A stretch of 64,000 nt of DNA from Deltaproteobacteria bacterium. Its GTDB lineage: Bacteria > Myxococcota_A > UBA9042 > DTJE01. The DNA lies in contig JAKPOP010000017.1 in the NCBI GenBank assembly GCA_029547805.1, forward strand, positions 186,001 to 250,000, given 5' to 3'. Below are positions 1 to 64,000 of the stretch, one piece after another (within the stretch, counting starts at the first letter, position 1; each line of letters begins with the position of its first letter). The notes beneath the pieces were generated by a model. The model was not told where the DNA came from. It did no database searches and saw only the letters and a list, made by a program, of their open reading frames with translations. The translations under genes were made by a program, and so were the position numbers.

Positions 1-232
1 GGATGGCCGAGGCCCTCCGGGCGGCCCATCGCGCCGCCAGACGCCGGGGCTCCGTCACGAGGACCTGCCTTCCGGGGCAGAGGCCCAGCAACGACGCGGG
101 GACCAGGGTGGTCTTGCCAGACCCGGGCGGGGCCGTGAGCAGGCAACGAGGATGGTCCCGGAGGTGGCCCTGGAGGTCCCCCAGGACCTCCGCCACCGGG
201 AGGCGATCGGCGAACCCGGGTTCGTTCCCCAC
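1..232 (-). CDS. hrpB: HrpB-like ATP-dependent helicase, N-terminal part (cut by window edge)
   Basis: The first 77 residues of a DEAH-box helicase are visible on the minus strand. The Walker A motif APPGSGKTTLVPASLL comes at about residues 35-50, and the motif Ia pattern EPRRLAARWAA follows it. This spacing and the wording of both motifs are typical of the HrpB family, a DEAH/RHA-type RNA helicase of unclear cellular role. The start is a GTG at 232, preceded on the minus strand by AGGAGG, seven bases upstream. The rest of the gene lies before the window. It is transcribed away from tolC, with an intergenic region of about 250 bases between them. Confidence 0.8.
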   Translation of the reverse strand, partial: MGNEPGFADRLPVAEVLGDLQGHLRDHPRCLLTAPPGSGKTTLVPASLLGLCPGRQVLVTEPRRLAARWAARRASAI

Positions 233-274
233 CCCTGGCCTCCTGGCCGCTGGAGGATCCCCGCTGCCGAGGCT

Positions 275-283
275 ATGCTAGCA
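275..283 (-). promoter_or_regulatory. Extended -10 element for the HrpB-like gene
   Basis: On the minus strand the sequence reads TGCTAGCAT, an extended -10 (TGn plus TAGCAT). It lies about 43 bases upstream of the GTG start, and no good -35 box is visible. The same TGCTANNNT wording recurs at five other promoters in the window. Confidence 0.45.
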
Positions 284-387
284 GAAGCCCGCCGGCGGGC
301 CCCGAGGACCGCCATGGCACGGGATCCCCTCCCTCCGTCCGGGACCGGCGATCCCGCCATGGTGACACCGCCGTCGTCGCCCTGGAC

Positions 388-415
388 TTGACAAGGAACC
401 CCGTGGTCATAAAAT
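388..415 (+). promoter_or_regulatory. Sigma-70-type promoter of tolC
   Basis: TTGACA at 388-393 and TAAAAT at 410-415 are separated by 16 bases. This is a near-consensus housekeeping promoter in a very GC-rich background. The leader to the tolC start is about 60 bases and ends in a clear GAGGAGGAA ribosome binding site. Confidence 0.75.
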
Positions 416-481
416 GAACGCGGTTCGTTTTTTTGAGACTCCCCGGGCACCGGCGGGGCATCGAGACATCGAGGAGGAACC

Positions 482-1873
482 ATGAGGCGCTACGTGGGGT
501 CGCTGGTCATCGGGGCGATCTGTCTGCTGCCGGGGATCGGGCGGGGCCAGGTCCGGGAGGTCACGCTGGAGGAGGCGGTCCGGAGGGGCCTGGAGCACAG
601 CCCCGAACTCCGCATGGGACGCCAGGACATCCTGAAGGCCGGCGATGACCGCCTGTCGGCGGGGTTGGCCATCGGCCCTCGCCTCTCCCTGGACGCCGGC
701 ATCCAGTGGTGGGACCAGGCCACCCGGGTGCAGTTCATCGACGCGGGGCAGGTGCAGTTGACCCCCGAGCAGATCGAGACCCTCCGGACCTTCCTCGGAG
801 ACGGCTTCGTGGGCATGCTGGCGAGCCTCAACGAACCGATGGAGATCCAGAAGCGGGTGACGGGCACCGTGACCCTCCAGGCGGTCCAGCCCATCACGCC
901 CCTGTGGTCCCTGGCGGAGATCTACCGACTCCAGGGGGCCAACGCGGAGGCGGCGGAACTGGAGCAGCAGGCCCGCAGGCTCCAGGTGACCTACCGGGTC
1001 ACCGAGACGTTCTTCCGGCTGCGTCAGGCCCTCCGGATGGTGGAGGTGACCGACAAGGCGGTGGAGCAGGTCGAGGCGCACCTGAAGACCGCCCGGGCCT
1101 TCCAGGAGGCGGGACTGGTGGGCCGGGACGACGTGCTCCGGGCCGAGACGATGCTGTTCCAGGTCCAGGACAAGCGCAGCCAGGCCCTGGCGGGAGTGGC
1201 GCTGGCCCGGACGGCCCTGGCGATCCAGATGGGCCTGCCCCCGACCGAGATGCTGGTCCCGGTGGGCGATTTCCCGGAGTTGCCAACGGATTCCATCGTC
1301 GAGGACCAGGAGGCCATCGACCAGGCCCTCTCCCATCGCCCGGAGGTCGGTTCCGTGGAGGCCCGCAACCGCATGGCCAGGGCCGGGTGGAACGCCTCCG
1401 TGGGCGCCCTGATCCCCACCATCGCCGGCGTGTTCCGCTACCAGCACTTCGAGGGAAGCAAGTTCCAGCGCGCCGACTCCTGGTTCGTCGGGGCCCAGTT
1501 GACCTGGAACTTCTGGAACCTCGGCCAGGACTTCCTGCGGATGAAGGCTGCGGGCCGGGATGTCGAGAAGGCCCGGGAGGGGCTCCAGGGAATCCGGGAC
1601 CAGGTGGTGCTGGACGTCCGGAAGGCCCTGCTGGACCTCCGGACCGCCCGGTCCTCCGTCGAGGCGAATCGAAAGGCCATCGAGTCCGCGGAGGAGAATC
1701 TCCGGGTCGTGACGAAGAAGTACGAGGTCTCCACCGCCACCTCGGTGGAGGTCCTCGACGCCCAGAGCGCCCTGACCCAGGCCCGGGCGAACCTCGAGGT
1801 GGCCCTGGGGAACTGCTTCATCGCCTACGCGAATCTCCAGCGGGCCCTGGGCGGGCAGGTGGCGGCCTTCTGA
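482..1873 (+). CDS. tolC: TolC-family outer-membrane efflux protein
   Basis: This 463-residue protein has an N-terminal signal peptide ending near GRGQ. The body is the two-fold repeated outer efflux protein (OEP) layout: long Ala/Gln/Glu-rich helices with the family phrase LEEAVRRGLEHSPELRMGRQ near the N-terminus and a second copy with RANLEVALGNCFIAYANLQRALGG at the end. Such trimeric proteins form the outer-membrane and periplasmic channel of tripartite exporters or type I secretion. It stands alone here, with its own promoter and no adjacent pump. The YbhGFSR-like exporter at 51698-56874 has no outer-membrane partner of its own, so the two might work together; that is inference only. Confidence 0.92.
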   Translation: MRRYVGSLVIGAICLLPGIGRGQVREVTLEEAVRRGLEHSPELRMGRQDILKAGDDRLSAGLAIGPRLSLDAGIQWWDQATRVQFIDAGQVQLTPEQIETLRTFLGDGFVGMLASLNEPMEIQKRVTGTVTLQAVQPITPLWSLAEIYRLQGANAEAAELEQQARRLQVTYRVTETFFRLRQALRMVEVTDKAVEQVEAHLKTARAFQEAGLVGRDDVLRAETMLFQVQDKRSQALAGVALARTALAIQMGLPPTEMLVPVGDFPELPTDSIVEDQEAIDQALSHRPEVGSVEARNRMARAGWNASVGALIPTIAGVFRYQHFEGSKFQRADSWFVGAQLTWNFWNLGQDFLRMKAAGRDVEKAREGLQGIRDQVVLDVRKALLDLRTARSSVEANRKAIESAEENLRVVTKKYEVSTATSVEVLDAQSALTQARANLEVALGNCFIAYANLQRALGGQVAAF

Positions 1874-1911
1874 CCCGAACCGGCCGACGACGATTCCGCT
1901 GGCGTGGAGGG

Positions 1912-1929
1912 TCCCGGGGAACCCCGGGA
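1912..1929. terminator. GC-rich inverted repeat between convergent tolC and hsp20
   Basis: A perfect inverted repeat (TCCCGG, loop GGAACC, CCGGGA) lies between the stop codons of tolC and hsp20. There is no T-tract, so it is a weak candidate for a bidirectional terminator. Confidence 0.35.
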
Positions 1930-1985
1930 GGCCGCCACCCCGGTCCCGGAATGGCGACCTTCCCGGGCCCCCAGAGCGTGCCGGA

Positions 1986-2420
1986 TCAGCCGGCCTTCAC
2001 CGGGATCTGGCGGGGCTTGGTCTCGGCCTTCTTGGGCAGGTGGAGGGTCAGCACGCCGTCCTTGTATTCCGCGACCACCTTCCCGGCGTCCACGTAGTGG
2101 GGCAGCGTGAAGGCCCGGGAGAACTTGCCGTAGAAGCGCTCGACCCGCAGGTACTGGTCCTTCTTCTCCTCGTTCTCCAGTTTCTTCTCGCCGCTCAGGG
2201 TCAGGACGTTGTCCTCGATGCGCACGTCCACCTGGTCCGGCTTCACGCCGGGCAGTTCCGCCCGGAGCACGACCTCCTCGGCATTCTCCAGGACGTCCAC
2301 CGGGACCCAGCACTGCGACCCGGCGACGGCCCCCGAGGGCGTCACGTTGCGGAACAGCCGATCGACCTCCTCGTGCAGCCTCTCGAACTCCCGGAACGGA
2401 TCCCAACGCTGAATCGACAT
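1986..2420 (-). CDS. Small heat shock protein (Hsp20/IbpA family)
   Basis: This 144-residue protein is an alpha-crystallin-domain chaperone that holds unfolding proteins in the cytoplasm until DnaK/DnaJ can refold them. The N-terminus MSIQRWDPFREFERLHEEV is the usual short arm. The alpha-crystallin domain follows, with RAELPGVKPDQVDVRIEDNVLTLSGEK and the GVLTLHLPK strand ahead of a short C-terminal extension containing RQIPV, the I-x-V oligomerisation motif. The ATG at 2420 is chosen because GAGGAGGTG precedes it. A 10-bp perfect hairpin lies in the upstream region. It is convergent with tolC and divergent from lolA. Confidence 0.95.
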   Translation of the reverse strand: MSIQRWDPFREFERLHEEVDRLFRNVTPSGAVAGSQCWVPVDVLENAEEVVLRAELPGVKPDQVDVRIEDNVLTLSGEKKLENEEKKDQYLRVERFYGKFSRAFTLPHYVDAGKVVAEYKDGVLTLHLPKKAETKPRQIPVKAG

Positions 2421-2460
2421 GGCACACCTCCTCTGGTCCTGAATAACCGATTTCTCTTCT

Positions 2461-2484
2461 GGATTCGGGATGTTTCCCGAATCC
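2461..2484. repeat. Perfect 10-bp inverted repeat upstream of hsp20
   Basis: GGATTCGGGA, a TGTT loop, then TCCCGAATCC form a perfect 10-bp stem with a 4-base loop, 41 bases upstream of the hsp20 start. On the hsp20 strand it would fall in the mRNA leader or the promoter. It does not match CIRCE (TTAGCACTC-N9-GAGTGCTAA). It could be a heat-shock operator or a temperature-sensitive RNA hairpin. Confidence 0.6.
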
Positions 2485-2498
2485 CTCCGGCGTCCAAA

Positions 2499-2527
2499 TG
2501 GATGCGATCGCCGCCCCGATTCGTCAA
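2499..2527 (-). promoter_or_regulatory. Possible hsp20 promoter
   Basis: On the minus strand TTGACG at 2527-2522 is followed after 17 bases by CATCCA at 2504-2499. The -35 is good but the -10 is poor. The wording CTTGAC and ATCCATTT also recalls heat-shock sigma-32 sites, though the spacing is somewhat long. The 2461-2484 hairpin would lie just downstream. Confidence 0.3.
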
Positions 2528-2569
2528 GGGGAGGGGGCAGGGAGAGACCCGACCACCCGGGTCTGATCC

Positions 2570-2598
2570 TTGCGACGCCCGGGCAAAGCCCGTAGACT
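2570..2598 (+). promoter_or_regulatory. Promoter of the lolA-rimO-gph operon, predicted leaderless
   Basis: TTGCGA at 2570-2575 and TAGACT at 2593-2598 are 17 bases apart. Only six bases separate the -10 box from the ATG of lolA, so transcription should start at or next to the start codon. No Shine-Dalgarno sequence precedes the ATG. Confidence 0.55.
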
Positions 2599-2604
2599 CG
2601 CCCC

Positions 2605-3279
2605 ATGAAGTGGGCCTTCCGGTGCTGGTTCGCGCTGTGGATGATGCCGGGATGGGCCCTCGCCCAGGGAGGGCCCCCCGCGAATCCCGACGCTCCTCCC
2701 GACGCGGCGACGCTGATGAGTCGGGTCCAGGCACGCTACGAGCAGGTGACCGACTATCAGGCCTCCTTCCGGCAGGTGGTGACGAGCCGATCGCCCCGAC
2801 GCACCTTCACCCGGAGCGGCACGGTCTGGTTCAAGCGTCCCGGAAGGATGCGGTGGGACTACCAGGTGCCCGACCGGGTCCACTACGTCAGCGACGGCGA
2901 GGTCCTCTGGTCCTACGACGTGGCCGAGGGCACGGCCTGGCGCCTGCCGGTCCGGAACTCGGACCTCTACCACGCCCTGGGCTTCCTGACGGGGACCGCA
3001 CGCCTCTCCGAGGTCTTCGACGCCACCGTCGGCCCCGCCCGCCCCGATGGACTGGTGCCCCTGCGACTGGTGCCTCGGCAAGCCACCGACGCCTATCGGG
3101 CGGTGACCCTGTTCGTGGACCCCCGGACCGGCGACGCCCAGGAGACCGAGGTGGAGGACCCCATCGGCAATCGGAGCCGCATCCGCTTCGAGAATCCCTC
3201 CTTTGCCCCCCTGCCGGACTCGGGCTTCGTGTTCCGACCCCCGAAGGGAGTCACCGTGAAGGACCTGGACACCCGATGA
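2605..3279 (+). CDS. lolA: Outer-membrane lipoprotein carrier protein LolA
   Basis: This 224-residue periplasmic protein takes outer-membrane lipoproteins from LolCDE and passes them across the periplasm. The N-terminus (MKWAFRCWFALWMMPGWALAQ) is a Sec signal peptide cleaved after ALA. The mature part carries LolA wording: YQASFRQVV, SGTVWFKRPGRMRWDY, VSDGEVLWSYD, then SEVFDATV and the late strands RIRFENPSFAPLPDSGFVFRPPKGV. Given the many lipoproteins in this window, a Lol pathway is expected. Its stop overlaps the rimO start (ATGA). No ribosome binding site is seen; see the promoter entry for the leaderless prediction. Confidence 0.92.
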   Translation: MKWAFRCWFALWMMPGWALAQGGPPANPDAPPDAATLMSRVQARYEQVTDYQASFRQVVTSRSPRRTFTRSGTVWFKRPGRMRWDYQVPDRVHYVSDGEVLWSYDVAEGTAWRLPVRNSDLYHALGFLTGTARLSEVFDATVGPARPDGLVPLRLVPRQATDAYRAVTLFVDPRTGDAQETEVEDPIGNRSRIRFENPSFAPLPDSGFVFRPPKGVTVKDLDTR

Positions 3280-4679
3280 AGGCCCGGACGGCAGGACTGG
3301 TCCACGCGGTGACGCTCGGTTGCCCCCGGAACCGGGTGGACACCGAGGTGATGCTCGGGGACCTGCTCTCCCACGGCTATGGGCTCACCACCTCGGTTCG
3401 ACAGGCGGACGTGGTGGTGGTGAATACCTGCGGATTCCTCCGGGAGGCCCGGCAGGAGTCCCTGGAGGTACTCCGGGAGATGGCCCGGCGGATGCGCCCG
3501 GGAGCGCGCCTGGTCGCGGCGGGCTGCATGGCCCAGACCTTCGCCGCCGAGATCCGGAACGCCGTGCCCGAAGTGGAACTGATCTCGGGAGTCCGGGAAC
3601 TGCTCCAACTCCGAGGACGTCTGGACGGGGTGGCGCCCCGGGGACCGGCACCCGTGCCCACCGCCCAGAATCCCCGGCTCGTGACCTCGTCGCCGGGCAG
3701 CGCCTACCTGAAGGTCAGTGAGGGGTGCAACCGGAGATGCTCCTTCTGCATCATCCCCCGGATCCGGGGCCGTCAGCGAAGCCGACCGCTGGAGGACCTG
3801 ACGGCCGAGACCCGGGCGCTGCTGGCGTCGGGAATCCGGGAGGTCGTGCTGGTGGCCGAGGACCTCTCGGCCTGGGGACGGGACCTTCCGGGACGCCCGG
3901 GGCTGGCGACCCTGGTCGAGGGGATTGCCCGGGAGATGCCCGGGGAGGCCTGGCTCCGGTTGATGTACGTCTATCCGTCGGGAATCGAGGATCGCCTGCT
4001 GGACCTGCTGGCGACCCACCCGGTGGTGTTGCCCTACCTGGACCTGCCGGTCCAGCATGGAGATGACGGCGTGCTCCGGGCGATGCGTCGTGGCACCCGG
4101 GCCCGGGACCTCCGACGACTGGTGGAGCGGATCCGGACACGGGTCCCCGGTGTCGTGATCCGAACCACCTTCCTGGTGGGTCATCCGGGAGAGGACGGCC
4201 CGGCCTTCGATCGGCTCCTGGACTTTGCCCGGGAGATGGCCTTCGAGATGGCCGGGGCCTTCGCGTGGTCCCCCGAGCCGGGAAGCCATGCGACCGGGCT
4301 CCCGGGGGCCGTGCCCCAGGCCGAGCGGATCCGCCGGAAGGAGGTCCTGGAGCAGGTGCTGGCCGAGGCGGCCGACCGGTCCCGAAGCCGATTCCTGGGC
4401 CAGGTCCACGAGGCCCTGGTGGAGGAGGCAGAGGACCGAGGGGCGCGAGGACGGGCCTGGTTCCAGGCGCCCGAGGTGGACGGCCGCCTGGTGATCCGGG
4501 GAAGTCGCCTGGCCGAGGGGCGCCTGGTTCCGGTCCGGGTCCGATCGATCGACGGAAACGACCTGACGGGCGAGGTGGTGCCGGGACATCCGAGGCCCGT
4601 TCCCGGGCCACCGGCCGACCCGGGTCCGGCACCCAGGATCGCCACCGACCGAACCCCGGACCGGAGGGGTCGCCGATGA
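3276..4679 (+). CDS. rimO: Ribosomal protein S12 methylthiotransferase RimO
   Basis: This 467-residue radical-SAM enzyme is predicted to add a methylthio group to an aspartate of ribosomal protein S12, using two [4Fe-4S] clusters. The N-terminal MTTase domain has its three cluster cysteines at C16 (LGCPRN), C52 (NTCGF) and C84 (AGCMAQ). The radical-SAM cluster is C151-x3-C155-x2-C158 (GCNRRCSFCIIPRIRG). A TRAM domain occupies the last 70 or so residues before a Pro-rich tail. GCNRRCSFCIIP, with Pro after Ile, fits RimO better than MiaB. It overlaps lolA at the start and gph at the end by four bases each, so the three genes are translationally coupled. Confidence 0.93.
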   Translation: MKARTAGLVHAVTLGCPRNRVDTEVMLGDLLSHGYGLTTSVRQADVVVVNTCGFLREARQESLEVLREMARRMRPGARLVAAGCMAQTFAAEIRNAVPEVELISGVRELLQLRGRLDGVAPRGPAPVPTAQNPRLVTSSPGSAYLKVSEGCNRRCSFCIIPRIRGRQRSRPLEDLTAETRALLASGIREVVLVAEDLSAWGRDLPGRPGLATLVEGIAREMPGEAWLRLMYVYPSGIEDRLLDLLATHPVVLPYLDLPVQHGDDGVLRAMRRGTRARDLRRLVERIRTRVPGVVIRTTFLVGHPGEDGPAFDRLLDFAREMAFEMAGAFAWSPEPGSHATGLPGAVPQAERIRRKEVLEQVLAEAADRSRSRFLGQVHEALVEEAEDRGARGRAWFQAPEVDGRLVIRGSRLAEGRLVPVRVRSIDGNDLTGEVVPGHPRPVPGPPADPGPAPRIATDRTPDRRGRR

Positions 4680-5389
4680 CTCCCGGGGCCACCGTCCAGG
4701 GCATCGTGCTGGACCTGGACGGGACCCTGGTGGACTCCTTCGAGGACCTCCGGGACGCCGTGAACCACGTCCGGGCCCTCCGGGGCATGCCCCCCCTGGA
4801 CCTGCCGGAGGTGATGGCCCACGTCGGCCGAGGCGCACGCCACCTGGTCCGGGAGACCACGGCCCCCGCCGACGGGGATCGACTGGACGAGCACCTCCGA
4901 CTCTTCCTGGACTACTACGAGGACCACCTGCTGGTACACACCCGGCCCTATCCGGGGGTTCCGGAGGCCCTGGACCGGTTCCAGGCCGCCGGCATCGGGC
5001 TGGCGGTCCTGACCAACAAGCCCCTGCGGTCCACCGCCAGGATCCTCCAGGGACTCGACCTGGCCCGCCGGTTCGAGGCGGTCCGGGGAGGCGACTCGGG
5101 ACCGGCCATGAAGCCGGACCCCGAGGCCCTCCGGGTCCTGCTGGCCGAGACGGGATGGAAGGCCTCCGAGGTTCTGCTGGTGGGCGATTCCGATGTCGAC
5201 CTGGAGACGGGATCCCGGGCGGGAGTCCCGGTGGTCCGGGTCCGGACGGGGCTCTGGAGGACCTCCCTGCGAAGGCCCGACCTGGAGGTCGCATCGCTCC
5301 AGGACCTGTCGGATCGGGTCGTTCCCCGGAGCCCGGGGGCCCCCTCCCGCGCCTTTCGGACGCCGGGTCCCCGCCTCGAGCGGGATTGA
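4676..5389 (+). CDS. gph: HAD-family phosphatase, probable phosphoglycolate phosphatase
   Basis: This 237-residue haloacid-dehalogenase-type hydrolase has motif I LDLDGTLVDS (nucleophile Asp near residue 14), motif II in LTNKP, the motif III lysine in the MKPDPEAL segment, and motif IV GDSDVDLETGSRAGV. The helical cap between motifs I and II and the LVDSFEDLRDAVN segment match Gph, which hydrolyses 2-phosphoglycolate arising from DNA 3'-end repair. Substrate cannot be fixed from sequence, and PpaX or a sugar phosphatase remain possible. ATG 4676 overlaps the rimO stop, and a GGAGGGG site lies just upstream. Confidence 0.85.
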   Translation: MTPGATVQGIVLDLDGTLVDSFEDLRDAVNHVRALRGMPPLDLPEVMAHVGRGARHLVRETTAPADGDRLDEHLRLFLDYYEDHLLVHTRPYPGVPEALDRFQAAGIGLAVLTNKPLRSTARILQGLDLARRFEAVRGGDSGPAMKPDPEALRVLLAETGWKASEVLLVGDSDVDLETGSRAGVPVVRVRTGLWRTSLRRPDLEVASLQDLSDRVVPRSPGAPSRAFRTPGPRLERD

Positions 5390-5414
5390 CAGTCCAGCCC
5401 CCCGGGGGTAGACA
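5386..5414 (+). promoter_or_regulatory. Promoter for the TerB-like gene
   Basis: TTGACA at 5386-5391 overlaps the gph stop codon. TAGACA lies at 5409-5414 after a 17-base spacer. The -35 is perfect and the -10 moderate. Confidence 0.5.
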
Positions 5415-5524
5415 AGATTATTCCCTGACTTGCCGGTCGGTTCGCCGCCTCGGTGATCACCAGGGAGGGGACCCCTCCGGAAACGGAGGACACGGAGCAG
5501 GCCCAGAAACACGAGGAGAGTCCG

Positions 5525-5935
5525 ATGGCCATCCACCGACCGAGCCCGATGCAGTTCACCCATTCCCTTGCCTACCTCTACCTGTTCCTGGCCCACCACG
5601 GCGATCGGGAGGGCCTCACCCGGCCCGAACTGGACACCCTGATCGCGAAGGTCCGGGAGTGGAACGACCAGTTCTCGCCGAACGCCCGGGCCTCCCTGGA
5701 GACGACCCTCGCGGAGGTCCAGCAGACGGTGGACTACTTCGTCGCCCTGACCCAGGAAGAGGAGATGTCGGAACTGGCGCTCCACACTGCGGCCCTGCAG
5801 AGTTTCCTGCCGGAGCAGCGGCACAAGATTGCGGTGATGAAGGACATGGTGGCCATCGCCGAGGCCGACGGGCGGGTCACCGACGCCGAGAAGTCCATCA
5901 TCGCCGCGGTGTACCAGGGGCTGGGTCTGTCCTGA
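5525..5935 (+). CDS. TerB-like tellurite-resistance-domain protein
   Basis: This 136-residue soluble protein has no signal peptide. The C-terminal half carries the TerB-type signature MKDMVAIAEADGRVTDAEKSI, where an acidic helix pair binds metal in characterised TerB relatives. The N-terminal half is helical and unassigned (AYLYLFLAHHGDREGLTRPEL). The function of stand-alone TerB domains is generally unknown; they are often linked to envelope stress, but nothing here shows that directly. ATG 5525 is preceded by AGGAGA, and a longer open frame upstream lacks such a site. It has its own promoter between gph and the rplY operon. Confidence 0.7.
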   Translation: MAIHRPSPMQFTHSLAYLYLFLAHHGDREGLTRPELDTLIAKVREWNDQFSPNARASLETTLAEVQQTVDYFVALTQEEEMSELALHTAALQSFLPEQRHKIAVMKDMVAIAEADGRVTDAEKSIIAAVYQGLGLS

Positions 5936-5996
5936 CCGGAACCCGAGGCCAATTCCCTCCCACCCACCCCGTCGGATCCACTCGCAGCGAAGGTCC

Positions 5997-6025
5997 TTGA
6001 CCTGGGGAATCGAAAAGGGTATAGA
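5997..6025 (+). promoter_or_regulatory. Promoter of the rplY-pth-rpsF-rpsR-rplI operon
   Basis: TTGACC at 5997-6002 and TATAGA at 6020-6025 are separated by 17 bases, one of the best -10 boxes in the window. Transcription would start near 6032, giving a leader of about 130 bases before rplY. That is long enough for a regulatory structure, but none is evident by eye. Confidence 0.75.
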
Positions 6026-6159
6026 AACGCGCCTTTCGAGGCCGGCCGAGCCGGACGGATGGACGAGTCCCCCGTCCCGTCGCCCAAGGGGGGCGATTCG
6101 GTCCGAGCCCGATCCCCGGAGTCCGGGGGTCGAAGGAAAGAGGCAACAGGAGGACCCAG

Positions 6160-6828
6160 ATGGAGTACCCCGTCATCACTGCAAGGCCCCGCACGGTCAT
6201 CGGAAAGGGCTACGCACGCAAGATCCGCTCCCTCGGCTACCTTCCCGCCGTGCTCTACGGAGGCGACCGGCCCAATCTCCCCCTGGTCGTGGACCCGAAG
6301 GTCGTCGGGAACGTCCTGCGGAGCCCGACGGGACGCAACACCCTGTGCAGACTGGTGATCCAGGGCGACCAGCCCGAGGAGACGATGGTCGTGGTCCGGG
6401 ACTACCTGGTCCACCCCGTCCGCCGGAACCTGATCCACTGCGACTTCCTCCGGGTCACCGAACAGACCGAACTGGAGGTCAAGGTCCCGATCCGAACCGT
6501 CGGGAAGTCCGTCGGCGAGCGCCTGGGGGCCAAGCTCTCGGTCACGATGCACCAGGTGACCATCCGCTGCCCCGTGGACCGGGTCCCCAGCGAGATCGTG
6601 GTGGACGTGTCGGACTTCGCCGTCGGGCACTCGGTGACGATCTCCCAGTTGCCGCTGCCCGAGGGGGCTCGGCCCGTGTTCATCAAGGACAACGCCGTGA
6701 TCACGGTCCGGGTCCCGAAGGCCGAGACCGAAGAGGGTGCCACCGAGGGCACGCCTGCCGCCGAGGGTGCCGCCACCCCGACCACGCCGGCCGCAGGCGA
6801 GGCGAAGGAGCCCGAGAAGAAGAAGTGA
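6160..6828 (+). CDS. rplY: 50S ribosomal protein L25 (Ctc form)
   Basis: This 222-residue protein is the long, two-domain Ctc version of L25, which binds 5S rRNA. Residues 1-95 are the L25 domain (ARPRTVIGKGYARKIRSLGYLPAVLYGG). Residues 96 to about 190 are the TL5-type beta domain (VKVPIRTVGKSVGERLGA). The last 30 residues are a low-complexity Ala/Thr/Glu/Lys tail. A strong AACAGGAGG site precedes the ATG. In many bacteria rplY is followed by pth, as here, and the pair opens the S6-S18-L9 ribosomal operon. Confidence 0.96.
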   Translation: MEYPVITARPRTVIGKGYARKIRSLGYLPAVLYGGDRPNLPLVVDPKVVGNVLRSPTGRNTLCRLVIQGDQPEETMVVVRDYLVHPVRRNLIHCDFLRVTEQTELEVKVPIRTVGKSVGERLGAKLSVTMHQVTIRCPVDRVPSEIVVDVSDFAVGHSVTISQLPLPEGARPVFIKDNAVITVRVPKAETEEGATEGTPAAEGAATPTTPAAGEAKEPEKKK

Positions 6829-6874
6829 TCGGTCCCGGAGCGGAGCCCGGAGCCCCGGTGGCCTGGGGGAGGAC

Positions 6875-7507
6875 GTGAAACTGGTCTGCGGACTGGGAAA
6901 TCCCGGCGAGCGATACGCCCGGACGCGGCACAACGTGGGGTTCCGGGCGGTGGAGGCCTTCGGGCAGCAGTGCTCCGCATCCTGGACCGAACGCTGGCAG
7001 GCCCGGAATGCCCGGGTGACCGTGGAGGGAGAGGACGTCCTGTTGCTGATGCCGATGACCTTCATGAACCTGTCGGGACATGCCGTGTCCCAGGCCGCAC
7101 GGTACTTCCGGATCCCGGTCACGGAGATGCTGGTGATCCATGACGACGCGGACCTGCCCCTGGGCCGGACCCAGTTCAAGGTGGGCGGCGGCGACAATGG
7201 CCACCGGGGAGTCCGGTCCGTGATGGAACAACTGGGAACCCGGGATGTTGCCCGCATCCGGATCGGCGTGGGCCGTCCGGGTCGGGCCGGGGAGGACATG
7301 GTGGACCACGTGCTGTCGCCGTTCTCCCAGCAGGAGGAGGAAGCCCTCGCCACGTCGCTGCAGGCGACTGTCGAGGGGATCCGAGACTGGGTGCTCGGGG
7401 GGGTCCCGAGGGCCCAGAACCGGATGAACCGGAGGGTTCGTCCGGACAGGCCTTCTTGCCCGGAGGGGATTTCCGACGGGCCGCAAGTCCAGAAGGAGGT
7501 GGAATGA
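6875..7507 (+). CDS. pth: Peptidyl-tRNA hydrolase
   Basis: This 210-residue enzyme frees tRNA from stalled peptidyl-tRNA. Visible family residues are GLGNPG (substrate Asn), RHNVGF (catalytic His) and HDDADLPLG (catalytic Asp). The usual GHNG loop reads GHRGVRS, so the Asn of that loop is replaced by Arg; whether this matters is unknown. The start is taken as GTG 6875 because the family begins right at this beta-strand (KLVCGLGNPG). GGGAGGA sits very close to it, so initiation may be weak or coupled. The C-terminus runs into the rpsF start with an ATGA overlap. Confidence 0.92.
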   Translation: MKLVCGLGNPGERYARTRHNVGFRAVEAFGQQCSASWTERWQARNARVTVEGEDVLLLMPMTFMNLSGHAVSQAARYFRIPVTEMLVIHDDADLPLGRTQFKVGGGDNGHRGVRSVMEQLGTRDVARIRIGVGRPGRAGEDMVDHVLSPFSQQEEEALATSLQATVEGIRDWVLGGVPRAQNRMNRRVRPDRPSCPEGISDGPQVQKEVE

Positions 7508-8037
7508 GCGACGTGCAATGGCTCCGGAAGTACGAGACGGTCATCGTGACCCGCACCGATGCGGGACACGAGGCCCAGAAGAAACTCTACGAGAAGATCC
7601 AGGAGCTGGTGCAGAAGCACCAGGGACATCATGTCCGCTTCGAGCTGTGGGGCAAGAGGCGCCTGGCCTACCCCATCCGGAAGAACGTGAAGGGCATCTA
7701 TCTCTACCATGTCTTCCTGGCCGACGAGTCCTTCGTCCAGGAACTCCAGCGGATGCTCCGGCTCAATGCCGCGGTGCTCCGCTACCTGACCGTGCTCCTG
7801 GAGGAACGAGTGAACCCGGCCACCTTCGACTTCGAGAAGGAGGGCCAGTTCGACAACCTTCCCAGCGACTCCGACGACTCCGACCGGACCCGAGCCACGA
7901 CGGGCTGGGAGGCCGAGTTCCAGGGCCGCGAGTACTCCAGCGAGGACGATGAGGACGAAGAGGAGGAGGACGAGGACGAGGAAGGCCCCGAGGGGAAGGA
8001 AGATCCCGAGGACTCGGAAGGGGACGAGGAGGAGTAG
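7504..8037 (+). CDS. rpsF: 30S ribosomal protein S6 with an acidic C-terminal extension
   Basis: S6 binds 16S rRNA with S18 in the platform of the small subunit. Residues 1 to about 100 form the usual S6 fold (KYETVIVTRTDAG, FELWGKRRLAYPIRKNVKGIYLYHVF). Standard S6 is 95-135 residues; this one has 177, with about 70 extra residues that become almost pure Asp/Glu (from about 145 onwards). E. coli S6 receives glutamate residues on its C-terminus enzymatically by RimK, so a gene-encoded acidic tail is notable. It overlaps pth and is followed after three bases by rpsR. No ssb gene lies between them, unlike in many bacteria. Confidence 0.95.
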   Translation: MSDVQWLRKYETVIVTRTDAGHEAQKKLYEKIQELVQKHQGHHVRFELWGKRRLAYPIRKNVKGIYLYHVFLADESFVQELQRMLRLNAAVLRYLTVLLEERVNPATFDFEKEGQFDNLPSDSDDSDRTRATTGWEAEFQGREYSSEDDEDEEEEDEDEEGPEGKEDPEDSEGDEEE

Positions 8038-8040
8038 GCC

Positions 8041-8319
8041 ATGGCCATGCACAGCAGCAAGACTCGCAGCAAGGACACGAAGAAGAAGCGGCGCGGCCCG
8101 CCCCGCCGGAAGGTGTGCCCCTTCTGCGCCGACAAGAATGCCCGGATCGACTACAAGAACCCCGCCGCCTTGAAGCGGCTGGTCACGGAGCGGGGCAAGA
8201 TGGTTCCCCGGCGGATCTCCGGGGTCTGCGCCCGCCATCAGCGGCAGGTGGCCATCGCCATCAAGCGGGCCCGCCACATCGCCCTGATGCCCTACGCGGC
8301 GACGGGCGCCGTCAGTTGA
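8041..8319 (+). CDS. rpsR: 30S ribosomal protein S18
   Basis: This 92-residue S18 pairs with S6 on the 30S platform. A basic N-terminal arm leads to the conserved core [20 protein letters not shown], then [20 protein letters not shown] and [12 protein letters not shown]. The CPFC pair plus the later Cys and His (GVCARH) suggest a zinc-binding form of S18. AGGAGG precedes ATG 8041. A second in-frame ATG two codons later is an alternative start. It sits between rpsF and rplI in the conserved order. Confidence 0.97.
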
Positions 8320-8335
8320 CGGGGAGGAGACGACG

Positions 8336-8779
8336 ATGAAGGTCATCCTGAGCCAGGATCTGGAGACGTTGGGCCGGGCCGGGGACGTGAAGGAGGTCCC
8401 GGACGGCTACGCCCGGAACTTCCTGTTCCCCCGGGGCATCGCCCTGCCTGCCACCCGGCAATCCATGGAGCAGATCGAGCACCAGAAGCGGCTGGTGGCG
8501 GACCGGATCGCGGCGGCCCGGAAGGCCGCGATGGGACTGAAGGAGCGCATCGAGGCCACCCCGTGCAAGGTGGCCCGGGAGGCCGGAGAGGAGGACCGCA
8601 TCTTCGGGTCGGTCACGGCCCGGGACATCGCGGCGGCCCTGGCGGAAGAGGGAATCGAGGTCGATCACCGGAAGATCCAGCTGGATCAGCCGCTCAAGAA
8701 CCTCGGTGTCTTCACCGTTCCCATCCGCCTGGAGCGGGAGGTCATCGCCGAGGCGAAGGTCTGGGTGGTGGCGAAATAG
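8336..8779 (+). CDS. rplI: 50S ribosomal protein L9
   Basis: This 147-residue L9 has the N-terminal rRNA-binding domain MKVILSQDLETLGRAGDVKEVPDGYARNFL with the invariant NFLFPRG segment. A long connecting helix runs from about 45 to 75, and a C-terminal domain ends in REVIAEAKVWVV. Length is as expected. GGGGAGGAGA lies upstream of the ATG. It closes the ribosomal-protein part of the operon, and rsmE starts five bases after its stop. Confidence 0.97.
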   Translation: MKVILSQDLETLGRAGDVKEVPDGYARNFLFPRGIALPATRQSMEQIEHQKRLVADRIAAARKAAMGLKERIEATPCKVAREAGEEDRIFGSVTARDIAAALAEEGIEVDHRKIQLDQPLKNLGVFTVPIRLEREVIAEAKVWVVAK

Positions 8780-8783
8780 CGCC

Positions 8784-9587
8784 GTGGCCCTCCCCCCCCG
8801 CATCCTGCTGGACCAGCCGTTCCTCTCCGCCGGTCTCTGCGTCCCCCCCGATGGCCCGTTGCTGCATCGCCTGCTTCGCGTCCTCCGGCTCCGGGAGGGG
8901 GCCCCGGTGATCCTGGGCAGTCCCGATGGAACGGCCTGGAACGGAACCCTGATCCGGGATGATGGGGGATGGGCCCTGCGGGTCGATTCCCCCCGGCCCC
9001 AGGACCCCTCCCGGGGTGGCCGGGAATGCCCGCCCTTCGTGCTGGTGATGGGGCTCCTGAAGGGCGACCGCACCGAGTGGGCCGTCCAGAAGGCCACCGA
9101 GGCGGGGGTGCGGGAGGTCCACGTGGTGGTGATGCGCCACAGCGTTCCCCGCCCCGAGGGCCCCGAGGCCCGACGAAGGCTCGAACGGATCCAGCGGGTG
9201 GCCCGGGAGGCGGCTCGCCAGTGCGGTCGCCCCGCGGCGCCCGAGGTCCTTCTCTGGCCGGGCCTGGAGGCGGTGGGGCCCGCCCTCGACCGGTGGAAGG
9301 ACCAGAACCTGCCCCGATTCCTGCTGGACGAACGACCGGGAGCCCCCTCGCTCGCGTCCGTCCTTCGGAAGGCCCCCGGGGCCATCCTGGCCTCGGGCCC
9401 CGAGGGGTCCTTTGCCTCCGAGGAGCGGCACCTGCTGGAGGATCGCGGGTTCCTCCCGGCGGGACTGGGTCCCCGGATCCTCCGTGCCGAGACCGCGGCG
9501 CTCGTGGGACTGGTCGTGGCCCAGGTGGTTTGCGGGGACATGGGTGCCGAGGTATCGTGCGACCATCCGCCGGAGGACGCGCCGTGA
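8784..9587 (+). CDS. rsmE: 16S rRNA (uracil1498-N3)-methyltransferase RsmE
   Basis: This 267-residue SPOUT-class methyltransferase is predicted to methylate N3 of U1498 in 16S rRNA using S-adenosylmethionine. The N-terminal PUA-like domain is followed by VLVMGLLKGDRTEWAVQKATEAGV and ARQCGRPAAPEV. The C-terminal trefoil knot motif is ILASGPEGSFASEE with LGPRILRAETAALVGLV. The start is GTG 8784 shortly after rplI, because longer frames would run inside rplI. There is no clear ribosome binding site, so coupling to rplI is likely. Its stop overlaps the next start (GTGA). Confidence 0.92.
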   Translation: MALPPRILLDQPFLSAGLCVPPDGPLLHRLLRVLRLREGAPVILGSPDGTAWNGTLIRDDGGWALRVDSPRPQDPSRGGRECPPFVLVMGLLKGDRTEWAVQKATEAGVREVHVVVMRHSVPRPEGPEARRRLERIQRVAREAARQCGRPAAPEVLLWPGLEAVGPALDRWKDQNLPRFLLDERPGAPSLASVLRKAPGAILASGPEGSFASEERHLLEDRGFLPAGLGPRILRAETAALVGLVVAQVVCGDMGAEVSCDHPPEDAP

Positions 9588-10141
9588 CGACCGTGCTGGT
9601 CCGGGAGGCCTCGCTGACCCGACGGGCCCTGGCGGCGGCCCTGGACCTGGGTCTGTCGGCATCCTTTGCCGGATTCCTGGTCCGGTTGCTCCCAGGGCTG
9701 TCACGGGAACCCTGGCCCCCTCGGTACTGGAACCTCCTGGACTACGGCGTGGACGTCGCGCTGCACCACCCCCGACTCTGGATCGGGCCCCTGGTGGTCT
9801 TCCTCGGGGCGATGGTGGTCTGGGAGACGGTCTGGACCGGCCTGCTGGGAGCGACGCCGGTTGCCCGAGGGATGGGGATGCAGGTCCGCACCCTCTCGGG
9901 ACGACGACCGGGACCCCTGCGGGCGCTGTGGCGGTCCTTGACCTGGGTGGCCCTGTCGGTCCCCGGCGCCATCGGCCCGGCGACGGGCCTGTTGGGACGG
10001 CGCCGGCGGATGCTCCATGATATACTCTCGGGCTGCCTGGTCGTGCGGCTCCCGGTCCCGGCCCGGGTTCCAGAGTCCGGCGGGACCGAGGGCACCGGTT
10101 CTGGGGAATCCCTTGCGGATCCCGACGGGAGGACGCGCTGA
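9584..10141 (+). CDS. RDD-family membrane protein
   Basis: This 185-residue inner-membrane protein opens with the RDD-type phrase SLTRRALAAALDLGLSASFAGFLVRLL. Further hydrophobic segments lie around residues 60-85 (LWIGPLVVFLGAMVVWETVWTG) and 115-135. Between them is the conserved GATPVARGMGMQVRTLSGRRPG stretch seen in RDD proteins. Some RDD proteins act as Na+/H+ antiporters, but most have no assigned role. GTG 9584 overlaps the rsmE stop and is preceded by GGAGGAC. Its stop codon shares one base with the next start. Confidence 0.75.
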   Translation: MTTVLVREASLTRRALAAALDLGLSASFAGFLVRLLPGLSREPWPPRYWNLLDYGVDVALHHPRLWIGPLVVFLGAMVVWETVWTGLLGATPVARGMGMQVRTLSGRRPGPLRALWRSLTWVALSVPGAIGPATGLLGRRRRMLHDILSGCLVVRLPVPARVPESGGTEGTGSGESLADPDGRTR

Positions 10142-10926
10142 TGCGATGGTCGATCGGCTGGATGACGTGGACGTTCGTCCTGGGCCTCGGGGCCTTCCCT
10201 GCCCTGGCATCGCCACCGACGCCGCCCAGCGTGCCGGGGTCCGGCAAGGCCGCCCCGACGACCGCAGACACGTTCCTCTACAAGGGCAAGTTGCTGGATG
10301 ATGCCGGGAAGCCGGTCAGTGGGATCTTCCCCCTCATCTTCCGGTTGCACCCGAACCTGAAGGCCCGGAATGCCCTGTGGACCGAGACGCTCTGGGTCGC
10401 GGTCGATCGGGGAGTCTATACCGTGGCCCTGGGGGCATCGAAGCCCCTTCCCCGGCGGGACGACCTGGACAAACTCGTGCTGAGCGTATCGGTCCGGGGA
10501 GGCCCGGAACTGCTCCGGGAGCCCTTCCTGCCCATGGAGGCCAGACCCCCGGTCCTCACGGCGGGCCCGACGGGAGCGAGTCACGGCGGGCCGGCAGGGC
10601 GCGCGGGTTCGGGGGTGCGCTATGCAGAGACGGCGGCCTATGCCGTCGAGGCCGACCATGCGAAGAATGCCGACCGGATTCAGAACCTGACCCTGGAGGA
10701 CCTCGTCCGACGGCTCGTGGAAGAGGTCGGCAGCGCCCTGGGACAGGGGGCCGGGGGCAAGGTCCGGATCGGCGCGACCAGGCGGATGGGCAACCGGGTC
10801 GGCGGCCCCGGCGGGACCGGGGAATACAACGAGGGCTGCCCGAAGGGCTACGTGATGACCGGCATCCGGGGGGCGTCGGGGAACTTCATCGACTCCATCC
10901 AGATCGTCTGTTCACCCCTGGAGTGA
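10141..10926 (+). CDS. Secreted protein of unknown function
   Basis: This 261-residue protein has a signal peptide (about residues 1-24, ending ALAS). A beta domain begins FLYKGKLLDDAGKPVSGIFP and includes ALWTETLWVAVDRGVYTVALG; this phrasing is common in surface and fibre-like proteins, where it forms a carboxypeptidase-regulatory-like sandwich. The C-terminus (GCPKGYVMTGIRGASGNFID, then IQIVCSPLE) resembles a small disulphide-linked module found in myxobacterial secreted proteins. A short coiled region with repeated AEADHAKNADR wording links them. It abuts the RDD gene and is probably last in the operon, before the hairpin at 10934. The role is unknown. Confidence 0.7.
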   Translation: MRWSIGWMTWTFVLGLGAFPALASPPTPPSVPGSGKAAPTTADTFLYKGKLLDDAGKPVSGIFPLIFRLHPNLKARNALWTETLWVAVDRGVYTVALGASKPLPRRDDLDKLVLSVSVRGGPELLREPFLPMEARPPVLTAGPTGASHGGPAGRAGSGVRYAETAAYAVEADHAKNADRIQNLTLEDLVRRLVEEVGSALGQGAGGKVRIGATRRMGNRVGGPGGTGEYNEGCPKGYVMTGIRGASGNFIDSIQIVCSPLE

Positions 10927-10933
10927 CCGTTCC

Positions 10934-10951
10934 GCCGGCCTGGAGGCCGGC
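10934..10951 (+). terminator. Hairpin between the ribosomal operon end and aspS
   Basis: GCCGGCC, loop TGGA, GGCCGGC form a perfect 7-bp stem eight bases after the upstream stop codon. It is followed by CCCCTCTTC rather than a T-run, so it is a weak terminator or attenuator candidate upstream of aspS. Confidence 0.4.
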
Positions 10952-10978
10952 CCCCTCTTCAACCCTGGGAGTGGCTTC

Positions 10979-12754
10979 ATGGAAGAGACCTATCGCACAC
11001 ACACCTGCGGAGACCTGCGGCTTGATCACCTGGGCGCCAGGGTGACCCTCTCGGGGTGGGCCGCCGGGGTCCGGGACCACGGGGGATGCGTCTTCATCAA
11101 CCTCCGGGACCGACACGGGGTCACCCAGGTCAAGGCGGATCAGGCAAAGGACCCGATCCTCTATGGACTTGCAGCCGCGGTCCGCCCCGAGAGCGTGATC
11201 CGGGTCGAGGGCATCGTGGTGGACCGGGGCACCAACCGGAATCCCCGGCTGCCGACCGGGGACATCGAGGTGGAGTGCTCGGCGCTGGAGGTCCTGAACC
11301 CGAGCCAGCCCCTCCCCTTCCCCATCGCCGACGAGGTGGACGCCTCGGAGGTGACCCGGCTCACCTGGCGCTACCTGGACCTCCGGCGCCCGCCCCTGAT
11401 GCGCAATCTGGTGCTCCGGAGCCGGGTCACCGCAACGGTCCGACGCTATCTGGACCGGAACGGATTTCTGGAGGTGGAGACACCGATCCTCTGCAAGTCC
11501 ACCCCCGAGGGGGCCCGGGACTTCCTGGTCCCCTCCCGGGTCCATCCCGGGGAGTTCTACGCCCTGCCCCAATCCCCCCAGACCTTCAAGCAGATCCTGA
11601 TGGTGGCCGGGGTGGACCGCTACTACCAGGTCGCCCGGTGCTTCCGGGACGAGGACCTCCGGGCCGACCGGCAGCCGGAGTTCACCCAGGTGGACATGGA
11701 GGTCTCCTTCGCGACGCCGGCCCTGATCCAGGACCTGATCGAGGGCATGCTGGCCGAGGTCTGGCGGGACGTCTTCGCGGTGGAGATCCCGCGGCCCTTC
11801 CCCCGGCTGTCCTACCAGGAGGCCATGGAACGCTACGGAAGCGACAAGCCCGACCTCCGCTTCGACCTGCCGATGACGACGGTCTCGGAGGTGTTCCGGG
11901 ACAGCGCCTTCCAGGTCCTCGCCACGGTCGTCCGGGAGGGAGGGGTGGTGACGGCACTCCGGGTCCCCGGTGGAGGGTCCTTGAGCCGAAAGGACGTCGA
12001 CGGGTTCCACCGCACGGCCACCGACAACGGTGCCAAGGGCATCCTCTGGGCCCGGGTCGGACCCGAGGAGTGGCAGGGGCCCCTGGCCAAGAACCTCTCG
12101 GCCGAGGAGCGTCAAGGCATCGCGGACCGGACCGGGGCCCTGCCGGGGGACCTGCTGCTGCTGGTGGCCGATGAGGCCCAGAAGGCCCGCCAGGCCCTGG
12201 GCGCAGTGCGGCTCAAGGTCGCGGACCTCCAGGGCCTGCGGGACCCGGAGCGCTGGGCCTTCGCCTGGGTCCAGGACTTCCCGATGTTCGAGTGGAATGC
12301 CGAGGAGCATCGCCCGGTCGCGGTGCACCACCCGTTCACCTCGCCAGTGCCCGAGGACCTGCCCCTGCTGGAGACGGAACCCCTGAAGATGCGGGCGAGG
12401 GCCTATGACGTGGTCCTGAACGGGGTCGAACTGGGGGGTGGCAGCATCCGGATCCACCGCCGGGATGTCCAGGCTCGGGTGTTCGGGGCCCTGGGCTTCG
12501 ACGAGGAGTCGGCCCGACGCCAGTTCGGCTTCCTGATGGACGCCTTCGAGTACGGCGCACCACCCCACGGCGGCATCGCCCTGGGACTGGACCGGCTCGT
12601 GATGCTGCTGGCCCGAGCCCCGTCGATCCGGGATGTGATCGCCTTTCCGAAGACGACCAGCGCTGCGGACCTCATGACCCGGTCCCCGTCCCCGGTGGAC
12701 GAGGCCCAGCTGCGGGAACTGCACCTCCGGGTCGAGGGAAATCCGTCCACCTGA
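10979..12754 (+). CDS. aspS: Aspartyl-tRNA synthetase
   Basis: This 591-residue class IIb synthetase has an N-terminal OB-fold anticodon-binding domain (LSGWAAGVRDHGGCVFINLRD). The class II motif 2 region is CFRDEDLRADRQPEFTQVD, a GAD insertion follows in the middle, and motif 3 is GGIALGLDRLVMLLA. The anticodon loop reads RDHGG. In the literature this His is associated with non-discriminating AspRS, whereas discriminating enzymes such as that of E. coli have Leu (RDLG). If so, the enzyme would also charge tRNA-Asn for repair by GatCAB. A short intergenic hairpin precedes it and a good terminator follows. Confidence 0.96.
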   Translation: MEETYRTHTCGDLRLDHLGARVTLSGWAAGVRDHGGCVFINLRDRHGVTQVKADQAKDPILYGLAAAVRPESVIRVEGIVVDRGTNRNPRLPTGDIEVECSALEVLNPSQPLPFPIADEVDASEVTRLTWRYLDLRRPPLMRNLVLRSRVTATVRRYLDRNGFLEVETPILCKSTPEGARDFLVPSRVHPGEFYALPQSPQTFKQILMVAGVDRYYQVARCFRDEDLRADRQPEFTQVDMEVSFATPALIQDLIEGMLAEVWRDVFAVEIPRPFPRLSYQEAMERYGSDKPDLRFDLPMTTVSEVFRDSAFQVLATVVREGGVVTALRVPGGGSLSRKDVDGFHRTATDNGAKGILWARVGPEEWQGPLAKNLSAEERQGIADRTGALPGDLLLLVADEAQKARQALGAVRLKVADLQGLRDPERWAFAWVQDFPMFEWNAEEHRPVAVHHPFTSPVPEDLPLLETEPLKMRARAYDVVLNGVELGGGSIRIHRRDVQARVFGALGFDEESARRQFGFLMDAFEYGAPPHGGIALGLDRLVMLLARAPSIRDVIAFPKTTSAADLMTRSPSPVDEAQLRELHLRVEGNPST

Positions 12755-12768
12755 CGCGCCTTTCAGCG

Positions 12769-12796
12769 ACCGCCCCTCGGGAGGGTCCGGGGCGGT
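12769..12796. terminator. Bidirectional terminator between aspS and the YfhO-like gene
   Basis: ACCGCCCC at 12769-12776 and GGGGCGGT at 12789-12796 form an 8-bp perfect stem with a 12-base loop, followed by TTT on the plus strand. It sits exactly between convergent stop codons. Confidence 0.65.
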
Positions 12797-12797
12797 T

Positions 12798-15296
12798 TCA
12801 CGGGACGAAGATCCGGAAGGCGCGGTGCCACACGTCCCAGAATCGGACCGCCGACAGGACCACCCAGGCCCCCAGGACGCCAAAGGCCCAGGGCAGGACC
12901 CGGGGCACCACGGCGTCCCCCGGAAGGGCCCGGGGCACCCGTCGGGCAAGGGGGCGGGGCGGCCCGCCCCAGAGGGCGATCCCCAGGGCCTCCAGGGACA
13001 GCAGGGACAGCAGCAGGGACAGGGTCACCAGGGACCCGGCAGCCCCCTTCCGGAAGGTCCGGGGTCGGTATCGAAACTCGACCCGGTGGTCCCCGGCCGG
13101 AACCGGCACCGCCCGGAACAGGCGATTCGCCGGGATCAGCGGGGCTGGAATCTCGTCCACGAAGGCCTCCCAGCCCGGAGCGTAGGAGTCCAGCAGCACG
13201 ACAATGCCATCGGCCGCCATGTGGACCTCCAGCAGGGCCTCCTCGTCGCGATACTGCTCCACCCGCACCAGGGACGTCTCGCCGGGAGGAGGCGAGCCCA
13301 GGGGCACCGGAGGCAGGAAGGGCAACACGGCCCGCCGTCGCAACGTCCGGGGCTCCCGGGCGATCCGCCGGGAGGCCTGATCGGGGTCGGGAACCACCTC
13401 GACCTGGTGGACCGCGAAGGCCCGAGGCAGGACATCGGGATCCCGCCAGACGCCGACGGTTCCGGTGCCCGGCAGGGGACGGGCCCCGGGGGGCGCGTCC
13501 CCCGGACGGGGGGTCACGACGTAGCGCCCCCCCAGGGGCCCCAGGGTCCGGCCGGGCACGTCGGCCATGCGCTTGTAGACCGACAGGAAGGCCTGCTGGC
13601 GCAGCGGCAGAATCCCGTCCACCGCGGGGAGGCCGTAGAGCATCGGCAGGTTGTAGGCAAGCCCTGCCAGGGGGTCCGGAGGCAGAGGGCGCCGGAGCCA
13701 CCCCACCTCCAGATAGGGCGCCGGCGGAGACCGGAAGACGACCCGCTCCAGCCGATCCTCCCGGGGGCAGTCAGGGTCGCTCGGGCAGAGGTCCCTCCGG
13801 ATCGCCGACGCCGTGGATGGCGGGTCCCAGTACGAGGGGTCCGTGGCGGGAACCTGGCGCAGGACGTGGTCCGCCAGCGGGAGGCCGATGGCCAGGACCA
13901 GCAACCCGTGCTTCCAGGAGGTCCGGGTTCCCCGGCCGAGGGCCCCCACCGCGGCCACGAGCGAGAGGCCCTGGATCGCCAGGTCCCGGATCAGTTCCCC
14001 CCGAAGGGGCGAGGTGCCCGGAATCCCCCGGCGGTAGGTCACGCCCAGCACCACCGCCAGCCCCAGCAGCACCGCCAGCAGCGACCCGATCCGCATGGAC
14101 CGGGAAGGCGGCTGGTCCAGCATCGCATCGATGCCTGCAGCCGCGAGCCCGGCCACGAGCAGCGTCAGGGGACCATTGAGGCGATCGGGGAACCGGAAGG
14201 CGCGGAGAACCGGCAGATGGAATGCCTCGGGCAAGCCGATCAGGAGCGGCCCCATGGCCACGAGGGCCGCCACCGTCGCCACCAGGGCCAGGGCCCCCGC
14301 CAGACGCCGCTGCCGGGAGGCCCAGGCCATCACCGCGGCCCAGACCGCCACCAGCCCCACGTGGAGGTCGATGCCGGCCCGCCACATCCCCCCGGGATGG
14401 AGCCAGTTGGTGCCCATTCCCGGGGTCCCGAAGGCCGAGGGGACCGCCAGCACCGCCAGGGCCTGGGGGGTCAGGTACTGGTTCATCTGGCCCTCCCCGA
14501 CGCCGCCGCTCCGGACGCTGCCAGCCGCCAGTTCCAGCGCCGGCAGGATCTGGACGAGGGCGAGTCCGCCGGCGAAGACCATCGCCAGCAGGACGCCCAG
14601 CAGGGACCGGCGCTCCGCGAGGACCTCCCCATCCCCAGTGCCGAGGGCCCGAACCAGGGCCCAGAACCCCACGATCCCGAAGGAGTTCACCGTGGTCTGG
14701 GGATGGCCGCAGAAGGCCAGCAGGGCCAGGAACCCCGCCAGGCGGACCAGGTCCCGAAGACGGCCCTCCCGAAAGACGGCCTCGACGGCCCAGAGGCACC
14801 ACGGGAGCCAGGCCAGGGCCTGGACCAGGTTCAGGTGCATGTGGTGGAGGGCCAGGTGCCCCGAGAGGCCGAAGACGATGCCCCCGGCCAGGGCCGCCAG
14901 GGGTCGAAGGAACCGCGACAGCCAGAGCCAGGTGCCGAGGCTCGCAAACCCCAGGTGCAGGGCATAGGAGGCCCCGACGGCCCACCAGGCGGGAAGGGTC
15001 GCGAAGAGGACCCAGTTGGGCGGGTAGAGGGGCCCCGCCTGTCCCTCGGCAACGAGGGGAAAGCCCAGGTAGATGTCGGGACACCAGAGGGGAAATTCCC
15101 CGCGAGCCCAGGCTCGCCCGAAGAAGTCCCGGATCGGGACGTGCAGTTCCGTGATGTCGTTGAACCAGAGGGTGCGCCATCCCAGCACGAGGGGCAGATG
15201 CACCGCGACGGGGAGCACCATCGCCAGCACGCCGAAGGCCCTCCGTTGCAGCGGTTGCCAGGAGCGGAAGGCATCGGAACCGGCGCGACCGGACAT
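12798..15296 (-). CDS. YfhO-like polytopic membrane protein
   Basis: This 832-residue protein has a dozen or so hydrophobic segments in the first 500 residues. The N-terminal part carries YfhO/GT-C wording: a membrane segment, then WFNDITELHVPIRDFFGRAW with an acidic pair, GEFPLWCPDIYLGFPLVAEG, and GGIVFGLSGHLALHHMHLN. The last 300 residues form a periplasmic domain (DSYAPGWEAFVDEIPAPLIPAN) typical of YfhO proteins. YfhO in Gram-positive bacteria glycosylates lipoteichoic acid; in other bacteria the glycosyl acceptor is unknown. Its start lies three bases after the stop of the GH36-like lipoprotein gene, so the two are co-transcribed. Confidence 0.8.
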   Translation of the reverse strand: MSGRAGSDAFRSWQPLQRRAFGVLAMVLPVAVHLPLVLGWRTLWFNDITELHVPIRDFFGRAWARGEFPLWCPDIYLGFPLVAEGQAGPLYPPNWVLFATLPAWWAVGASYALHLGFASLGTWLWLSRFLRPLAALAGGIVFGLSGHLALHHMHLNLVQALAWLPWCLWAVEAVFREGRLRDLVRLAGFLALLAFCGHPQTTVNSFGIVGFWALVRALGTGDGEVLAERRSLLGVLLAMVFAGGLALVQILPALELAAGSVRSGGVGEGQMNQYLTPQALAVLAVPSAFGTPGMGTNWLHPGGMWRAGIDLHVGLVAVWAAVMAWASRQRRLAGALALVATVAALVAMGPLLIGLPEAFHLPVLRAFRFPDRLNGPLTLLVAGLAAAGIDAMLDQPPSRSMRIGSLLAVLLGLAVVLGVTYRRGIPGTSPLRGELIRDLAIQGLSLVAAVGALGRGTRTSWKHGLLVLAIGLPLADHVLRQVPATDPSYWDPPSTASAIRRDLCPSDPDCPREDRLERVVFRSPPAPYLEVGWLRRPLPPDPLAGLAYNLPMLYGLPAVDGILPLRQQAFLSVYKRMADVPGRTLGPLGGRYVVTPRPGDAPPGARPLPGTGTVGVWRDPDVLPRAFAVHQVEVVPDPDQASRRIAREPRTLRRRAVLPFLPPVPLGSPPPGETSLVRVEQYRDEEALLEVHMAADGIVVLLDSYAPGWEAFVDEIPAPLIPANRLFRAVPVPAGDHRVEFRYRPRTFRKGAAGSLVTLSLLLSLLSLEALGIALWGGPPRPLARRVPRALPGDAVVPRVLPWAFGVLGAWVVLSAVRFWDVWHRAFRIFVP

Positions 15297-15299
15297 CGA

Positions 15300-17987
15300 T
15301 CAGAGCCCCGTCTGGTGAAGGGACAGGCGGGCGTCCGGGGCTGAGGGGAGGAAGGTCCAGGCCTGATGCTCCTGGGCCCCGCAGACCTGCCGCGTCTCCA
15401 GGCTGGCGTCTCCGCCTCCGGAGACCTCCCCCTGGACCGTGGAACCGGCGGCGGCCAGCAGGTGCACCACCACCGGACGGCCGGCCACGGCCCGGGCGAA
15501 GCGAACCTCGAGGGTTCCCGCCGAGGGGTCTCGGAGGACCTCCGCGACCTCGGCCACTCCACCCAGCAGGTGGCGATCCGTGGCCAGGAACCACGGGGCC
15601 TTCTCAGGGTCCTCCGGGGCCGGACGCGCCACCAGCAGGGTGCCGGTCCGGGGAGACAGCGTCAGGTCCAGGGGCCGGGTCCACAGGGGTTCCGTCCCGT
15701 CGCACTTCCACTCCCCGACGACCGTGTCCAGCACCGCGGTGCCAGCGACCCCCTCCCCGGGGGAGGGCATCGGGAAGCGCAATGTCCGGGGAACCTCCGA
15801 GAGGGTCTCCTCGGTCCAGGGATTGGCGTTGTTTCCCCAGTGGAAGGCCCCCAGCATCCGGTAGGCCCCCCCGGGTCCCGGGAAGGCCGCCTCCCAGGTC
15901 TCGGGCCAGCGACGGTCCCAGAGGTCCAGGGGTTCCGGGAGCACTGCCACCGCGGGCAGCATCCGCTGGAACAGGTCCAGGGGGTCCTGGTGATCCGCGA
16001 GCCAGGTGAAGGGCTCCCCGAGTTTCAACACGCCTCCGAACAGGGAGGCCCACAGGGCGAAGGTCCGGGCCTCGTCGGCGGTGAGCCCCTCCCGGAAGAA
16101 GATCAGGTCCGGATGGGCCACGAAGGCGGTGTTGCCCATCCAGTATCGGTGGGAGGCCGTCAGGACGGTGGGTTTGATCCCCTGGTCGAACCAGGACTCC
16201 GGGTCCTGCCACCGAGGCTCGTTGTCGAGCGTGAGCCGGACCGACTCGGCGATGCCCGCCGGGGCCAGCGTGCCGGCGACCACCATCAGCATGCCCTCGG
16301 GACCGATGGCCTCCCGGATGGCCCGGAGGGCCTGACGGTAGTGTCCCAGGCCGCTCTTGCTCCCGGCCTGTCCGTATTGCTGGCCGAAGATGGCATAGAC
16401 ACTGAAGTCCACCTTGAAGACCCGGTAGCCCCAGTCCCCCGAGAGGCGGCGGAAGACGTCCCCCAGGTATTGCTGCACCGCCGGCAGGGACGGGTCCAGG
16501 ATCCGGTCCTGCCCGCCTCCTCCCAGGGCCGCCACGCCCAGGTCGCTCAGGGGCAGGACCCAATCGGGATGCTGTTGCAGCAGGGGGGCGTCGGCCCGGA
16601 CCCGGAACGGCGCCGTCCAGATCCCCGGGACCAGGCCCGCCTCCCGGATGCGCCCTGCGAGCCATTTCATCCCGTCCTCGCCGCCGTGGCGGGGGAACCG
16701 GGACTCGTCGGTCGTCCAGGAACCGTCGTCCTTGGCCCACCCGTCATCGACCAGGAAGTGGGAGAGGCCATAGGGGACCAGGTGCTGCCGGGCCGCCTCC
16801 AGGTTCGCCAGGATGAAGGCCTCGTCGATGTCCGAACCCCGCCCCCCGGATCCGGTGCCCCCTCCCCAGGAATTCCAGGAGGACAGGGGATCGGGAAGGG
16901 CCTGGACCCCGTTGTAGCGGGCGATGCCTCGTCCCAGGCGCACCAGGCCTTCGTGGGCGTCGGTGGTGAAGTCCAGCCAGGCCACGTCGGAAGAGAGGAC
17001 CCGGGTGGCCTCCAGGGCGGTGGGCGGCAGGAATGCGCTGCGCAGTTCGAAGCGGGACAGGCCCTCCTGGCCGTCGACCTGGACCGCCGACCCGGGACGA
17101 TGGTCGGTGGTGACCAGCCCCATGGCCCGATCCTGGGTCACGAATCCCGCCACCAGACACGAGGCCGACGGGGTGCAGAGGGCGCCGGTCCAGTTCGAGG
17201 CGAGCCCAGGACCCGTGGCGCCCCCGGGGTCGGTCCCCACGACCCGCAGGTCCGAGAGGAAGTCGAACAGGATCTCCCGGCCGTTGTCCAGCACGAGGGC
17301 GTCGCGGGTCCCCGGACCGAGCATGAGGGTGGCGCCGTCCTCGAACCGGGCGACGACGGGACGAATCTCCTGGACCACGACTCCTTCCCGGAAGGGCATC
17401 ACCACGATGGACCGCAGGGTCACCGCCGGGTGGTCCCGGTGCAGGGCGATGTAGGTGGCGATGCCGCCCAGGGAGTTGGCCGGGGAGGCATCGAACCGCA
17501 GCACCACCGCGTCCCCCAGTTCGTCGGGGGCCGTGATGGCCTGCCACTGGATCCGGGGACCGGGGGCCGACGACGAGATCGTCGCCGCGTCGCCCCGGAC
17601 CGTCAGGACCGCCTCGGAGTGCGCCCCGATGAGGCCGTCCTGGCCGGGGACCCGCCCCAGGTCGAAGGTGCCCCGGGAGAGGTCGTAGACCAGGGTGATC
17701 CGCCCGTCGGACACGGTGACCCGCCCATCGGCCTCCCGCGGCTCCAGGGGTCCCGCCGGGGCGTCTGTGTCCGGGACATCCTCCACGGGGGGCAGTTCCT
17801 GAGGCTGCCAGAGGTCGAGCCCCGACCCCGGGTCCTCGATGGCATCGAGAGCAGGGTCCATCCCCGGGTCCAGGACCGGAACGTCGATCCCTCCGAGATC
17901 CCGCCCCGGGTCGTTCGATCCGCCCGAAGTCCCCCCACCGCAGGCCAGACACGGGACCGCGATGGCGATCAGCAACGTCCTGCGCAT
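15300..17987 (-). CDS. Lipoprotein alpha-galactosidase-like enzyme (GH36/melibiase type)
   Basis: This 895-residue protein begins with a lipoprotein signal (MRRTLLIAIAVPCLACGG). A Gly/Asp/Pro-rich stalk (NDPGRDLGGIDVPVLDPGMD) runs to about residue 70. The body has the GH36 layout: an N-terminal beta domain, then a TIM barrel with FLVDDGWAKDDGSW, AGLVPGIWTAPFRV, the likely nucleophile D527 in VFKVDFS and the likely acid/base D588 in RLTLDNEPRW. The C-terminus is a beta sandwich. Substrate is not certain; alpha-galactosides are typical. The start at 17987 is set by GGAGGGGGAGAG and the lipobox, since a longer frame upstream has no signal. Confidence 0.8.
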   Translation of the reverse strand: MRRTLLIAIAVPCLACGGGTSGGSNDPGRDLGGIDVPVLDPGMDPALDAIEDPGSGLDLWQPQELPPVEDVPDTDAPAGPLEPREADGRVTVSDGRITLVYDLSRGTFDLGRVPGQDGLIGAHSEAVLTVRGDAATISSSAPGPRIQWQAITAPDELGDAVVLRFDASPANSLGGIATYIALHRDHPAVTLRSIVVMPFREGVVVQEIRPVVARFEDGATLMLGPGTRDALVLDNGREILFDFLSDLRVVGTDPGGATGPGLASNWTGALCTPSASCLVAGFVTQDRAMGLVTTDHRPGSAVQVDGQEGLSRFELRSAFLPPTALEATRVLSSDVAWLDFTTDAHEGLVRLGRGIARYNGVQALPDPLSSWNSWGGGTGSGGRGSDIDEAFILANLEAARQHLVPYGLSHFLVDDGWAKDDGSWTTDESRFPRHGGEDGMKWLAGRIREAGLVPGIWTAPFRVRADAPLLQQHPDWVLPLSDLGVAALGGGGQDRILDPSLPAVQQYLGDVFRRLSGDWGYRVFKVDFSVYAIFGQQYGQAGSKSGLGHYRQALRAIREAIGPEGMLMVVAGTLAPAGIAESVRLTLDNEPRWQDPESWFDQGIKPTVLTASHRYWMGNTAFVAHPDLIFFREGLTADEARTFALWASLFGGVLKLGEPFTWLADHQDPLDLFQRMLPAVAVLPEPLDLWDRRWPETWEAAFPGPGGAYRMLGAFHWGNNANPWTEETLSEVPRTLRFPMPSPGEGVAGTAVLDTVVGEWKCDGTEPLWTRPLDLTLSPRTGTLLVARPAPEDPEKAPWFLATDRHLLGGVAEVAEVLRDPSAGTLEVRFARAVAGRPVVVHLLAAAGSTVQGEVSGGGDASLETRQVCGAQEHQAWTFLPSAPDARLSLHQTGL

Positions 17988-18014
17988 CTCTCCCCCTCCG
18001 ACGTGGCCGGCGGG

Positions 18015-18023
18015 AGTGTAGCA
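18015..18023 (-). promoter_or_regulatory. Extended -10 element for the GH36-YfhO operon
   Basis: On the minus strand TGCTACACT is an extended -10 (TGC plus TACACT), 28 bases upstream of the ATG at 17987. No good -35 is visible at 17 bases. Confidence 0.45.
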
Positions 18024-18052
18024 TCGACCGGGAACCCTGGGGAGGACAAGAA

Positions 18053-18081
18053 TTGACAGGGCGGGACACGGGTTGTAGCCT
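18053..18081 (+). promoter_or_regulatory. Promoter of the NTF2-like lipoprotein gene
   Basis: TTGACA at 18053-18058 and TAGCCT at 18076-18081 are 17 bases apart. The -35 is perfect and the -10 weak. An AAGGAGGA ribosome binding site follows before the ATG at 18106. Confidence 0.5.
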
Positions 18082-18105
18082 TCGAACCGGTTCAAGGAGG
18101 ACCCG

Positions 18106-18576
18106 ATGAGGCGCGCTTCCCTGTGGCTGCTGCTGGCGGTGACCGCCTGCTCCCCGAAGTACCTGCCCAACACCGAGGTGGAGGACACTCCGGCCAATCG
18201 GGCCATCGCCGACGTGGTGGAGCGCTACCGGGTGGCCGTGGAACAACGGGACGTCGATGCCCTGCGGGGCCTGGTCTCACGACGGTACTTCAGCAACGCC
18301 GGGACCACCGCCGAGCCCAGCGACGACTATGGCTACGCCCAGTTGGAGGAGCGGGTGCTGCCGCTGCTCCGGGAGAACGTCAAATCCGTCCAGTTCGTGA
18401 TCTACCTGCGGCGGATCTCGTTCCCCAGCGAGACCACGGCCCAGGCGGACTTCGAGTACTACTACAAGTTCTTCTACGTGGAAGGCGGCAAGGACCGCTG
18501 GCAGGCGCGCAACGACTTCGCCCGGCTGGAGTTCGTGAAGGAGGACGGGGTCTGGCGAATCGTCGCGGGCCTCTGA
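18106..18576 (+). CDS. Small lipoprotein, possible NTF2/SnoaL-like fold
   Basis: This 156-residue protein has a lipoprotein signal peptide (LLLAVTAC, lipid Cys at about 15). The mature part starts with a helix (ANRAIADVVERYRVAVEQRDVDALRGLVSRRYF) and ends in strands with FYVEGGKDRWQARNDFARLEF and VKEDGVWRIVAGL. This order is typical of the SnoaL/NTF2-like cone fold, in which a ligand or nothing at all may be bound. No catalytic motif is apparent. It is divergent from the GH36 operon and convergent with the next gene. Confidence 0.6.
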   Translation: MRRASLWLLLAVTACSPKYLPNTEVEDTPANRAIADVVERYRVAVEQRDVDALRGLVSRRYFSNAGTTAEPSDDYGYAQLEERVLPLLRENVKSVQFVIYLRRISFPSETTAQADFEYYYKFFYVEGGKDRWQARNDFARLEFVKEDGVWRIVAGL

Positions 18577-18595
18577 ACGTCCAGCCGGACCGGGG

Positions 18596-19150
18596 TCAGG
18601 TACCCGGAACGTATTCCTTCGGCACGCAGAATTTCCAGGTGCAGAACCGGGGTTCGTCGGGCTTCTCGACACAGGCGCCCCCGGAGGCCCCGCAGTCCCC
18701 ATCGACCTCGCAGAGGACCCCGGACGTGGCGCAGCGGCGGCTCATCTCGCAGCGCGACCACGGGGCCTGTCCTGCGCAGTCCTGGTCCTGAGTGCACGCC
18801 CCCTTCAGGCTGGAAATCTCCCGGCAGAGGGCGTCCTCGGGACAGGCCACCCCATGGCATGGCATCGTGCAGAAGGGGGTCGCCCCGCTGGATTCCGGGG
18901 CCGCCTCACCGACCTTCCGGGCCTCGTAGAGCATGCAGGGACCGTCGACGCACTGGGGATGGTCCCGGACCAGGCAGGAATCGAAGCAGAAGAACTCCGC
19001 CTCACTGCACGCATCGGATCCCTGAGAGAGCCCCGTGCGGCAATCGGCCTTCATCTTGTCGGTCATCGCGCAGGTCTCGAAGGGGTCACGGGAACTGCAC
19101 CCCAACGCCAACCACAACCCCACTCCCGCCGCCAGACGGCTGCAACGCAC
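18596..19150 (-). CDS. Cys-rich lipoprotein of unknown function
   Basis: This 184-residue protein has a lipoprotein signal ending LALGC. The mature part is rich in cysteine (C-x-n spaced pairs such as CTQDQDCAG, CEVDGDCG, CSEAEFFCFDSC), which suggests many disulphides and a secreted, compact structure. The pattern resembles the small Cys-rich modules common in myxobacterial surface proteins. Of two in-frame GTGs, the second (19150) is chosen because GGGAGG lies five bases upstream of it and overlaps the first. It follows gcvPA on the same strand at a spacing of about 54 bases. I see no enzymatic motif. Confidence 0.65.
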   Translation of the reverse strand: MRCSRLAAGVGLWLALGCSSRDPFETCAMTDKMKADCRTGLSQGSDACSEAEFFCFDSCLVRDHPQCVDGPCMLYEARKVGEAAPESSGATPFCTMPCHGVACPEDALCREISSLKGACTQDQDCAGQAPWSRCEMSRRCATSGVLCEVDGDCGASGGACVEKPDEPRFCTWKFCVPKEYVPGT

Positions 19151-19204
19151 GGCCACCTCCCTGGGAACCCACCGGGGCGATTGTCCTGGAAGCAGCGAGG
19201 AAGG

Positions 19205-20563
19205 TCAAGGGATGGATGGCCCCTGGGTCACCACCTCGCGAAACAGGGCCTCCAGCCGATCGATGTCCCCGTCGCTGCGCATCTCGGTCACCGTCACCAG
19301 CAGGCAGTCCTGGAGGCTCCCGTCGAACCGTCCCAGGGCCTGCCCGGGCACGATCCCCCGCTCCAGACCCGTCGCAAGCAGCGCCTCGACCTTTCCGGGC
19401 ACCCGCAGCACGAACTCGTTGAAGACCGGCCCGTCGAAGGCCGCCTCCACGCCGGGGATCGCCGCAAGGCGCCGCCGGACGAGGCCCGCGCGATGATGGT
19501 TGTACCGGGCGAGTCGCCGATAGCCCTCCCTGCCCAGCAACGACAGGTGGATCGCGACCCGGAGGGCACAGAGCCCCTCGTTCGTGCAGATGTTCGAAGA
19601 GGCCCGCTCCCGGCGGATGTGCTGCTCCCGGGCGGCCAGCGTGAGCGTGAAGCAGGGGTTCCCCCGGGCATCCCGGGTCATTCCGATCAGGCGGCCCGGC
19701 ATTCCCTTCACGAAGGGCTGCTTCACGGCGAAGAAGCCCACATAGGGCCCACCATAGGAGAGGGGGATTCCCAGCGACTGGCCCTCTCCGGCGGCCAGAT
19801 CGGCCCCCAGGACCCCCGGCGCCTCCAGCAGCCCGAAGGCCAGGGCCTCCGTAAAGGTGGCCACCAGCAGGGCCCCGGCCTCGTGGGCCAGCCGGGCCAT
19901 CGGGGCCAGATCCTCCACCACGCCGAAGAAGTTCGGAGACTGGACGACCACCCCGCCGACCTCCGGCCCCAGGGCAGCCTCGAGGGCCGCCAGGTCCGTC
20001 GATCCACGCCCGTCCCACGGGATCTCCTGAAGGGCGTTCGGTCCCAGGTAGGTCCTCAGAACGTCCCGATACTGGGGATGCACCGCCCCGGAGACCAGCA
20101 CCTTCCGTCGGCGGGTGTGGCGCTGGCACATCAGGGCCGCCTCGGAGCAGGCGGTGGCCCCCTCGTACATCGAGGCGTTCGCCACGTCCATGCCCAGCAG
20201 GGAGGCCACCATGGTCTGGTACTCGAACTGGGCCTGGAGCGTCCCCTGGGAGACCTCGGCCTGGTAGGGCGTGTAGGAGGTCAGGAACTCCCCCCGGGAG
20301 GCCAGGGATCCCACCGCCGCCGGGACGTAGTGATCGTAGGCCCCGGCCCCCAGGAAGGAGACCGTCGCGGCCATCGGGTTGCGATCGGCGAGCCCCCGGA
20401 CCCGGTCCTCGACCTCGGACTCGGGCAGTCCCGCGGGAAGGTCCAGGCCCCGGAGGATCCGGGCCACCGCGGGGACCTCCTGGAAGAGGTCATCGATCGA
20501 GGAGACCCCGATCACCCGAAGCATCTCGGCGATCTCTGAGTCGGTGTGGGGAGTGAAGTCCAT
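19205..20563 (-). CDS. gcvPA: Glycine dehydrogenase (decarboxylating) subunit 1
   Basis: This 452-residue protein is the N-terminal half of the split P-protein, which decarboxylates glycine and passes the aminomethyl group to GcvH. Visible family segments are FLGAGAYDHYVPAAVGSL near residue 75, YTPYQAEVSQGTLQAQFEYQ, and SNICTNEGLCALRVAIHLS. The PLP lysine belongs to subunit 2, GcvPB, which is not found in this window. Instead, an unrelated lipoprotein gene follows on the same strand, so gcvPB must lie elsewhere. It is last of the gcvT-gcvH-gcvPA cluster. Confidence 0.93.
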   Translation of the reverse strand: MDFTPHTDSEIAEMLRVIGVSSIDDLFQEVPAVARILRGLDLPAGLPESEVEDRVRGLADRNPMAATVSFLGAGAYDHYVPAAVGSLASRGEFLTSYTPYQAEVSQGTLQAQFEYQTMVASLLGMDVANASMYEGATACSEAALMCQRHTRRRKVLVSGAVHPQYRDVLRTYLGPNALQEIPWDGRGSTDLAALEAALGPEVGGVVVQSPNFFGVVEDLAPMARLAHEAGALLVATFTEALAFGLLEAPGVLGADLAAGEGQSLGIPLSYGGPYVGFFAVKQPFVKGMPGRLIGMTRDARGNPCFTLTLAAREQHIRRERASSNICTNEGLCALRVAIHLSLLGREGYRRLARYNHHRAGLVRRRLAAIPGVEAAFDGPVFNEFVLRVPGKVEALLATGLERGIVPGQALGRFDGSLQDCLLVTVTEMRSDGDIDRLEALFREVVTQGPSIP

Positions 20564-20600
20564 GTCGCCTCCCTGGGACCAGGAGACCCGCGAGTCGGCC

Positions 20601-21002
20601 TCAGGCCTCCTCGTCCTCCAGTTTGCCCAGCAGTTCCTCGTAGTCGTCGGCGGTCATCAACTCGTCGATCTGCTCCTGGTCCTCGACCTCGATCCGGACC
20701 AGCCAGCCTTCCTCGTAGGGGTCCGACATCAGCACGTTGAGGTCGTCGTTGAGGATCTCGTTGACCTCGATCACGACGCCGCTGACCGGTGCAAAGACCT
20801 CCGACGAGGCCTTCTGGCTGTCCACCAGGCCGATGGCCTCCCCCTTCTCGACCTCGTCCCCCACCCGAGGCAGGTCCACGGAGACGATGTCGCCGAGTTT
20901 CTCCACCGCCCACTCGGTGATGCCGATCGTGACGACGTTCTCCTCCTCGGTCTTCAGCCACTCGTGACTCTCGGTGAACCGGTAATCCTTCGGAACGGAC
21001 AT
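20601..21002 (-). CDS. gcvH: Glycine cleavage system H protein
   Basis: This 133-residue lipoyl carrier shuttles the aminomethyl arm between the P, T and L proteins. The lipoyl-accepting lysine is K64 in GLVDSQKASSEV, at the usual position. The N-terminus PKDYRFTESHEWLKTEEENVV and the tail ADDYEELLGKL are standard. ATG 21002 is chosen because AAGGAGG precedes it; a longer frame seven codons upstream lacks support. It lies between gcvT and gcvPA on the same strand. Confidence 0.96.
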   Translation of the reverse strand: MSVPKDYRFTESHEWLKTEEENVVTIGITEWAVEKLGDIVSVDLPRVGDEVEKGEAIGLVDSQKASSEVFAPVSGVVIEVNEILNDDLNVLMSDPYEEGWLVRIEVEDQEQIDELMTADDYEELLGKLEDEEA

Positions 21003-21068
21003 CGCGAACCTCCTTGGTTCCATCCCAATTCCAGGCCGGACGCCCCGGAACCTCCCCCGGACCGGGCG

Positions 21069-22169
21069 TCAGCGTTTCTCCAGCAGGGCCGCCTGCACCC
21101 GCGCCGGAAACTCTCGAATCCCCTTCGCGTCGATGGAGATCACGCTCCCCGGCGCGTCGTGAGGTCTTGCGACGTAGCCCAGGCCGACCGGCACCCCGAG
21201 GGTCGGCGAGAGGGTACCGGAGGTCACGTGTCCCACCTCTGCCCCACCGGCCCGGATGGCGTATCCATGACGGGGAATGCCCTTGCCCTCGACCACGAAG
21301 GAGACCAGCAGCCGCTTGAGTCCCTCCTCCTGCTGGCGCACCAGGGCGTCCCGGCCGATGAAATCCCCTTTCTGGAGTTTCACGGTCCAGGCCAGGTTCG
21401 CCTCCAGGGGGGTCGTCGTCTCGTCGATGTCGTTGCCGTAGAGGCAGTACTTCATCTCGAGGCGGAGGCTGTCCCGAGCCCCGAGTCCGATGGGAGCCAC
21501 GTCCAGGTCCCGTCCCTGGTCCAGCAATTCCCGCCAGAGGTCCGAGGCGATCCGGTGGGGAACGTAGACCTCGCCGCCCCGCTCCCCGGTGTAGCCGGTC
21601 GTGGCCAGCAGCACCTCGACCCCTCGCCAGGCCGTCTTCACGAACGTGAAGGGCTTCATCTGGGAAACGCCGCTTCCAAAGATGCGGCTCAACAATTCCG
21701 GGGCCTTCGGTCCCTGCACGGCGATCTGGGAGTAGTCGTCCGACAGGTCCAGGACCTCGCAGTCCCCCCGGGCCTGCTCCAGGAACCAGCGGACGTCCTT
21801 CTCCCGGTTCGAGGCGTTCACGCAGACGAACCACTCCGTGTCGGAGACCTTGTAGAAGATCATGTCGTCCACGATTCCGCCGTGGGGAAGGCAGACCGGG
21901 GTATAGACGGCCTTTCCCGGAGCCACGGAACCCACGTCGTTGGTGGTCAGTCGCTGGACGACCTCCCGGGCCCTGGGGCCCCGGAAGACGACCTCGCCCA
22001 TGTGGCTCACGTCGAAGAGGCCCACGGCCTGGCGAACCCGCTGGTGTTCCCGGGCGATGCCCTCGAACTGCACGGGCATCCAGAAGCCGGCGAAGGGAAC
22101 CATCTTCCCCCCGAGGCGAACATGTTCCTCGTACAGCGCGGTCCTACGCAAATCCTCATGGTGGCTCAT
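21069..22169 (-). CDS. gcvT: Aminomethyltransferase (glycine cleavage T protein)
   Basis: This 366-residue T-protein transfers the methylene group from GcvH to tetrahydrofolate, releasing ammonia. Family segments are HVRLGGKMVPFAGFWMPVQF, LFDVSHMGEV, TNDVGSVAPGKAVYTP, and GYTGERGGEVYVP; the catalytic Asp is expected in GLGARDSLRLEMKYCLYGND. The start is ATG 22169 with AGGGAGAGGGG upstream. It is the first gene of the glycine-cleavage cluster and has its own promoter 46 bases upstream, facing away from nothing else. folD, which consumes the product, lies just upstream on the same strand. Confidence 0.95.
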   Translation of the reverse strand: MSHHEDLRRTALYEEHVRLGGKMVPFAGFWMPVQFEGIAREHQRVRQAVGLFDVSHMGEVVFRGPRAREVVQRLTTNDVGSVAPGKAVYTPVCLPHGGIVDDMIFYKVSDTEWFVCVNASNREKDVRWFLEQARGDCEVLDLSDDYSQIAVQGPKAPELLSRIFGSGVSQMKPFTFVKTAWRGVEVLLATTGYTGERGGEVYVPHRIASDLWRELLDQGRDLDVAPIGLGARDSLRLEMKYCLYGNDIDETTTPLEANLAWTVKLQKGDFIGRDALVRQQEEGLKRLLVSFVVEGKGIPRHGYAIRAGGAEVGHVTSGTLSPTLGVPVGLGYVARPHDAPGSVISIDAKGIREFPARVQAALLEKR

Positions 22170-22214
22170 GGCCCCTCTCCCTGGAAAGGATGCCTCGGTG
22201 CCGAACCCGGGCAC

Positions 22215-22243
22215 GGCATACAACGGCGCCTTTGGGGAGTCAA
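22215..22243 (-). promoter_or_regulatory. Promoter of the gcvT-gcvH-gcvPA cluster
   Basis: On the minus strand TTGACT at 22243-22238 and TATGCC at 22220-22215 are 17 bases apart. The predicted leader is about 40 bases, which is too short for a tandem glycine riboswitch. Confidence 0.55.
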
Positions 22244-22337
22244 GTATAAAAAGGACGACACGGAATCGTTGACGGGAACCGGCGGCATCGTGCTGGATCC
22301 GGCCCGGACGACACGGCGGACACAGACCGGCTCGGGG

Positions 22338-23204
22338 TCAGAACGGCGGGGGCAGTCCCCGGCGTGCACAGGCGGCGATCAGGGTGTTCCGGAGCAGGAA
22401 GGCGATCGTCATGGGACCGACCCCGCCGGGGACCGGCGTGATGAAGGAGGCCTGACGGGAGGCCCCCTCGAAGTCCACGTCCCCGCAGAGCCGCCCCTCC
22501 TCGTCCCGGTTCATCCCCACGTCGATCACCACCGTCCCTTCCTGGATCCACTCGCCCCGGACCAGACGGGCCTGTCCGATGGCGGCGACCAGCACGTCGG
22601 CCTCGGCCACCCGGGCCGGGAGGTCGCGGGTCCGGGAGTGACAGATGGTGACCGTGGCATGGGCCGCCAGCAGCAGCAGGGCCATCGGCTTGCCGACGAT
22701 CAGGCTGCGGCCCAGCACCACGGCCCGCTTCCCCTGGAGCCGGATGCCTGTCTCCTGGATCAGGCGCATGCAGCCCGCCGGCGTGCAGGCCACCAGGCCC
22801 TCCCGCCCCGACACGAGGCGCCCGAGATTGACGGGATGAAATCCGTCCACGTCCCGGGCGGGGTCCTGTGCGTCGATGACCCGGTCCGCCGAGATGTGGG
22901 GCGGCAAGGGCAGTTGCACCAGCACGCCGTCCACCTCCGGATCCCCGTTGAGCCGGTGGAGCAGGGCCAGCACCTCGGCCTCGGTGGTCGTCGCGGGCAG
23001 GCGATGGGTCACACCCCGGATGCCCACCTCCTCGCAGGCCCGGGCCTTGTTCCGGACGTAGACCGCCGAGGCCGGGTCGTCCCCGACCAGCACCACGTGC
23101 AGCGAGGGGAAGACGCCCCGGGCATGGAGGCGATCCACGGCCTCCTTCACCTCGCCCCGGACGGTGGCGGCAATGGACTTTCCATCGAGGATGCGCGCGG
23201 CCAT
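22338..23204 (-). CDS. folD: Methylenetetrahydrofolate dehydrogenase/cyclohydrolase
   Basis: This 288-residue bifunctional enzyme interconverts 5,10-methylene-, methenyl- and 10-formyl-tetrahydrofolate. Family motifs are [14 protein letters not shown] (catalytic Lys), [31 protein letters not shown] (NADP site), and the late [16 protein letters not shown]. The position directly upstream of gcvT is metabolically coherent, because gcvT makes its substrate. A promoter with 17-base spacing lies upstream, so folD is probably transcribed separately or as the first gene reading toward gcvT. Confidence 0.96.
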
Positions 23205-23230
23205 CGGTTCCCCCTGGGGAAGGTGGCCGG

Positions 23231-23259
23231 ATGCTAGCGGGAAGTCGCCGGGGAATCAA
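23231..23259 (-). promoter_or_regulatory. Promoter of folD
   Basis: On the minus strand TTGATT at 23259-23254 and TAGCAT at 23236-23231 are separated by 17 bases, about 27 bases upstream of the folD ATG. Confidence 0.55.
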
Positions 23260-23308
23260 TCGCCCCTGAGCCTCCGGGCCCAGGCTCCCCTGGGCAACCG
23301 GGGCCCCT

Positions 23309-24772
23309 TCAGGGGGTGGAGGCCGGCGGTCGCCGGACCAGGGCGACGGCCAGCCGCATGCCCGCTACCGCCCAGGCCCCCACCAGGGACCAGGCCAGGG
23401 CCGCCAGGGCAGCGCCCCCCTGTCCCCGAAGCAGCGCCGGCAGCACCAGGAAGTCCTTCCGGGGCCACGACCAGTAGCGCCACAGGGGGGACCAGCCGGG
23501 GTCCCACCGGATCGCTCCGTCGGGGTCCGCCGTGGTGGCCCACAGGGCGAAGTGGTAGTCCTCGTAGTTCACCAGCACCGAGGTCACCGCCACCAGCACC
23601 GAGGCCACTGCCAGAAGGCCCAGCAGGAGTCTTCCGCCGGGAGACCGAAGCCCGCGATCGATCACCGGAGGCAACGCGAGGACCAGGGGAGGCAGGGCCG
23701 GGAGCAGGAACCGGGGCCCGAAGCACCAGCCTCCGTCCCACATCGCCCAGGGGGCGTAGAGGGCCAGCAGGGACGCCAGCAAGCCCCCGGCAAAGATCCC
23801 CATCGCAGGGTCCCGGCGCGCCAGCGATGGTAGCCCCAGGATCGCCGGCAGGGCCCAGGGGACATACCACAGGAGGCCCCGGCCCGGGCTCAGGATCAGG
23901 CCGGACAGCCCCTCCCAGGGGTCCCCGCCGAAGAGGCCCAGGACCCCCGAGTATCCCGATTCCAGGGGATGACCGAAGCGCAAGAGATTGCTCCCGGCCC
24001 AGGCCCCGAGGGCGACCGACAGCCCGGCGCAGAAGCCCACGGCCGTATGAACCCGCTGCCGGACCGGCGCATCCCGCTGCCGCCACAGGTCCACCCCGAC
24101 GGCCAGCACCGCCACGGGGAGGCCTGCCCCCAGGGCCACGCGCGCCAGGGTCACAGCCCCGAAGGCCACCCCGGCCCCGAGGGACCACCGGGGGGACCAG
24201 GACTCCCGGGCCCGGACCCAGGCGGCGATTCCCGCCAGCCAGAACAGGGCCCCCAGGGGCTCGCTGAAGAAGGACCGGGCGTAGAAAGGGACGACCCCGG
24301 TCAGTCCGAACCCCAGCGTGATCCACGCCGCCCGCCGCTCCTGGACCCCCTGGCGCCGGATCAGCCCGAACAGCAGCCAGGCCACCGCCGCCATCACGAA
24401 GGCGTTCGTCCAGGAGACCAGGAAGGACCGGAGGACCTCCGAGGGGTCCTGTCGGTCATAGAACAGCAGCACCGGTTGCTGGAAGGCCTGGAGGGCCTCG
24501 GGGTCCGCGACCCGTTCCAGCAGCATGCCCCCCAGGTAGAAGGGCACCGCGACGAGGGAGGGACCGAGGCCGTACCAGGCGTAGGACTGCCGGTCCCGAC
24601 CCTCGACCCGGGCATAGTGCTCGAAGTGTTCCAGGGGCCTGGGCGAGAGACTCCCCCGGGTCACGATGGCCTCGGTGACCCGGGCCATCATCACCTCGTC
24701 GCCGGAGTAGAGATGTCCGCCGGCCATCAACAGCCAGCAGAGGGCCAGGAAGAGGGCCACCCGCTTCGCCAT
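23309..24772 (-). CDS. GT-C type membrane glycosyltransferase-like protein
   Basis: This 487-residue polytopic membrane protein has about ten hydrophobic segments. The first periplasmic loop contains SGDEVMMARVTEAIVTRGS and YAWYGLGPSLVAVPFYLGG, the acidic-loop layout of ArnT/PMT-like GT-C transferases, which use polyprenyl-phosphate sugar donors. Other loops carry FYARSFFSEPLGALFWLAG and PWAMWDGGWCFGPRFLLPALP. Donor and acceptor cannot be told. The start is ATG 24772, where the first membrane helix begins; frames further upstream have no ribosome binding site. The stop overlaps nothing, and folD lies downstream on the same strand after about 100 bases. Confidence 0.72.
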   Translation of the reverse strand: MAKRVALFLALCWLLMAGGHLYSGDEVMMARVTEAIVTRGSLSPRPLEHFEHYARVEGRDRQSYAWYGLGPSLVAVPFYLGGMLLERVADPEALQAFQQPVLLFYDRQDPSEVLRSFLVSWTNAFVMAAVAWLLFGLIRRQGVQERRAAWITLGFGLTGVVPFYARSFFSEPLGALFWLAGIAAWVRARESWSPRWSLGAGVAFGAVTLARVALGAGLPVAVLAVGVDLWRQRDAPVRQRVHTAVGFCAGLSVALGAWAGSNLLRFGHPLESGYSGVLGLFGGDPWEGLSGLILSPGRGLLWYVPWALPAILGLPSLARRDPAMGIFAGGLLASLLALYAPWAMWDGGWCFGPRFLLPALPPLVLALPPVIDRGLRSPGGRLLLGLLAVASVLVAVTSVLVNYEDYHFALWATTADPDGAIRWDPGWSPLWRYWSWPRKDFLVLPALLRGQGGAALAALAWSLVGAWAVAGMRLAVALVRRPPASTP

Positions 24773-24810
24773 CGTCCTCGGTGCCCACAGGGCCGGTCGA
24801 GAGCGCCGGC

Positions 24811-24819
24811 AGCATAGCA
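24811..24819 (-). promoter_or_regulatory. Extended -10 element for the GT-C gene
   Basis: The minus strand reads TGCTATGCT, an extended -10 about 40 bases upstream of the GT-C start codon and divergent from the PBP gene. Confidence 0.45.
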
Positions 24820-24891
24820 CGCCGTGGGCGGTCCGACGGAGCGGGTGGTATCGTCGCTTCGGGCGGTCGTTCCCGGGGAAGGGGCAGCGGC

Positions 24892-27057
24892 ATGGCGGCA
24901 CGGCAGAGACGGTCCTCCGGCAAGAGACCCCGATCCAGGGTCCGGTGGTGGGTCCGGGGACTGCTGGCCCTGGCCATCCTGGCAGTCGTCGGGTTGGCGG
25001 GAGCCGTGGTGGCCGTGGCCTGGGTCGAGGCCTCGTTGCCGGACATCCCGACCTTCGAGGAGTACGCCCTCCGGACCCCGAAGGTGAGCCGGATGCTGGC
25101 CTCGGATGGGACCGTGCTCGCGGAGTTCTTCGTGGAACGCCGGACCCTGATGCTGCCGGATCGGATCCCCCCGCTGGTCGAGAAGGCCTTCCTGGCGGCC
25201 GAGGATGCCTCCTTCCGGGAACACGGCGGCCTGTCCTGGGGCGGAATCGCCCGGGCGATGATCGTGAACCTCTGGCGCGGGCGCATCTCCCAGGGGGGAT
25301 CCACGATCTCCCAGCAGGTCGTCAAACAGGTGTTGCTGGACCCGGAACGGACCTGGCAGCGGAAGTTCCGGGAACTCCTGCTGGTCCGTCGCCTGGAGGC
25401 CCGCCTGACAAAGGACGAGATCCTGGCCATGTACCTGTCGGAGGTCTACCTCGGCTCGGGCAACTACGGCGTCGAGGAGGCGGCGCGGTGGTGGTTCGGC
25501 AAGGACGCCGCGGCGCTCACGATCGGGGAGGCGGCCCTGCTGGCCGGGCTGGTGTCGGGTCCCGAGGCCAATCACCCCGTCCGGAACCCCACCGGGGCCC
25601 GGGCCCGGCGCCGATACGTCCTGGACCGCATGACCGACCTGGGCTGGGTCTCGCCGGAGGAGGCGGCCCGGGCCCTGGCGGCCCCCCTCCCTTCCCGATC
25701 GGCCCCGGCTCCCTCCCTGGCGCCCTATTTCACCGATGCGGTCCGTCGGGAGGTGACCCGGATCTTCGGCATCGGTCGGCTGAACCGGGAGGGCCTCCGG
25801 ATCCGGACCACCCTGGACCCAGAGACCCAGCGGGCGGCGGAGATCGCGGTGCAGGTCACCCTCTCCCGGCTCTACCAGCAGGGGCGCACCCGGACCCGGG
25901 ACGAGGAGGCGGGGCGATCGGAGCCCCCGGAAGACGAGGTCCTGGACCCGACCCGACCGCTTCCCGATGCGCCCCAGGTGCTCCCTGCCCAGGTGGTCCG
26001 ATGCCATGGGGGAGAAATCGAGGTGGAGGTCGCCGGACGGCGGGCCCGGCTGGAACCCCGGAGCCTGGCCCGGCGGATCCTCGCCGGTCACCCGGACCCC
26101 TACGCGATCTGCCGTATCCCGGGGGCGCGGTTGCCGGTCTCGGTCCTGGACCCCCAGGAGGATCCCCCCCGGGTCCAGGCCGAGGACGGCCCCCAGGCGG
26201 CCCTGGTGGCCCTGGACCCCCGGACCCGAGCCGTCCGGGCCCTGGTGGGGGGCGAGGACTTCGAGATGCGGCCCTTCAACCGGGCCGTCCAGTCCAGGCG
26301 GCCCATCGGCAGCACGGTGAAGCCGTTCCTCTATGCGGCGGCCCGGATGAACGGCCTTTCGGCCGACACGGAGGTGGCCAATACCGCCGTCTCGTTCCGA
26401 GGAGCCCGGGGACGGCGATGGACCCCCCGGAACTTCGAGGGAGGCTATGACGGTCGCCTCTACTCGCTCCCGGAGGCGATGGTCCAGTCGATCAACGTGG
26501 TCGCCGTGAAGGTCCTGGCGGAGATGGGATCGGGTCCCCTGGTGGACCTGCTGCGGTCGGTGGGGATCGACGGGGCGATTCCCCGAGACCTCTCCCTGGC
26601 CCTGGGAAGCGCCGAGGCGAGCCCCCTGGCCCTGGCGAACGCCTTCGCGGACATCGCCGCCGATGGCCGCCACGACACGCCGTACTTCATCGAGTCGGTC
26701 CTGGATGCCCTGGGCCGGGAGGTGATCCGGCACGAGGTCCGACCCTCCCAGGTCCTGCCGCCGGCCATTGCCCGGTGGGTCCGACAGGCCCTCCGGGAGG
26801 CGGTGCTCCGGGGCACCGCCCGGGCGGCCGCCTCGTTGCCGGTGCCGGCCTGGGGCAAGACCGGGACCACGAATCGGTCCCGGGAGGCCTGGTTCGCCGG
26901 ATCCGATGGCCGCCTGGTGGTCGCCATTCTGGTGGGCCACGACGACCGGCTCCCGATGCCCGGGGCCACCGGGGGCAACACCGCCGTGCCCCTCTTCGCG
27001 GACTTCGTCCGGTCACGGATCCCCGGCGGTTCCCCCGACCCCGGCCGGCCCCAGTAG
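24892..27057 (+). CDS. Class A penicillin-binding protein (PBP1A type)
   Basis: This 721-residue bifunctional peptidoglycan synthase has a basic cytoplasmic start and one membrane helix (LLALAILAVVGLAGAVVAVAW). The GT51 glycosyltransferase domain has catalytic E104 in AAEDASFREHGG and QGGSTISQQVVKQ. The transpeptidase has S474-T-V-K, S533-I-N and K656-T-G. Between the two domains is an insert with an OB-like piece (residues about 340-440). It polymerises and cross-links glycan strands outside the inner membrane. The 3' end overlaps the convergent tcdA gene by 45 bases. Confidence 0.93.
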   Translation: MAARQRRSSGKRPRSRVRWWVRGLLALAILAVVGLAGAVVAVAWVEASLPDIPTFEEYALRTPKVSRMLASDGTVLAEFFVERRTLMLPDRIPPLVEKAFLAAEDASFREHGGLSWGGIARAMIVNLWRGRISQGGSTISQQVVKQVLLDPERTWQRKFRELLLVRRLEARLTKDEILAMYLSEVYLGSGNYGVEEAARWWFGKDAAALTIGEAALLAGLVSGPEANHPVRNPTGARARRRYVLDRMTDLGWVSPEEAARALAAPLPSRSAPAPSLAPYFTDAVRREVTRIFGIGRLNREGLRIRTTLDPETQRAAEIAVQVTLSRLYQQGRTRTRDEEAGRSEPPEDEVLDPTRPLPDAPQVLPAQVVRCHGGEIEVEVAGRRARLEPRSLARRILAGHPDPYAICRIPGARLPVSVLDPQEDPPRVQAEDGPQAALVALDPRTRAVRALVGGEDFEMRPFNRAVQSRRPIGSTVKPFLYAAARMNGLSADTEVANTAVSFRGARGRRWTPRNFEGGYDGRLYSLPEAMVQSINVVAVKVLAEMGSGPLVDLLRSVGIDGAIPRDLSLALGSAEASPLALANAFADIAADGRHDTPYFIESVLDALGREVIRHEVRPSQVLPPAIARWVRQALREAVLRGTARAAASLPVPAWGKTGTTNRSREAWFAGSDGRLVVAILVGHDDRLPMPGATGGNTAVPLFADFVRSRIPGGSPDPGRPQ

Positions 27058-27816
27058 CAGCCGCAGGACCTCCGCCGCTGCCGCAAGCCCGAAGATCCCC
27101 GGCAGCGGCGCCATGCTGGGCAAGGTCTGGCGCCTCCGTCCTCTCCGAAAGGCGTCGTGATCATCCGGAACATCCAGCACCAGGGGGTCTGGAGGCCGAA
27201 AGGGAGGCTCCTCGGACCAGACGGCCCGGATGCCGCGATCGATCCCCCGGCGCCGGAGCCCCTTGCGGACCCGTTTCGCCAGGGGGCAGTTCCGACTCTC
27301 GGAGAGGTCCCCGACCCGGACCTGGGAGGGGTCCGTCCGATCCGCGGCCCCCATCGCGCTGACGACCGGGATGCCCCTCCCGTGGCACTGCTCCAGGAGC
27401 CGGATCTTGGGCCCCAGGGCATCGATGGCGTCCACCACGGCGTCCAGCGGCCGGGCCAGGACCTGATCGGCCGCCTTGTCGTCGAAGAAGCAGGGCAACG
27501 CCTCCACCTCGACCCAGGGGGCGATCCGGGCCACCCGATCCCGGGCGGCGTCCACCTTCCGGCACCCGAGGCTCTCGATCGTTGCCAGGACCTGGCGGTT
27601 CAGGTTGCTGCCCCGGATCACGTCGAAGTCCACGAGCCGGAGGTGCCCCACCGCCGATCGGGCCAGGGCCTCCAGGGCGAATCCCCCCACCGCCCCCAGG
27701 CCCACCACGGCCACCCGAGCCCCCTGGAGCCTCCGAAGGCCTTCCTCCCCGACCCGCATCCGCAGGCGGGTCGTCGCCTCCCGGGCCAGTTCCTCCAACG
27801 GAACGGACTCATCCAT
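27013..27816 (-). CDS. tcdA: tRNA threonylcarbamoyladenosine dehydratase TcdA (CsdL)
   Basis: This 267-residue E1-like protein closes the ring of threonylcarbamoyladenosine at tRNA position 37 (ct6A) using ATP. The nucleotide site is VVGLGAVGGFALEALARS near residue 35, followed by DFDVIRGSNLNRQVLA and the VDAIDALGPKIRLL stretch. No ubiquitin-E1 catalytic Cys is needed in this subfamily. Conserved late segments are RVGDLSESRNCPLAKRVRKGLR and GIFGLAAAAEVLRLLL. The start ATG 27816 lies inside tatD by eight bases. It is convergent with, and overlaps, the PBP gene by 45 bases. Confidence 0.9.
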   Translation of the reverse strand: MDESVPLEELAREATTRLRMRVGEEGLRRLQGARVAVVGLGAVGGFALEALARSAVGHLRLVDFDVIRGSNLNRQVLATIESLGCRKVDAARDRVARIAPWVEVEALPCFFDDKAADQVLARPLDAVVDAIDALGPKIRLLEQCHGRGIPVVSAMGAADRTDPSQVRVGDLSESRNCPLAKRVRKGLRRRGIDRGIRAVWSEEPPFRPPDPLVLDVPDDHDAFRRGRRRQTLPSMAPLPGIFGLAAAAEVLRLLLGPAGVGGTAGDP

Positions 27817-28597
27817 CGCCCATCGCTCCCCGCTCCACGAGTCGGATCGCCTGTTCCCAGGTCGCCTCCTCGATCTCCCGGGGCGACCGTCCCAGCAGCG
27901 CCGCCAGCGCGTCCCGGACCTCCGGGAGGTCCCCGGGCTGGACCTGCCCCCGCGGAGTCCGGTGGGTTCCAATGTACGGGGCATCGGTCTCCAGCACCAG
28001 GCAATCCAGAGGCGTCTCCGCCACGGCCCGTCGCAGACGCACGGCCTCGGGACGTGTGACGCCGCCGCCGACGCCCCGGAGGAACCCCAGGCGGGCCAGT
28101 GGCTGGAGCGCCTCCCAGGGGGCGCCGCAGGCGTGGAGGATCCCCCCCGGACCTCCAGGTCCCATCTCCCGGATCACCCGATCCACGGGTTCCCAGGCCG
28201 ACCGGACGTGCACCAGCAGGGGAAGCCCCGCCTCCCGGGCCAGGGCCGCCTGTTCCCGGAAGACCCGTTGCTGGGCCTCCAGGTCCGCCCCGGGGATCCG
28301 GCCGTCCATCCCCACCTCGCCAATGGCCGCCACCCCGCCCCGGAGAACCTCCTGTCGCAGCCACTCGAGGTCCATGGGATCCCCGGACCGGACCTCCCAG
28401 GGATGGACCCCGGCGGCGCGGTAGAGGCGGACTCCCTCGGGATCCGGGAGGGCTCGGACCGCCCGGGCGTTCTCCTCGTGGACGGCCGGGCAGAGGATGG
28501 CCCGGACCCCGGCCTCCCGGGCCCGGCGCAGGACCTCTGGAAGGCGGTCCGCCAAGGGAGGATCCGCCAGGTGCGCATGGGTGTCGAACAGGGCCAT
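27809..28597 (-). CDS. tatD: TatD-family metal-dependent hydrolase
   Basis: This 262-residue TIM-barrel hydrolase is of the TatD family, whose members show Mg-dependent DNase activity in vitro. Metal ligands are visible in FDTHAHLADP (HxH), IGEVGMDGRIPGADLEAQ (Glu), PLLVHVRSA (His), GILHACGAP (His) and LVLETDAPYI (Asp). The usual GLD after GEVG reads GMD. The start is ATG 28597, immediately before FDTHAHL as in the family. It overlaps tcdA at its 3' end by eight bases, so the two are co-transcribed and coupled. Confidence 0.9.
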   Translation of the reverse strand: MALFDTHAHLADPPLADRLPEVLRRAREAGVRAILCPAVHEENARAVRALPDPEGVRLYRAAGVHPWEVRSGDPMDLEWLRQEVLRGGVAAIGEVGMDGRIPGADLEAQQRVFREQAALAREAGLPLLVHVRSAWEPVDRVIREMGPGGPGGILHACGAPWEALQPLARLGFLRGVGGGVTRPEAVRLRRAVAETPLDCLVLETDAPYIGTHRTPRGQVQPGDLPEVRDALAALLGRSPREIEEATWEQAIRLVERGAMGDG

Positions 28598-28604
28598 CAG
28601 GGCC

Positions 28605-30068
28605 TCACGGCTGAATTCCCAGGGCACCCGGAAGCCCCTCGACACCGCCCCCCAGGGAGGTGACCCCCAGGTCGGTCGCGGACCCGTCGGCCCCAAGGTG
28701 GACTTGCCGGATGCCCGTCACCTCGGCCACCAGGACCCGCCCCGACAGGGGACCCCGTTCGAGGATCACCATGCTCCCGGGCAACTGGGGCTTGCCCCCG
28801 GGCGTGTCCAGGCGCCCCCGGACCCGGATCGGGGCCCCCGGCTGCCCCGGGACCTGCTCCAGCACCCACAGGGCATCCCCGTATCCCGAGGCCGCCAACA
28901 GCGTGCCCCCCTGGGGCGCCGCCACGAGGGAGACCGGATCCTCGAAGGGGGTGATCACCTGTCGCCGGACCAGGGCATCCCCCTGGACCTCCATCACGGC
29001 AATGGCCGTGTCCCGCCCCGAGAACTCCGAGACATCTCCCAGCAGCGCCAGGGTCCCGTCGGCCGTCACCGCCGCGCCACCCATGATCGCGTCGTCGGGA
29101 AAGGCCTGGCCGCCCCCGAGCCTCCGGGGCCGCTCCCCCAGGTCGTAGAGGTGGACGTCCCCGGCCTCGGCCGACAGTCCCTCGGGGAACCAGGCGGCCA
29201 GCAGGAACGCCCCCCCGGGAAGACGCAGCAGGGCCCGGGGCAGGCGCGCCGGGATCCATCGTCCCCGGTCCACCAGCGTGCCGTCGCAACCAATCTCCAC
29301 CTGATGCACGCCGCCTCCGCTCTCGGCCCACTCGGCGTCCAGCACCAGGGCACGGTCCCCGTTCCCGACGATACGCACCTGGTCCGCGTAGAAGGCCCCC
29401 CGAAAGCCCCCATCGACGACCCGGACCGCGCCATCGTCCGTGACGGTGAAGACCCCCAGGGAGCCGTCGTCCTGGGCCGCGATTCCCAGGCGACCGTCGG
29501 GAGTGAAGGCCACAAGGCCGCCAGTGGCCCGCCCCATCTCGAAGCGGGCCCCGGTCCAGGCCAGGCGACCGTCGGTGTCCAGGCGCAGAAGGGTCCAGGC
29601 CCGGGACGGGGACCCTCCGGTCCCGTATGGCAACGAGGCCACAATCCACCGAGGCCGGTCTGCCGGGGCCGGTTCCCGTGGACAGCCCTCCCCTCCCGGG
29701 TCGAGGCCCGGGTCACCAGGGTCCCCCGGAAAGGGGTCCGCCGGTGCATCGGCGGGAAGGTCCTCGGACACCTCGGGTCCGGGGTCCTCTCCCGGACCCT
29801 CGTCGGCGGGCATCCCGGAGTCCGGAGTCTCACCGGGGGCCGGGACGTCGGCAGTCTCGGACGCCTCGCCATCGTGCGGGGAGGCGGAGTCCTCGATGGC
29901 GCCGTCAGGCCCCGCTCGGAAATCGGTCTCCCCGACGTCGCCTCCCCCGGCCACGTCGATCACCAGGTCGGCCCCCGGGTCCCGGAACCCATCGGTCCCC
30001 CCGGTGCCTCCTCCCCCGCACCCGATCCAGCCGACGAGCAGAGCGACGAATCCGAACCGACCTCTCAT
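28605..30068 (-). CDS. Lipoprotein with acidic stalk and beta-propeller-like domain
   Basis: This 487-residue protein has a lipoprotein signal (LLVGWIGCGGG) followed by a low-complexity acidic stalk of about 110 residues (ending PGDPGDPGLDPGGEG). The remaining 350 residues have repeated strand-turn units of the type LVAFTPDGRLGIAAQDDGSL, HVHLYDLGERPR, AVTADGTLALLGDVSE and SLVAAPQGGTLLAASGYG. This looks like a beta-propeller (WD/lactonase type), with blades of about 45 residues. No catalytic motif is clear. It is the first gene of a minus-strand run ending in tatD and tcdA, seven bases upstream of tatD. Confidence 0.7.
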   Translation of the reverse strand: MRGRFGFVALLVGWIGCGGGGTGGTDGFRDPGADLVIDVAGGGDVGETDFRAGPDGAIEDSASPHDGEASETADVPAPGETPDSGMPADEGPGEDPGPEVSEDLPADAPADPFPGDPGDPGLDPGGEGCPREPAPADRPRWIVASLPYGTGGSPSRAWTLLRLDTDGRLAWTGARFEMGRATGGLVAFTPDGRLGIAAQDDGSLGVFTVTDDGAVRVVDGGFRGAFYADQVRIVGNGDRALVLDAEWAESGGGVHQVEIGCDGTLVDRGRWIPARLPRALLRLPGGAFLLAAWFPEGLSAEAGDVHLYDLGERPRRLGGGQAFPDDAIMGGAAVTADGTLALLGDVSEFSGRDTAIAVMEVQGDALVRRQVITPFEDPVSLVAAPQGGTLLAASGYGDALWVLEQVPGQPGAPIRVRGRLDTPGGKPQLPGSMVILERGPLSGRVLVAEVTGIRQVHLGADGSATDLGVTSLGGGVEGLPGALGIQP

Positions 30069-30144
30069 CGGGACCTCCCATGCGGGGCCAGTGTACCCCG
30101 TTGTCGGCCACCCGGCATCGGGGGAAGCCGGCCGCGCGGAATCG

Positions 30145-30153
30145 TGCTATGAT
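30145..30153 (+). promoter_or_regulatory. Extended -10 element for the subtilase gene
   Basis: TGCTATGAT (TGC plus TATGAT) lies 75 bases upstream of the start at 30228. No clear -35 accompanies it. Confidence 0.45.
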
Positions 30154-30227
30154 GGTTCGATTCCCGGATGGCACCGGCAGCGACGCTGGCAGTCACGAAG
30201 GGGCTTCTCTTCCGCGAGGAGGCGCAA

Positions 30228-33200
30228 ATGAACCGCCTGGGATGGTGTCTTGCACTCGGGGTCGCCTGGATGGGGTGCCAGGGGGAGCCTGCGTTGGATC
30301 CGATTGCGGACCCGTCCATCACCCCGGCCCCCCAGGTGCGGGACACCCGGCCCCGGGCCCCCTTCCGGATCGAGGACCTCCAACGGGCACCCATCCGGAT
30401 CCCGGCCTTGTCGAAGGCCCCCACCTGGCCTCGGCTGGCAGACGGGATCGGGGACCTGCTGGCCGCCGACGGGCAGGTCCTGGATCCGGACACGATCCGG
30501 CAGGTGGCAGGGTTCCGGGGTCTCCGGGTGGCCGGGGACCGGGTGCAGGTGGTGATCCACCTGGACCAACCCGCCGATGTCCTCCGGGGCGAGACGTGGG
30601 AGATCGAGGGCGTCCAGGTGCTGGTCGATGCGGCATCGGCCCACCAGGTCCAGGGCTGGATCCGGCTCGGAGACCTGGCCCGGCTGTCGACCGCCCGGGG
30701 TGTCAAGGCCATCACCGCACCCAGGCTTCCAGAACGGACGGTGGTCTCCGAGGGGGTCGCCCACGTGAAGGCCACGACGCTTCACGCCCTGGGCATCCGG
30801 GGCCAGGGGCAGAAGGTCGGCATCGTGGACGTGGGGTTTTCGGGCTACCAGTCCCTGTTGGGCAGCGAGTTGCCGGCCTCGGTGACCACCCGGTCCTTCT
30901 TTGGGGCGGCCCCCGGAGACATCACCGGAGGGGGGGAGGTCCACGGAGTCGCGGTGGCGGAGGTGGTCCATGACATGGTCCCCGACGCCGCCCTCTACCT
31001 CGTGAACTTCGACTCGGAGGTCACCTTCCGGAGCGCCGTGGACTGGCTGATCTCCCAGGGAGTCCACGTGATCACGACCTCCACGGGGACCTACCAATGG
31101 GAGGACGTCGATGGCCGGGGACCGGCGGCCCGGAAGGCCTCCTCGGCCCGAGACGCGGGAATCCTGTTCACCGCGGCCGCCGGCAACGACGGCAACGCCC
31201 ACTACCGAGGCACGTTCACCCCCTCTTCGGTCCCCGAGTACCACCGGTTCTATGCCCAGGGCGGCAACATCCTGATCCTGGCCGACGACGGCACGGACAT
31301 CTACTACATCCCCCAGGACGCCCCCATCATCGTGGGGCTGGTCTGGGACGACTGGGGCCAGAACGACGGCACGCCGACCTCCACGGTGGACTACGACCTC
31401 TACCTCGTCTACTACGACGAGACGAACTCCGTCTGGTCCCTGGTGACCTCCTCGACGGACACCCAGAACGGGTCCGCCTACCCCCGGGAGTCGATCGGCG
31501 TCTATGCCCCGCTCCAGGCGGTCTATGGCGTCGTGGTGGCCAAGAAGAGCGCCGCGGCGGCGAACCGCCCCTTCGACCTCCACGTGCTGAACATCTTCGG
31601 CGACGACCTGCCCCTGATCGAGCCCGCCCTGCGCACCGCCGCCCAGAGCGTCGTCAGTCCCTGCGTCGGGGAGCGGGTCCTCTGCATCGGCGCGACCTAC
31701 CTCTCCGACGAACTGGCAGCCTATAGCAGCCAGGGCCCGAGCCACCCCCGCCCCGACGGAACGACCTTGCCGAAGCCGGAGTTCACCGCCCCGACCAGCG
31801 TCTCGACCGTCACCTACCCGAAGAACGCCTCGACTCCCGACGGCTTCGGAGGAACCTCGGCCGCCACGCCCCATGCGGCCGGCGTGGCCACCCTGTTCCG
31901 ACAGCTGGCCGGCGGCGACCCGGATCTGGCCGAGACGCAGATGCGCCTGGCGGCCATCGACCTGGGTCCCACGGGACGGGACGACGCCTACGGCTGGGGC
32001 CGGGTGCGGGCCGTGCCCTGCTGGACCGAACTCTGCGACGATGGCCTCTTCTGCACCACGGACCGCTGCGACGAGGTCCAGGGGTGCCTCCATGCCGCGG
32101 GACCCGCGGGATGCCTCATCGGGGGAACCTGCTATTCCCCCGGGCAGCCGAACCCGTCGAACCCCTGCCAGGCCTGCAACCCGGCCAATCCCACGACCTG
32201 GAGCCCGGTGGAAGACAACACCCCCTGCCAGGATGACGGCCTCTCCTGCACGGCGGACGTCTGCTCGGTCGGGACCTGCACCCACTACGTCTCCACCGGA
32301 TGCCTGATCAACGGGATCTGCCGGGCCCCGGGCGAGGACAACCCCCAGAATCCCTGCCAGTGGTGCGCCCCGGCGAACCGGACCCAGTGGACCGACAAAC
32401 CCGTGGGCAGCCCCTGCGAGGACGGCCTCTTCTGCACCACCGGGGAGACCTGCGCCCAGGGAGCCCTTTGCCAGGGAGGGAGTCTTCGGGACTGCTCGGC
32501 GGTGGCCGATGCATGCAACGGCGCCTCCTGCAACGAGGGCCTCCGGGCCTGCGTGAAGGTCCCGGGGGAGGATGGAGCCCCCTGCCCCGATGACGGCGAC
32601 GCCTGCACGCTGGACCGGTGCTCCGGGGGAACCTGCTCCCACCCGGCCCTGCCCAACGACTGCGGCGGCCGGGTCTGCGGCCGCTCCCCGAACGGCTGCC
32701 ATGACTGCGGAACCTGTCCCGAGGGCTTCGGATGCACCGCCGACGGCCAGTGCTCCGACCTTTGCGCCAACGTCCAGTGTCCCGAGTGCCAGGCCTGCTC
32801 CGCAGGCGTCTGCGTGGCGGCCAACGACGGGAACGCATGCTCCTCCGACGGGAATCCCTGCACGCTGGACGCCTGCCAGGCAGGTGCCTGCACCCACGGG
32901 CCGGTTCCCGGGGACCCGCCCTGCGATGACGGGAACCTCTGCACCCGCCAGGATCGGTGCCGTGCGGGGTCCTGCGTCGGGGAGGACCCGGTGACCTGCG
33001 TGGCACCCGATGCCTGCCACCTGGCCGGGACCTGCGATCCCGGGACGGGCCGGTGCAGCCAGCCTGCCGTCGACGACGGAACCCCGTGCCTGTCGGACCA
33101 GAACGAGTGCACCCTGGACCAGTGTCGCTCCGGGGCCTGCGAACACCTCCCGGTGGACGACCAGACCCCCTGCGCCAGCGACGGCCTCTCCTGCACCGCG

Positions 33201-34433
33201 GACGTCTGCCTCCAGGGGGTCTGCGGGCACCCGGTGTCCAGCGGATGCCTGATCGAGGGGACGTGCCACGCCACGAACGCCCAGAATCCCGAAAACCCAT
33301 GCCAGAGCTGCCAGCCCGGGAAGACGGCCGTCGCCTGGTCCAGCAAGGAGGATGGCACCCGGTGCGAGGATGGTCTCTACTGCACCGTCTCGGACCAGTG
33401 CCAGGCGGGGGTCTGCACCGGGGGGAGCCCGAAGGACTGCTCGGGTCTCGACGAGGAGTGCCGGGTCGGTACCTGTTCCGAGGCAAACCGGGCCTGCATC
33501 GCCGAGAAGCGCCCCGACGGGACCGCCTGCGGCGACTCCTACTCCTGCGTGGCCGGACTCCTGGTGCGGCCCGACTCCTGTCTCGACGGCGTCTGTCGGG
33601 ACGGGGGCACGGAGGACTGCAGCCCCTACGCGGGATGCACCCAGGAGAGGACCTGCCGGAGCACCTGCGACGACGGGCGGGACTGCATCGCGGGGTATCG
33701 CTGCGTCTCGTCGGCCTGCGTGGCCAATCGGGCCCCGGTGGCCGATGCCGGTCCGGACCAGGACGTCCCCGAGGGGACCGAGGTGCACCTGGACGGCACC
33801 GCCTCTGGCGACCCCGACGGGGACCCCCTGACGTACGCCTGGGTGCAGGTCGCGGGCCCCGAGGTGACCCTCGATGACCCCCACGCCGTCTCCCCGACCT
33901 TCCAGGCACCCCTGGTGGACGAGGACACGGTGGTGGTGTTCCAGCTGGTGGTCTTCGACGGCCTTGTCAACAGCCTCCCGGACGCGGTCTCCCTCTCGGT
34001 CCGAGACCAGCCGGTTGCCCCCGATTCCGGGGAGGACGCCGAACTGCCCGAGGGGGAGGACGTCGGGACCCCTGAAGGAGAGGATGCCGCCGGGGACGCC
34101 ATCATCGAGGACCTGCCAGGCGGCGACACCGGGCGGCCCGATGGCCCCGGGGAGGACGTGGCCGGGACCGACACCGCCGGCGGCGACCTGCCGGGCGGCG
34201 ATGCCGCCCTGCCGGATTCCGGGGCCGACGCCCGGGATCCAGGAGATGGGGCGGAGTCGGACCAGGGAATGGTCCCGCTGGACCTGGTGGCCCTCGATGC
34301 CGCGGGCGATGCCGGATCGGGAGGCAAGGGCGGTGGGTGCTCCTCCCGAGCTTCCCGGACGACCCTCCCGGTCTGGCTGCTACCGCTCGCCCTGTGGGGC
34401 GTCGGACGGGTCCGGCGGACCCGGAAGACCTGA
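30228..34433 (+). CDS. Giant subtilisin-like serine protease with Cys-rich repeats, PKD-like domain and MYXO-CTERM-like tail
   Basis: This 1401-residue S8 peptidase starts with a probable lipoprotein signal (AWMGCQG). A propeptide-like region reaches to about residue 180. The catalytic triad is D201 (IVDVGFSGY), H239 (GGEVHGVAVAEV) and S544 (GFGGTSAATPHAAG), with AAAGNDGN as the oxyanion Asn. From about 600 to 1165 run Cys-rich units (CEDGLFCTTGETC, CLINGICRAPGEDNP). A PKD-type domain (about 1170-1260, PVADAGPDQDVPEG) follows, then an acidic stalk. The tail has GGGCSS near C1371, a membrane helix and RRTRK. ATG 30228 has GAGGAGG upstream; a longer frame does not. Confidence 0.85.
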   Translation: MNRLGWCLALGVAWMGCQGEPALDPIADPSITPAPQVRDTRPRAPFRIEDLQRAPIRIPALSKAPTWPRLADGIGDLLAADGQVLDPDTIRQVAGFRGLRVAGDRVQVVIHLDQPADVLRGETWEIEGVQVLVDAASAHQVQGWIRLGDLARLSTARGVKAITAPRLPERTVVSEGVAHVKATTLHALGIRGQGQKVGIVDVGFSGYQSLLGSELPASVTTRSFFGAAPGDITGGGEVHGVAVAEVVHDMVPDAALYLVNFDSEVTFRSAVDWLISQGVHVITTSTGTYQWEDVDGRGPAARKASSARDAGILFTAAAGNDGNAHYRGTFTPSSVPEYHRFYAQGGNILILADDGTDIYYIPQDAPIIVGLVWDDWGQNDGTPTSTVDYDLYLVYYDETNSVWSLVTSSTDTQNGSAYPRESIGVYAPLQAVYGVVVAKKSAAAANRPFDLHVLNIFGDDLPLIEPALRTAAQSVVSPCVGERVLCIGATYLSDELAAYSSQGPSHPRPDGTTLPKPEFTAPTSVSTVTYPKNASTPDGFGGTSAATPHAAGVATLFRQLAGGDPDLAETQMRLAAIDLGPTGRDDAYGWGRVRAVPCWTELCDDGLFCTTDRCDEVQGCLHAAGPAGCLIGGTCYSPGQPNPSNPCQACNPANPTTWSPVEDNTPCQDDGLSCTADVCSVGTCTHYVSTGCLINGICRAPGEDNPQNPCQWCAPANRTQWTDKPVGSPCEDGLFCTTGETCAQGALCQGGSLRDCSAVADACNGASCNEGLRACVKVPGEDGAPCPDDGDACTLDRCSGGTCSHPALPNDCGGRVCGRSPNGCHDCGTCPEGFGCTADGQCSDLCANVQCPECQACSAGVCVAANDGNACSSDGNPCTLDACQAGACTHGPVPGDPPCDDGNLCTRQDRCRAGSCVGEDPVTCVAPDACHLAGTCDPGTGRCSQPAVDDGTPCLSDQNECTLDQCRSGACEHLPVDDQTPCASDGLSCTADVCLQGVCGHPVSSGCLIEGTCHATNAQNPENPCQSCQPGKTAVAWSSKEDGTRCEDGLYCTVSDQCQAGVCTGGSPKDCSGLDEECRVGTCSEANRACIAEKRPDGTACGDSYSCVAGLLVRPDSCLDGVCRDGGTEDCSPYAGCTQERTCRSTCDDGRDCIAGYRCVSSACVANRAPVADAGPDQDVPEGTEVHLDGTASGDPDGDPLTYAWVQVAGPEVTLDDPHAVSPTFQAPLVDEDTVVVFQLVVFDGLVNSLPDAVSLSVRDQPVAPDSGEDAELPEGEDVGTPEGEDAAGDAIIEDLPGGDTGRPDGPGEDVAGTDTAGGDLPGGDAALPDSGADARDPGDGAESDQGMVPLDLVALDAAGDAGSGGKGGGCSSRASRTTLPVWLLPLALWGVGRVRRTRKT

Positions 34434-34468
34434 TCCCCCGGACACCCGTCGTCCCCATCCCCTGCATC

Positions 34469-34497
34469 TTGACGAGGAGGCGTCTCTCCCGTAGAAG
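34469..34497 (+). promoter_or_regulatory. Promoter of the PPi-phosphofructokinase gene
   Basis: TTGACG at 34469-34474 and TAGAAG at 34492-34497 are 17 bases apart. The leader of about 60 bases ends in an AGGAGG ribosome binding site. Confidence 0.55.
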
Positions 34498-34559
34498 GCC
34501 CATCATCCGGCCCCGGGACAGGGGCGGGGAAACGCTCAGGGTGCAACCAGGAGGTCCTC

Positions 34560-35807
34560 ATGAACCGCATCACCGGAAACGCTGTCGTCGGGCAGTCCGG
34601 CGGGCCGACGGCCGTGATCAACCAGAGCCTCGTGGGCGTGATCGAGGCGGCCCGGGCCAGCGGCGCCATTCCGAGGCTCCTGGGGGCCCGCCATGCCATC
34701 CGGGGCATCCTGACGAATGACTTCGTGGACCTCTTCGCCGAGCCCGGAGACGTACTGGAGGACGTCGCCCGGACCCCTTCCTCGGCCCTGGGCAGCGTGC
34801 GTCACAAGCCCTCCCACGAGGAGTGCCACCAGGTGTTCGAGGTCCTGCGGCGCCACGAGGTCCGGTTCTTCTTCTACATCGGGGGCAACGACTCCGCCGA
34901 GACGGTCCACATCGTCCACGAGGCGGCCCTCTCGGCGGGCTACGACCTTCTCTGCTTCCACATCCCGAAGACCGTGGACAACGACCTGCGGGTCACGGAC
35001 CACTGCCCGGGATACGGAAGCGCCGCCCGCTTCGTGGCCTCGGCCTTCCTGGGCGACGACCTCGACAACCGATCCCTCCCCGGGATCAAGATCGACGTCG
35101 TGATGGGCCGCCATGCGGGCTTCCTGACGGCCGCATCGGCCCTCTTCCGCCGGGACCCCGATGACGGACCGCACCTGATCTACCCCCCGGAACGCCCATT
35201 CCTGCTGGACCGTTTCCTGGAGGACGTCGAGGAGGTCTACCGGCGCCTGGGGCGCTGCGTCGTGGCCGTCTCCGAGGGAATCGTGGACGGAACCGACCCG
35301 GCAGGTCGCACCGTCGCGGAAACCCTCACCGAAAAGGCCGCGAAGCAGGTGGAACGGGACACCCACGCGAACGTCCAGCTGTCGGGCAGCGGGATGCTGG
35401 GGGACTGGCTCGCCGACCAGGTCCGTCAGGGACTCGGCGTCGAGGGCCGCCTGGGACGAAAACTGCGGATCCGGGCCGATACCTTCGGCTACCTCCAGCG
35501 GTCCTTCCCGGGGGTGGTCTCGGAGGTCGATGCGGTCGAGGCCCGGGAGTGCGGCCGCCAGGCGGTCCGTTTCGCCCTCTCGGGGCAGTGGCCCGACGGG
35601 TCCGTCGTCATGCTTCGGGACCCGGGCCCGTCCTATCGGGTCTCCTACGACCGGACGGAACTGCGGAACGTCTCCCGGGAAACCCGGGCATTGCCGCCGG
35701 AGTATCTGGACCCCCGACGCCCGGACGTCACCGAGGCCTTCCTGGACTATGCACGGCCCCTGGCCGGTCCCTCCCCGGTCCGGGGTCGTCTGCGGGGCAT
35801 GTCCTGA
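34560..35807 (+). CDS. pfp: 6-phosphofructokinase, probably pyrophosphate-dependent
   Basis: This 415-residue PfkA-superfamily enzyme has VVGQSGGPTAVINQSLVGV at the start, YIGGNDSAET around residue 111 and HIPKTVDNDL at 137-141. Asp111 and Lys137 stand where ATP-dependent enzymes have Gly, and this pair is the published hallmark of PPi-dependent PFK. D140 is the expected catalytic Asp of the TIDND motif. If so, it would work reversibly in glycolysis or gluconeogenesis with PPi. The C-terminus GRLRGMS is unremarkable. It has its own promoter between the subtilase and the CoA-transferase-like gene. Confidence 0.85.
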   Translation: MNRITGNAVVGQSGGPTAVINQSLVGVIEAARASGAIPRLLGARHAIRGILTNDFVDLFAEPGDVLEDVARTPSSALGSVRHKPSHEECHQVFEVLRRHEVRFFFYIGGNDSAETVHIVHEAALSAGYDLLCFHIPKTVDNDLRVTDHCPGYGSAARFVASAFLGDDLDNRSLPGIKIDVVMGRHAGFLTAASALFRRDPDDGPHLIYPPERPFLLDRFLEDVEEVYRRLGRCVVAVSEGIVDGTDPAGRTVAETLTEKAAKQVERDTHANVQLSGSGMLGDWLADQVRQGLGVEGRLGRKLRIRADTFGYLQRSFPGVVSEVDAVEARECGRQAVRFALSGQWPDGSVVMLRDPGPSYRVSYDRTELRNVSRETRALPPEYLDPRRPDVTEAFLDYARPLAGPSPVRGRLRGMS

Positions 35808-35887
35808 TCCCCTCTGACCCCAAAAACCCTACCGTATCAAAGACTTTTCCCCGTCACCCCGGTGTTTTTCGGCCTGAAAGGAGATTC

Positions 35888-35916
35888 TTGCTCCCCGTTC
35901 TCGATGATGCTAGTTA
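35888..35916 (+). promoter_or_regulatory. Promoter of the acetyl-CoA hydrolase/transferase gene
   Basis: TTGCTC at 35888-35893 and TAGTTA at 35911-35916 are 17 bases apart, with a TGC just before the -10 (extended form TGCTAGTTA). The region 35808-35887 before it is unusually AT-rich for this genome. Confidence 0.5.
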
Positions 35917-35998
35917 TTGCGCCAGGCTGGACCGGCCCCAACCGATCGCTTGCAAAGGGGCGCGGTCCGCATGACCTCTCTTTCCAGGAGGAGCACCG

Positions 35999-37657
35999 AT
36001 GGCCCTGGCGTCCTACCCGTCGTTCTTCGCGGACTGCGTCCTGTCCAACGAGGAGGCCCTTCGAAGGAGCGTGCGTTCCGGGATGACCGTCGCCTCGGGC
36101 TTCGCCACCTCGGAACCGACCACCTTCTACGAAAGCCTCTGGGCCCACATCCTCCGGGAAGACCTCCATGACCTGGACATCCGGCAGGCCCTGTTCATGG
36201 CGCCCTACACCGTGTGCCTGGGGGACGCCCTCCAGGCGAAGGGATGGTTCGAGGGCCTCGCCACCTCGGCGGCGGCCGAGTCGCTGGCGGGGCGGCTGGC
36301 CCGGAAGTTCCACCTGACCACGAAGAAACTGGATGGCCTGCGACGCCTGATCGCCCACTACGAGGAACTCCAGCGGCGCCGGATCACCTTCACGTCGCCC
36401 TTCATCGGACCGGCCACCAACGCGGTGATCCCCGACAATCTCATCACCCGGATGCTCTATGGCGAATACGTCGGGCGCAACACCACCCGGATGGGCATCA
36501 CCCGGATGCAGTCCATCCACTTCCCGGACGCGGTGGACAGCATGGGGTTCGACCCCGACAACAACCCCCAGGTGGACACGTTCGTGCTGGTGATGACCCC
36601 TCCGAACGAGGAGGGGCTGCTATCGCACGGACTCGCCAACGGCGCCAATGGGGAGATCCTGGACAAGGCGCTGGAGTTCAAGACCATCAACATCCTGCTC
36701 TACCTGAACCCCGAGTACCCCTTCACCCGGGGATACGGCGACGACGCCCCGAACACGGTGTCCATCCAGAAGTTCGAAGGGCTGGCCCGGGCGGGGAAGC
36801 TCTTCGTGGTGGAGGACCATGGACGGCTCCCGGCCCTCCCGGCGAACTCCTTCGACAACCCGGCCCCGGCGGAGGTGACCATCGCCGAGAACGCCGCGAA
36901 CCACATCGAGACGAACCTGCGCTTCACTGCCGGACGGGCCATCCAGGTGGGATTCGGGGGGACCGGCGTCCTGGTGATCAAGCACCTCCGGCACTCCTCG
37001 TGGACCGGCCGGTGCTACACCGAGATGCTGGAGCCCTTCACCTGGGACCTCTTCGAGGCGGGAAAGATCGCCGGGACCCACTTCATCGAACGGGATGGAC
37101 GGCGCACGATGCTGGACGGCAAGATGGTGGCGACCTTCACCATCTGCACCGAGGGCAGCGATTTCTACCGGAAACTCCACAACAATCCGGCGGCGATCGT
37201 GGCCCCGGCCTCCCGGGTCGTGATCCCCGAGGGATTCCACTACGGCATGGGCATCAACAACTGCCTCTCGATCGACTTCCAGGGGCACATCAACGCCGGC
37301 GGCCGGGACCGGAACCACTTCTCGGGAGTCGGGGGCGGAGCGACGATCAACCGGGGGCTCTCGAAGGGCGGCATCTCCTACTTCTGCATGAAATCCACCC
37401 ACACCACCCCCGAGGGAAAGGTGCGATCCTCGATCTTCCCGTTCCTGCCGGAGGGGACCCCCATCTCCTACATCGGCCCCGACCTGATGGGGGGGCGGGA
37501 CGGTGCCCGCTTCTTCCTGGTGACGGAGCACGGCGTCGCCCAGTTGTCCGGCATCGACCAGCACCGGTTCATCCGGAACCTCATCAGCGTCGCCGACCCC
37601 CGCTTCCGGGACCAGTTGAGGCATGCGGCCTGGAAGGAGTTCCGGGTCCGGGTCTGA
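35999..37657 (+). CDS. Acetyl-CoA hydrolase/CoA-transferase family protein
   Basis: This 552-residue protein belongs to the family of succinyl-CoA:acetate and 4-hydroxybutyrate CoA-transferases. Signs are NTTRMGITRMQSIHFPDAVD in the middle, VQVGFGGTGVLVIKHL-like wording, and the C-terminal NAGGRDRNHFSGVGGGATINRGL with GGISYFCMKST. The conserved IGxGxxPDAV segment around the catalytic Glu is not clearly recognisable, so activity or substrate may differ from the characterised members. Length is slightly above the usual 430-510. AGGAGGAG precedes the ATG. It stands alone under its own promoter. Confidence 0.78.
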   Translation: MALASYPSFFADCVLSNEEALRRSVRSGMTVASGFATSEPTTFYESLWAHILREDLHDLDIRQALFMAPYTVCLGDALQAKGWFEGLATSAAAESLAGRLARKFHLTTKKLDGLRRLIAHYEELQRRRITFTSPFIGPATNAVIPDNLITRMLYGEYVGRNTTRMGITRMQSIHFPDAVDSMGFDPDNNPQVDTFVLVMTPPNEEGLLSHGLANGANGEILDKALEFKTINILLYLNPEYPFTRGYGDDAPNTVSIQKFEGLARAGKLFVVEDHGRLPALPANSFDNPAPAEVTIAENAANHIETNLRFTAGRAIQVGFGGTGVLVIKHLRHSSWTGRCYTEMLEPFTWDLFEAGKIAGTHFIERDGRRTMLDGKMVATFTICTEGSDFYRKLHNNPAAIVAPASRVVIPEGFHYGMGINNCLSIDFQGHINAGGRDRNHFSGVGGGATINRGLSKGGISYFCMKSTHTTPEGKVRSSIFPFLPEGTPISYIGPDLMGGRDGARFFLVTEHGVAQLSGIDQHRFIRNLISVADPRFRDQLRHAAWKEFRVRV

Positions 37658-37741
37658 GGCGACCCTTCCCTCGGATGGGCATCCCCCCTTGCCGATCCCG
37701 ACGGGGACGTGCGCCCCCTCGTTTCGGGTCCCTGGTTCCGA

Positions 37742-37747
37742 TAGAAT
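37742..37747 (+). promoter_or_regulatory. -10 box upstream of the DUF1566 lipoprotein gene
   Basis: TAGAAT lies 22 bases upstream of the start at 37770. No convincing -35 is seen 16-18 bases further upstream. An AGGAGG ribosome binding site lies in between. Confidence 0.35.
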
Positions 37748-37769
37748 GCCGCCGTCAGGAGGTGGCCCG

Positions 37770-38639
37770 ATGAATCGCCTGCTGCTGGTCCCGTGGCTGC
37801 TGACGGCCCTGGCCTGCGGGGGGTCCTCCTCCCCGGCCAGCAACGACGTCCCCCGACCCGATCCGGGGCTGCTGCTCGACATCTGCTACGCCGAGTCCTG
37901 CGGGCAGGTCCGGGACGATGGTCCCGGGGACCCCGGAGGCCCCGACGGATGGGTACCCCCGGCGGACCCCGGCGGATCCGAGATGCCCGACCCGGGACGG
38001 GACCCGGGAAGCGTGGATCCCGGGAATCCTCCCGTGGATCCCGGCGTCCCTCCCCAGGACCCGGGCGGCACCGACACCTGGGTCGATCCGGGCCCCCCCT
38101 GCCAGTACCCGGTCAGTCCCTGGGGCATGCGGGACAACTGCAACGGCACCCTGACCGATACCCACACCGGGCTCACCTGGCAGAAGGGGTACACCTCGAA
38201 CTCGGACCTCACGACCGCCCGGGAGAGCTGCAACCTGCTGAACCAGGAGCAGTTTGCTGGCTACACCGACTGGCGACTTCCGACCATCGACGAGTTGCGG
38301 ACCCTGATCGTGGGCTGCGACGCCAACACCGGGCCCAACGGGTCCTGCCCGGTGCACGCCACCACGATCGACCCCCCGGACCCCATCCCCGACTCCTGCA
38401 AGGGGTGCGGCATGAACCAGGGCCCCGTGGAAAAGCCCGGGGACCCTTCCAGGAAATGCTACCTGGACAGTTCCTTCGACTGGCTGTGCAACCTGTTCTG
38501 GTCCAACACCCAGGTCCGGAAGGCCTCCGTAGCGGACCTCCGTTCCTGGTACGTGACCTTCTACGACGCCGCCGTGAACGTCCCCCCGCCGGGCCAGTCG
38601 ATGGGCAGCGCCGCCACCCGCTGCGTCCGGGGCCCCTAG
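37770..38639 (+). CDS. Lipoprotein with DPG-rich stalk and DUF1566 (Lcl) C-terminal domain
   Basis: This 289-residue protein has a lipoprotein signal (LLTALACGG). An acidic and Pro/Gly-rich stalk of about 110 residues is built from DPG-type units (MPDPGRDPGSVDPGNPPVDP). The C-terminal 165 residues are a DUF1566/Lcl-type domain: LTDTHTGLTWQKGYTS, DWRLPTIDELRTLI, LFWSNTQVRK and TRCVRGP. This fold is related to C-type lectins and is used for surface display or ligand binding. AGGAGG precedes ATG 37770. It is convergent with another stalked lipoprotein. Confidence 0.8.
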   Translation: MNRLLLVPWLLTALACGGSSSPASNDVPRPDPGLLLDICYAESCGQVRDDGPGDPGGPDGWVPPADPGGSEMPDPGRDPGSVDPGNPPVDPGVPPQDPGGTDTWVDPGPPCQYPVSPWGMRDNCNGTLTDTHTGLTWQKGYTSNSDLTTARESCNLLNQEQFAGYTDWRLPTIDELRTLIVGCDANTGPNGSCPVHATTIDPPDPIPDSCKGCGMNQGPVEKPGDPSRKCYLDSSFDWLCNLFWSNTQVRKASVADLRSWYVTFYDAAVNVPPPGQSMGSAATRCVRGP

Positions 38640-38787
38640 GGGACAGTCACCGAATGACCGGCCCCAACGTCCCGAATAGACTGCATATCTCTCGGACGAC
38701 CGCGATCGAGGCCCGGAGAAGGGGGCCCACCGTGACCAGTGCGCGGCGTGGGGGGAGGAGCGGAGACCTTCCCCGCGTGGAGGCGAT

Positions 38788-39897
38788 TCACGGCCACTCC
38801 CAGGTCACCTCGAGCAGAGGACGGTCCTCCTCGGGTCGTCCCTCCTCGACACCCACGATGTGCCGGGCCCCCGTGTCCCGGTCCAGGTAGTCCTGGGGCA
38901 CGTTGGGCTCCAGGATCAGGGTCAGGGCGTTGCCCGACTGCCACCCGGGCAGGTCCACCACCTCCTGGACGAGGGCCCTCAGGTCCTTGGGACACTGGTA
39001 GCGGACCGTCCGGTCCCAGCAATCCCGCTTCCGCTGAGGGCAGTCGTACTCGGTCAGGTCCGTGCAGGAGGCGTTGCACCGGATCACCCACTGGTCGATC
39101 CCCGCATCGGTCTGCAGGCGCTGGTCGGGACGCCCCCGGTCATTGTCCGTCAGGGAGAGGGGCGGACTGTCCGGCGCCTTCTCGGCATGGATGGCCAGCC
39201 ACAGGATGTTCGAGGAATCGACCTCGTTCGTGGGCAGGAACGACAGGCTCGCCGTGAGGACCCGTGCCCCCGGGGGAATCGCCAGGCCCGGAAACCGGAG
39301 GGCCGAGTGGTATCCCACGTGGCCCATCTCGGAATCGAAGTGCCGTCCCAGGGGCAAGGACTCCCCCCCGAACAGGTTCCAGGCCGTCGGGCTCACGGAC
39401 ATGAGATAGGAGGCCACCACGTCCTCCGGTCGGGCCGGCCGGGCCCGGACCGTGAAGGGACCGGGCCCCGGGTCCTCCCCCCCCGGATCCCCGGAACCAG
39501 TCTCCGACGCCGGATCGCCTCCTCCTCCCGGATCCCTGCCTTCCCCGGGGTCCTCTTGCGCCCCGGGATCCCACCGGGAGTCCTCCGGTGGCCCTGGGTC
39601 TTCCGGAAGTTCCTTGCCGGGATCCCCGGCTCCCGGGTCCGGGACCGGCTCCAGGTCGTTGTCAGCATCCCGGTCGCCACCGGCATCCTCGACCGTCTCC
39701 CCAGACCCAGGGTCCCGGAACTCCCCCCGGTCTTCGTCTTCAGAGACCTCGGGAATGCCTCCCGGGTCTTCGCTCCCGAGGTCCACCGCCGCGGGATCCC
39801 CCGGAAGGTCGGACCCGCCGGTTCCTCCCGCGCCGGAACACCCCAGCAGCATCGCCGCCCACCACCCTGCCAGAAACCACGCCGTGCTGCGACGCAT
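38788..39897 (-). CDS. Lipoprotein with acidic stalk and beta-sandwich (DNRLRE/CBM-like) domain
   Basis: This 369-residue protein has a lipoprotein signal (AAMLLGCSG) and a stalk of about 130 residues rich in DPG and Glu/Asp. The remaining 220 residues contain [40 protein letters not shown] and [20 protein letters not shown], ending LLEVTWEWP. The pattern matches beta-sandwich modules (DNRLRE/CBM type) that often form stalk or sugar-binding domains in secreted proteins. A four-Cys insert ([19 protein letters not shown]) is a local oddity. Its start region is divergent from dnaJ. Confidence 0.65.
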
Positions 39898-39977
39898 GTC
39901 CCCTCCTGAACGCGACTCCCTGCCGACGATAGATCAGGCCTCAGGGGAATCCGAAGCACAAAATGCGGAGCCGGGGA

Positions 39978-40006
39978 TTGACAAACGCCCTCTCCGGCCC
40001 CTTTCT
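39978..40006 (+). promoter_or_regulatory. Possible promoter of dnaJ
   Basis: TTGACA at 39978-39983 is a perfect -35. The -10 at the usual spacing, CTTTCT at 40001-40006, is poor. The start codon at 40016 would be only about 10 bases downstream. No classical heat-shock element (CIRCE) is seen. Confidence 0.35.
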
Positions 40007-40015
40007 TGGCAGGCC

Positions 40016-41083
40016 ATGAGCGCGCCGGACTACTACCAGGTTCTCGGTGTCTCCCGCGACGCGGATCGGGAGGAGATCAAGAAGGCCTTCCGCCGCCTGG
40101 CCCTCCAATACCATCCCGATCGGAACCCCGACGACCCCTCGGCGGCGGAGAAGATGAAGGCCATCGCCGAGGCCTGGGACGTCCTCTCGGACCCGGAGAA
40201 GCGAGCCATCTACGACCGCTACGGAGAGGCCGGCCTGAAGGGCCGCGGCTACAACCCCTCGCCAGAGGACTTCTTCAGCATCTTCGACCAGTTCTTCCAG
40301 GGCGAGGGTGGCCTCGAGGACCTGTTGGGAAGCCTCTTCGGCCGCTCCTCGTCCCGGCGGTCGGCCCATCGCGGACGGGACCAGCAGGTCCAGGTGACCA
40401 TCACGCTGCAGGAGGCCGCCACCGGGATCGAGAAGGAGGTCCGGATCTCCCGGGAGGTCATCTGCGATTCCTGCAAGGGGAGCGGCGCGGCACCGGGCAG
40501 TGCCCCGGAGGTGTGCCCCGCGTGCCGGGGACATGGCCGGGTCGCCCACAGCCAGGGCCTCTTCACCATCACCACCACGTGCCCCCATTGCCGGGGCGCC
40601 GGTCGCATCCTGCGAAACACCTGCCCTCAGTGTCATGGCACGGGCCGGGGCCACCAGGAGGACCGATTGACGGTTCGCATCCCCCCAGGCGTGGACACGG
40701 GCAACACCCTGCGGGTGCCCCGGGCCGGAGGCATGGGTTCGGGGACGGCGGGCGACCTCTACGTGGTCTGTCAGGTCCAGGACGACCCACGCTTCAAGCG
40801 CGAGGGGGACGACCTCGTGATGGAGATGAGCATCCCGGTCCACGAGGCCGTGCTGGGAAGGAAACGGACGTTGGAGGGGATCCTCGGTCCGTTGCAGGTG
40901 ACGATCCCGAAGGGCAGCCAGCCGGGGGACGAAATCCGGATCGTGGGCGAGGGAATGCCTCGCCTGGGGGGCGGGGGACGGGGCGACCTGTGGGTCCGCC
41001 TCAACGTCGTGGTGCCTCGGGACCCACCTCGGGCCGTCCGGAAACTCTACGAGCAGATCCGGGACCTGGAAGAGTCCCACTGA
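40016..41083 (+). CDS. dnaJ: Chaperone protein DnaJ
   Basis: This 355-residue type I J-protein activates DnaK ATPase and holds unfolded substrates. The J-domain has the HPD motif in [11 protein letters not shown], and is followed by a short Gly/Phe region (FFSIFDQFF). The zinc-binding region has four CxxCxGxG repeats: [24 protein letters not shown] and [10 protein letters not shown]-terminal peptide-binding part ends [12 protein letters not shown]. The start ATG 40016 has only a weak GGCAGG upstream. No dnaK or grpE is adjacent; the neighbour is a kinase-like gene 60 bases downstream. Confidence 0.93.
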
Positions 41084-41143
41084 CCGGCCGCCCTCGCCCG
41101 GCCAGGCGGGGTCCCACCGCAGCCCCTCGGAGACGGGAGCAGG

Positions 41144-41959
41144 ATGGACGTCCCAGGAACCTTCGATCCGGCCGTTCTGCGCTTGCGCCAGCCCCTCTCG
41201 CTGCGCCCCCACTGCGAGACCTGGGCCTGCACGGTCCGGGGAAGACCCCTGGTGGTCCGTCGCTATGACCCCCGGCGTCCGGGGGTCCCCTGGCCGCCCC
41301 CGCCCGACTTGGAGGGCATCGCCCCCCCGCATCCCCGGGTCGAACGCCTGGTGGGCTGGAGCATCGACCCCGACGGGGTGGTCTGGCACCTCTTCCGCCA
41401 GGTTCCGGGCCGGGCCCTGCGGCAGGCCCTGGCGGAGGGGCCCCTCCCGTCTCCCCGGTGGCTCCCGATCCTCGCGGACCTGGCCAAGGGCCTGGCGTGG
41501 CTGCACGAGGACAGTCCCGCAGCCCCGAGGCTCCACGGCGACGTCTCCCCGGGCAACCTGATCCTCACGCCCCGGGGCCGGGGAGTGCTGGTGGACCTCC
41601 GGGGCGACCGACCGGGTTCCCATGGACCCGGAGAGGGCCTCCAGACCGGCACGATCCCCTACGTTGCCGCGGAGGTCCTGGAGGGAGCCGCCCCGACGAC
41701 CGCCTCGGAAGTCGCCTCGATGGGGTGGCTGACCTGCCGGGTCCTCGGGGTCCTGGATCTCCCCGGAACTGCCGTGACTCCCCGGGAGGTGGCCCGGACC
41801 CGTTGGCCGGACCTCCGGTCCCTGCGGTCTGCCGATCCGCCCCTGACGGCCCTGGTCGAGGCCATGCTGGCAGCGGACCCTCGGACCCGACCGACGGCCC
41901 GGGAGGTCCATCGGGAGGTCCGGCGGATGCTGCGCCGGACGGGCCCCGAGAGACCCTAG
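41144..41959 (+). CDS. Divergent protein-kinase-like protein
   Basis: This 271-residue protein has a kinase-like C-lobe. The catalytic loop reads LHGDVSPGNL (H131, D133, N138) in place of HRD. The metal-binding motif is VDLRG (D151) instead of DFG. An N-lobe Gly loop and the VAIK lysine are not recognisable (LVVRRYD in place). TIPYVAAEVL and ADPRTRPTAREV fit the activation segment and the kinase C-lobe ending. It may be an active atypical kinase or a pseudokinase; the sequence alone cannot decide. It probably follows dnaJ in one transcript, as the spacing is 60 bases and no promoter is evident. Confidence 0.6.
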   Translation: MDVPGTFDPAVLRLRQPLSLRPHCETWACTVRGRPLVVRRYDPRRPGVPWPPPPDLEGIAPPHPRVERLVGWSIDPDGVVWHLFRQVPGRALRQALAEGPLPSPRWLPILADLAKGLAWLHEDSPAAPRLHGDVSPGNLILTPRGRGVLVDLRGDRPGSHGPGEGLQTGTIPYVAAEVLEGAAPTTASEVASMGWLTCRVLGVLDLPGTAVTPREVARTRWPDLRSLRSADPPLTALVEAMLAADPRTRPTAREVHREVRRMLRRTGPERP

Positions 41960-42969
41960 GCGCCGCCCCCCATCTCCCCTTCCCGCTCGAGGCGGCGGAT
42001 CACCTCCCAGCGCTGCCGGTCCTTGTAGCGGGGGTGGCTCCCCTCCCCCTCCTCGTTGCGGTCCCAGGTCTGGCGGTCGAACACCTGGAACTCCACCGGC
42101 TGCATCACCAGGAACCCCAGGCGATCCCCCACGGAATGGACCTTCGTCCGCTCCGGAACCGGGATGGGCAGGTCCACGACGAAGTTCACCATGCGGAACC
42201 CCGCTGCCGAGAAGCGGTTCCAGTCCTGGCGGTCCGCCGCATCCTCCACTGCGAGTCGGATCCACAGGCGGCGCCGGGCATCGGGGTCCGCCCGGAGGGC
42301 CTCCACGAGTTCCTCGTTGCGGACGATCTCGTTCCGGGACTGACCCGGAACCACGTAGTTCCATGCCAGCAGGCGGTCCTTGAGGCCCGCGAGCAGCGGA
42401 ACGATGTCCCTGGCCTTCTCGCAGACCAGGCGGCACCGGACCCGGTCATAGATCTGGGCCGCCACCGTGATCTTGCGGCCGAGGATCTTGGTGAAGAGGC
42501 TGTGGGCGGACTTCCGGCTCGACCGGTAGGAGACCAGCGTGATCCCCTCGGCCTGCAGTTCGTGCACCGCCCGGTCCAGGGCCTCGGAGGCCCGGTGGAA
42601 CAGCACCTCCTCGTCCAGGGGCAGGCGGGCCCGCAACTCGGTGGCCTCGACGTGATTGATGATGTGCATCGACTTGAGCAGCACGCAGGCGATGCGCTGC
42701 CAGGGATTCCGGATGTCCGAGGCAACCATCAGCAGGTCCAGGGTCGAATCGGGTCGGGTCAGTTCCCGGGGAAACCGGTAGTCGAAGGTCCTCTCCAGGT
42801 ACTCCACGGATCGCCACAGCAGGTCCCGGAGTCGCTGCTGGGCCTGGGGCTCCTGCAGGTCGTAGCCGTTCACCCGGAGGAAGGCCGCCGCCTCGTCGGT
42901 CGTGGCCAGATGGAGCCGGGGCCAGTCCACCACCGACCCTCCCCGGAGCAGCAGGCGCACCGCGTCCAC
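41956..42969 (-). CDS. TIGR04552-like family protein, possibly RelA/SpoT-like fold
   Basis: About 337 residues (start uncertain) resemble a family labelled TIGR04552 in NCBI annotation, known mainly from myxobacteria and of unknown function. The core contains SYRSSRKSAHSLFTKILGRK and AAQIYDRVRCRLVCEKARDI, which recall the K...SI..K..R and EIYDLIAVRV wording of RelA/SpoT nucleotidyltransferases; this is an inference. I prefer GTG 42969. The frame stays open up to an ATG at 43242, but that stretch is Pro/Ala-rich, lacks other starts, and contains a promoter-like element. Its 3' end overlaps the kinase-like gene by four bases; the upstream neighbour is divergent rpoN. Confidence 0.65.
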   Translation of the reverse strand: MDAVRLLLRGGSVVDWPRLHLATTDEAAAFLRVNGYDLQEPQAQQRLRDLLWRSVEYLERTFDYRFPRELTRPDSTLDLLMVASDIRNPWQRIACVLLKSMHIINHVEATELRARLPLDEEVLFHRASEALDRAVHELQAEGITLVSYRSSRKSAHSLFTKILGRKITVAAQIYDRVRCRLVCEKARDIVPLLAGLKDRLLAWNYVVPGQSRNEIVRNEELVEALRADPDARRRLWIRLAVEDAADRQDWNRFSAAGFRMVNFVVDLPIPVPERTKVHSVGDRLGFLVMQPVEFQVFDRQTWDRNEEGEGSHPRYKDRQRWEVIRRLEREGEMGGGA

Positions 42970-43048
42970 GTCTGCCAGGCTGAGCCCCGCTTCCCATCGT
43001 GGTCGGCCGATCGTCTCGATGTCCGGCTCCCGTGTCTCCGATAGGCCG

Positions 43049-43077
43049 AGTCTATCCCTCCCGGGAGGGATGTCCAG
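43049..43077 (-). promoter_or_regulatory. Promoter of the TIGR04552-like gene, with palindrome in the spacer
   Basis: On the minus strand CTGGAC at 43077-43072 and TAGACT at 43054-43049 are separated by 17 bases. The spacer is almost wholly the perfect palindrome described at 43054-43071. Confidence 0.5.
43054..43071. repeat. 18-base perfect palindrome, candidate operator
   Basis: ATCCCTCCCGGGAGGGAT is its own reverse complement. It lies between the -35 and -10 boxes of the minus-strand promoter in the 328-base region between the TIGR04552-like gene and rpoN. A dimeric regulator bound there would sit exactly on the promoter spacer. Confidence 0.6.
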
Positions 43078-43216
43078 GGCGGGCCGCGCGAGCGGGGCGG
43101 CCGCGGGGCCGAGAGCGAGGCCCGGAGAAGGGGACGCGCCGCGACTCGGCGGCGGGGCGCCGGAAGGAACGGAGCCCTTCCCCTCCTGCCGGTGACCTGT
43201 CCAGGCGTCCGCCGCC

Positions 43217-43245
43217 TTTACAAGGTCCGGACCCGGCTTCATAAT
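43217..43245 (+). promoter_or_regulatory. Promoter of rpoN
   Basis: TTTACA at 43217-43222 and CATAAT at 43240-43245 are 17 bases apart. The -10 overlaps an ATG at 43244. Transcription would begin near 43252, which favours the ATG at 43298 as the rpoN start. Confidence 0.55.
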
Positions 43246-43297
43246 GGACTTGTCTGGCCCAGGCGAAGGGCCGGCGCGGCTTGAAGAACTGGTGGCG

Positions 43298-44773
43298 ATG
43301 GAAATCCGGCAGGAGCAGTCCCTCAAACTCCTTCAGAAACTGGTGCTGACCCCCCAGTTGCAGATGGCCATCCGCCTGCTGCAACTGTCCCGGATGGAAC
43401 TGGTCGAGGAAGTCCGCCAGCAACTGGAGTCGAACCCGGTCCTGGAGGAGGACGGGATCGACGAGCAGACCCTGTCCTACGACGACGCGGCCCGAGAGGT
43501 CTCCGAGGGCGAACCGCCGGTCGCGCCCTCCCGGCCGGAACCGGAGGAGTCCGTCGGCGAGGCCCCGGACCGGGAGCCGACCTCCCCGGATCAGGAGGTC
43601 CAGTGGGAGCAGTTTGTCGAGGACTACGGCCGGTTCAGCAGCGGGCCCCAGGTCCGGGTCTCCAACGAGGAGTACCCGTCGGTGGAGGCGACCGTCAGTC
43701 ACCGGACCAACCTGACGGACCACCTGCTCTGGCAGTTGCAGCTCTCGGACCTCCGGGAGGCGGACCGGGAGATCGGGGCCTTCCTGGTGGGGAACCTGAA
43801 CGAGGACGGCTTCCTGAAGGACCTCACGGTGGAGGAGGCAGCCGCGCGGCTGGGGGTCCCGGAGGAACGGGTCCGGAGGGTCCTGCGGCGGATCCAGACC
43901 TTCGACCCCGTGGGCGTCGGCGCCCGGGACCTCCAGGAGTGCCTGTTGATCCAGGCCCGAACCCATCACCCCAAGAACGAGCGGCTCCACCTGCTGCTGG
44001 AGCGCTATCTGCCGGAACTGGAACGACGGAACTTCAGCGCCATCGCCCGGGGTCTTCGGTGCTCGCTGGACGAGGTGAAGTCCCTGGTGGAGACGGTCTG
44101 CCGGATGGACCCCCGGCCTGGTCGAGCCTTCAACCAGGATGACGTGATCTACGTCCAGCCGGATGTCTATGTCTTCCGGGTCGGGGACGAGTATGTCACG
44201 GTGCTCAACGAGGACGGGCTGCCCCGGCTCCGGATCAGCGCCTACTACGAGAGCGTGCTGTCGGGTCAGTCCCACGGGGAGGCGAAGGACTTCGTCCAGG
44301 ACAAGCTGCGGTCCGCGATGTGGCTGATCCGGAGCATCCAGCAACGCCAGAGCACGATCCGGAAGGTCACCGAGAGCATCATGCGCTTCCAGCGGGACTT
44401 CCTGGACCATGGCGTCACGCACCTGCGGCCTCTGGTGCTGCGGGACGTCGCCGAGGACGTGGGCATGCACGAGTCCACGATCAGCCGCGTGACGTCGAAC
44501 AAGTACGTCCACACCCCCCGGGGAATCTTCGAACTGAAGTACTTCTTCAACAGCCGGATCGGCAGCGTCCAGGGGGAGGACCAGGCCAGCGAGGCGGTCA
44601 AGGCACAGATCAAGGCCATCGTCGAGGCGGAGGACCCCAGGTCCCCCCTCTCGGACCAGGAGATCGTGGAGCGGCTCCGGGCGGTGAACGTGGTGATCGC
44701 CCGACGAACGGTGGCGAAGTACCGGGAGGCGCTGGGGATCCTCCCCTCCTCCCGGCGGCGCGCCCTGGTGTGA
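43298..44773 (+). CDS. rpoN: RNA polymerase sigma-54 factor
   Basis: This 491-residue sigma-54 factor reads -24/-12 promoters and needs AAA+ activators such as the NtrC-type protein at 63193. Region I begins IRQEQSLKLLQKLVLTPQLQ and IRLLQLSRMELVEEVRQQLE, followed by an acidic region II. The DNA-binding parts contain VAEDVGMHESTISRVTSNKYV and the RpoN box ARRTVAKYREALGI. I choose ATG 43298, where the family starts and after the predicted transcription start, over ATG 43244, which lies within the -10 box. hpf and rapZ follow, a conserved neighbourhood. Confidence 0.95.
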   Translation: MEIRQEQSLKLLQKLVLTPQLQMAIRLLQLSRMELVEEVRQQLESNPVLEEDGIDEQTLSYDDAAREVSEGEPPVAPSRPEPEESVGEAPDREPTSPDQEVQWEQFVEDYGRFSSGPQVRVSNEEYPSVEATVSHRTNLTDHLLWQLQLSDLREADREIGAFLVGNLNEDGFLKDLTVEEAAARLGVPEERVRRVLRRIQTFDPVGVGARDLQECLLIQARTHHPKNERLHLLLERYLPELERRNFSAIARGLRCSLDEVKSLVETVCRMDPRPGRAFNQDDVIYVQPDVYVFRVGDEYVTVLNEDGLPRLRISAYYESVLSGQSHGEAKDFVQDKLRSAMWLIRSIQQRQSTIRKVTESIMRFQRDFLDHGVTHLRPLVLRDVAEDVGMHESTISRVTSNKYVHTPRGIFELKYFFNSRIGSVQGEDQASEAVKAQIKAIVEAEDPRSPLSDQEIVERLRAVNVVIARRTVAKYREALGILPSSRRRALV

Positions 44774-44787
44774 CCCCTCGGAAGGGG
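44774..44787 (+). terminator. Short hairpin after rpoN
   Basis: CCCCT, loop CGGA, AGGGG form a 5-bp stem right after the rpoN stop. A second hairpin (GCCGG at 44824-44828 with CCGGC at 44838-44842) lies further on. There are no T-runs. The 153-base gap 44774-44926 holds nothing else obvious. Confidence 0.25.
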
Positions 44788-44926
44788 ACCCCAGGGCCTG
44801 GCGGGACTCTGACAAGGAGGGTCGCCGGTTCGGCAAGCCGGCTCCGGGAGAGACGCCCCGGGGATGGCCCCCGGGACGACCTGCGGGAGCGGGGCGGGAA
44901 CGCCGCTCCGCGGAAGGGAGAAAGCC

Positions 44927-45235
44927 ATGGAGATGACGTTCGTCCTTCGGCAGTTCGAGGCCAGCGAGGAGTTGAAGGCGTTCATCGAGCAGAAGGTGCG
45001 CAAGCGCCTGGAGGGGCTGCTGAACGGAAACAGCGAGGTGCGGGTCATCCTGGCCACGGAGAAGGCCTGGACCACCGTGGAGGTCGTGGTCAGCAGTCGA
45101 GGCGAGGTCTTCAAGGCGTCGGAGAAGACCACGGAGGATATCGAGCCGGCGGTGGACGGCGCGCTGGACAAGGTGGAACGGCAGGTGCAACGGCACAAGG
45201 ACCTGCTGCAGGAGCGCCGGAAGGCGCGCAACTGA
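44927..45235 (+). CDS. hpf: Ribosome hibernation promoting factor (short form)
   Basis: This 102-residue protein of the HPF/YfiA family binds the 30S decoding centre in stationary phase and silences ribosomes. Recognisable are the N-terminal strand EMTFVLRQFEASEELKAFIE, the mid segment WTTVEVVVSSRGEVFKASEK, and DIEPAVDGALDKVERQVQRHK. The short form lacks the dimerisation domain of long HPF. ATG 44927 has GGAAGGGAG upstream. It is encoded between rpoN and rapZ, as in proteobacteria, but the usual ptsN (EIIA-Ntr) gene is missing. Confidence 0.93.
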   Translation: MEMTFVLRQFEASEELKAFIEQKVRKRLEGLLNGNSEVRVILATEKAWTTVEVVVSSRGEVFKASEKTTEDIEPAVDGALDKVERQVQRHKDLLQERRKARN

Positions 45236-45265
45236 GGCCCAGGGCCCCCTCGGAGAAGCCTCCCG

Positions 45266-46120
45266 ATGAACCTCTCGCACCTGGTGATCGTCACGGGGCT
45301 CTCGGGATCCGGCCGGACCACGGCGATCCGGGCTCTGGAGGACGCGGGCTTCTTCTGCATCGACAATCTGCCACTGCCCCTGCTGGACACCTTCCTCTTC
45401 CTGGCGAAGGACCATGATCAGGTGCGGCGGGTCGCCCTGGGAGTGGACGTCCGGGAAAAGACCTTCCTGGCCCACTTTTCCGAGGTCCTCGGCCGGGTCC
45501 GGGCCCTGGGGCAGCCGGTGGACGTGCTGTTCCTGGACACCCAGGACGAGGAACTGCTGCGACGCTTCTCGGCGACCCGCCGGCGGCACCCCCTGGAGGC
45601 CGAGGCCGGGTCCCTCACCGAGGCAATCCTGCAGGAGCGGCGCCTGCTGGAACCCATCCGGGAACAGGCGACGTGGGTCATCGACACCACCGACCTGAAC
45701 GTCCACCGCCTCAAGTCCCTGATCCAGGGCGCCTGGGGAGGTCCCCAGCGGGAGATGGGAATCCTCCTGACCTCCTTCTCCTACCGCAACGGCGTGCCCC
45801 GGGAGGCCGACTACGTCCTGGACTGCCGCGGCCTTCCCAACCCGTTCTTCGAGGATGCCCTGCGGCCCCTGACCGGCCAGGATGCCCCGGTGCGGGAATG
45901 GCTCCGGGGCCGTCCCGAGTGGTCCGCCACCCGCCAGCGGATCGTGGACCTGCTGGCCACGACGCTGCCCCTGCACGAGGCCGAGGGACGTCCGGTCCTG
46001 ACGGTCGCCTTCGGGTGCACCGGCGGTCAGCACCGGTCGGTGGCGATGGCCGAGGAGGTGGCCGAAGGGCTGCGGCAGACCGGCAGGACCGTCACCCTGA
46101 ACCACCGGGAACTGACCTGA
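45266..46120 (+). CDS. rapZ: RNase adapter protein RapZ
   Basis: This 284-residue P-loop protein of the RapZ/YvcJ family; in E. coli it senses glucosamine-6-phosphate and guides RNase E to GlmZ. Family segments include DAGFFCIDNLPLPLLD, LFLDTQDEELLRRF, RRRHPLEAE, SFSYRNGVPREADYVLD and CTGGQHRSVAMAE. The Walker A motif is GLSGSGRTT, so the invariant Lys is Arg17, which is unusual and may weaken ATP binding. It is the last gene of rpoN-hpf-rapZ. Confidence 0.9.
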   Translation: MNLSHLVIVTGLSGSGRTTAIRALEDAGFFCIDNLPLPLLDTFLFLAKDHDQVRRVALGVDVREKTFLAHFSEVLGRVRALGQPVDVLFLDTQDEELLRRFSATRRRHPLEAEAGSLTEAILQERRLLEPIREQATWVIDTTDLNVHRLKSLIQGAWGGPQREMGILLTSFSYRNGVPREADYVLDCRGLPNPFFEDALRPLTGQDAPVREWLRGRPEWSATRQRIVDLLATTLPLHEAEGRPVLTVAFGCTGGQHRSVAMAEEVAEGLRQTGRTVTLNHRELT

Positions 46121-46267
46121 CGACCATCCCGCCATGGATGCCTGCGCCCACTGGAAGGAGAGGAGGCCTTGCCACCACCGTGGCGCCGTCCGAACGAAGG
46201 GGCCCCTCGTCCCGGGGACCGGAACCGGGGAGATGTCGTTTCCTTCCAGTCCAAACCCCTTCCTCGA

Positions 46268-46273
46268 TAGAAT
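46268..46273 (+). promoter_or_regulatory. -10 box upstream of the HEPN gene
   Basis: TAGAAT lies 34 bases before the HEPN start at 46308. The -35 region (TCCAGT) is poor. The 187-base gap 46121-46307 otherwise shows only GC-rich hairpins. Confidence 0.35.
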
Positions 46274-46307
46274 CCCACCAGGAACGCTGACCTGTAGCGA
46301 GGGCACC

Positions 46308-46943
46308 ATGACCGACGACCCCGCCGTGAGCGAGATGCTGGAAGAGGCCGAGGACGACCTTCGGGACGCGGAGGACCTGAGCCGCAGGCCCGGGAGCCTG
46401 TCGATGGCCCTCTACCAGGCCTCCCAGAGCGCAGAGAAGTTCCTCCGGGCCCTGGCCCAGGGCCGCGGCCGGCCGGCACCGATCCACTGGGACCTCCAGA
46501 GGATCTTCGAGGCCACCGACGACCTGCCGGAACTTGCCCCGTTGGCCGAGGCGGTCGGAAGGCTCGCGGGACACGGCACCCCAGGCAGAACCGGCGTGGC
46601 CGGGGGCATCGTCGCCGAGGGCATTCGGACCGCCCACTGGGTTCGCTACCACGTCCGGAAGGCCCTGGGAGAGGACCTGACGCCGCCGCCCGACCCGACC
46701 CCGGCACCGGCGGAGACGCCCGGTCCCGAATCCCCCCGGGAAGCGACCGCCGACCGCGACCCCGCAGCGGAGGAGACCCCGACCGAGGAACGTCGCCGGG
46801 GGCCGCCGGGACCAGGGTCCTACGTCCGACAGGTCTGGCTCTGCGAACGGTGCGGGGTCCGCCTGCCCCGAACCCGCCAGACCGGGCGGGGGGCCCCCTG
46901 TCCCCATTGCAATCGCCCCATGCGACTCGTACCCGGAAACTGA
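46308..46943 (+). CDS. HEPN-domain protein with C-terminal zinc ribbon
   Basis: This 211-residue protein has an N-terminal HEPN-type four-helix domain (residues about 1-115): DDLRDAEDLSRRPGSLSMAL, YQASQSAEKFLRALAQ and the final helix GGIVAEGIRTAHWVRYHVRK. A Pro/Glu/Asp-rich linker joins it to a zinc ribbon, CERCG...CPHC, at the extreme C-terminus. HEPN proteins often pair with a nucleotidyltransferase as toxin and antitoxin, but no such partner is present here. The classical R-x4-6-H nuclease motif is not clear, so RNase activity is doubtful. The parA-like gene follows 11 bases downstream. Confidence 0.65.
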   Translation: MTDDPAVSEMLEEAEDDLRDAEDLSRRPGSLSMALYQASQSAEKFLRALAQGRGRPAPIHWDLQRIFEATDDLPELAPLAEAVGRLAGHGTPGRTGVAGGIVAEGIRTAHWVRYHVRKALGEDLTPPPDPTPAPAETPGPESPREATADRDPAAEETPTEERRRGPPGPGSYVRQVWLCERCGVRLPRTRQTGRGAPCPHCNRPMRLVPGN

Positions 46944-46954
46944 GGGAGGCCCAC

Positions 46955-47809
46955 ATGACCATCTCCGACCGGCTGCTGCGCTGGACGAGCCGCCTCACCG
47001 AGGACACGTCGGGAGCCACCGTGCTGGCGGTCGCAGCCCAGAAGGGAGGCGTCGGCAAGACCACCACGGCGGTGAACCTCGCCATCGCGATGGCCCGGTT
47101 CGCCCGTCGCCGAACCCTGCTGATCGACCTCGACGGCCAGGGCCATGTCGAGCGGTCCCTCCGGGGGCTCCTGAAGTCCGGCAGCGACGGGTGGGGACTG
47201 GCCGAGGTGCTGCTGGGAAGCAACCGGGACCTTCGGCCCCTGGTCCGCGCAACGGCCGAGGAGAGGCTCTACGTCACGCCCTCGGACCGCAATCTGGCTT
47301 CGGCCGAGGGGGTCCTCGCAGGACGCATCGGCAAGGAATTCCTGCTGCGCCAGGCCCTTCGTCCGATCCGTCCGGACTTCGACCTGATCGTTCTGGACTG
47401 CCCGCCGAACCTCGGCAACCTGACGCTCAACGCCCTGATGGCCGCCGATGGACTGGTGATCCCCTGCGAGATGAGCGTGCTGGCCCTGGCAGGGGTGTCC
47501 GACCTCATGGAAGTGGTGGCGACCCTCCGGGACCGCCTGGACCACGAGGTGCGGCCCCTGGGCATCCTCCCCACCCGGGTGGACCGCCGGAACTCCCGGG
47601 TCACGGGGGCAGTGCTGAAGGAACTGGAGAGCCGCTTCGCGGGCCTGGTGACCCAGACCCGAATCCCTGTCAGCACGGCTCTCGCCCAGGCCCAGATGGC
47701 CGGGGTGCCCGTCTTCGACTTCGATCCCGCATCGCCGGGCGCCCGGGCCTACCGGGTCCTCGCCGGGGAGTTGTCGACCCGCATCGAGGCGATGTCCCGC
47801 GCGGCCTAG
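46955..47809 (+). CDS. Orphan ParA/Soj-type ATPase
   Basis: This 284-residue P-loop ATPase has the deviant Walker A KGGVGKTTTAVNLA near residue 25, the switch DLDGQGHV, and the hydrophobic strand DLIVLDCPPNLGNLTLNAL. Such ATPases position chromosomes, plasmids or protein clusters. No parB or parS-like repeat is adjacent, so the cargo is unknown. Its partner could be the HEPN protein just upstream, which ends 11 bases before, but this is a guess. GAGGGAGG precedes the ATG. Confidence 0.85.
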   Translation: MTISDRLLRWTSRLTEDTSGATVLAVAAQKGGVGKTTTAVNLAIAMARFARRRTLLIDLDGQGHVERSLRGLLKSGSDGWGLAEVLLGSNRDLRPLVRATAEERLYVTPSDRNLASAEGVLAGRIGKEFLLRQALRPIRPDFDLIVLDCPPNLGNLTLNALMAADGLVIPCEMSVLALAGVSDLMEVVATLRDRLDHEVRPLGILPTRVDRRNSRVTGAVLKELESRFAGLVTQTRIPVSTALAQAQMAGVPVFDFDPASPGARAYRVLAGELSTRIEAMSRAA

Positions 47810-47861
47810 GAGCCTGTCGGGAACGACCCGGTATCCTGCGGTTCCGCGTCCCGCACGATCC

Positions 47862-49661
47862 TCAGGAGGGGTCCAGTCGGTAGAGGATGCTGGGCCGCGG
47901 CTCCCCCCGGACCCGCAGGCGGGCCACCTCCGGGAACGCCGGGACCGGGGGCAGGTGACGACGAGAGACCTCGTCCAGCAGGGTCTGGCCCGGAAGCGCC
48001 ATCCGACACAGACGCACGGCCACATCCAGGCGGGATCCCCGGACGCCCTGGTCCGGAGCCGTGAGCCGCACGAGGTGTCTTGCCAGGGGCCCCGAGGCCA
48101 CCCCGATCCGGCACTGCACCGGGTACCCCGTGTCCCTCCGGAAGCGGGCAACCCGACGCTCCAGGTCCCGGGCGGCCCGGATGCCCTGTTCCACGGGATT
48201 GTCCGCCGAGTCGAACAACCCGTAGACCAGGCGCAGTTCCCGACCGTCATCGAAACACAGGCAGGCCCCGTCGGCCATCACCGCCGTCTCGAAGGCCTCG
48301 ATCTCGGGACGAAAGACCTCCCGGGCCTCCCGATCGGCGTCGGCCCAGTCGAACTCCGCGTGGACCAGTGTCGCGAAGACCTCCCGGGCCCTCGGGCCCT
48401 CCTCTTCAGGTCGCCCGACCGGGAGGGAATGGAATGCAGGCATCTCCCACTCCGCCACAGGCCCCAGGGAGACCAGGCGCACCCTGGGACCGGGTACCGG
48501 AACGGGGACCGGTGCCGCGACCTCGGCGATCCGGGCGACCCCGAGACCGCCCATCCCGGAGGACCTCTCGGGGACCGGAACCGCCGCCAGGTCCAGGGTC
48601 GGACGTTCGTGGAAGGGGATCAGGGACCGGAGAGGCGCCAGGGCATCGGCCAGGATGCGCCCCTCGGAGGCATCGACCTCCTGGAGCGTCAGGGCATTGA
48701 GGATTCCCCGGAGCCGATCCCGCACCACGACCGCGTCCGGTGGACGCCGGGCCGGGTCCTTCTGCGTCAGGTCCAGCAGAAGCCCCTGGAGTTCCTTCCG
48801 AAGGCCGTAGTCCAGGGTCAGGGCCGGCAACGGGGGCATCGGGTCCTGGATCTGGCGACGCATCACCTCGACCGGGGTCGCTCCCTCGAAGGGAGGACGA
48901 CCCGAGAGCATCTCGAAGATCAGCATGCCCAGGGAATAGAGGTCGCTACGAGGATCGACGACGTCCCCGCGGACCTGCTCGGGGCTCATGTACGACGGGG
49001 TTCCCAGGACCTCCCCCCGATCCAGGGCGCCTCGGACCGGGATGTCGGCGATGGCGGCGATGCCGAAGTCCAGCACCTTCACGGCGCCACCGTCGGGGTC
49101 CTGGCTGCCGATCACGATGTTTTCGGGCTTCAGGTCCCGGTGGACGACACCGTGGGCATGGGCGTGGACGAGGGCCTCGGCGATCCCGTGGGCCGCCAGC
49201 AGGGCCTCCGGCACCGGGAGCCGTCCCCGGCGGGCCAACCGCAGGGCCAGGGTCTCCCCCTCGACCCGTTCCATGGCCAGGAACAGCCATCCCTCGAGAG
49301 ACACCCCGAAGTCGAACAACGCCACGACGTTGGGATGGGACAGGCGCCCCGCGGCCCGGGCCTCTCGAAAGAAGCGCTGGGTCGCCGTCTCCTGGAGCGC
49401 CAGCGAGGGTCGGAGGACCTTCAGGGCCACGGGGTACCTTCGATGGCTGTCATGGGCCAGGAAGACGACCCCCATGCCCCCGTCGGCGATCCGGTCCTGG
49501 ACCAGATAGCGGCGGTTCACCCACTGACCGATCCGGGGAAGTTCCGTCGGAAGGGACTCCAGGGGACCAAGGTCCAGGGGACAGGTCTCGACCCCCGCCC
49601 GGTAGGTTCGCCGGCAGGTCCTGCAATACCGGGCCGCTTCCACCGGGTCCCCCGTGTCCAC
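47862..49661 (-). CDS. Ser/Thr protein kinase with C-terminal nucleotide-cyclase-like domain
   Basis: This 599-residue protein starts with a zinc ribbon (CRTCRRTYRAGVETCPLD). The kinase domain is complete: GGMGVV glycine loop at 61-66, K81 (VALKVL), H174-R-D176 (HRDLKPEN), D198-F-G (DFGIA) and GTPSYMSPEQ. The last part (about 415-590) is homologous to class III cyclases (FRPEIEAFETAVMADGACLC, YPVQCRIGVASGPLA, AVRLCRMALPGQTLLDEVS). One metal Asp is replaced (LVHAEF) while another Asp is kept (FDDGRE), so cyclase activity is doubtful. The start is GTG 49661, with no ribosome binding site; see the promoter entry. It may signal to or from an ATP/GTP-linked cue. Confidence 0.88.
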   Translation of the reverse strand: MDTGDPVEAARYCRTCRRTYRAGVETCPLDLGPLESLPTELPRIGQWVNRRYLVQDRIADGGMGVVFLAHDSHRRYPVALKVLRPSLALQETATQRFFREARAAGRLSHPNVVALFDFGVSLEGWLFLAMERVEGETLALRLARRGRLPVPEALLAAHGIAEALVHAHAHGVVHRDLKPENIVIGSQDPDGGAVKVLDFGIAAIADIPVRGALDRGEVLGTPSYMSPEQVRGDVVDPRSDLYSLGMLIFEMLSGRPPFEGATPVEVMRRQIQDPMPPLPALTLDYGLRKELQGLLLDLTQKDPARRPPDAVVVRDRLRGILNALTLQEVDASEGRILADALAPLRSLIPFHERPTLDLAAVPVPERSSGMGGLGVARIAEVAAPVPVPVPGPRVRLVSLGPVAEWEMPAFHSLPVGRPEEEGPRAREVFATLVHAEFDWADADREAREVFRPEIEAFETAVMADGACLCFDDGRELRLVYGLFDSADNPVEQGIRAARDLERRVARFRRDTGYPVQCRIGVASGPLARHLVRLTAPDQGVRGSRLDVAVRLCRMALPGQTLLDEVSRRHLPPVPAFPEVARLRVRGEPRPSILYRLDPS

Positions 49662-49667
49662 GGAGCC

Positions 49668-49673
49668 ATTCTA
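49668..49673 (-). promoter_or_regulatory. -10 box of the kinase-cyclase gene, predicted leaderless
   Basis: On the minus strand TAGAAT is followed by exactly six bases (GGCTCC) and then the GTG start. A TTGGGG -35 lies 18 bases upstream. There is no Shine-Dalgarno sequence, so transcription probably begins at the start codon. Confidence 0.5.
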
Positions 49674-49715
49674 GGGGGGAGGTGGTCCTGGCCCCAAGAA
49701 AACGACAGGAGGCCG

Positions 49716-50855
49716 TCAGGAGGAGCGTTCCAGGCGTCTCGCAAGGGGGCGGACCAGCCGTTGCCCCACGAAGGCCCGGGGACCAGGAGACCGGGCCAGC
49801 CACCGGGCCAGGGGCGGCGAGCATCGATAGTAGCACCGGACCAGGAGGCGCCCCCACCAGCGGGGAAGCAGGCGCCGATCCCGCCAGGCCCGAAGGACCT
49901 CCAGTTCCGGTGCGTCCTCCGACAGGGCCGCCGTCGCCACGAAGCACCGCCGGTCCTTGGCCAGCGGAGAGGCCTCCTCGATGGCCTTCTCCAGGGCCTC
50001 GGCCCGTTTCAGGAGGTCCTCCTCGACGCCCGCCTCCCGGACATGCCCCACCAGGACCCGGGCCTCCCCGGTGTCCCCCTTGGCCAGGCGCAGGTCCGCC
50101 AGGTCCAGCAGCGTGGCCGGGTCCGCCTCGATCGTCAGCGCCTCCTGCATCGCCACGATGGCATCCAGCAGGGCGCTCTGCTGCTCCGGCGTCCCGACTC
50201 CGCGGCCCTGGACCGGCGGTCCCAGGCGATTCGCCACCGCACGGTGGATGGCGGCCTCCAGCAGCCAGGCCTCTCGGCGCCGACCCCGGGCTGGTCCTCC
50301 TGGAGACGTGGTCCCCAGGATCGCCTCGTCCATCTCGACCTCCTGGAGCACGGACCGGGCCTCCTCGAGGGACTCCACGACCGGATCCACCAGCCCGTGC
50401 AGCGCCTCCTCATCCCTCGGGAGATCCGGGTCCTCCAGTCGCACCAGCAGTCCCCGGGCCTGGTCCAGCACCGCCACCGCCCCCCGGACCCGATCCTCCA
50501 GGTCGGTCGCCGGCGCCTCGCCCCGATCCGCCATCGCCCGGAGCACCTCGTCGCGGTGCCCCTGCACGAACTCTCCGATGCAGATCGCCAGGGCCTCGGC
50601 CAGGGCCCGACCGGCCTCGGCGTGCTCCTCGACGGCCCACTCCCAGAGGGGAGCCGGGTCCTCCCCTTCCGGGTCCGGAGCCTCGGGGACCTCCACGCCG
50701 GAGGCCCCGAGCCGTTCCCGGATCCGGCCCGGGAGCCCCCGCACGAGGAACTCCTCCAAGGGCTCCCGGAGTGGACCTCCCAGCACCGCGGCAACGCGCC
50801 CGTCGTGCATCCCTTCCAGCAGCGAGGCCAGCATTCCCTCCCAAGGCCGTCCCAT
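49716..50855 (-). CDS. CFI-box-CTERM domain protein
   Basis: This 379-residue protein is of unknown overall function. Most of it is helical (MDEAILGTTSPGG, AEALAICIGEFVQGHRDEVL), with possible TPR-like units near residues 240-280 (EALTIEADPATLLDLADLRL, AKGDTGEARVLVGH). The C-terminal 75 residues match the CFI-box-CTERM domain: CFVATAALSEDAPELEVLR, RDRRLLPRWWGRLLV, CYYRCSPPLARWLA. Such domains occur widely at C-termini of bacterial proteins, including membrane-linked ones. ATG 50855 has AGGAG upstream and lies two codons after an in-frame TTG. It is divergent from the tetR gene. Confidence 0.7.
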   Translation of the reverse strand: MGRPWEGMLASLLEGMHDGRVAAVLGGPLREPLEEFLVRGLPGRIRERLGASGVEVPEAPDPEGEDPAPLWEWAVEEHAEAGRALAEALAICIGEFVQGHRDEVLRAMADRGEAPATDLEDRVRGAVAVLDQARGLLVRLEDPDLPRDEEALHGLVDPVVESLEEARSVLQEVEMDEAILGTTSPGGPARGRRREAWLLEAAIHRAVANRLGPPVQGRGVGTPEQQSALLDAIVAMQEALTIEADPATLLDLADLRLAKGDTGEARVLVGHVREAGVEEDLLKRAEALEKAIEEASPLAKDRRCFVATAALSEDAPELEVLRAWRDRRLLPRWWGRLLVRCYYRCSPPLARWLARSPGPRAFVGQRLVRPLARRLERSS

Positions 50856-50926
50856 GAACAACTCCTGTCGTCCGGGCGCGGCATTCTACCCTACCGGGCC
50901 AACAGCAACGACCACCCGGAATGATT

Positions 50927-50936
50927 CAAACGTTTG
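50927..50936. promoter_or_regulatory. Candidate operator of the TetR regulator
   Basis: CAAACGTTTG is a perfect 10-base palindrome immediately before the -35 box of the tetR promoter; the sequence around it (TTCAAACGTTTGTTTGA) is partly repeated. TetR proteins commonly bind such palindromes in their own promoters, so autorepression is likely but unproven. Confidence 0.5.
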
Positions 50937-50937
50937 T

Positions 50938-50966
50938 TTGACACGAAGGCGTCGGGGTGCTACGGT
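50938..50966 (+). promoter_or_regulatory. Promoter of the tetR-exporter operon, predicted leaderless
   Basis: TTGACA at 50938-50943 and TACGGT at 50961-50966 are 17 bases apart, with TGC before the -10 (TGCTACGGT). Exactly six bases separate the -10 box from the ATG at 50973, and there is no ribosome binding site, so the transcript should begin at the start codon. Confidence 0.6.
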
Positions 50967-50972
50967 CCCCTC

Positions 50973-51701
50973 ATGAAGGGAAGAGCCACCGATGCCCCCG
51001 GTCCAACGCCGACATGGCCGGACATCGGGGAAGAGACTCCCGTCCCGGGCAGCGAATCCGGGGTGGTCTCTCCCCCTGATTTGCCGGCGCCGGAGACCCG
51101 GGACCGGCTCCTGGAGGCCGCCGAGCACCTCTTCGCGACCCGGGGCTACCGGGGGGCCTCGGTGCGTCAGATCGCCCGGCGGGCCCGGTGCAACGTCTCC
51201 CAGGTGGGCTACTACTTCGGGTCCAAGGAGGGGCTGCTCCGGGAGGTGATGCGACCCCGTATCCGGCGACTGCGAGGCGTCATCGATCAACTGGGCGAGG
51301 CGGACCGGTTGACGGAGGCCCATCTGCGGGCCTTCCTGGAGTCCCTGGTGGCGGAACTGGACGACCATCGGCCCTTCTTCCGATTGATGTTCTCGGAACT
51401 GCTCCGGGAGGACAGTCCCCTGGACCCCGCCGCGATGGAACCGATCTGGGAGAACCAGCGGGCCGCGATGGCGGTTCTCGAGCGGGCCGTGCGCCAGGGC
51501 CTGGTGCGGAGAGACCTGGACCTGGGATTCGTGATGACCTCTCTCTTCGGCGCCATCGCCCTGCCAATGCTGGTCCCCCGACTGGCCCGGGGAGTCCTGG
51601 GGGACGACCCCCGGGGGGCGATGACCAGCGCCGGAGCAACGGAAGTGGCCGACATCCTGTTCCGGGGCATCCTGGAACGCGACCGACAGGAGGAGGCATG
51701 A
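50973..51701 (+). CDS. TetR-family regulator, CecR-like
   Basis: This 242-residue repressor has a 40-residue unstructured N-terminal extension before the helix-turn-helix (TRDRLLEAAEHLFATRGYRG, ASVRQIARRARCNVSQVGYYFGSKEGLLREVM). The C-terminal ligand-binding part (LDDHRPFFRLMFSELLRED, PIWENQRAAMAVLERAV) is similar to CecR/YbiH, the E. coli regulator of ybhGFSR. Its position at the head of a HlyD-ABC-ABC-permease-permease cluster supports that identity. It overlaps the hlyD gene (ATGA). ATG 50973 is set by the promoter (six bases) and the HTH start. Confidence 0.85.
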   Translation: MKGRATDAPGPTPTWPDIGEETPVPGSESGVVSPPDLPAPETRDRLLEAAEHLFATRGYRGASVRQIARRARCNVSQVGYYFGSKEGLLREVMRPRIRRLRGVIDQLGEADRLTEAHLRAFLESLVAELDDHRPFFRLMFSELLREDSPLDPAAMEPIWENQRAAMAVLERAVRQGLVRRDLDLGFVMTSLFGAIALPMLVPRLARGVLGDDPRGAMTSAGATEVADILFRGILERDRQEEA

Positions 51702-52762
51702 GGCGATTCGTGGGGGTGCTGGGGGTGCTCGCGCTGCTGCTGTCATCGCTGCTGGCCTGGCATCTCCACCGCCAGCGCCGGGACCAGGAGGCGCCGCCCG
51801 GGTCCTCGGGGGTGCTGGAGGGGACCCGGGTGGCGGTGACGGCCCGGATCGCGGCCCGCATCGAGGCCATCCGGGTCCAGGAGGGGGACCGGGTCCGGGA
51901 AGGGGACGTGCTGGTGGACCTGGACTGCCAGGAACCGGTCGCGGCAGTGCGGGAGGCCGAGGCGCGACTCCAGGCGGCCCGAGCCCAGGTCCTGGCCGCC
52001 GAGGCCCAGGCGGAGGCCGTTGCAGCAGGCACGCGGGCGGTCGTGGGACAGGCCCGCGTCCAGCAGGCCCAGGCCGGGTCGGTGTCGGCCCAGGCCCGGA
52101 ATGCCCGGCGCCAGTCCGAGCGCGCGGTGCGTCTGGACCGGGAAGGGGCCCTTCCCACGGCCCAACGGGAGACCCTGGAGACCACCGCCGAGGACCTGTC
52201 CCTGCGGCATCAGGCGGCCCTCCAGGGGCTCGACGCCGCCCGGCAGCAGGCCCGGGCCGCCGAGGCCCAGGCCCGGGCGGCGGAGCGGCAGGTGGAGGCG
52301 GCCCAACGGCAGGTGGCCGCGGCAGAGGCCGCCCTGGATCGCATCCGGGTCACCGCCGGGGAATGCCTCCTGAAGGCCCCACGGTCCGGGGTCGTGACCC
52401 TCCGGGCCCGGGAACCGGGGGAACTGGCCCTGCCCGGAACCCTGATCCTGGAGATCACCGACGACGAGGAACTGACGGTGACCTTCTACGTGCCGAATCG
52501 GGACCTGGCCCGGGTGGAGGTCGGGATCCGGGTGGACGTGCAGGCCGACCCGTGGCCCGGGGAGCGCTTCCAGGGAACGGTCCGCCGGGTCTCTCGCGAG
52601 GCCGAGTTCACGCCCCGGACGATCCAGACCCGGGAAGACCGGGATCGGCTGGTCTATGCCGTCGAGGCCGTGATCCGGGATGCCTCCCGCCGACTGCGGC
52701 CCGGCATGCCCGTCGAGGTCCGTCTGGCGGGACCCGGCGACGGGCCGGGAGGCGGGTCTTGA
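51698..52762 (+). CDS. HlyD-family periplasmic adaptor (YbhG-like)
   Basis: This 354-residue membrane-fusion protein has one N-terminal membrane segment (GVLGVLALLLSSLLAWHL). A lipoyl half (VTARIAARIEAIRVQEGDRV) is followed by a long Ala/Gln-rich coiled-coil hairpin (about residues 90-230), then the second lipoyl half and beta-barrel (APRSGVVTLRAREPGELALP, VTFYVPNRDLARVEVGIRVD). It would join the ABC-2 permease in the inner membrane to a TolC-type channel. It overlaps the upstream tetR and the downstream ABC gene. Confidence 0.88.
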   Translation: MRRFVGVLGVLALLLSSLLAWHLHRQRRDQEAPPGSSGVLEGTRVAVTARIAARIEAIRVQEGDRVREGDVLVDLDCQEPVAAVREAEARLQAARAQVLAAEAQAEAVAAGTRAVVGQARVQQAQAGSVSAQARNARRQSERAVRLDREGALPTAQRETLETTAEDLSLRHQAALQGLDAARQQARAAEAQARAAERQVEAAQRQVAAAEAALDRIRVTAGECLLKAPRSGVVTLRAREPGELALPGTLILEITDDEELTVTFYVPNRDLARVEVGIRVDVQADPWPGERFQGTVRRVSREAEFTPRTIQTREDRDRLVYAVEAVIRDASRRLRPGMPVEVRLAGPGDGPGGGS

Positions 52763-53685
52763 TGGACCCCGTGCTGGAAGTCCGGGACCTTCGCCACCGC
52801 TTCGGGACCACGGAGGTCCTCCGGGGCCTCTCCTTCGAGGCCAGCCCCGGGGAGGTCATCGGCCTCGTGGGCCCCGATGCCGCCGGCAAGACCACCACCC
52901 TCCGGTGCCTGGCGGGCCTGATTCGCCCCTCGGAGGGTCAGGTGCGAATCCTGGGGAAGGACCCCCAGGACCGGACCTCGGGGGTCCAGGAGTCCTTCGG
53001 CTACATGCCGGAACGCTACAGCCTGTACGGCGACCTCACCGTGGACGAAAACCTCCGGTTCTTCGGGGACCTCTTCTGCCTGGACCGCACCACCTGGCGG
53101 CAACGACGGGACCGCCTGCTGGAGGTGATGGACCTCGGGACCTTCCTGGACCGACGGGCCGACGCCCTCTCGGGGGGCATGTACAAGAAACTGGCCCTGG
53201 CCTGCGCGCTGCTCCACGAACCGGCCCTGCTGATCCTGGACGAGCCGACCAACGGCGTGGACCCGGACAGCCGGGCCGAGATCTGGGAACGGATCGGGGA
53301 GTTCTCGGCCCAGGGCATGACCCTCGTGGTGGCCACCTCCTACCTTGGCGAGGCGGCCCGGTGCTCCCGGGCGGGAATCCTGTCCCGGGGACGGATGGTC
53401 GCCTTCGGCCCTCCCATGGACCTGGTGAGGGGCATCGAGGAGGTCGTGCTCCGGGCCGACCCGGTCGACGGAACCGCCGAGGCCCTGTGGGAACGCCTGG
53501 GTTCTCGCCGAGGGGACCTCGGCATTGTGAATCTCCAGGGAGCACACCTGCGAATCGTGACCCCGCCCTCCCGGGTCGATGCCACCCGAATGGCCCTCGA
53601 ACAGGCCGGGGCCCGGACGAGACCCGTGGCTCCCTCCTTCGAGGACCTCTTCCTGGTCCGGACCACTGGCGAGGAGACGCCATGA
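52762..53685 (+). CDS. ABC transporter ATPase 1 (YbhF N-half-like)
   Basis: This 307-residue ATPase has Walker A GPDAAGKTTTLR, the signature LSGGMYKKLALACALL, Walker B LLILDEPTNGVDP and an H-loop position read as VVATSYLGEAA (His replaced by Ser/Tyr). It drives export by the ABC-2 permeases encoded downstream. In E. coli YbhF is one protein with two ATPase halves; here each half is a separate gene. The start overlaps hlyD by one base (TGATG). Confidence 0.9.
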   Translation: MDPVLEVRDLRHRFGTTEVLRGLSFEASPGEVIGLVGPDAAGKTTTLRCLAGLIRPSEGQVRILGKDPQDRTSGVQESFGYMPERYSLYGDLTVDENLRFFGDLFCLDRTTWRQRRDRLLEVMDLGTFLDRRADALSGGMYKKLALACALLHEPALLILDEPTNGVDPDSRAEIWERIGEFSAQGMTLVVATSYLGEAARCSRAGILSRGRMVAFGPPMDLVRGIEEVVLRADPVDGTAEALWERLGSRRGDLGIVNLQGAHLRIVTPPSRVDATRMALEQAGARTRPVAPSFEDLFLVRTTGEETP

Positions 53686-54602
53686 GCGAGGCCCCTGTCC
53701 AGTGCCGGGACCTGGGACGACGCTTCGGGGAGTTCGAGGCGGTCCGGCACCTCTCCCTGGAACTGCACCCCGGGGAGGTCTTCGGTTTCCTGGGGTCCAA
53801 CGGAGCCGGCAAGTCCACCACGATCCGGATGCTCTGCGGCCTGCTGGCCCCGACCTCCGGGGAGGCCCTGGTGGCCGGCCACGACGTCCGCAAGGCCCCC
53901 GAGAAGGTCAAGGAGCGCATCGGATACATGTCCCAGCGGTTCAGCCTCTACCAGGACCTGACCGTGGAGGAGAATCTGGCCTTCTTTGGAGGCGCCTATG
54001 GGCTCTCCGGCGAGGCCCTCCGGCGCCGGATCGACCAGACGGTCGAGGAGGCGGGACTCCAGGAGGACCGGAGGTCCCGGGTGGGCACGATGCCGGCGGG
54101 ACGGCGCCAGCGAGTGGCCCTGGCCAACGCCCTGCTGCACGACCCGGCGGTGCTCTTCCTGGACGAGCCCACGGCGGGGGTGGACCCGTCGGCCCGACAG
54201 CAGTTCATGGCCATTGTCCGGGAACGGGCCCGTCGCGGCACGACCATCTTCCTGACCACCCACTACCTGGACGAGGCGGAGTACTGCCATCGGGTGGGCC
54301 TCATGGTCCGGGGAACCCTGGTGGCCCTGGACACCCCCGACGCCCTGAAGGCCCTCCACGCCCCGGGGCAGTGGAGGGTCCTTCGGGGCCCCCCCGGGCC
54401 CCTGTGGGAGGTCCTGGGACGCCTCCCGGGAGTCCGGAGCCGCCAGCGGGTCGGCGGCGGAGTCCGGGCCTGCCTCGACCCCGAGGAGGAGGAACGCGTG
54501 GAGGCCTCCGTTCGCCAGGCCGTTCCGGGAACCGAGGTCGAGGTCTCGGAGCCCTCGCTGGAGGACGTCTTCCTGGCTCTTCACCATCGGGAGGACCCAT
54601 GA
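53682..54602 (+). CDS. ABC transporter ATPase 2 (YbhF C-half-like)
   Basis: This 306-residue ATPase has Walker A GSNGAGKSTTIRML, Walker B VLFLDEPTAGVDP and an intact H-loop (LTTHYLDEAEYCH). The LSGG signature is degenerate (GTMPAGRRQRVALANALL). It therefore seems that ATPase 1 keeps a good signature but an altered H-loop, while ATPase 2 has the reverse, a complementary asymmetry seen in some heterodimeric ABC pairs. It overlaps neighbours on both sides by four bases. Confidence 0.9.
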   Translation: MSEAPVQCRDLGRRFGEFEAVRHLSLELHPGEVFGFLGSNGAGKSTTIRMLCGLLAPTSGEALVAGHDVRKAPEKVKERIGYMSQRFSLYQDLTVEENLAFFGGAYGLSGEALRRRIDQTVEEAGLQEDRRSRVGTMPAGRRQRVALANALLHDPAVLFLDEPTAGVDPSARQQFMAIVRERARRGTTIFLTTHYLDEAEYCHRVGLMVRGTLVALDTPDALKALHAPGQWRVLRGPPGPLWEVLGRLPGVRSRQRVGGGVRACLDPEEEERVEASVRQAVPGTEVEVSEPSLEDVFLALHHREDP

Positions 54603-55738
54603 CGTCCCCTGTCATGATCAGCCCCAGGGCCCGCCGGTGGAGGCGCATCCGGGCCCTGGCCCGGAAGGAGGTCGCCCACCTGCTCCGGGACCCCGTCACC
54701 TTCTTTCTGGCCCTCGGGTTGCCGCTGGTGCTGCTGGTGATCTTCGGCTACGGGGTGTCGTTCGACCTCGACCGCTCCCCCCTGGCGGTGGTGGACCAGG
54801 ACCGGAGCCCCCTGAGTCGGCGCCTGATCCAGGGCCTGACGGCCACGGAGGAACTGATCGTGGCCCGGCAGGAGGAGGACCCGGAGGCCGTCGAGACCCT
54901 CTTTCGTCGCAACGAGGTCGCCTCGGCGCTGGTGATCCCCCCGGGCACTGCGGCGCACCTGGCCGGGGGCCGCCGGACGGAGATCCAGTGGGTCATCGAC
55001 GGCAGCGACAACACCCGGGCGATGGGCATCCTCGCCACGGGCCTGCCGATGCTGCAACAGGACCTCCGCCGGGAGGCCGGGGGAGCCGCGCCGTCGGTGG
55101 AGGCCCGGGTGCAACTGCTCTACAACCCGGGGCTCCGGTCCTCCCGCTTCTTCATCCCCGGCCTCACGGCCTACATCCTGGCCGTGGCGGGGATGCTGCT
55201 GACGGCCTTGACCATCGCCCGGGAATTCGAGCGGGGCAACCTGGAGCAACTCTTCGCCACGCCCGTGGGGCCCTTCGAGGTCATCGTGGGCAAGTTGCTG
55301 CCCTATCTGGCCCTGGGGATCGTCCAGGCGCTGCTGGTGCTGGCCGCCGGGGGCGTCCTCTTCGGGGTGCCGTTCGCCGGATCCCTCTGGCTGCTGGCCC
55401 TGGGGACGCTGCTGTTCCTCGGAGCGACCCTGGCCCAGGGACTCCTGATCTCGGTCGTCGCAAAGAGCCAGCAGGTCGCCACCCAGGTCGGGGCCCTGAC
55501 CTCCCTGCTGCCGGCGGTGCTCCTCTCGGGATTCCTCTTCCCGGTGCACCGGATGCCCTGGCCCCTCCAGGTCCTGGCCTCGATCTTCCCCGCTCGCTAC
55601 TTCGTGTCGGTGCTCCGCGGCGTGCTGCTGAAGGGGGCGGGCCTGGAGGTCCTCTGGCCCCATCTGGCGGCCCTGGCGACCTTTGTCGTCATCGTGCTCT
55701 CCCTGGCCGTCCGGCGCTTTCCCAGGAGGATCGCATGA
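54599..55738 (+). CDS. ABC-2 type permease 1 (YbhS-like)
   Basis: This 379-residue permease has an N-terminal membrane helix after RKEVAHLLRDPVTFF, a large extracytoplasmic domain (DLDRSPLAVVDQDRSPLSRR to about 170), and five further helices with FIPGLTAYILAVAGMLL, EFERGNLEQLFATPVG, LLSGFLFPVHRMP and FPARYFVSVLRGVLLKG. This is the ABC-2/YhgE-like layout of YbhS and YbhR, which export cations or cephalosporin-like drugs in E. coli. It overlaps ATPase 2 and permease 2. Confidence 0.9.
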   Translation: MTSPVMISPRARRWRRIRALARKEVAHLLRDPVTFFLALGLPLVLLVIFGYGVSFDLDRSPLAVVDQDRSPLSRRLIQGLTATEELIVARQEEDPEAVETLFRRNEVASALVIPPGTAAHLAGGRRTEIQWVIDGSDNTRAMGILATGLPMLQQDLRREAGGAAPSVEARVQLLYNPGLRSSRFFIPGLTAYILAVAGMLLTALTIAREFERGNLEQLFATPVGPFEVIVGKLLPYLALGIVQALLVLAAGGVLFGVPFAGSLWLLALGTLLFLGATLAQGLLISVVAKSQQVATQVGALTSLLPAVLLSGFLFPVHRMPWPLQVLASIFPARYFVSVLRGVLLKGAGLEVLWPHLAALATFVVIVLSLAVRRFPRRIA

Positions 55739-56874
55739 GACCGGGCCTGCTGGCGGTGGTGCGCAAAGAGGTCCTCCAGGTCACTCGGGACCGGCGCATG
55801 ATGCCGTTGCTGGTCATTGCCCCGGTGCTGCAACTGGTCGTGTTCGGCTATGCCGTGGACTTCGACGTGGACCACCTGAAGACCCTGGTCTGTGACCAGG
55901 ACCACCGGGCCCCCTCCCGGGCCTGGACGCGGCGCCTGCTGGCCGACGGGTCCTTCCGAGATGCCTCCGAAGAGGACCGGTGCCGGGCTCCCGAGGAGGC
56001 CATCCGACGCGGAGAGGCGGACGTGGCCCTGGTGCTGCCGCCGGGCCTCTCCCGGGACCTGGCCCGGGACCGCCCGGTGTCGTTCCAGATCCTGGCCGAC
56101 GGCACGAATCCCCTGGACGGGCGATTCGCCCGGCAGGTGGCCCTGGGAGCCGCCGAGGCCCTGGAGGCCGACGCCCGGTCGGCCCGCCTCGAGGCCCTTC
56201 GAGGCACCACCGGCATCGACCCGACACCGCCTCGCATCGACCTCTCCCTGCGGGTCCTCTACAACCCCGCCTTGAAGAGCCGGGTCTTCATGGTCCCTGG
56301 CGTCGCGGCGATGATCCTGCTGGTCGTCACCACCGTCGTGATGTCGATGAACCTGGCCCGGGAGCGGGAACTCGGGACCCTGGAACAGGTGCTCGTGACG
56401 CCCCTCCGACGCTGGGAACTGCTGCTGGGAAAGGTGCTTCCCTTCATCGCCCTGGGGGCGGTCGACGTGCTGCTGATCCTGACGATGGGGGCCCTGATCT
56501 TCGGGGTCCCGATCCGGGGAAGCCTCTCGCTGCTGGTGACGGGGACTTTCCTCTACATTCTCTCGACGGTGGGGATCGGCATCTTCCTGTCGGTGTTGGC
56601 CCGGAACCAGCAGCAGGCCTTCCTGATGGCCTTCGGGGTGATCATGCCGGGCATCCTGCTGTCGGGGGTGATGACCCCCATCGAGAACATGCCCGTCTGG
56701 CTGCAGCCGCTGACCGCACTGAACCCCATTCGATACTACGTCACGATGCTCCGGGCCGTGCTGCTGAAGGGGGCCCGGCTTGCCGACGTCTGGCGGGAAC
56801 TGGCCGCGATGGGCCTGTTCGGGGTCGTGATCCTCGCCGCCGCGATGGCCCGATTCCGCAAGCGCCTGGGCTGA
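55735..56874 (+). CDS. ABC-2 type permease 2 (YbhR-like)
   Basis: This 379-residue protein is a paralogue of the preceding one: RKEVLQVTRDRRMMPLLV, then an external domain starting DFDVDHLKTLVCDQDHRAPS, and late segments ERELGTLEQVLVTPLRR, LLSGVMTPIENMPVW and NPIRYYVTMLRAVLLKGA. The two permeases presumably pair, as do the two ATPases. It is the last gene of the exporter operon. A 139-base gap with a promoter precedes the next gene. Confidence 0.9.
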   Translation: MRPGLLAVVRKEVLQVTRDRRMMPLLVIAPVLQLVVFGYAVDFDVDHLKTLVCDQDHRAPSRAWTRRLLADGSFRDASEEDRCRAPEEAIRRGEADVALVLPPGLSRDLARDRPVSFQILADGTNPLDGRFARQVALGAAEALEADARSARLEALRGTTGIDPTPPRIDLSLRVLYNPALKSRVFMVPGVAAMILLVVTTVVMSMNLARERELGTLEQVLVTPLRRWELLLGKVLPFIALGAVDVLLILTMGALIFGVPIRGSLSLLVTGTFLYILSTVGIGIFLSVLARNQQQAFLMAFGVIMPGILLSGVMTPIENMPVWLQPLTALNPIRYYVTMLRAVLLKGARLADVWRELAAMGLFGVVILAAAMARFRKRLG

Positions 56875-56925
56875 CCCGACGATCGCCGCGAGACCCAGCG
56901 GCTGCAGACGGGTCGGAAAAGCGGC

Positions 56926-56954
56926 GTGACGTGTCCCGCGGAACTCGCTACACT
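56926..56954 (+). promoter_or_regulatory. Promoter of the giant Cys-rich lipoprotein gene
   Basis: GTGACG at 56926-56931 and TACACT at 56949-56954 are 17 bases apart. Transcription would start near 56961, right at a short ORF (56962-57009). Confidence 0.5.
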
Positions 56955-56961
56955 ATTCGCG

Positions 56962-57009
56962 ATGGTCGGCCCCGAGGACGACCCCTGCCGCGCCCCGGTC
57001 ACGAGGTGA
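56962..57009 (+). CDS. Possible 15-residue leader peptide
   Basis: An ATG seven bases after the -10 box opens a frame of 15 codons (MVGPEDDPCRAPVTR) that stops four bases before the next gene's start. It would be a near-leaderless upstream ORF. No function is implied; it could couple translation to the giant protein or be chance. Confidence 0.25.
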   Translation: MVGPEDDPCRAPVTR

Positions 57010-57013
57010 AGCC

Positions 57014-60000
57014 ATGTCTGGACGCGTTCGCCTTTCGGGCATCCTGGTTCTGCTGGCCGCCTGCACGGGCGGTGGCGTCGCCCCCCATCTCCCGGGGGAT
57101 CCGGGGCCCCAGGACGTCCGGGACGCCGCGGACCCGGGACTCGACGTCCCGCTGGACCTGCCGGCCGACCCCGCGGACGAGGGCGGAGGGCGAGACCTGT
57201 CGTTCCTGGACCCCGCCGGCGACTCTCCAGACCTCCCGGGAGACACCCGGGAGGACCTCGCCGACGCGACCTCGGATGAAGACCTTCTCCAGGACGTCCC
57301 ATCGGACGGAGGGGCGGACCCCCTGGGAGACCCGGGCCAGGACCTGCCGCCGAGGGATGTCCCGCAAGACCCCTCCCCCTCGGACCTGCCGGGAGATCCC
57401 GGGACCCCGTGCACCCTCGACGAGGATTGCGTGAACGCCCTGGCCCCCGATCCCTGCCAGCGGGCCTGGTGTGCCGATGGGACCTGCCGCCTGGAGGCCC
57501 GCGCCGAGCAGGACCGCTGCGACGACGGTTCCCTCTGCACCCAGGATGACCGCTGCATCGAGGGAGTCTGCACCGGGACCCCGATCGAGTGCGTTGACGA
57601 CGACCCCTGCACCATCGCTTCGTGTCTGCCGGGATCGGGATGTGTCTTCACCCCCTACGAGGGCCCCTGCAACGACGGGGACCTCTGCACGGAGAACGAC
57701 CAGTGCATCGATGGGGTCTGCCGAGGAGCCCCGGTGACCTGCGAGGGCGGGAACCAGTGCACGGATACCGCCTGTGAGCCGCTGTCGGGGTGTGTCCTCA
57801 TCCCCCTGACCGGGATCTCCTGCGACGACGGCGACCCTTGCTCCCGGGACGACCAGTGCCAGGAGGGCCGTTGCATCGGAGTGGGCGGTTGCGACGATGG
57901 GGACCCCTGCACGGGCGACTTCTGCGAGGAAGGGGTCACGTGCCGCCATGAGCCCTTGACCGGAACCCCCTGCGACGACGGGGACCCCTGCTCCAACGAC
58001 GATCACTGCCAGCAGGGGACCTGCATCGGCACCCACTCGTGCGATGACGACAACCCCTGCACCGACGATGAATGCACCGCGACGGGCTGCGTCCACCGCA
58101 ACCACACCCGTTCCTGCGACGACGGGAACCCCTGCACCGCGATGGACACCTGTGGGAATGGCCGGTGTGCGGGCGTCCCCTACTCCTGCACCCCCTCGGA
58201 GTGCGAGGCCTCGGTCGTCTGCGACGGCCAGGGAGGCTGCGTCGCCACCCCCAAGGACGACGAAACCCCCTGCACCCCAGACGACTCCGAGTGCACCCGG
58301 GACGTCTGCCAGGAGGGACACTGCGTCCATCCGCCCAAGGAGAACGGAACGCCCTGCAATGATGGAGACCGGTGCACCCAGACCGATCAGTGCGAGGATG
58401 GGGTCTGCGTGGGGAGCAATCTGGTGGTCTGCCCCGAGCCGGACCCCTGCAAGGCCGGTTCCTGCGACCCCCTGACGGGGACCTGCACGGCCCTGGCGAA
58501 ACCCGACGGAGATCCTTGCAACGACTACAATCAGTGCACCCAGAACGACGTCTGTCGCGGCGGGGTCTGCCGCGGCGAGAACCCGGTGGTCTGCCGGGCG
58601 CTGGACCAATGCCATGCCGCCGGCGTCTGCAACCCCTCCACGGGCCTCTGCACGCAGCCTCCGAAGCCCAACGAGGCGCCCTGCTACGACGGAAACCTCT
58701 GCACCCGCACCGACACCTGCCAGAACGGCGTCTGTGTCGGTTCCGATCCGGTCGTCTGTGAGGCAGGAGACCAGTGCCATGAGGACGGCGTCTGCGACCC
58801 GACCACGGGGTCCTGCCGCCGGGCGAACCGCCTCAACGGAACGCCCTGCCAGGACAACGACCTCTGCACCAGGGACGACCAGTGCGTGAACGGCACCTGC
58901 AGGGGCACCGCCTACTCGTGCAGTGACGGCATCTTCTGCACCCAGGACTACTGCGACGGGAACGGCGGTTGTTCCTACGTGGTGCAGTCGGGCTACTGCC
59001 TCATCAATGGCACCTGCCGCCCCGGGACCTGGGTGGACCCGACCAACCCCTGTCGCCGTTGCGACCCGAGCCGCAATCCCGAGGGGTTCAGTCCCCAGGA
59101 GGGCCCCTGTGATGATGGAGACCTCTGCACGACTGGGGACACCTGCCAGGGACTGGCCTGCCAGGGAAGCCCCTACTCCTGCGACGATGGACTGGCGTGC
59201 ACGAACGACCTCTGCGACGGGATCGGGGGCTGCACCCACTCCCTGGCGACGGGCTGGTGCCTGATCGACGGCGCCTGCCAGCGGCAGGGGACCACGAATC
59301 CCGCCAATGCCTGCGAGCGTTGCTGGCCCACCACGAGCCCGAGCCAGTGGTCGCCGAAACCCGAGAACGCCGACTGCGACGACGGGGACCTCTGCACGTT
59401 GGGGGACGTCTGCGTCCAGGGCGTCTGCCAGGGCACCCCCTATTCCTGCGACAGCGGACTGCCCTGTTCGGTGGGGCTATGCAACGGGAGCGGCGGGTGC
59501 AACTTCATCCCCCGGGAAGGCTGGTGCCTGATTGACGAGGCCTGCTATCAGGCGGGAGACCTGAACCCCCACAACGATTGTGAAGCCTGCGACCCGGTCC
59601 TGGCCCCGGTGGAGTGGACCCCGGCCCGGGAGGGGCTGACCTGCGACGACGGCGATGCCTGCACGCTGGACGATCGGTGCGCCTCGGGGATCTGTCGACC
59701 AGGACCGTCCGCGTGCAGCGACGGTCTCGCCTGCACGATGGACGTCTGCCTGGCGGGCGGCGGATGCGATCACCCGTTGCTGCCGGGCTGGTGCCTCATC
59801 GACGGGGCCTGTTTCCAGGCGAACGAACGGGCGCCAGATGCGCCGTGCAGCAAGTGCGACCCCACCGTGGCCACCGACGCCTGGACCTCGGCCGAGGGCG
59901 AGGCCTGCAGCGACGGCGACTCCTGCACGCTGGACGACGTCTGCATCGACAGCGTCTGCGTCGGGGTTCCCCTGGCCTGCGACGACGGCATCTCCTGCAC

Positions 60001-62656
60001 CGCCGATCGGTGCGAGAACGCCACGTGCATCCACGAGGTCCTGGAGGGCTGGTGCACCATCTATGGCGCCGGATGCGTCCCTGCCGGGGCCACCAATCCA
60101 GACAATCCCTGCGAGCAGTGCGACCCGGTCCAGTCCTTCGGGATCTGGCAACCGGTGACCGATGGATCTCCGTGCGACGACGGCAACCCCTGCACCCTCA
60201 CGAGCACCTGCTCCCAGGGTGTCTGCTCCGGCCCGGCCTACTCCTGCGACGACGGCCTGCTCTGTACGACGGAACGCTGCGACGGCCAGGGGGGCTGCAT
60301 CCGGGAGGTCCTCCCGGGCTGGTGCGCCATCGGAGGCGTCCAGTGTGCCGAGGCGGGACAACTGGACCTCGCCAATCCCTGCATGGGGTGTGACCCGCTC
60401 CAGGACCCCTGGAACTTTTCCAACCTGGATGGAGCCTCCTGCAACGACGGCCAGTCCTGCACCCGTGGCGACGTCTGCCTGATGGGGTCCTGCGAGGGGG
60501 TTCCCTACTCCTGCGATGACGGCCTCGACTGCACCGAGGACGTCTGCAACGGGGACGGCACCTGTACCGCGCGGCTGAAAGGCAACACGTGCCTGATCGA
60601 CGGCCTCTGCTGGACCGACCTGACCCCCAACCCCACCAACGCCTGCCTGGGATGCGTCCCCTCCATCGACCCGTGGCACTGGTCCCCCCGGGACGGGCAG
60701 CCCTGCGACGACGGGAACGACTGCACGATCCTGGACCTCTGCGGCGACGGCCGGTGCTCGGGGGCACCCTACTCCTGCGACGACCGCCAGGACTGCACTC
60801 GGGACGTCTGCGACGGCCATGGGGGGTGCCAGCACCCGCTCGAACCGGGGTGGTGCCAGATCCAGAACGTCTGCTACCAGGACGGGCAGGTGGACCCGGT
60901 GAGCCCCTGCCGCATCTGCGACGCCGGGCAGAACCCCGTGGACTGGTCCGCCCGCAACGGGATCGCCTGCAATGACGGAAACTCCTGCACGATCGACGAC
61001 ACGTGCAGCAACCGCCGGTGCGTGGGCACGGCCTACTCGTGCAGCGACAACGACCCCTGCACCTACGACCTCTGCGACGGGTCCGGAGGATGCGCGAACC
61101 CCCTCCGGGAGGACGTCTGCGTGATCAACGGGCAGTGCGTGTCCGCGGGCTATCCCAACCCGGACCGCCCCTGCGAGGCCTGCTCCCCCGGGGTGAACCA
61201 GTTCGGCTGGACCGTGCTGGACCCGGGCACCCCGGAGGTCTGCAATGGCGGCGTCGACGACAACTGTGACGGCATCACGGACCCCGAGGGCTCCCCAGGC
61301 TGCACCGTGTACTACCTCGACAACGACGGCGACGGCTACGGCATCGCAGCAGAGAACCGATGCCTCTGCAGCCCCGATGCCCCCTGGAGCGCCACCCGGG
61401 CCGGGGACTGCAACGACGACGACCTCACGATCCATCCCGGTGCCCCGGAGGTCTGCAATGGCCGCGATGATGACTGCGACGGCTTCACGGACCCAGAGAA
61501 CTCCCCGGGATGCCTCTTCTTCTACCGGGACGCCGACAACGACGGCTACGGCGTCATCAATGACGGGCTCTGCCTCTGCGCCGCAACGGGCATCTACCGG
61601 GCCCTCGAGCAGGGCGACTGCGACGAGGGCGACCCGGCGGTGCATTTCGGCGCCCCGGAGGTCTGCGACGGCAAGGACAACGACTGCAATCTGAGCGTGG
61701 ACCCCCCCGGCTCCGCCGGTTGCCAGGACTACTACGTGGACCGGGACGGGGACGGCTACGGGAACTCCAGCGACACCCAGTGTCTGTGCGCCCCCAAGGC
61801 CCCCTACGTGGCCCCCCGGGGCGGGGACTGCAACGACGGAGCGGCGACCGTGAACCCGGGCCGCAGCGAGGTCTGCAACCAGGTGGACGACGACTGTTCC
61901 GGGACGCCCGACGACGCGCCCCTGAGCGTCCTCTGTCCCACCGACGCCGTGCCGCTGCACGGGACCGTGGCCTGCACGACGACCTGCGTCCTGGACTGCG
62001 ACGGTCCCGCCGGAGGCCAGCCCGGGTGGCACGATCTGGACCGGAATCTCCGCAACGGCTGCGAGTGCCAGGGGGACTCCTGGGAGGTGCAGGGAGGCGC
62101 CGCCTGCGACCAGGCCGTCAATCTGGGAGACCTGCCCGACGACGGGTCCTCCCGGACCGTCACGGGGAACCTCTCGGAGCCCGGGGCCTCGGACTGGTTC
62201 CTGGTCAATGCGCAGGATGCCACCTGGAACCAGGAGACGAACTCCTGCGACCTCTTCAACCTCCGGGTCGCCTTCCTGACGAACCCCAACGGGGCCTTCG
62301 CGGTGACGGTCCGCCGGGGATCCTGCCAGGCCAGCGCCCAGCTGTGCGACCCCAGCAACCTGTTCGAGTGGTCCACCCGCTTCTACAACCCCGATGCCGG
62401 GGAGTGTCCGTGCAGCCCGACCATCACCCCCTACTGCGACCCCCCGGCACCCAGTTATGCGGTCTGCATGGCGAAGGAGAAGAACGTCTACAAGTGCGGG
62501 ACCTGCCCGGGGTATGGAGCCCAGGGGGCCAACCTCTGCGAGGACAGCACCTCGACCTTCTTCATCGAGGTCCGCCGGCTTCCGAACAAGCCCGTCACCT
62601 GCGACAGCTACCGGATCGAGATCTCCAACGGGAAATATGCCTTCTCCGGAGGCTGA
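57014..62656 (+). CDS. Giant Cys-rich repeat lipoprotein with MopE-type metal-binding repeats
   Basis: This 1880-residue protein has a lipoprotein signal (ILVLLAAC, lipid C17). An acidic Asp/Pro/Gly stalk runs to about residue 135. From about 135 to 1400 are dozens of CTDC-like units (CDDGDLCTENDQC, with CLIDG or CLING pieces). MopE-type repeats follow at about 1405-1632 (DNDGDGYG, GAPEVCNGRDDDCDG; three to four copies), where the family binds copper or calcium. The C-terminal 250 residues include a PPC-like sandwich (GASDWFLVNAQDATW). Structural adhesin or predation factor are guesses. GAGGTGA precedes the ATG. Confidence 0.85.
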   Translation: MSGRVRLSGILVLLAACTGGGVAPHLPGDPGPQDVRDAADPGLDVPLDLPADPADEGGGRDLSFLDPAGDSPDLPGDTREDLADATSDEDLLQDVPSDGGADPLGDPGQDLPPRDVPQDPSPSDLPGDPGTPCTLDEDCVNALAPDPCQRAWCADGTCRLEARAEQDRCDDGSLCTQDDRCIEGVCTGTPIECVDDDPCTIASCLPGSGCVFTPYEGPCNDGDLCTENDQCIDGVCRGAPVTCEGGNQCTDTACEPLSGCVLIPLTGISCDDGDPCSRDDQCQEGRCIGVGGCDDGDPCTGDFCEEGVTCRHEPLTGTPCDDGDPCSNDDHCQQGTCIGTHSCDDDNPCTDDECTATGCVHRNHTRSCDDGNPCTAMDTCGNGRCAGVPYSCTPSECEASVVCDGQGGCVATPKDDETPCTPDDSECTRDVCQEGHCVHPPKENGTPCNDGDRCTQTDQCEDGVCVGSNLVVCPEPDPCKAGSCDPLTGTCTALAKPDGDPCNDYNQCTQNDVCRGGVCRGENPVVCRALDQCHAAGVCNPSTGLCTQPPKPNEAPCYDGNLCTRTDTCQNGVCVGSDPVVCEAGDQCHEDGVCDPTTGSCRRANRLNGTPCQDNDLCTRDDQCVNGTCRGTAYSCSDGIFCTQDYCDGNGGCSYVVQSGYCLINGTCRPGTWVDPTNPCRRCDPSRNPEGFSPQEGPCDDGDLCTTGDTCQGLACQGSPYSCDDGLACTNDLCDGIGGCTHSLATGWCLIDGACQRQGTTNPANACERCWPTTSPSQWSPKPENADCDDGDLCTLGDVCVQGVCQGTPYSCDSGLPCSVGLCNGSGGCNFIPREGWCLIDEACYQAGDLNPHNDCEACDPVLAPVEWTPAREGLTCDDGDACTLDDRCASGICRPGPSACSDGLACTMDVCLAGGGCDHPLLPGWCLIDGACFQANERAPDAPCSKCDPTVATDAWTSAEGEACSDGDSCTLDDVCIDSVCVGVPLACDDGISCTADRCENATCIHEVLEGWCTIYGAGCVPAGATNPDNPCEQCDPVQSFGIWQPVTDGSPCDDGNPCTLTSTCSQGVCSGPAYSCDDGLLCTTERCDGQGGCIREVLPGWCAIGGVQCAEAGQLDLANPCMGCDPLQDPWNFSNLDGASCNDGQSCTRGDVCLMGSCEGVPYSCDDGLDCTEDVCNGDGTCTARLKGNTCLIDGLCWTDLTPNPTNACLGCVPSIDPWHWSPRDGQPCDDGNDCTILDLCGDGRCSGAPYSCDDRQDCTRDVCDGHGGCQHPLEPGWCQIQNVCYQDGQVDPVSPCRICDAGQNPVDWSARNGIACNDGNSCTIDDTCSNRRCVGTAYSCSDNDPCTYDLCDGSGGCANPLREDVCVINGQCVSAGYPNPDRPCEACSPGVNQFGWTVLDPGTPEVCNGGVDDNCDGITDPEGSPGCTVYYLDNDGDGYGIAAENRCLCSPDAPWSATRAGDCNDDDLTIHPGAPEVCNGRDDDCDGFTDPENSPGCLFFYRDADNDGYGVINDGLCLCAATGIYRALEQGDCDEGDPAVHFGAPEVCDGKDNDCNLSVDPPGSAGCQDYYVDRDGDGYGNSSDTQCLCAPKAPYVAPRGGDCNDGAATVNPGRSEVCNQVDDDCSGTPDDAPLSVLCPTDAVPLHGTVACTTTCVLDCDGPAGGQPGWHDLDRNLRNGCECQGDSWEVQGGAACDQAVNLGDLPDDGSSRTVTGNLSEPGASDWFLVNAQDATWNQETNSCDLFNLRVAFLTNPNGAFAVTVRRGSCQASAQLCDPSNLFEWSTRFYNPDAGECPCSPTITPYCDPPAPSYAVCMAKEKNVYKCGTCPGYGAQGANLCEDSTSTFFIEVRRLPNKPVTCDSYRIEISNGKYAFSGG

Positions 62657-62670
62657 TCCCGGAGGGCCTC

Positions 62671-62683
62671 GGGGCGTTGCCCC
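62671..62683 (+). terminator. Short hairpin between the giant gene and the small lipoprotein gene
   Basis: GGGGC, loop GTT, GCCCC form a 5-bp stem 15 bases after the giant gene's stop. There is no T-tract, and the ribosome binding site of the next gene (AAAGGA) follows at once, so it may act as an attenuator rather than a terminator. Confidence 0.25.
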
Positions 62684-62696
62684 AGAAAGGAACCTG

Positions 62697-63125
62697 ATGA
62701 TGAACCGCTGTTCCTTCACAACGGCATGGTGGTTGCCACTCGTGTTCGGACTGCTGGCTGCCTGCCAGGGGCCGAGGCCGGAATACCGCATCGAGACGGG
62801 TGCGGCGGGACCCCTGGTCGCCGGGTCCGAGGGTCGGGTCTCTCTGCGCTTCGTGCCCCGAGAGGGCTACCACTGGAACGAGGAATTCCCGGCGCGCCTC
62901 CGGGTCCAGGAGGCCCAGGGAGTCCAGCCCCTGCGGGAGTCCTTTTCCGCCGCGGACCAGGACTTCCACTCCGAGGGGGGGGTCGGGGTCCTGGACGTGC
63001 CCGTTGCCGCCTCGAAGACCGGCGACGGCAAGGTGAAGGCCCTCGCGGACTTCAGCATCTGCAACGCCCAGGAGTGCCGGGTCTTCAAGCAGGTGCCCGT
63101 GGAGGTCCCGGTCCAGGTCCGGTGA
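62697..63125 (+). CDS. Small lipoprotein, DsbD-N-like tail
   Basis: This 142-residue protein has a lipoprotein signal ending GLLAAC. The mature part is beta-rich: EGRVSLRFVPREGYHWNEEF, ARLRVQEAQ, LDVPVAASKTGDGKV and the end ADFSICNAQECRVFKQVPVE. The CNAQEC pair within a strand resembles the CxxxxxC redox pair of the DsbD N-terminal domain, but the match is weak. It follows the giant lipoprotein gene by 40 bases and is likely co-transcribed. ATG 62697 and 62700 are tandem; the first has AAAGGA at good spacing. Confidence 0.6.
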   Translation: MMNRCSFTTAWWLPLVFGLLAACQGPRPEYRIETGAAGPLVAGSEGRVSLRFVPREGYHWNEEFPARLRVQEAQGVQPLRESFSAADQDFHSEGGVGVLDVPVAASKTGDGKVKALADFSICNAQECRVFKQVPVEVPVQVR

Positions 63126-63192
63126 GGGGCCGCCTGTCGGGGATCCGTCCCGGGCACCTGGCGTGCCAGTCCTGGAGGGGCCGATCGGGGGA

Positions 63193-64000
63193 TCACTCCG
63201 GCTTCGGCGTGCCCGGCTCGTCCCGGGACCGGTGATCCCGAGGGTCCACCCCCAGGGCCCGGATGCGTCGATAGAAGGTCTTGGAAGGGACCTGGGCCTC
63301 CTTCAGCGCCGCGGTGACATTCCCTCGCTGACGGTCCAGCAGGTCTCTCCAGTATCGCCGCTCGGCCTCGACCAGGAACTCCCGCAACGGCATCCCCGAC
63401 GGCTCCGGACAGTCCGTCGCCTGGCGGCCTCGGGGCGGGCGGTCCCCCCGGGCGAGGTCCAGCCGCTCGATCACGGTCGTCTGGTTCAGCAGTACCGCCC
63501 GCTCCACGACATGGCGCAGTTCCCGGACGTTGCCCGGCCAGGAGTAGGCCAGCATCTGGTCCAGGGCCTCCCGGCCGAAGGCATCCACCGAGCGACCGAA
63601 CTGCCTCCGGAACTCCGCCAGGAAATGCAGCGCCAGCAGCGGGATGTCCTCCCGGCGCTCCCGCAGGGGAGGCACCTCCACGGGCACGACGTGAAGCCGG
63701 TAATAGAGGTCCTCCCGGAAGGCCCCGGTGGCCATCAGGGGCCGAAGGTCCCGGTTCGTCGCCGCAATGACCCGGACGTTGGCCCGGATCGTCTCGGTGC
63801 CGCCCACCCGCTCGTAGGTCCCCTCCTGGAGGACCCGCAGCAGCCGGACCTGCATCGCCGGAGACATCTCGGAGACCTCGTCCAGGAACAGGGTCCCCCG
63901 CTGGGCCAGATCGATCCGGCCCTCCCGGTGCCGGATGGCCCCCGTGAAGGCCCCCTTCTCGTGTCCGAACAACTCGGTCTCGAGCAGTGCCTCGGCCAGG
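63193..64000 (-). CDS. Sigma-54-dependent transcriptional activator (NtrC family), C-terminal part
   Basis: About 268 codons of an NtrC-type AAA+ activator are visible; the N-terminus lies beyond the window. GHEKGAFTGAIRHREG holds the GAFTGA loop that touches sigma-54. Walker B is LAQRGTLFLDEVSEM, sensor I is RVIAATNRDL, followed by FREDLYYRLHVVPVEVPPLRERREDI and the helical part SWPGNVRELRHVVERAVLL. The final Fis-type HTH is GNVTAALKEAQVPSKTFYRR. It would activate RpoN-dependent genes; its targets are unknown. The gene faces the small lipoprotein gene. Confidence 0.92.
   Translation of the reverse strand, partial: LAEALLETELFGHEKGAFTGAIRHREGRIDLAQRGTLFLDEVSEMSPAMQVRLLRVLQEGTYERVGGTETIRANVRVIAATNRDLRPLMATGAFREDLYYRLHVVPVEVPPLRERREDIPLLALHFLAEFRRQFGRSVDAFGREALDQMLAYSWPGNVRELRHVVERAVLLNQTTVIERLDLARGDRPPRGRQATDCPEPSGMPLREFLVEAERRYWRDLLDRQRGNVTAALKEAQVPSKTFYRRIRALGVDPRDHRSRDEPGTPKPE

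Follow-up and report, generated by a model that had tools for sequence, protein, structure and literature searches.

A perfect 18-bp palindrome, ATCCCTCCCGGGAGGGAT, framed by promoter-like boxes and with a 16-bp core conserved in a sister species, lies ahead of the boundary of a TIGR04552-family gene that is divergent from rpoN. The boxes probably constitute a sigma-70-type promoter of that gene, with the palindrome in its spacer, and we tentatively propose that the palindrome is a repressor operator, specific to one genus and serving this single target. The gene itself probably begins with an AUC codon, and its product looks, by sequence comparison, like a remote relative of the RelA/SpoT synthetases.

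Results

A palindrome in a promoter-like spacer

A sequence-only reading of the window (the whole 64-kb stretch of DNA analyzed here, 70% GC) had reported an 18-base perfect palindrome in a promoter spacer opposite rpoN, and its sequence and position are borne out (Table 1). The palindrome is single in the genome, and among the perfect palindromes of at least 14 bp in the window it is alone in reaching 16 bp, the other eight all being 14 bp. By length alone it is a chance-level event: in first-order Markov sequences matched in composition, 0.85 palindromes of at least 18 bp are expected per 64 kb, and one or more turned up in 62.5% of 40 simulated windows. Its coincidence with a promoter spacer is unusual, and not chance-level. 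A palindrome is centered in the spacer at one of four promoter-like sites in the window, versus no case in 720 simulated windows (1.86 promoter-like sites each; palindromes counted if at least 16 bp and centered in the spacer), a comparison for which the promoter definition was set after the site had been seen and the site had been picked by a reader surveying everything.

Scanning 42500–43500 gave two promoter-like matches, one reading toward rpoN, TTTACA-17-CATAAT, and one toward the TIGR04552 gene, TGGACA-16-TAGACT; the second agrees with consensus at 9 of 12 positions and is the sole minus-strand sigma-70-like match in that interval. The promoter toward this gene had earlier been described as CTGGAC/TAGACT with a 17-base spacer. 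The promoter-like match stands, but its register shifts by one base, since CTGGAC agrees with TTGACA at 2/6 positions (by eye) and TGGACA (43076–43071) at 5/6. In the better register the palindrome therefore fills the 16-bp spacer and reaches one base into each box, taking in the final base of −35 and the initial base of −10, so that a dyad overlaps the promoter, as looked for in a repressor operator. Because the −10 box ends at 43049, transcription would be predicted to start near 43042, with a leader of approximately 22 nt. A search for structured RNA in 42900–43400 returned no Rfam match at E 1.

Table 1. Features around the palindrome, in window coordinates
Feature	Position	Strand	Basis
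TIGR04552-family gene, remotely RelA/SpoT-synthetase-like	41956..43020	-	288.3 bits to TIGR04552.1 (curated cut-off 125)
Probable AUC start codon of this gene	43018..43020	-	sister frame without alternative; codon changes
Shine-Dalgarno-like GGGAG	43027..43031	-	6 nt before ATC; AGGAG in sister, same spacing (by eye)
−10 box TAGACT	43049..43054	-	4/6 consensus; identical in sister species
Palindrome ATCCCTCCCGGGAGGGAT	43054..43071		core 43055–43070 identical in sister species
−35 box TGGACA	43071..43076	-	5/6 consensus; TGGACT in sister species
Insert with interspersed GC-rich repeat copy	43079..43197		flanked by 8-bp direct repeats; absent here in sister
rpoN promoter TTTACA-17-CATAAT	43217..43245	+	scan; conserved in sister species
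rpoN (sigma-54)	43298..44773	+	start placed at MEIRQEQ

Where the gene begins

A long open frame, 41956–43326, runs through the palindrome, which could therefore look coding. A coding role was rejected on the short frame of the sister species and on the non-coding-like codons around the site, which is probably non-coding. In the sister, the TIGR04552 frame opens just 44 codons ahead of the family motif, with no in-frame ATG, GTG, or TTG preceding the GTG equivalent to 42969. Between the two species, the nine codons separating the −10 box from the ATC at 43020 carry five nonsynonymous differences and one synonymous, the first two codons past the ATC differ conservatively (E/D and T/S), and the 29 codons from 43011 to 42927 show nine synonymous differences and zero nonsynonymous ones, a pattern indicating that coding begins near 43020. 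The predicted transcription start, the Shine-Dalgarno-like sequence, and the AUC codon follow the promoter at natural distances, and in other family members a candidate ATG lies about as far from the motif. On this comparison of two species, AUC is probably the start codon of the TIGR04552 gene and is kept in the sister. When infC was considered as a control for AUC starts, GTG proved the likelier start in both species.

A putative remote relative of the RelA/SpoT synthetases

The gene product exceeds the curated cut-off of TIGR04552.1 (Table 1), a family that has no functional name in NCBIfam; the one paper found to name it lists it in a mutation table. Once thresholds are relaxed, weak matches to the RelA_SpoT domain PF04607 appear in 25 of the 27 TIGR04552 proteins (best E 8.3e-7; window protein 0.26), and the window protein scores 12 bits, below the gathering score of 27. 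Searching 12 whole genomes with PF04607 at E 0.001 recovered the canonical Rel genes and one further match (G081) and reported none of the TIGR04552 genes. Against the PDB, the family profile gave three matches at E ≤10, all of them RelA/SpoT synthetases (E 0.0028, 0.008, and 0.084), with each single stretch weak, and comparing it as a profile with 12 genuine Rel proteins yielded a probability of 88% at E 3e-6. Eight residues are invariant in the 27 proteins (K156, S160, K164, D178, E296, H315, Y318, and K319) and align to the RSH pattern; they may have the roles of the synthetase catalytic site. The family resembles the RelA/SpoT synthetases in keeping K-x3-S-x3-K, D...R, E-x-Q, and H-x2-YK. 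The window protein differs from them at three places, the Arg located two residues ahead of the Lys and the G-loop Tyr and His. Single-sequence structure prediction of the window protein was uninformative (mean pLDDT 34.6). In sum, the TIGR04552 proteins look like distant relatives of the RelA/SpoT synthetases.

Conservation within and beyond the genus

The sister species, at 89% protein identity, is the only other member of the genus compared. Of the 89 genomes searched, two contain the exact 16-bp core of the palindrome, this one and the sister, once in each and both times at this locus. Spacer (16/16) and −10 box (6/6) are identical between the two; the last base of the −35 box, which is also the outermost base of the palindrome, differs, so the outer base pair is lost in the sister. 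The leader between the −10 box and the ATC is identical at 18/28 positions (by eye on the alignment), and intergenic identity averages 0.70 over 1631 aligned positions. Identity over 16 nt is not rare between these species: 75 of 1004 intergenic windows of that length are identical, the target's own among them, and the neighboring rpoN promoter spacer agrees at 15/17 positions (by eye).

Farther afield the palindrome is missing in all five family members that have a TIGR04552 gene beside rpoN (G002, G003, G004, G008, and G009), where the gene, again divergent from rpoN, has a different promoter, TTGTAA-17-TACAAT or TAGAAT (hexamers by eye). No TIGR04552 match was found in the other six family genomes searched. 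The sequence-only reading had named beforehand what would refute it, a lack of conservation of the palindrome at orthologous genes; at the genus level that outcome did not arise, the 16-bp core being kept in 1/1 comparison, and at the family level it did, with the palindrome kept in 0/5. As a separate observation, the divergent −35 boxes of rpoN and the TIGR04552 gene overlap in these five genomes (TTGTAA / TTTACA; by eye).

An inserted repeat between the two promoters

The insert beside the palindrome lies between 8-bp direct repeats, TGTCCAGG, at 43071–43078 and 43198–43205. Comparison of the two genomes makes an insertion here likelier than a loss in the sister. The distance from the palindrome core to the rpoN −35 box is consequently 146 nt, versus 18 nt in the sister, and the suggestion that one regulator could serve both promoters loses plausibility in this genome, where the repeat has separated them. 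By BLAST, at least 16 other places in this genome are similar to the insert, and none in the sister among 40 candidates scored per genome. A repeat model built from six copies gave at least 32 matches here (those six included; E-values are rough), and, with at most 150 candidates scored in each of nine genomes, it gave none in the sister and a single partial match in G004. The repeat is about 110–150 nt long, its copies being 71–84% identical to each other, and a second copy in the window, at 38645–38783, also falls at an alignment break with the site empty in the sister. Of the 41 pairs in its predicted RNA structure, just 2 have changed on both sides, and the covariation term is unfavorable; for these reasons we make no RNA claim for the repeat. 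Two further intergenic segments of the window, 46122–46233 and 50946–51089, are present here, largely missing in the sister contig, and unmatched by the repeat model.

The search for further sites and a regulator

One way proposed to check the palindrome was to search the genome for it and for a dimeric regulator carrying it in its own promoter. No further core site with at most one mismatch exists in this genome, and the spacer/−10 block, GGGAGGGATAGACT, has an exact match once in each of the two species. Allowing two mismatches, the 16-bp core has 25 sites here and 24 in the sister (reversed-pattern controls, 6 and 9), and a palindrome with scrambled arms has 34 and 26 (reversed controls, 14 and 10); exceeding the reversed control is therefore a general property of GC-rich palindromes of such shape. 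A regulon of core-like sites was accordingly rejected, given 25 sites versus 34 for scrambled arms in this genome. Among the secondary sites (24 here, 23 in the sister), 8 and 6 have low coding scores by an arbitrary cut-off of 8, and inspection by eye of these 14 found none with promoter geometry. One apparent site common to both species (L045/L078) was discarded; the genes align and the site positions do not. Half-site matches are at control level (6 versus a control of 4 in this genome, 8 versus 12 in the sister), 4 of the 5 other half-site matches here score as coding, and no orthologous pair was found among the half-site matches of the two species.

The search thus produced no second site and, in either species, no regulator with the palindrome in its own promoter, judged by the core with up to two mismatches and by half-sites, a search that strongly degenerate sites would escape. 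Nor was an obvious dimeric repressor seen among eight neighbor genes scanned, which include a kinase-like protein, rpoN, a ribosome-associated factor, rapZ, a HEPN protein, a ParA-like ATPase, and a protein kinase. Further literature searches turned up nothing directly on the palindrome site or on TIGR04552.

Discussion

Simple repressor operators can overlap the −35/−10 spacer of sigma-70 promoters, and a palindrome in a plausible promoter spacer suits such an operator; the simple-repressor idea of the sequence-only reading therefore survives as a possibility. We infer from the sequence a promoter that is used, bound, and repressed in the following way. A putative dimeric repressor would occupy the 16-bp spacer through two GGGAGGGA half-sites and, while bound, would keep RNA polymerase off the TIGR04552 promoter; some signal would release it, whereupon transcription would begin close to 43042 and translation at the AUC codon at 43020. 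The perfect dyad of 16–18 bp over the spacer of a near-standard promoter is what this site would share with simple repressor operators. It differs from known ones in that neither a regulator nor a second site was found in the genome and in being confined, among the genomes compared, to one genus.

Nearly as likely is that the promoter is an ordinary, unregulated one, and that the palindrome arose by chance in its GC-rich spacer and was kept in the sister because promoters change slowly. The frequency of 18-bp palindromes in simulated sequence points this way, as does the lack of a second site, and conservation is unremarkable when so many intergenic windows are identical and the rpoN spacer is nearly so. 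What tells against chance is the coincidence with a promoter spacer, unmatched in the simulated windows, though here the promoter was picked with the site already known.

It seems improbable that the palindrome belongs to the interspersed repeat, as its remnant or its edge, or is some structural DNA element, with no regulatory role. The repeat model aligned to the window copy does stretch across the palindrome (43037–43192), the last base of the palindrome is also the first of the 8-bp direct repeat, and other copies of the repeat begin with a GC-rich hairpin; yet the palindrome is present in the sister, where no copy of the repeat was detected, and the window copy shows BLAST similarity to other copies only from 43077 or one base earlier. 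Least credible of all is an operator of the MerR family activated by DNA distortion, which the sequence-only reading had also entertained: the palindrome between −35 and −10 is the MerR arrangement, but by the account in PMC9909328 such promoters, with their long palindromes, need a spacer of 19–20 bp, the spacer here is 16 bp (17 in the original register), and no second copy was found that could mark an autoregulated MerR gene.

As described in PMC5472188, infC starts with ATC in Streptomyces and IF3 represses non-canonical starts, among them the GTC start codon of sigR. The present gene would resemble sigR as a stress-related gene with a non-canonical start codon; unlike sigR, its codon is AUC, and we deduce it from the comparison of two species. 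Such a start, if conserved, would enlarge the short list of known non-canonical start codons. One could imagine genus-specific control of a divergent RelA/SpoT-like enzyme in which a dedicated, spacer-bound repressor is combined with IF3-held translation from AUC, all back to back with rpoN, but we regard this full combination as unlikely. A candidate operator in one genus is of little weight alone, and its weight comes from the gene it would control, for whose family the sequence evidence suggests a remote relationship to the RelA/SpoT synthetases.
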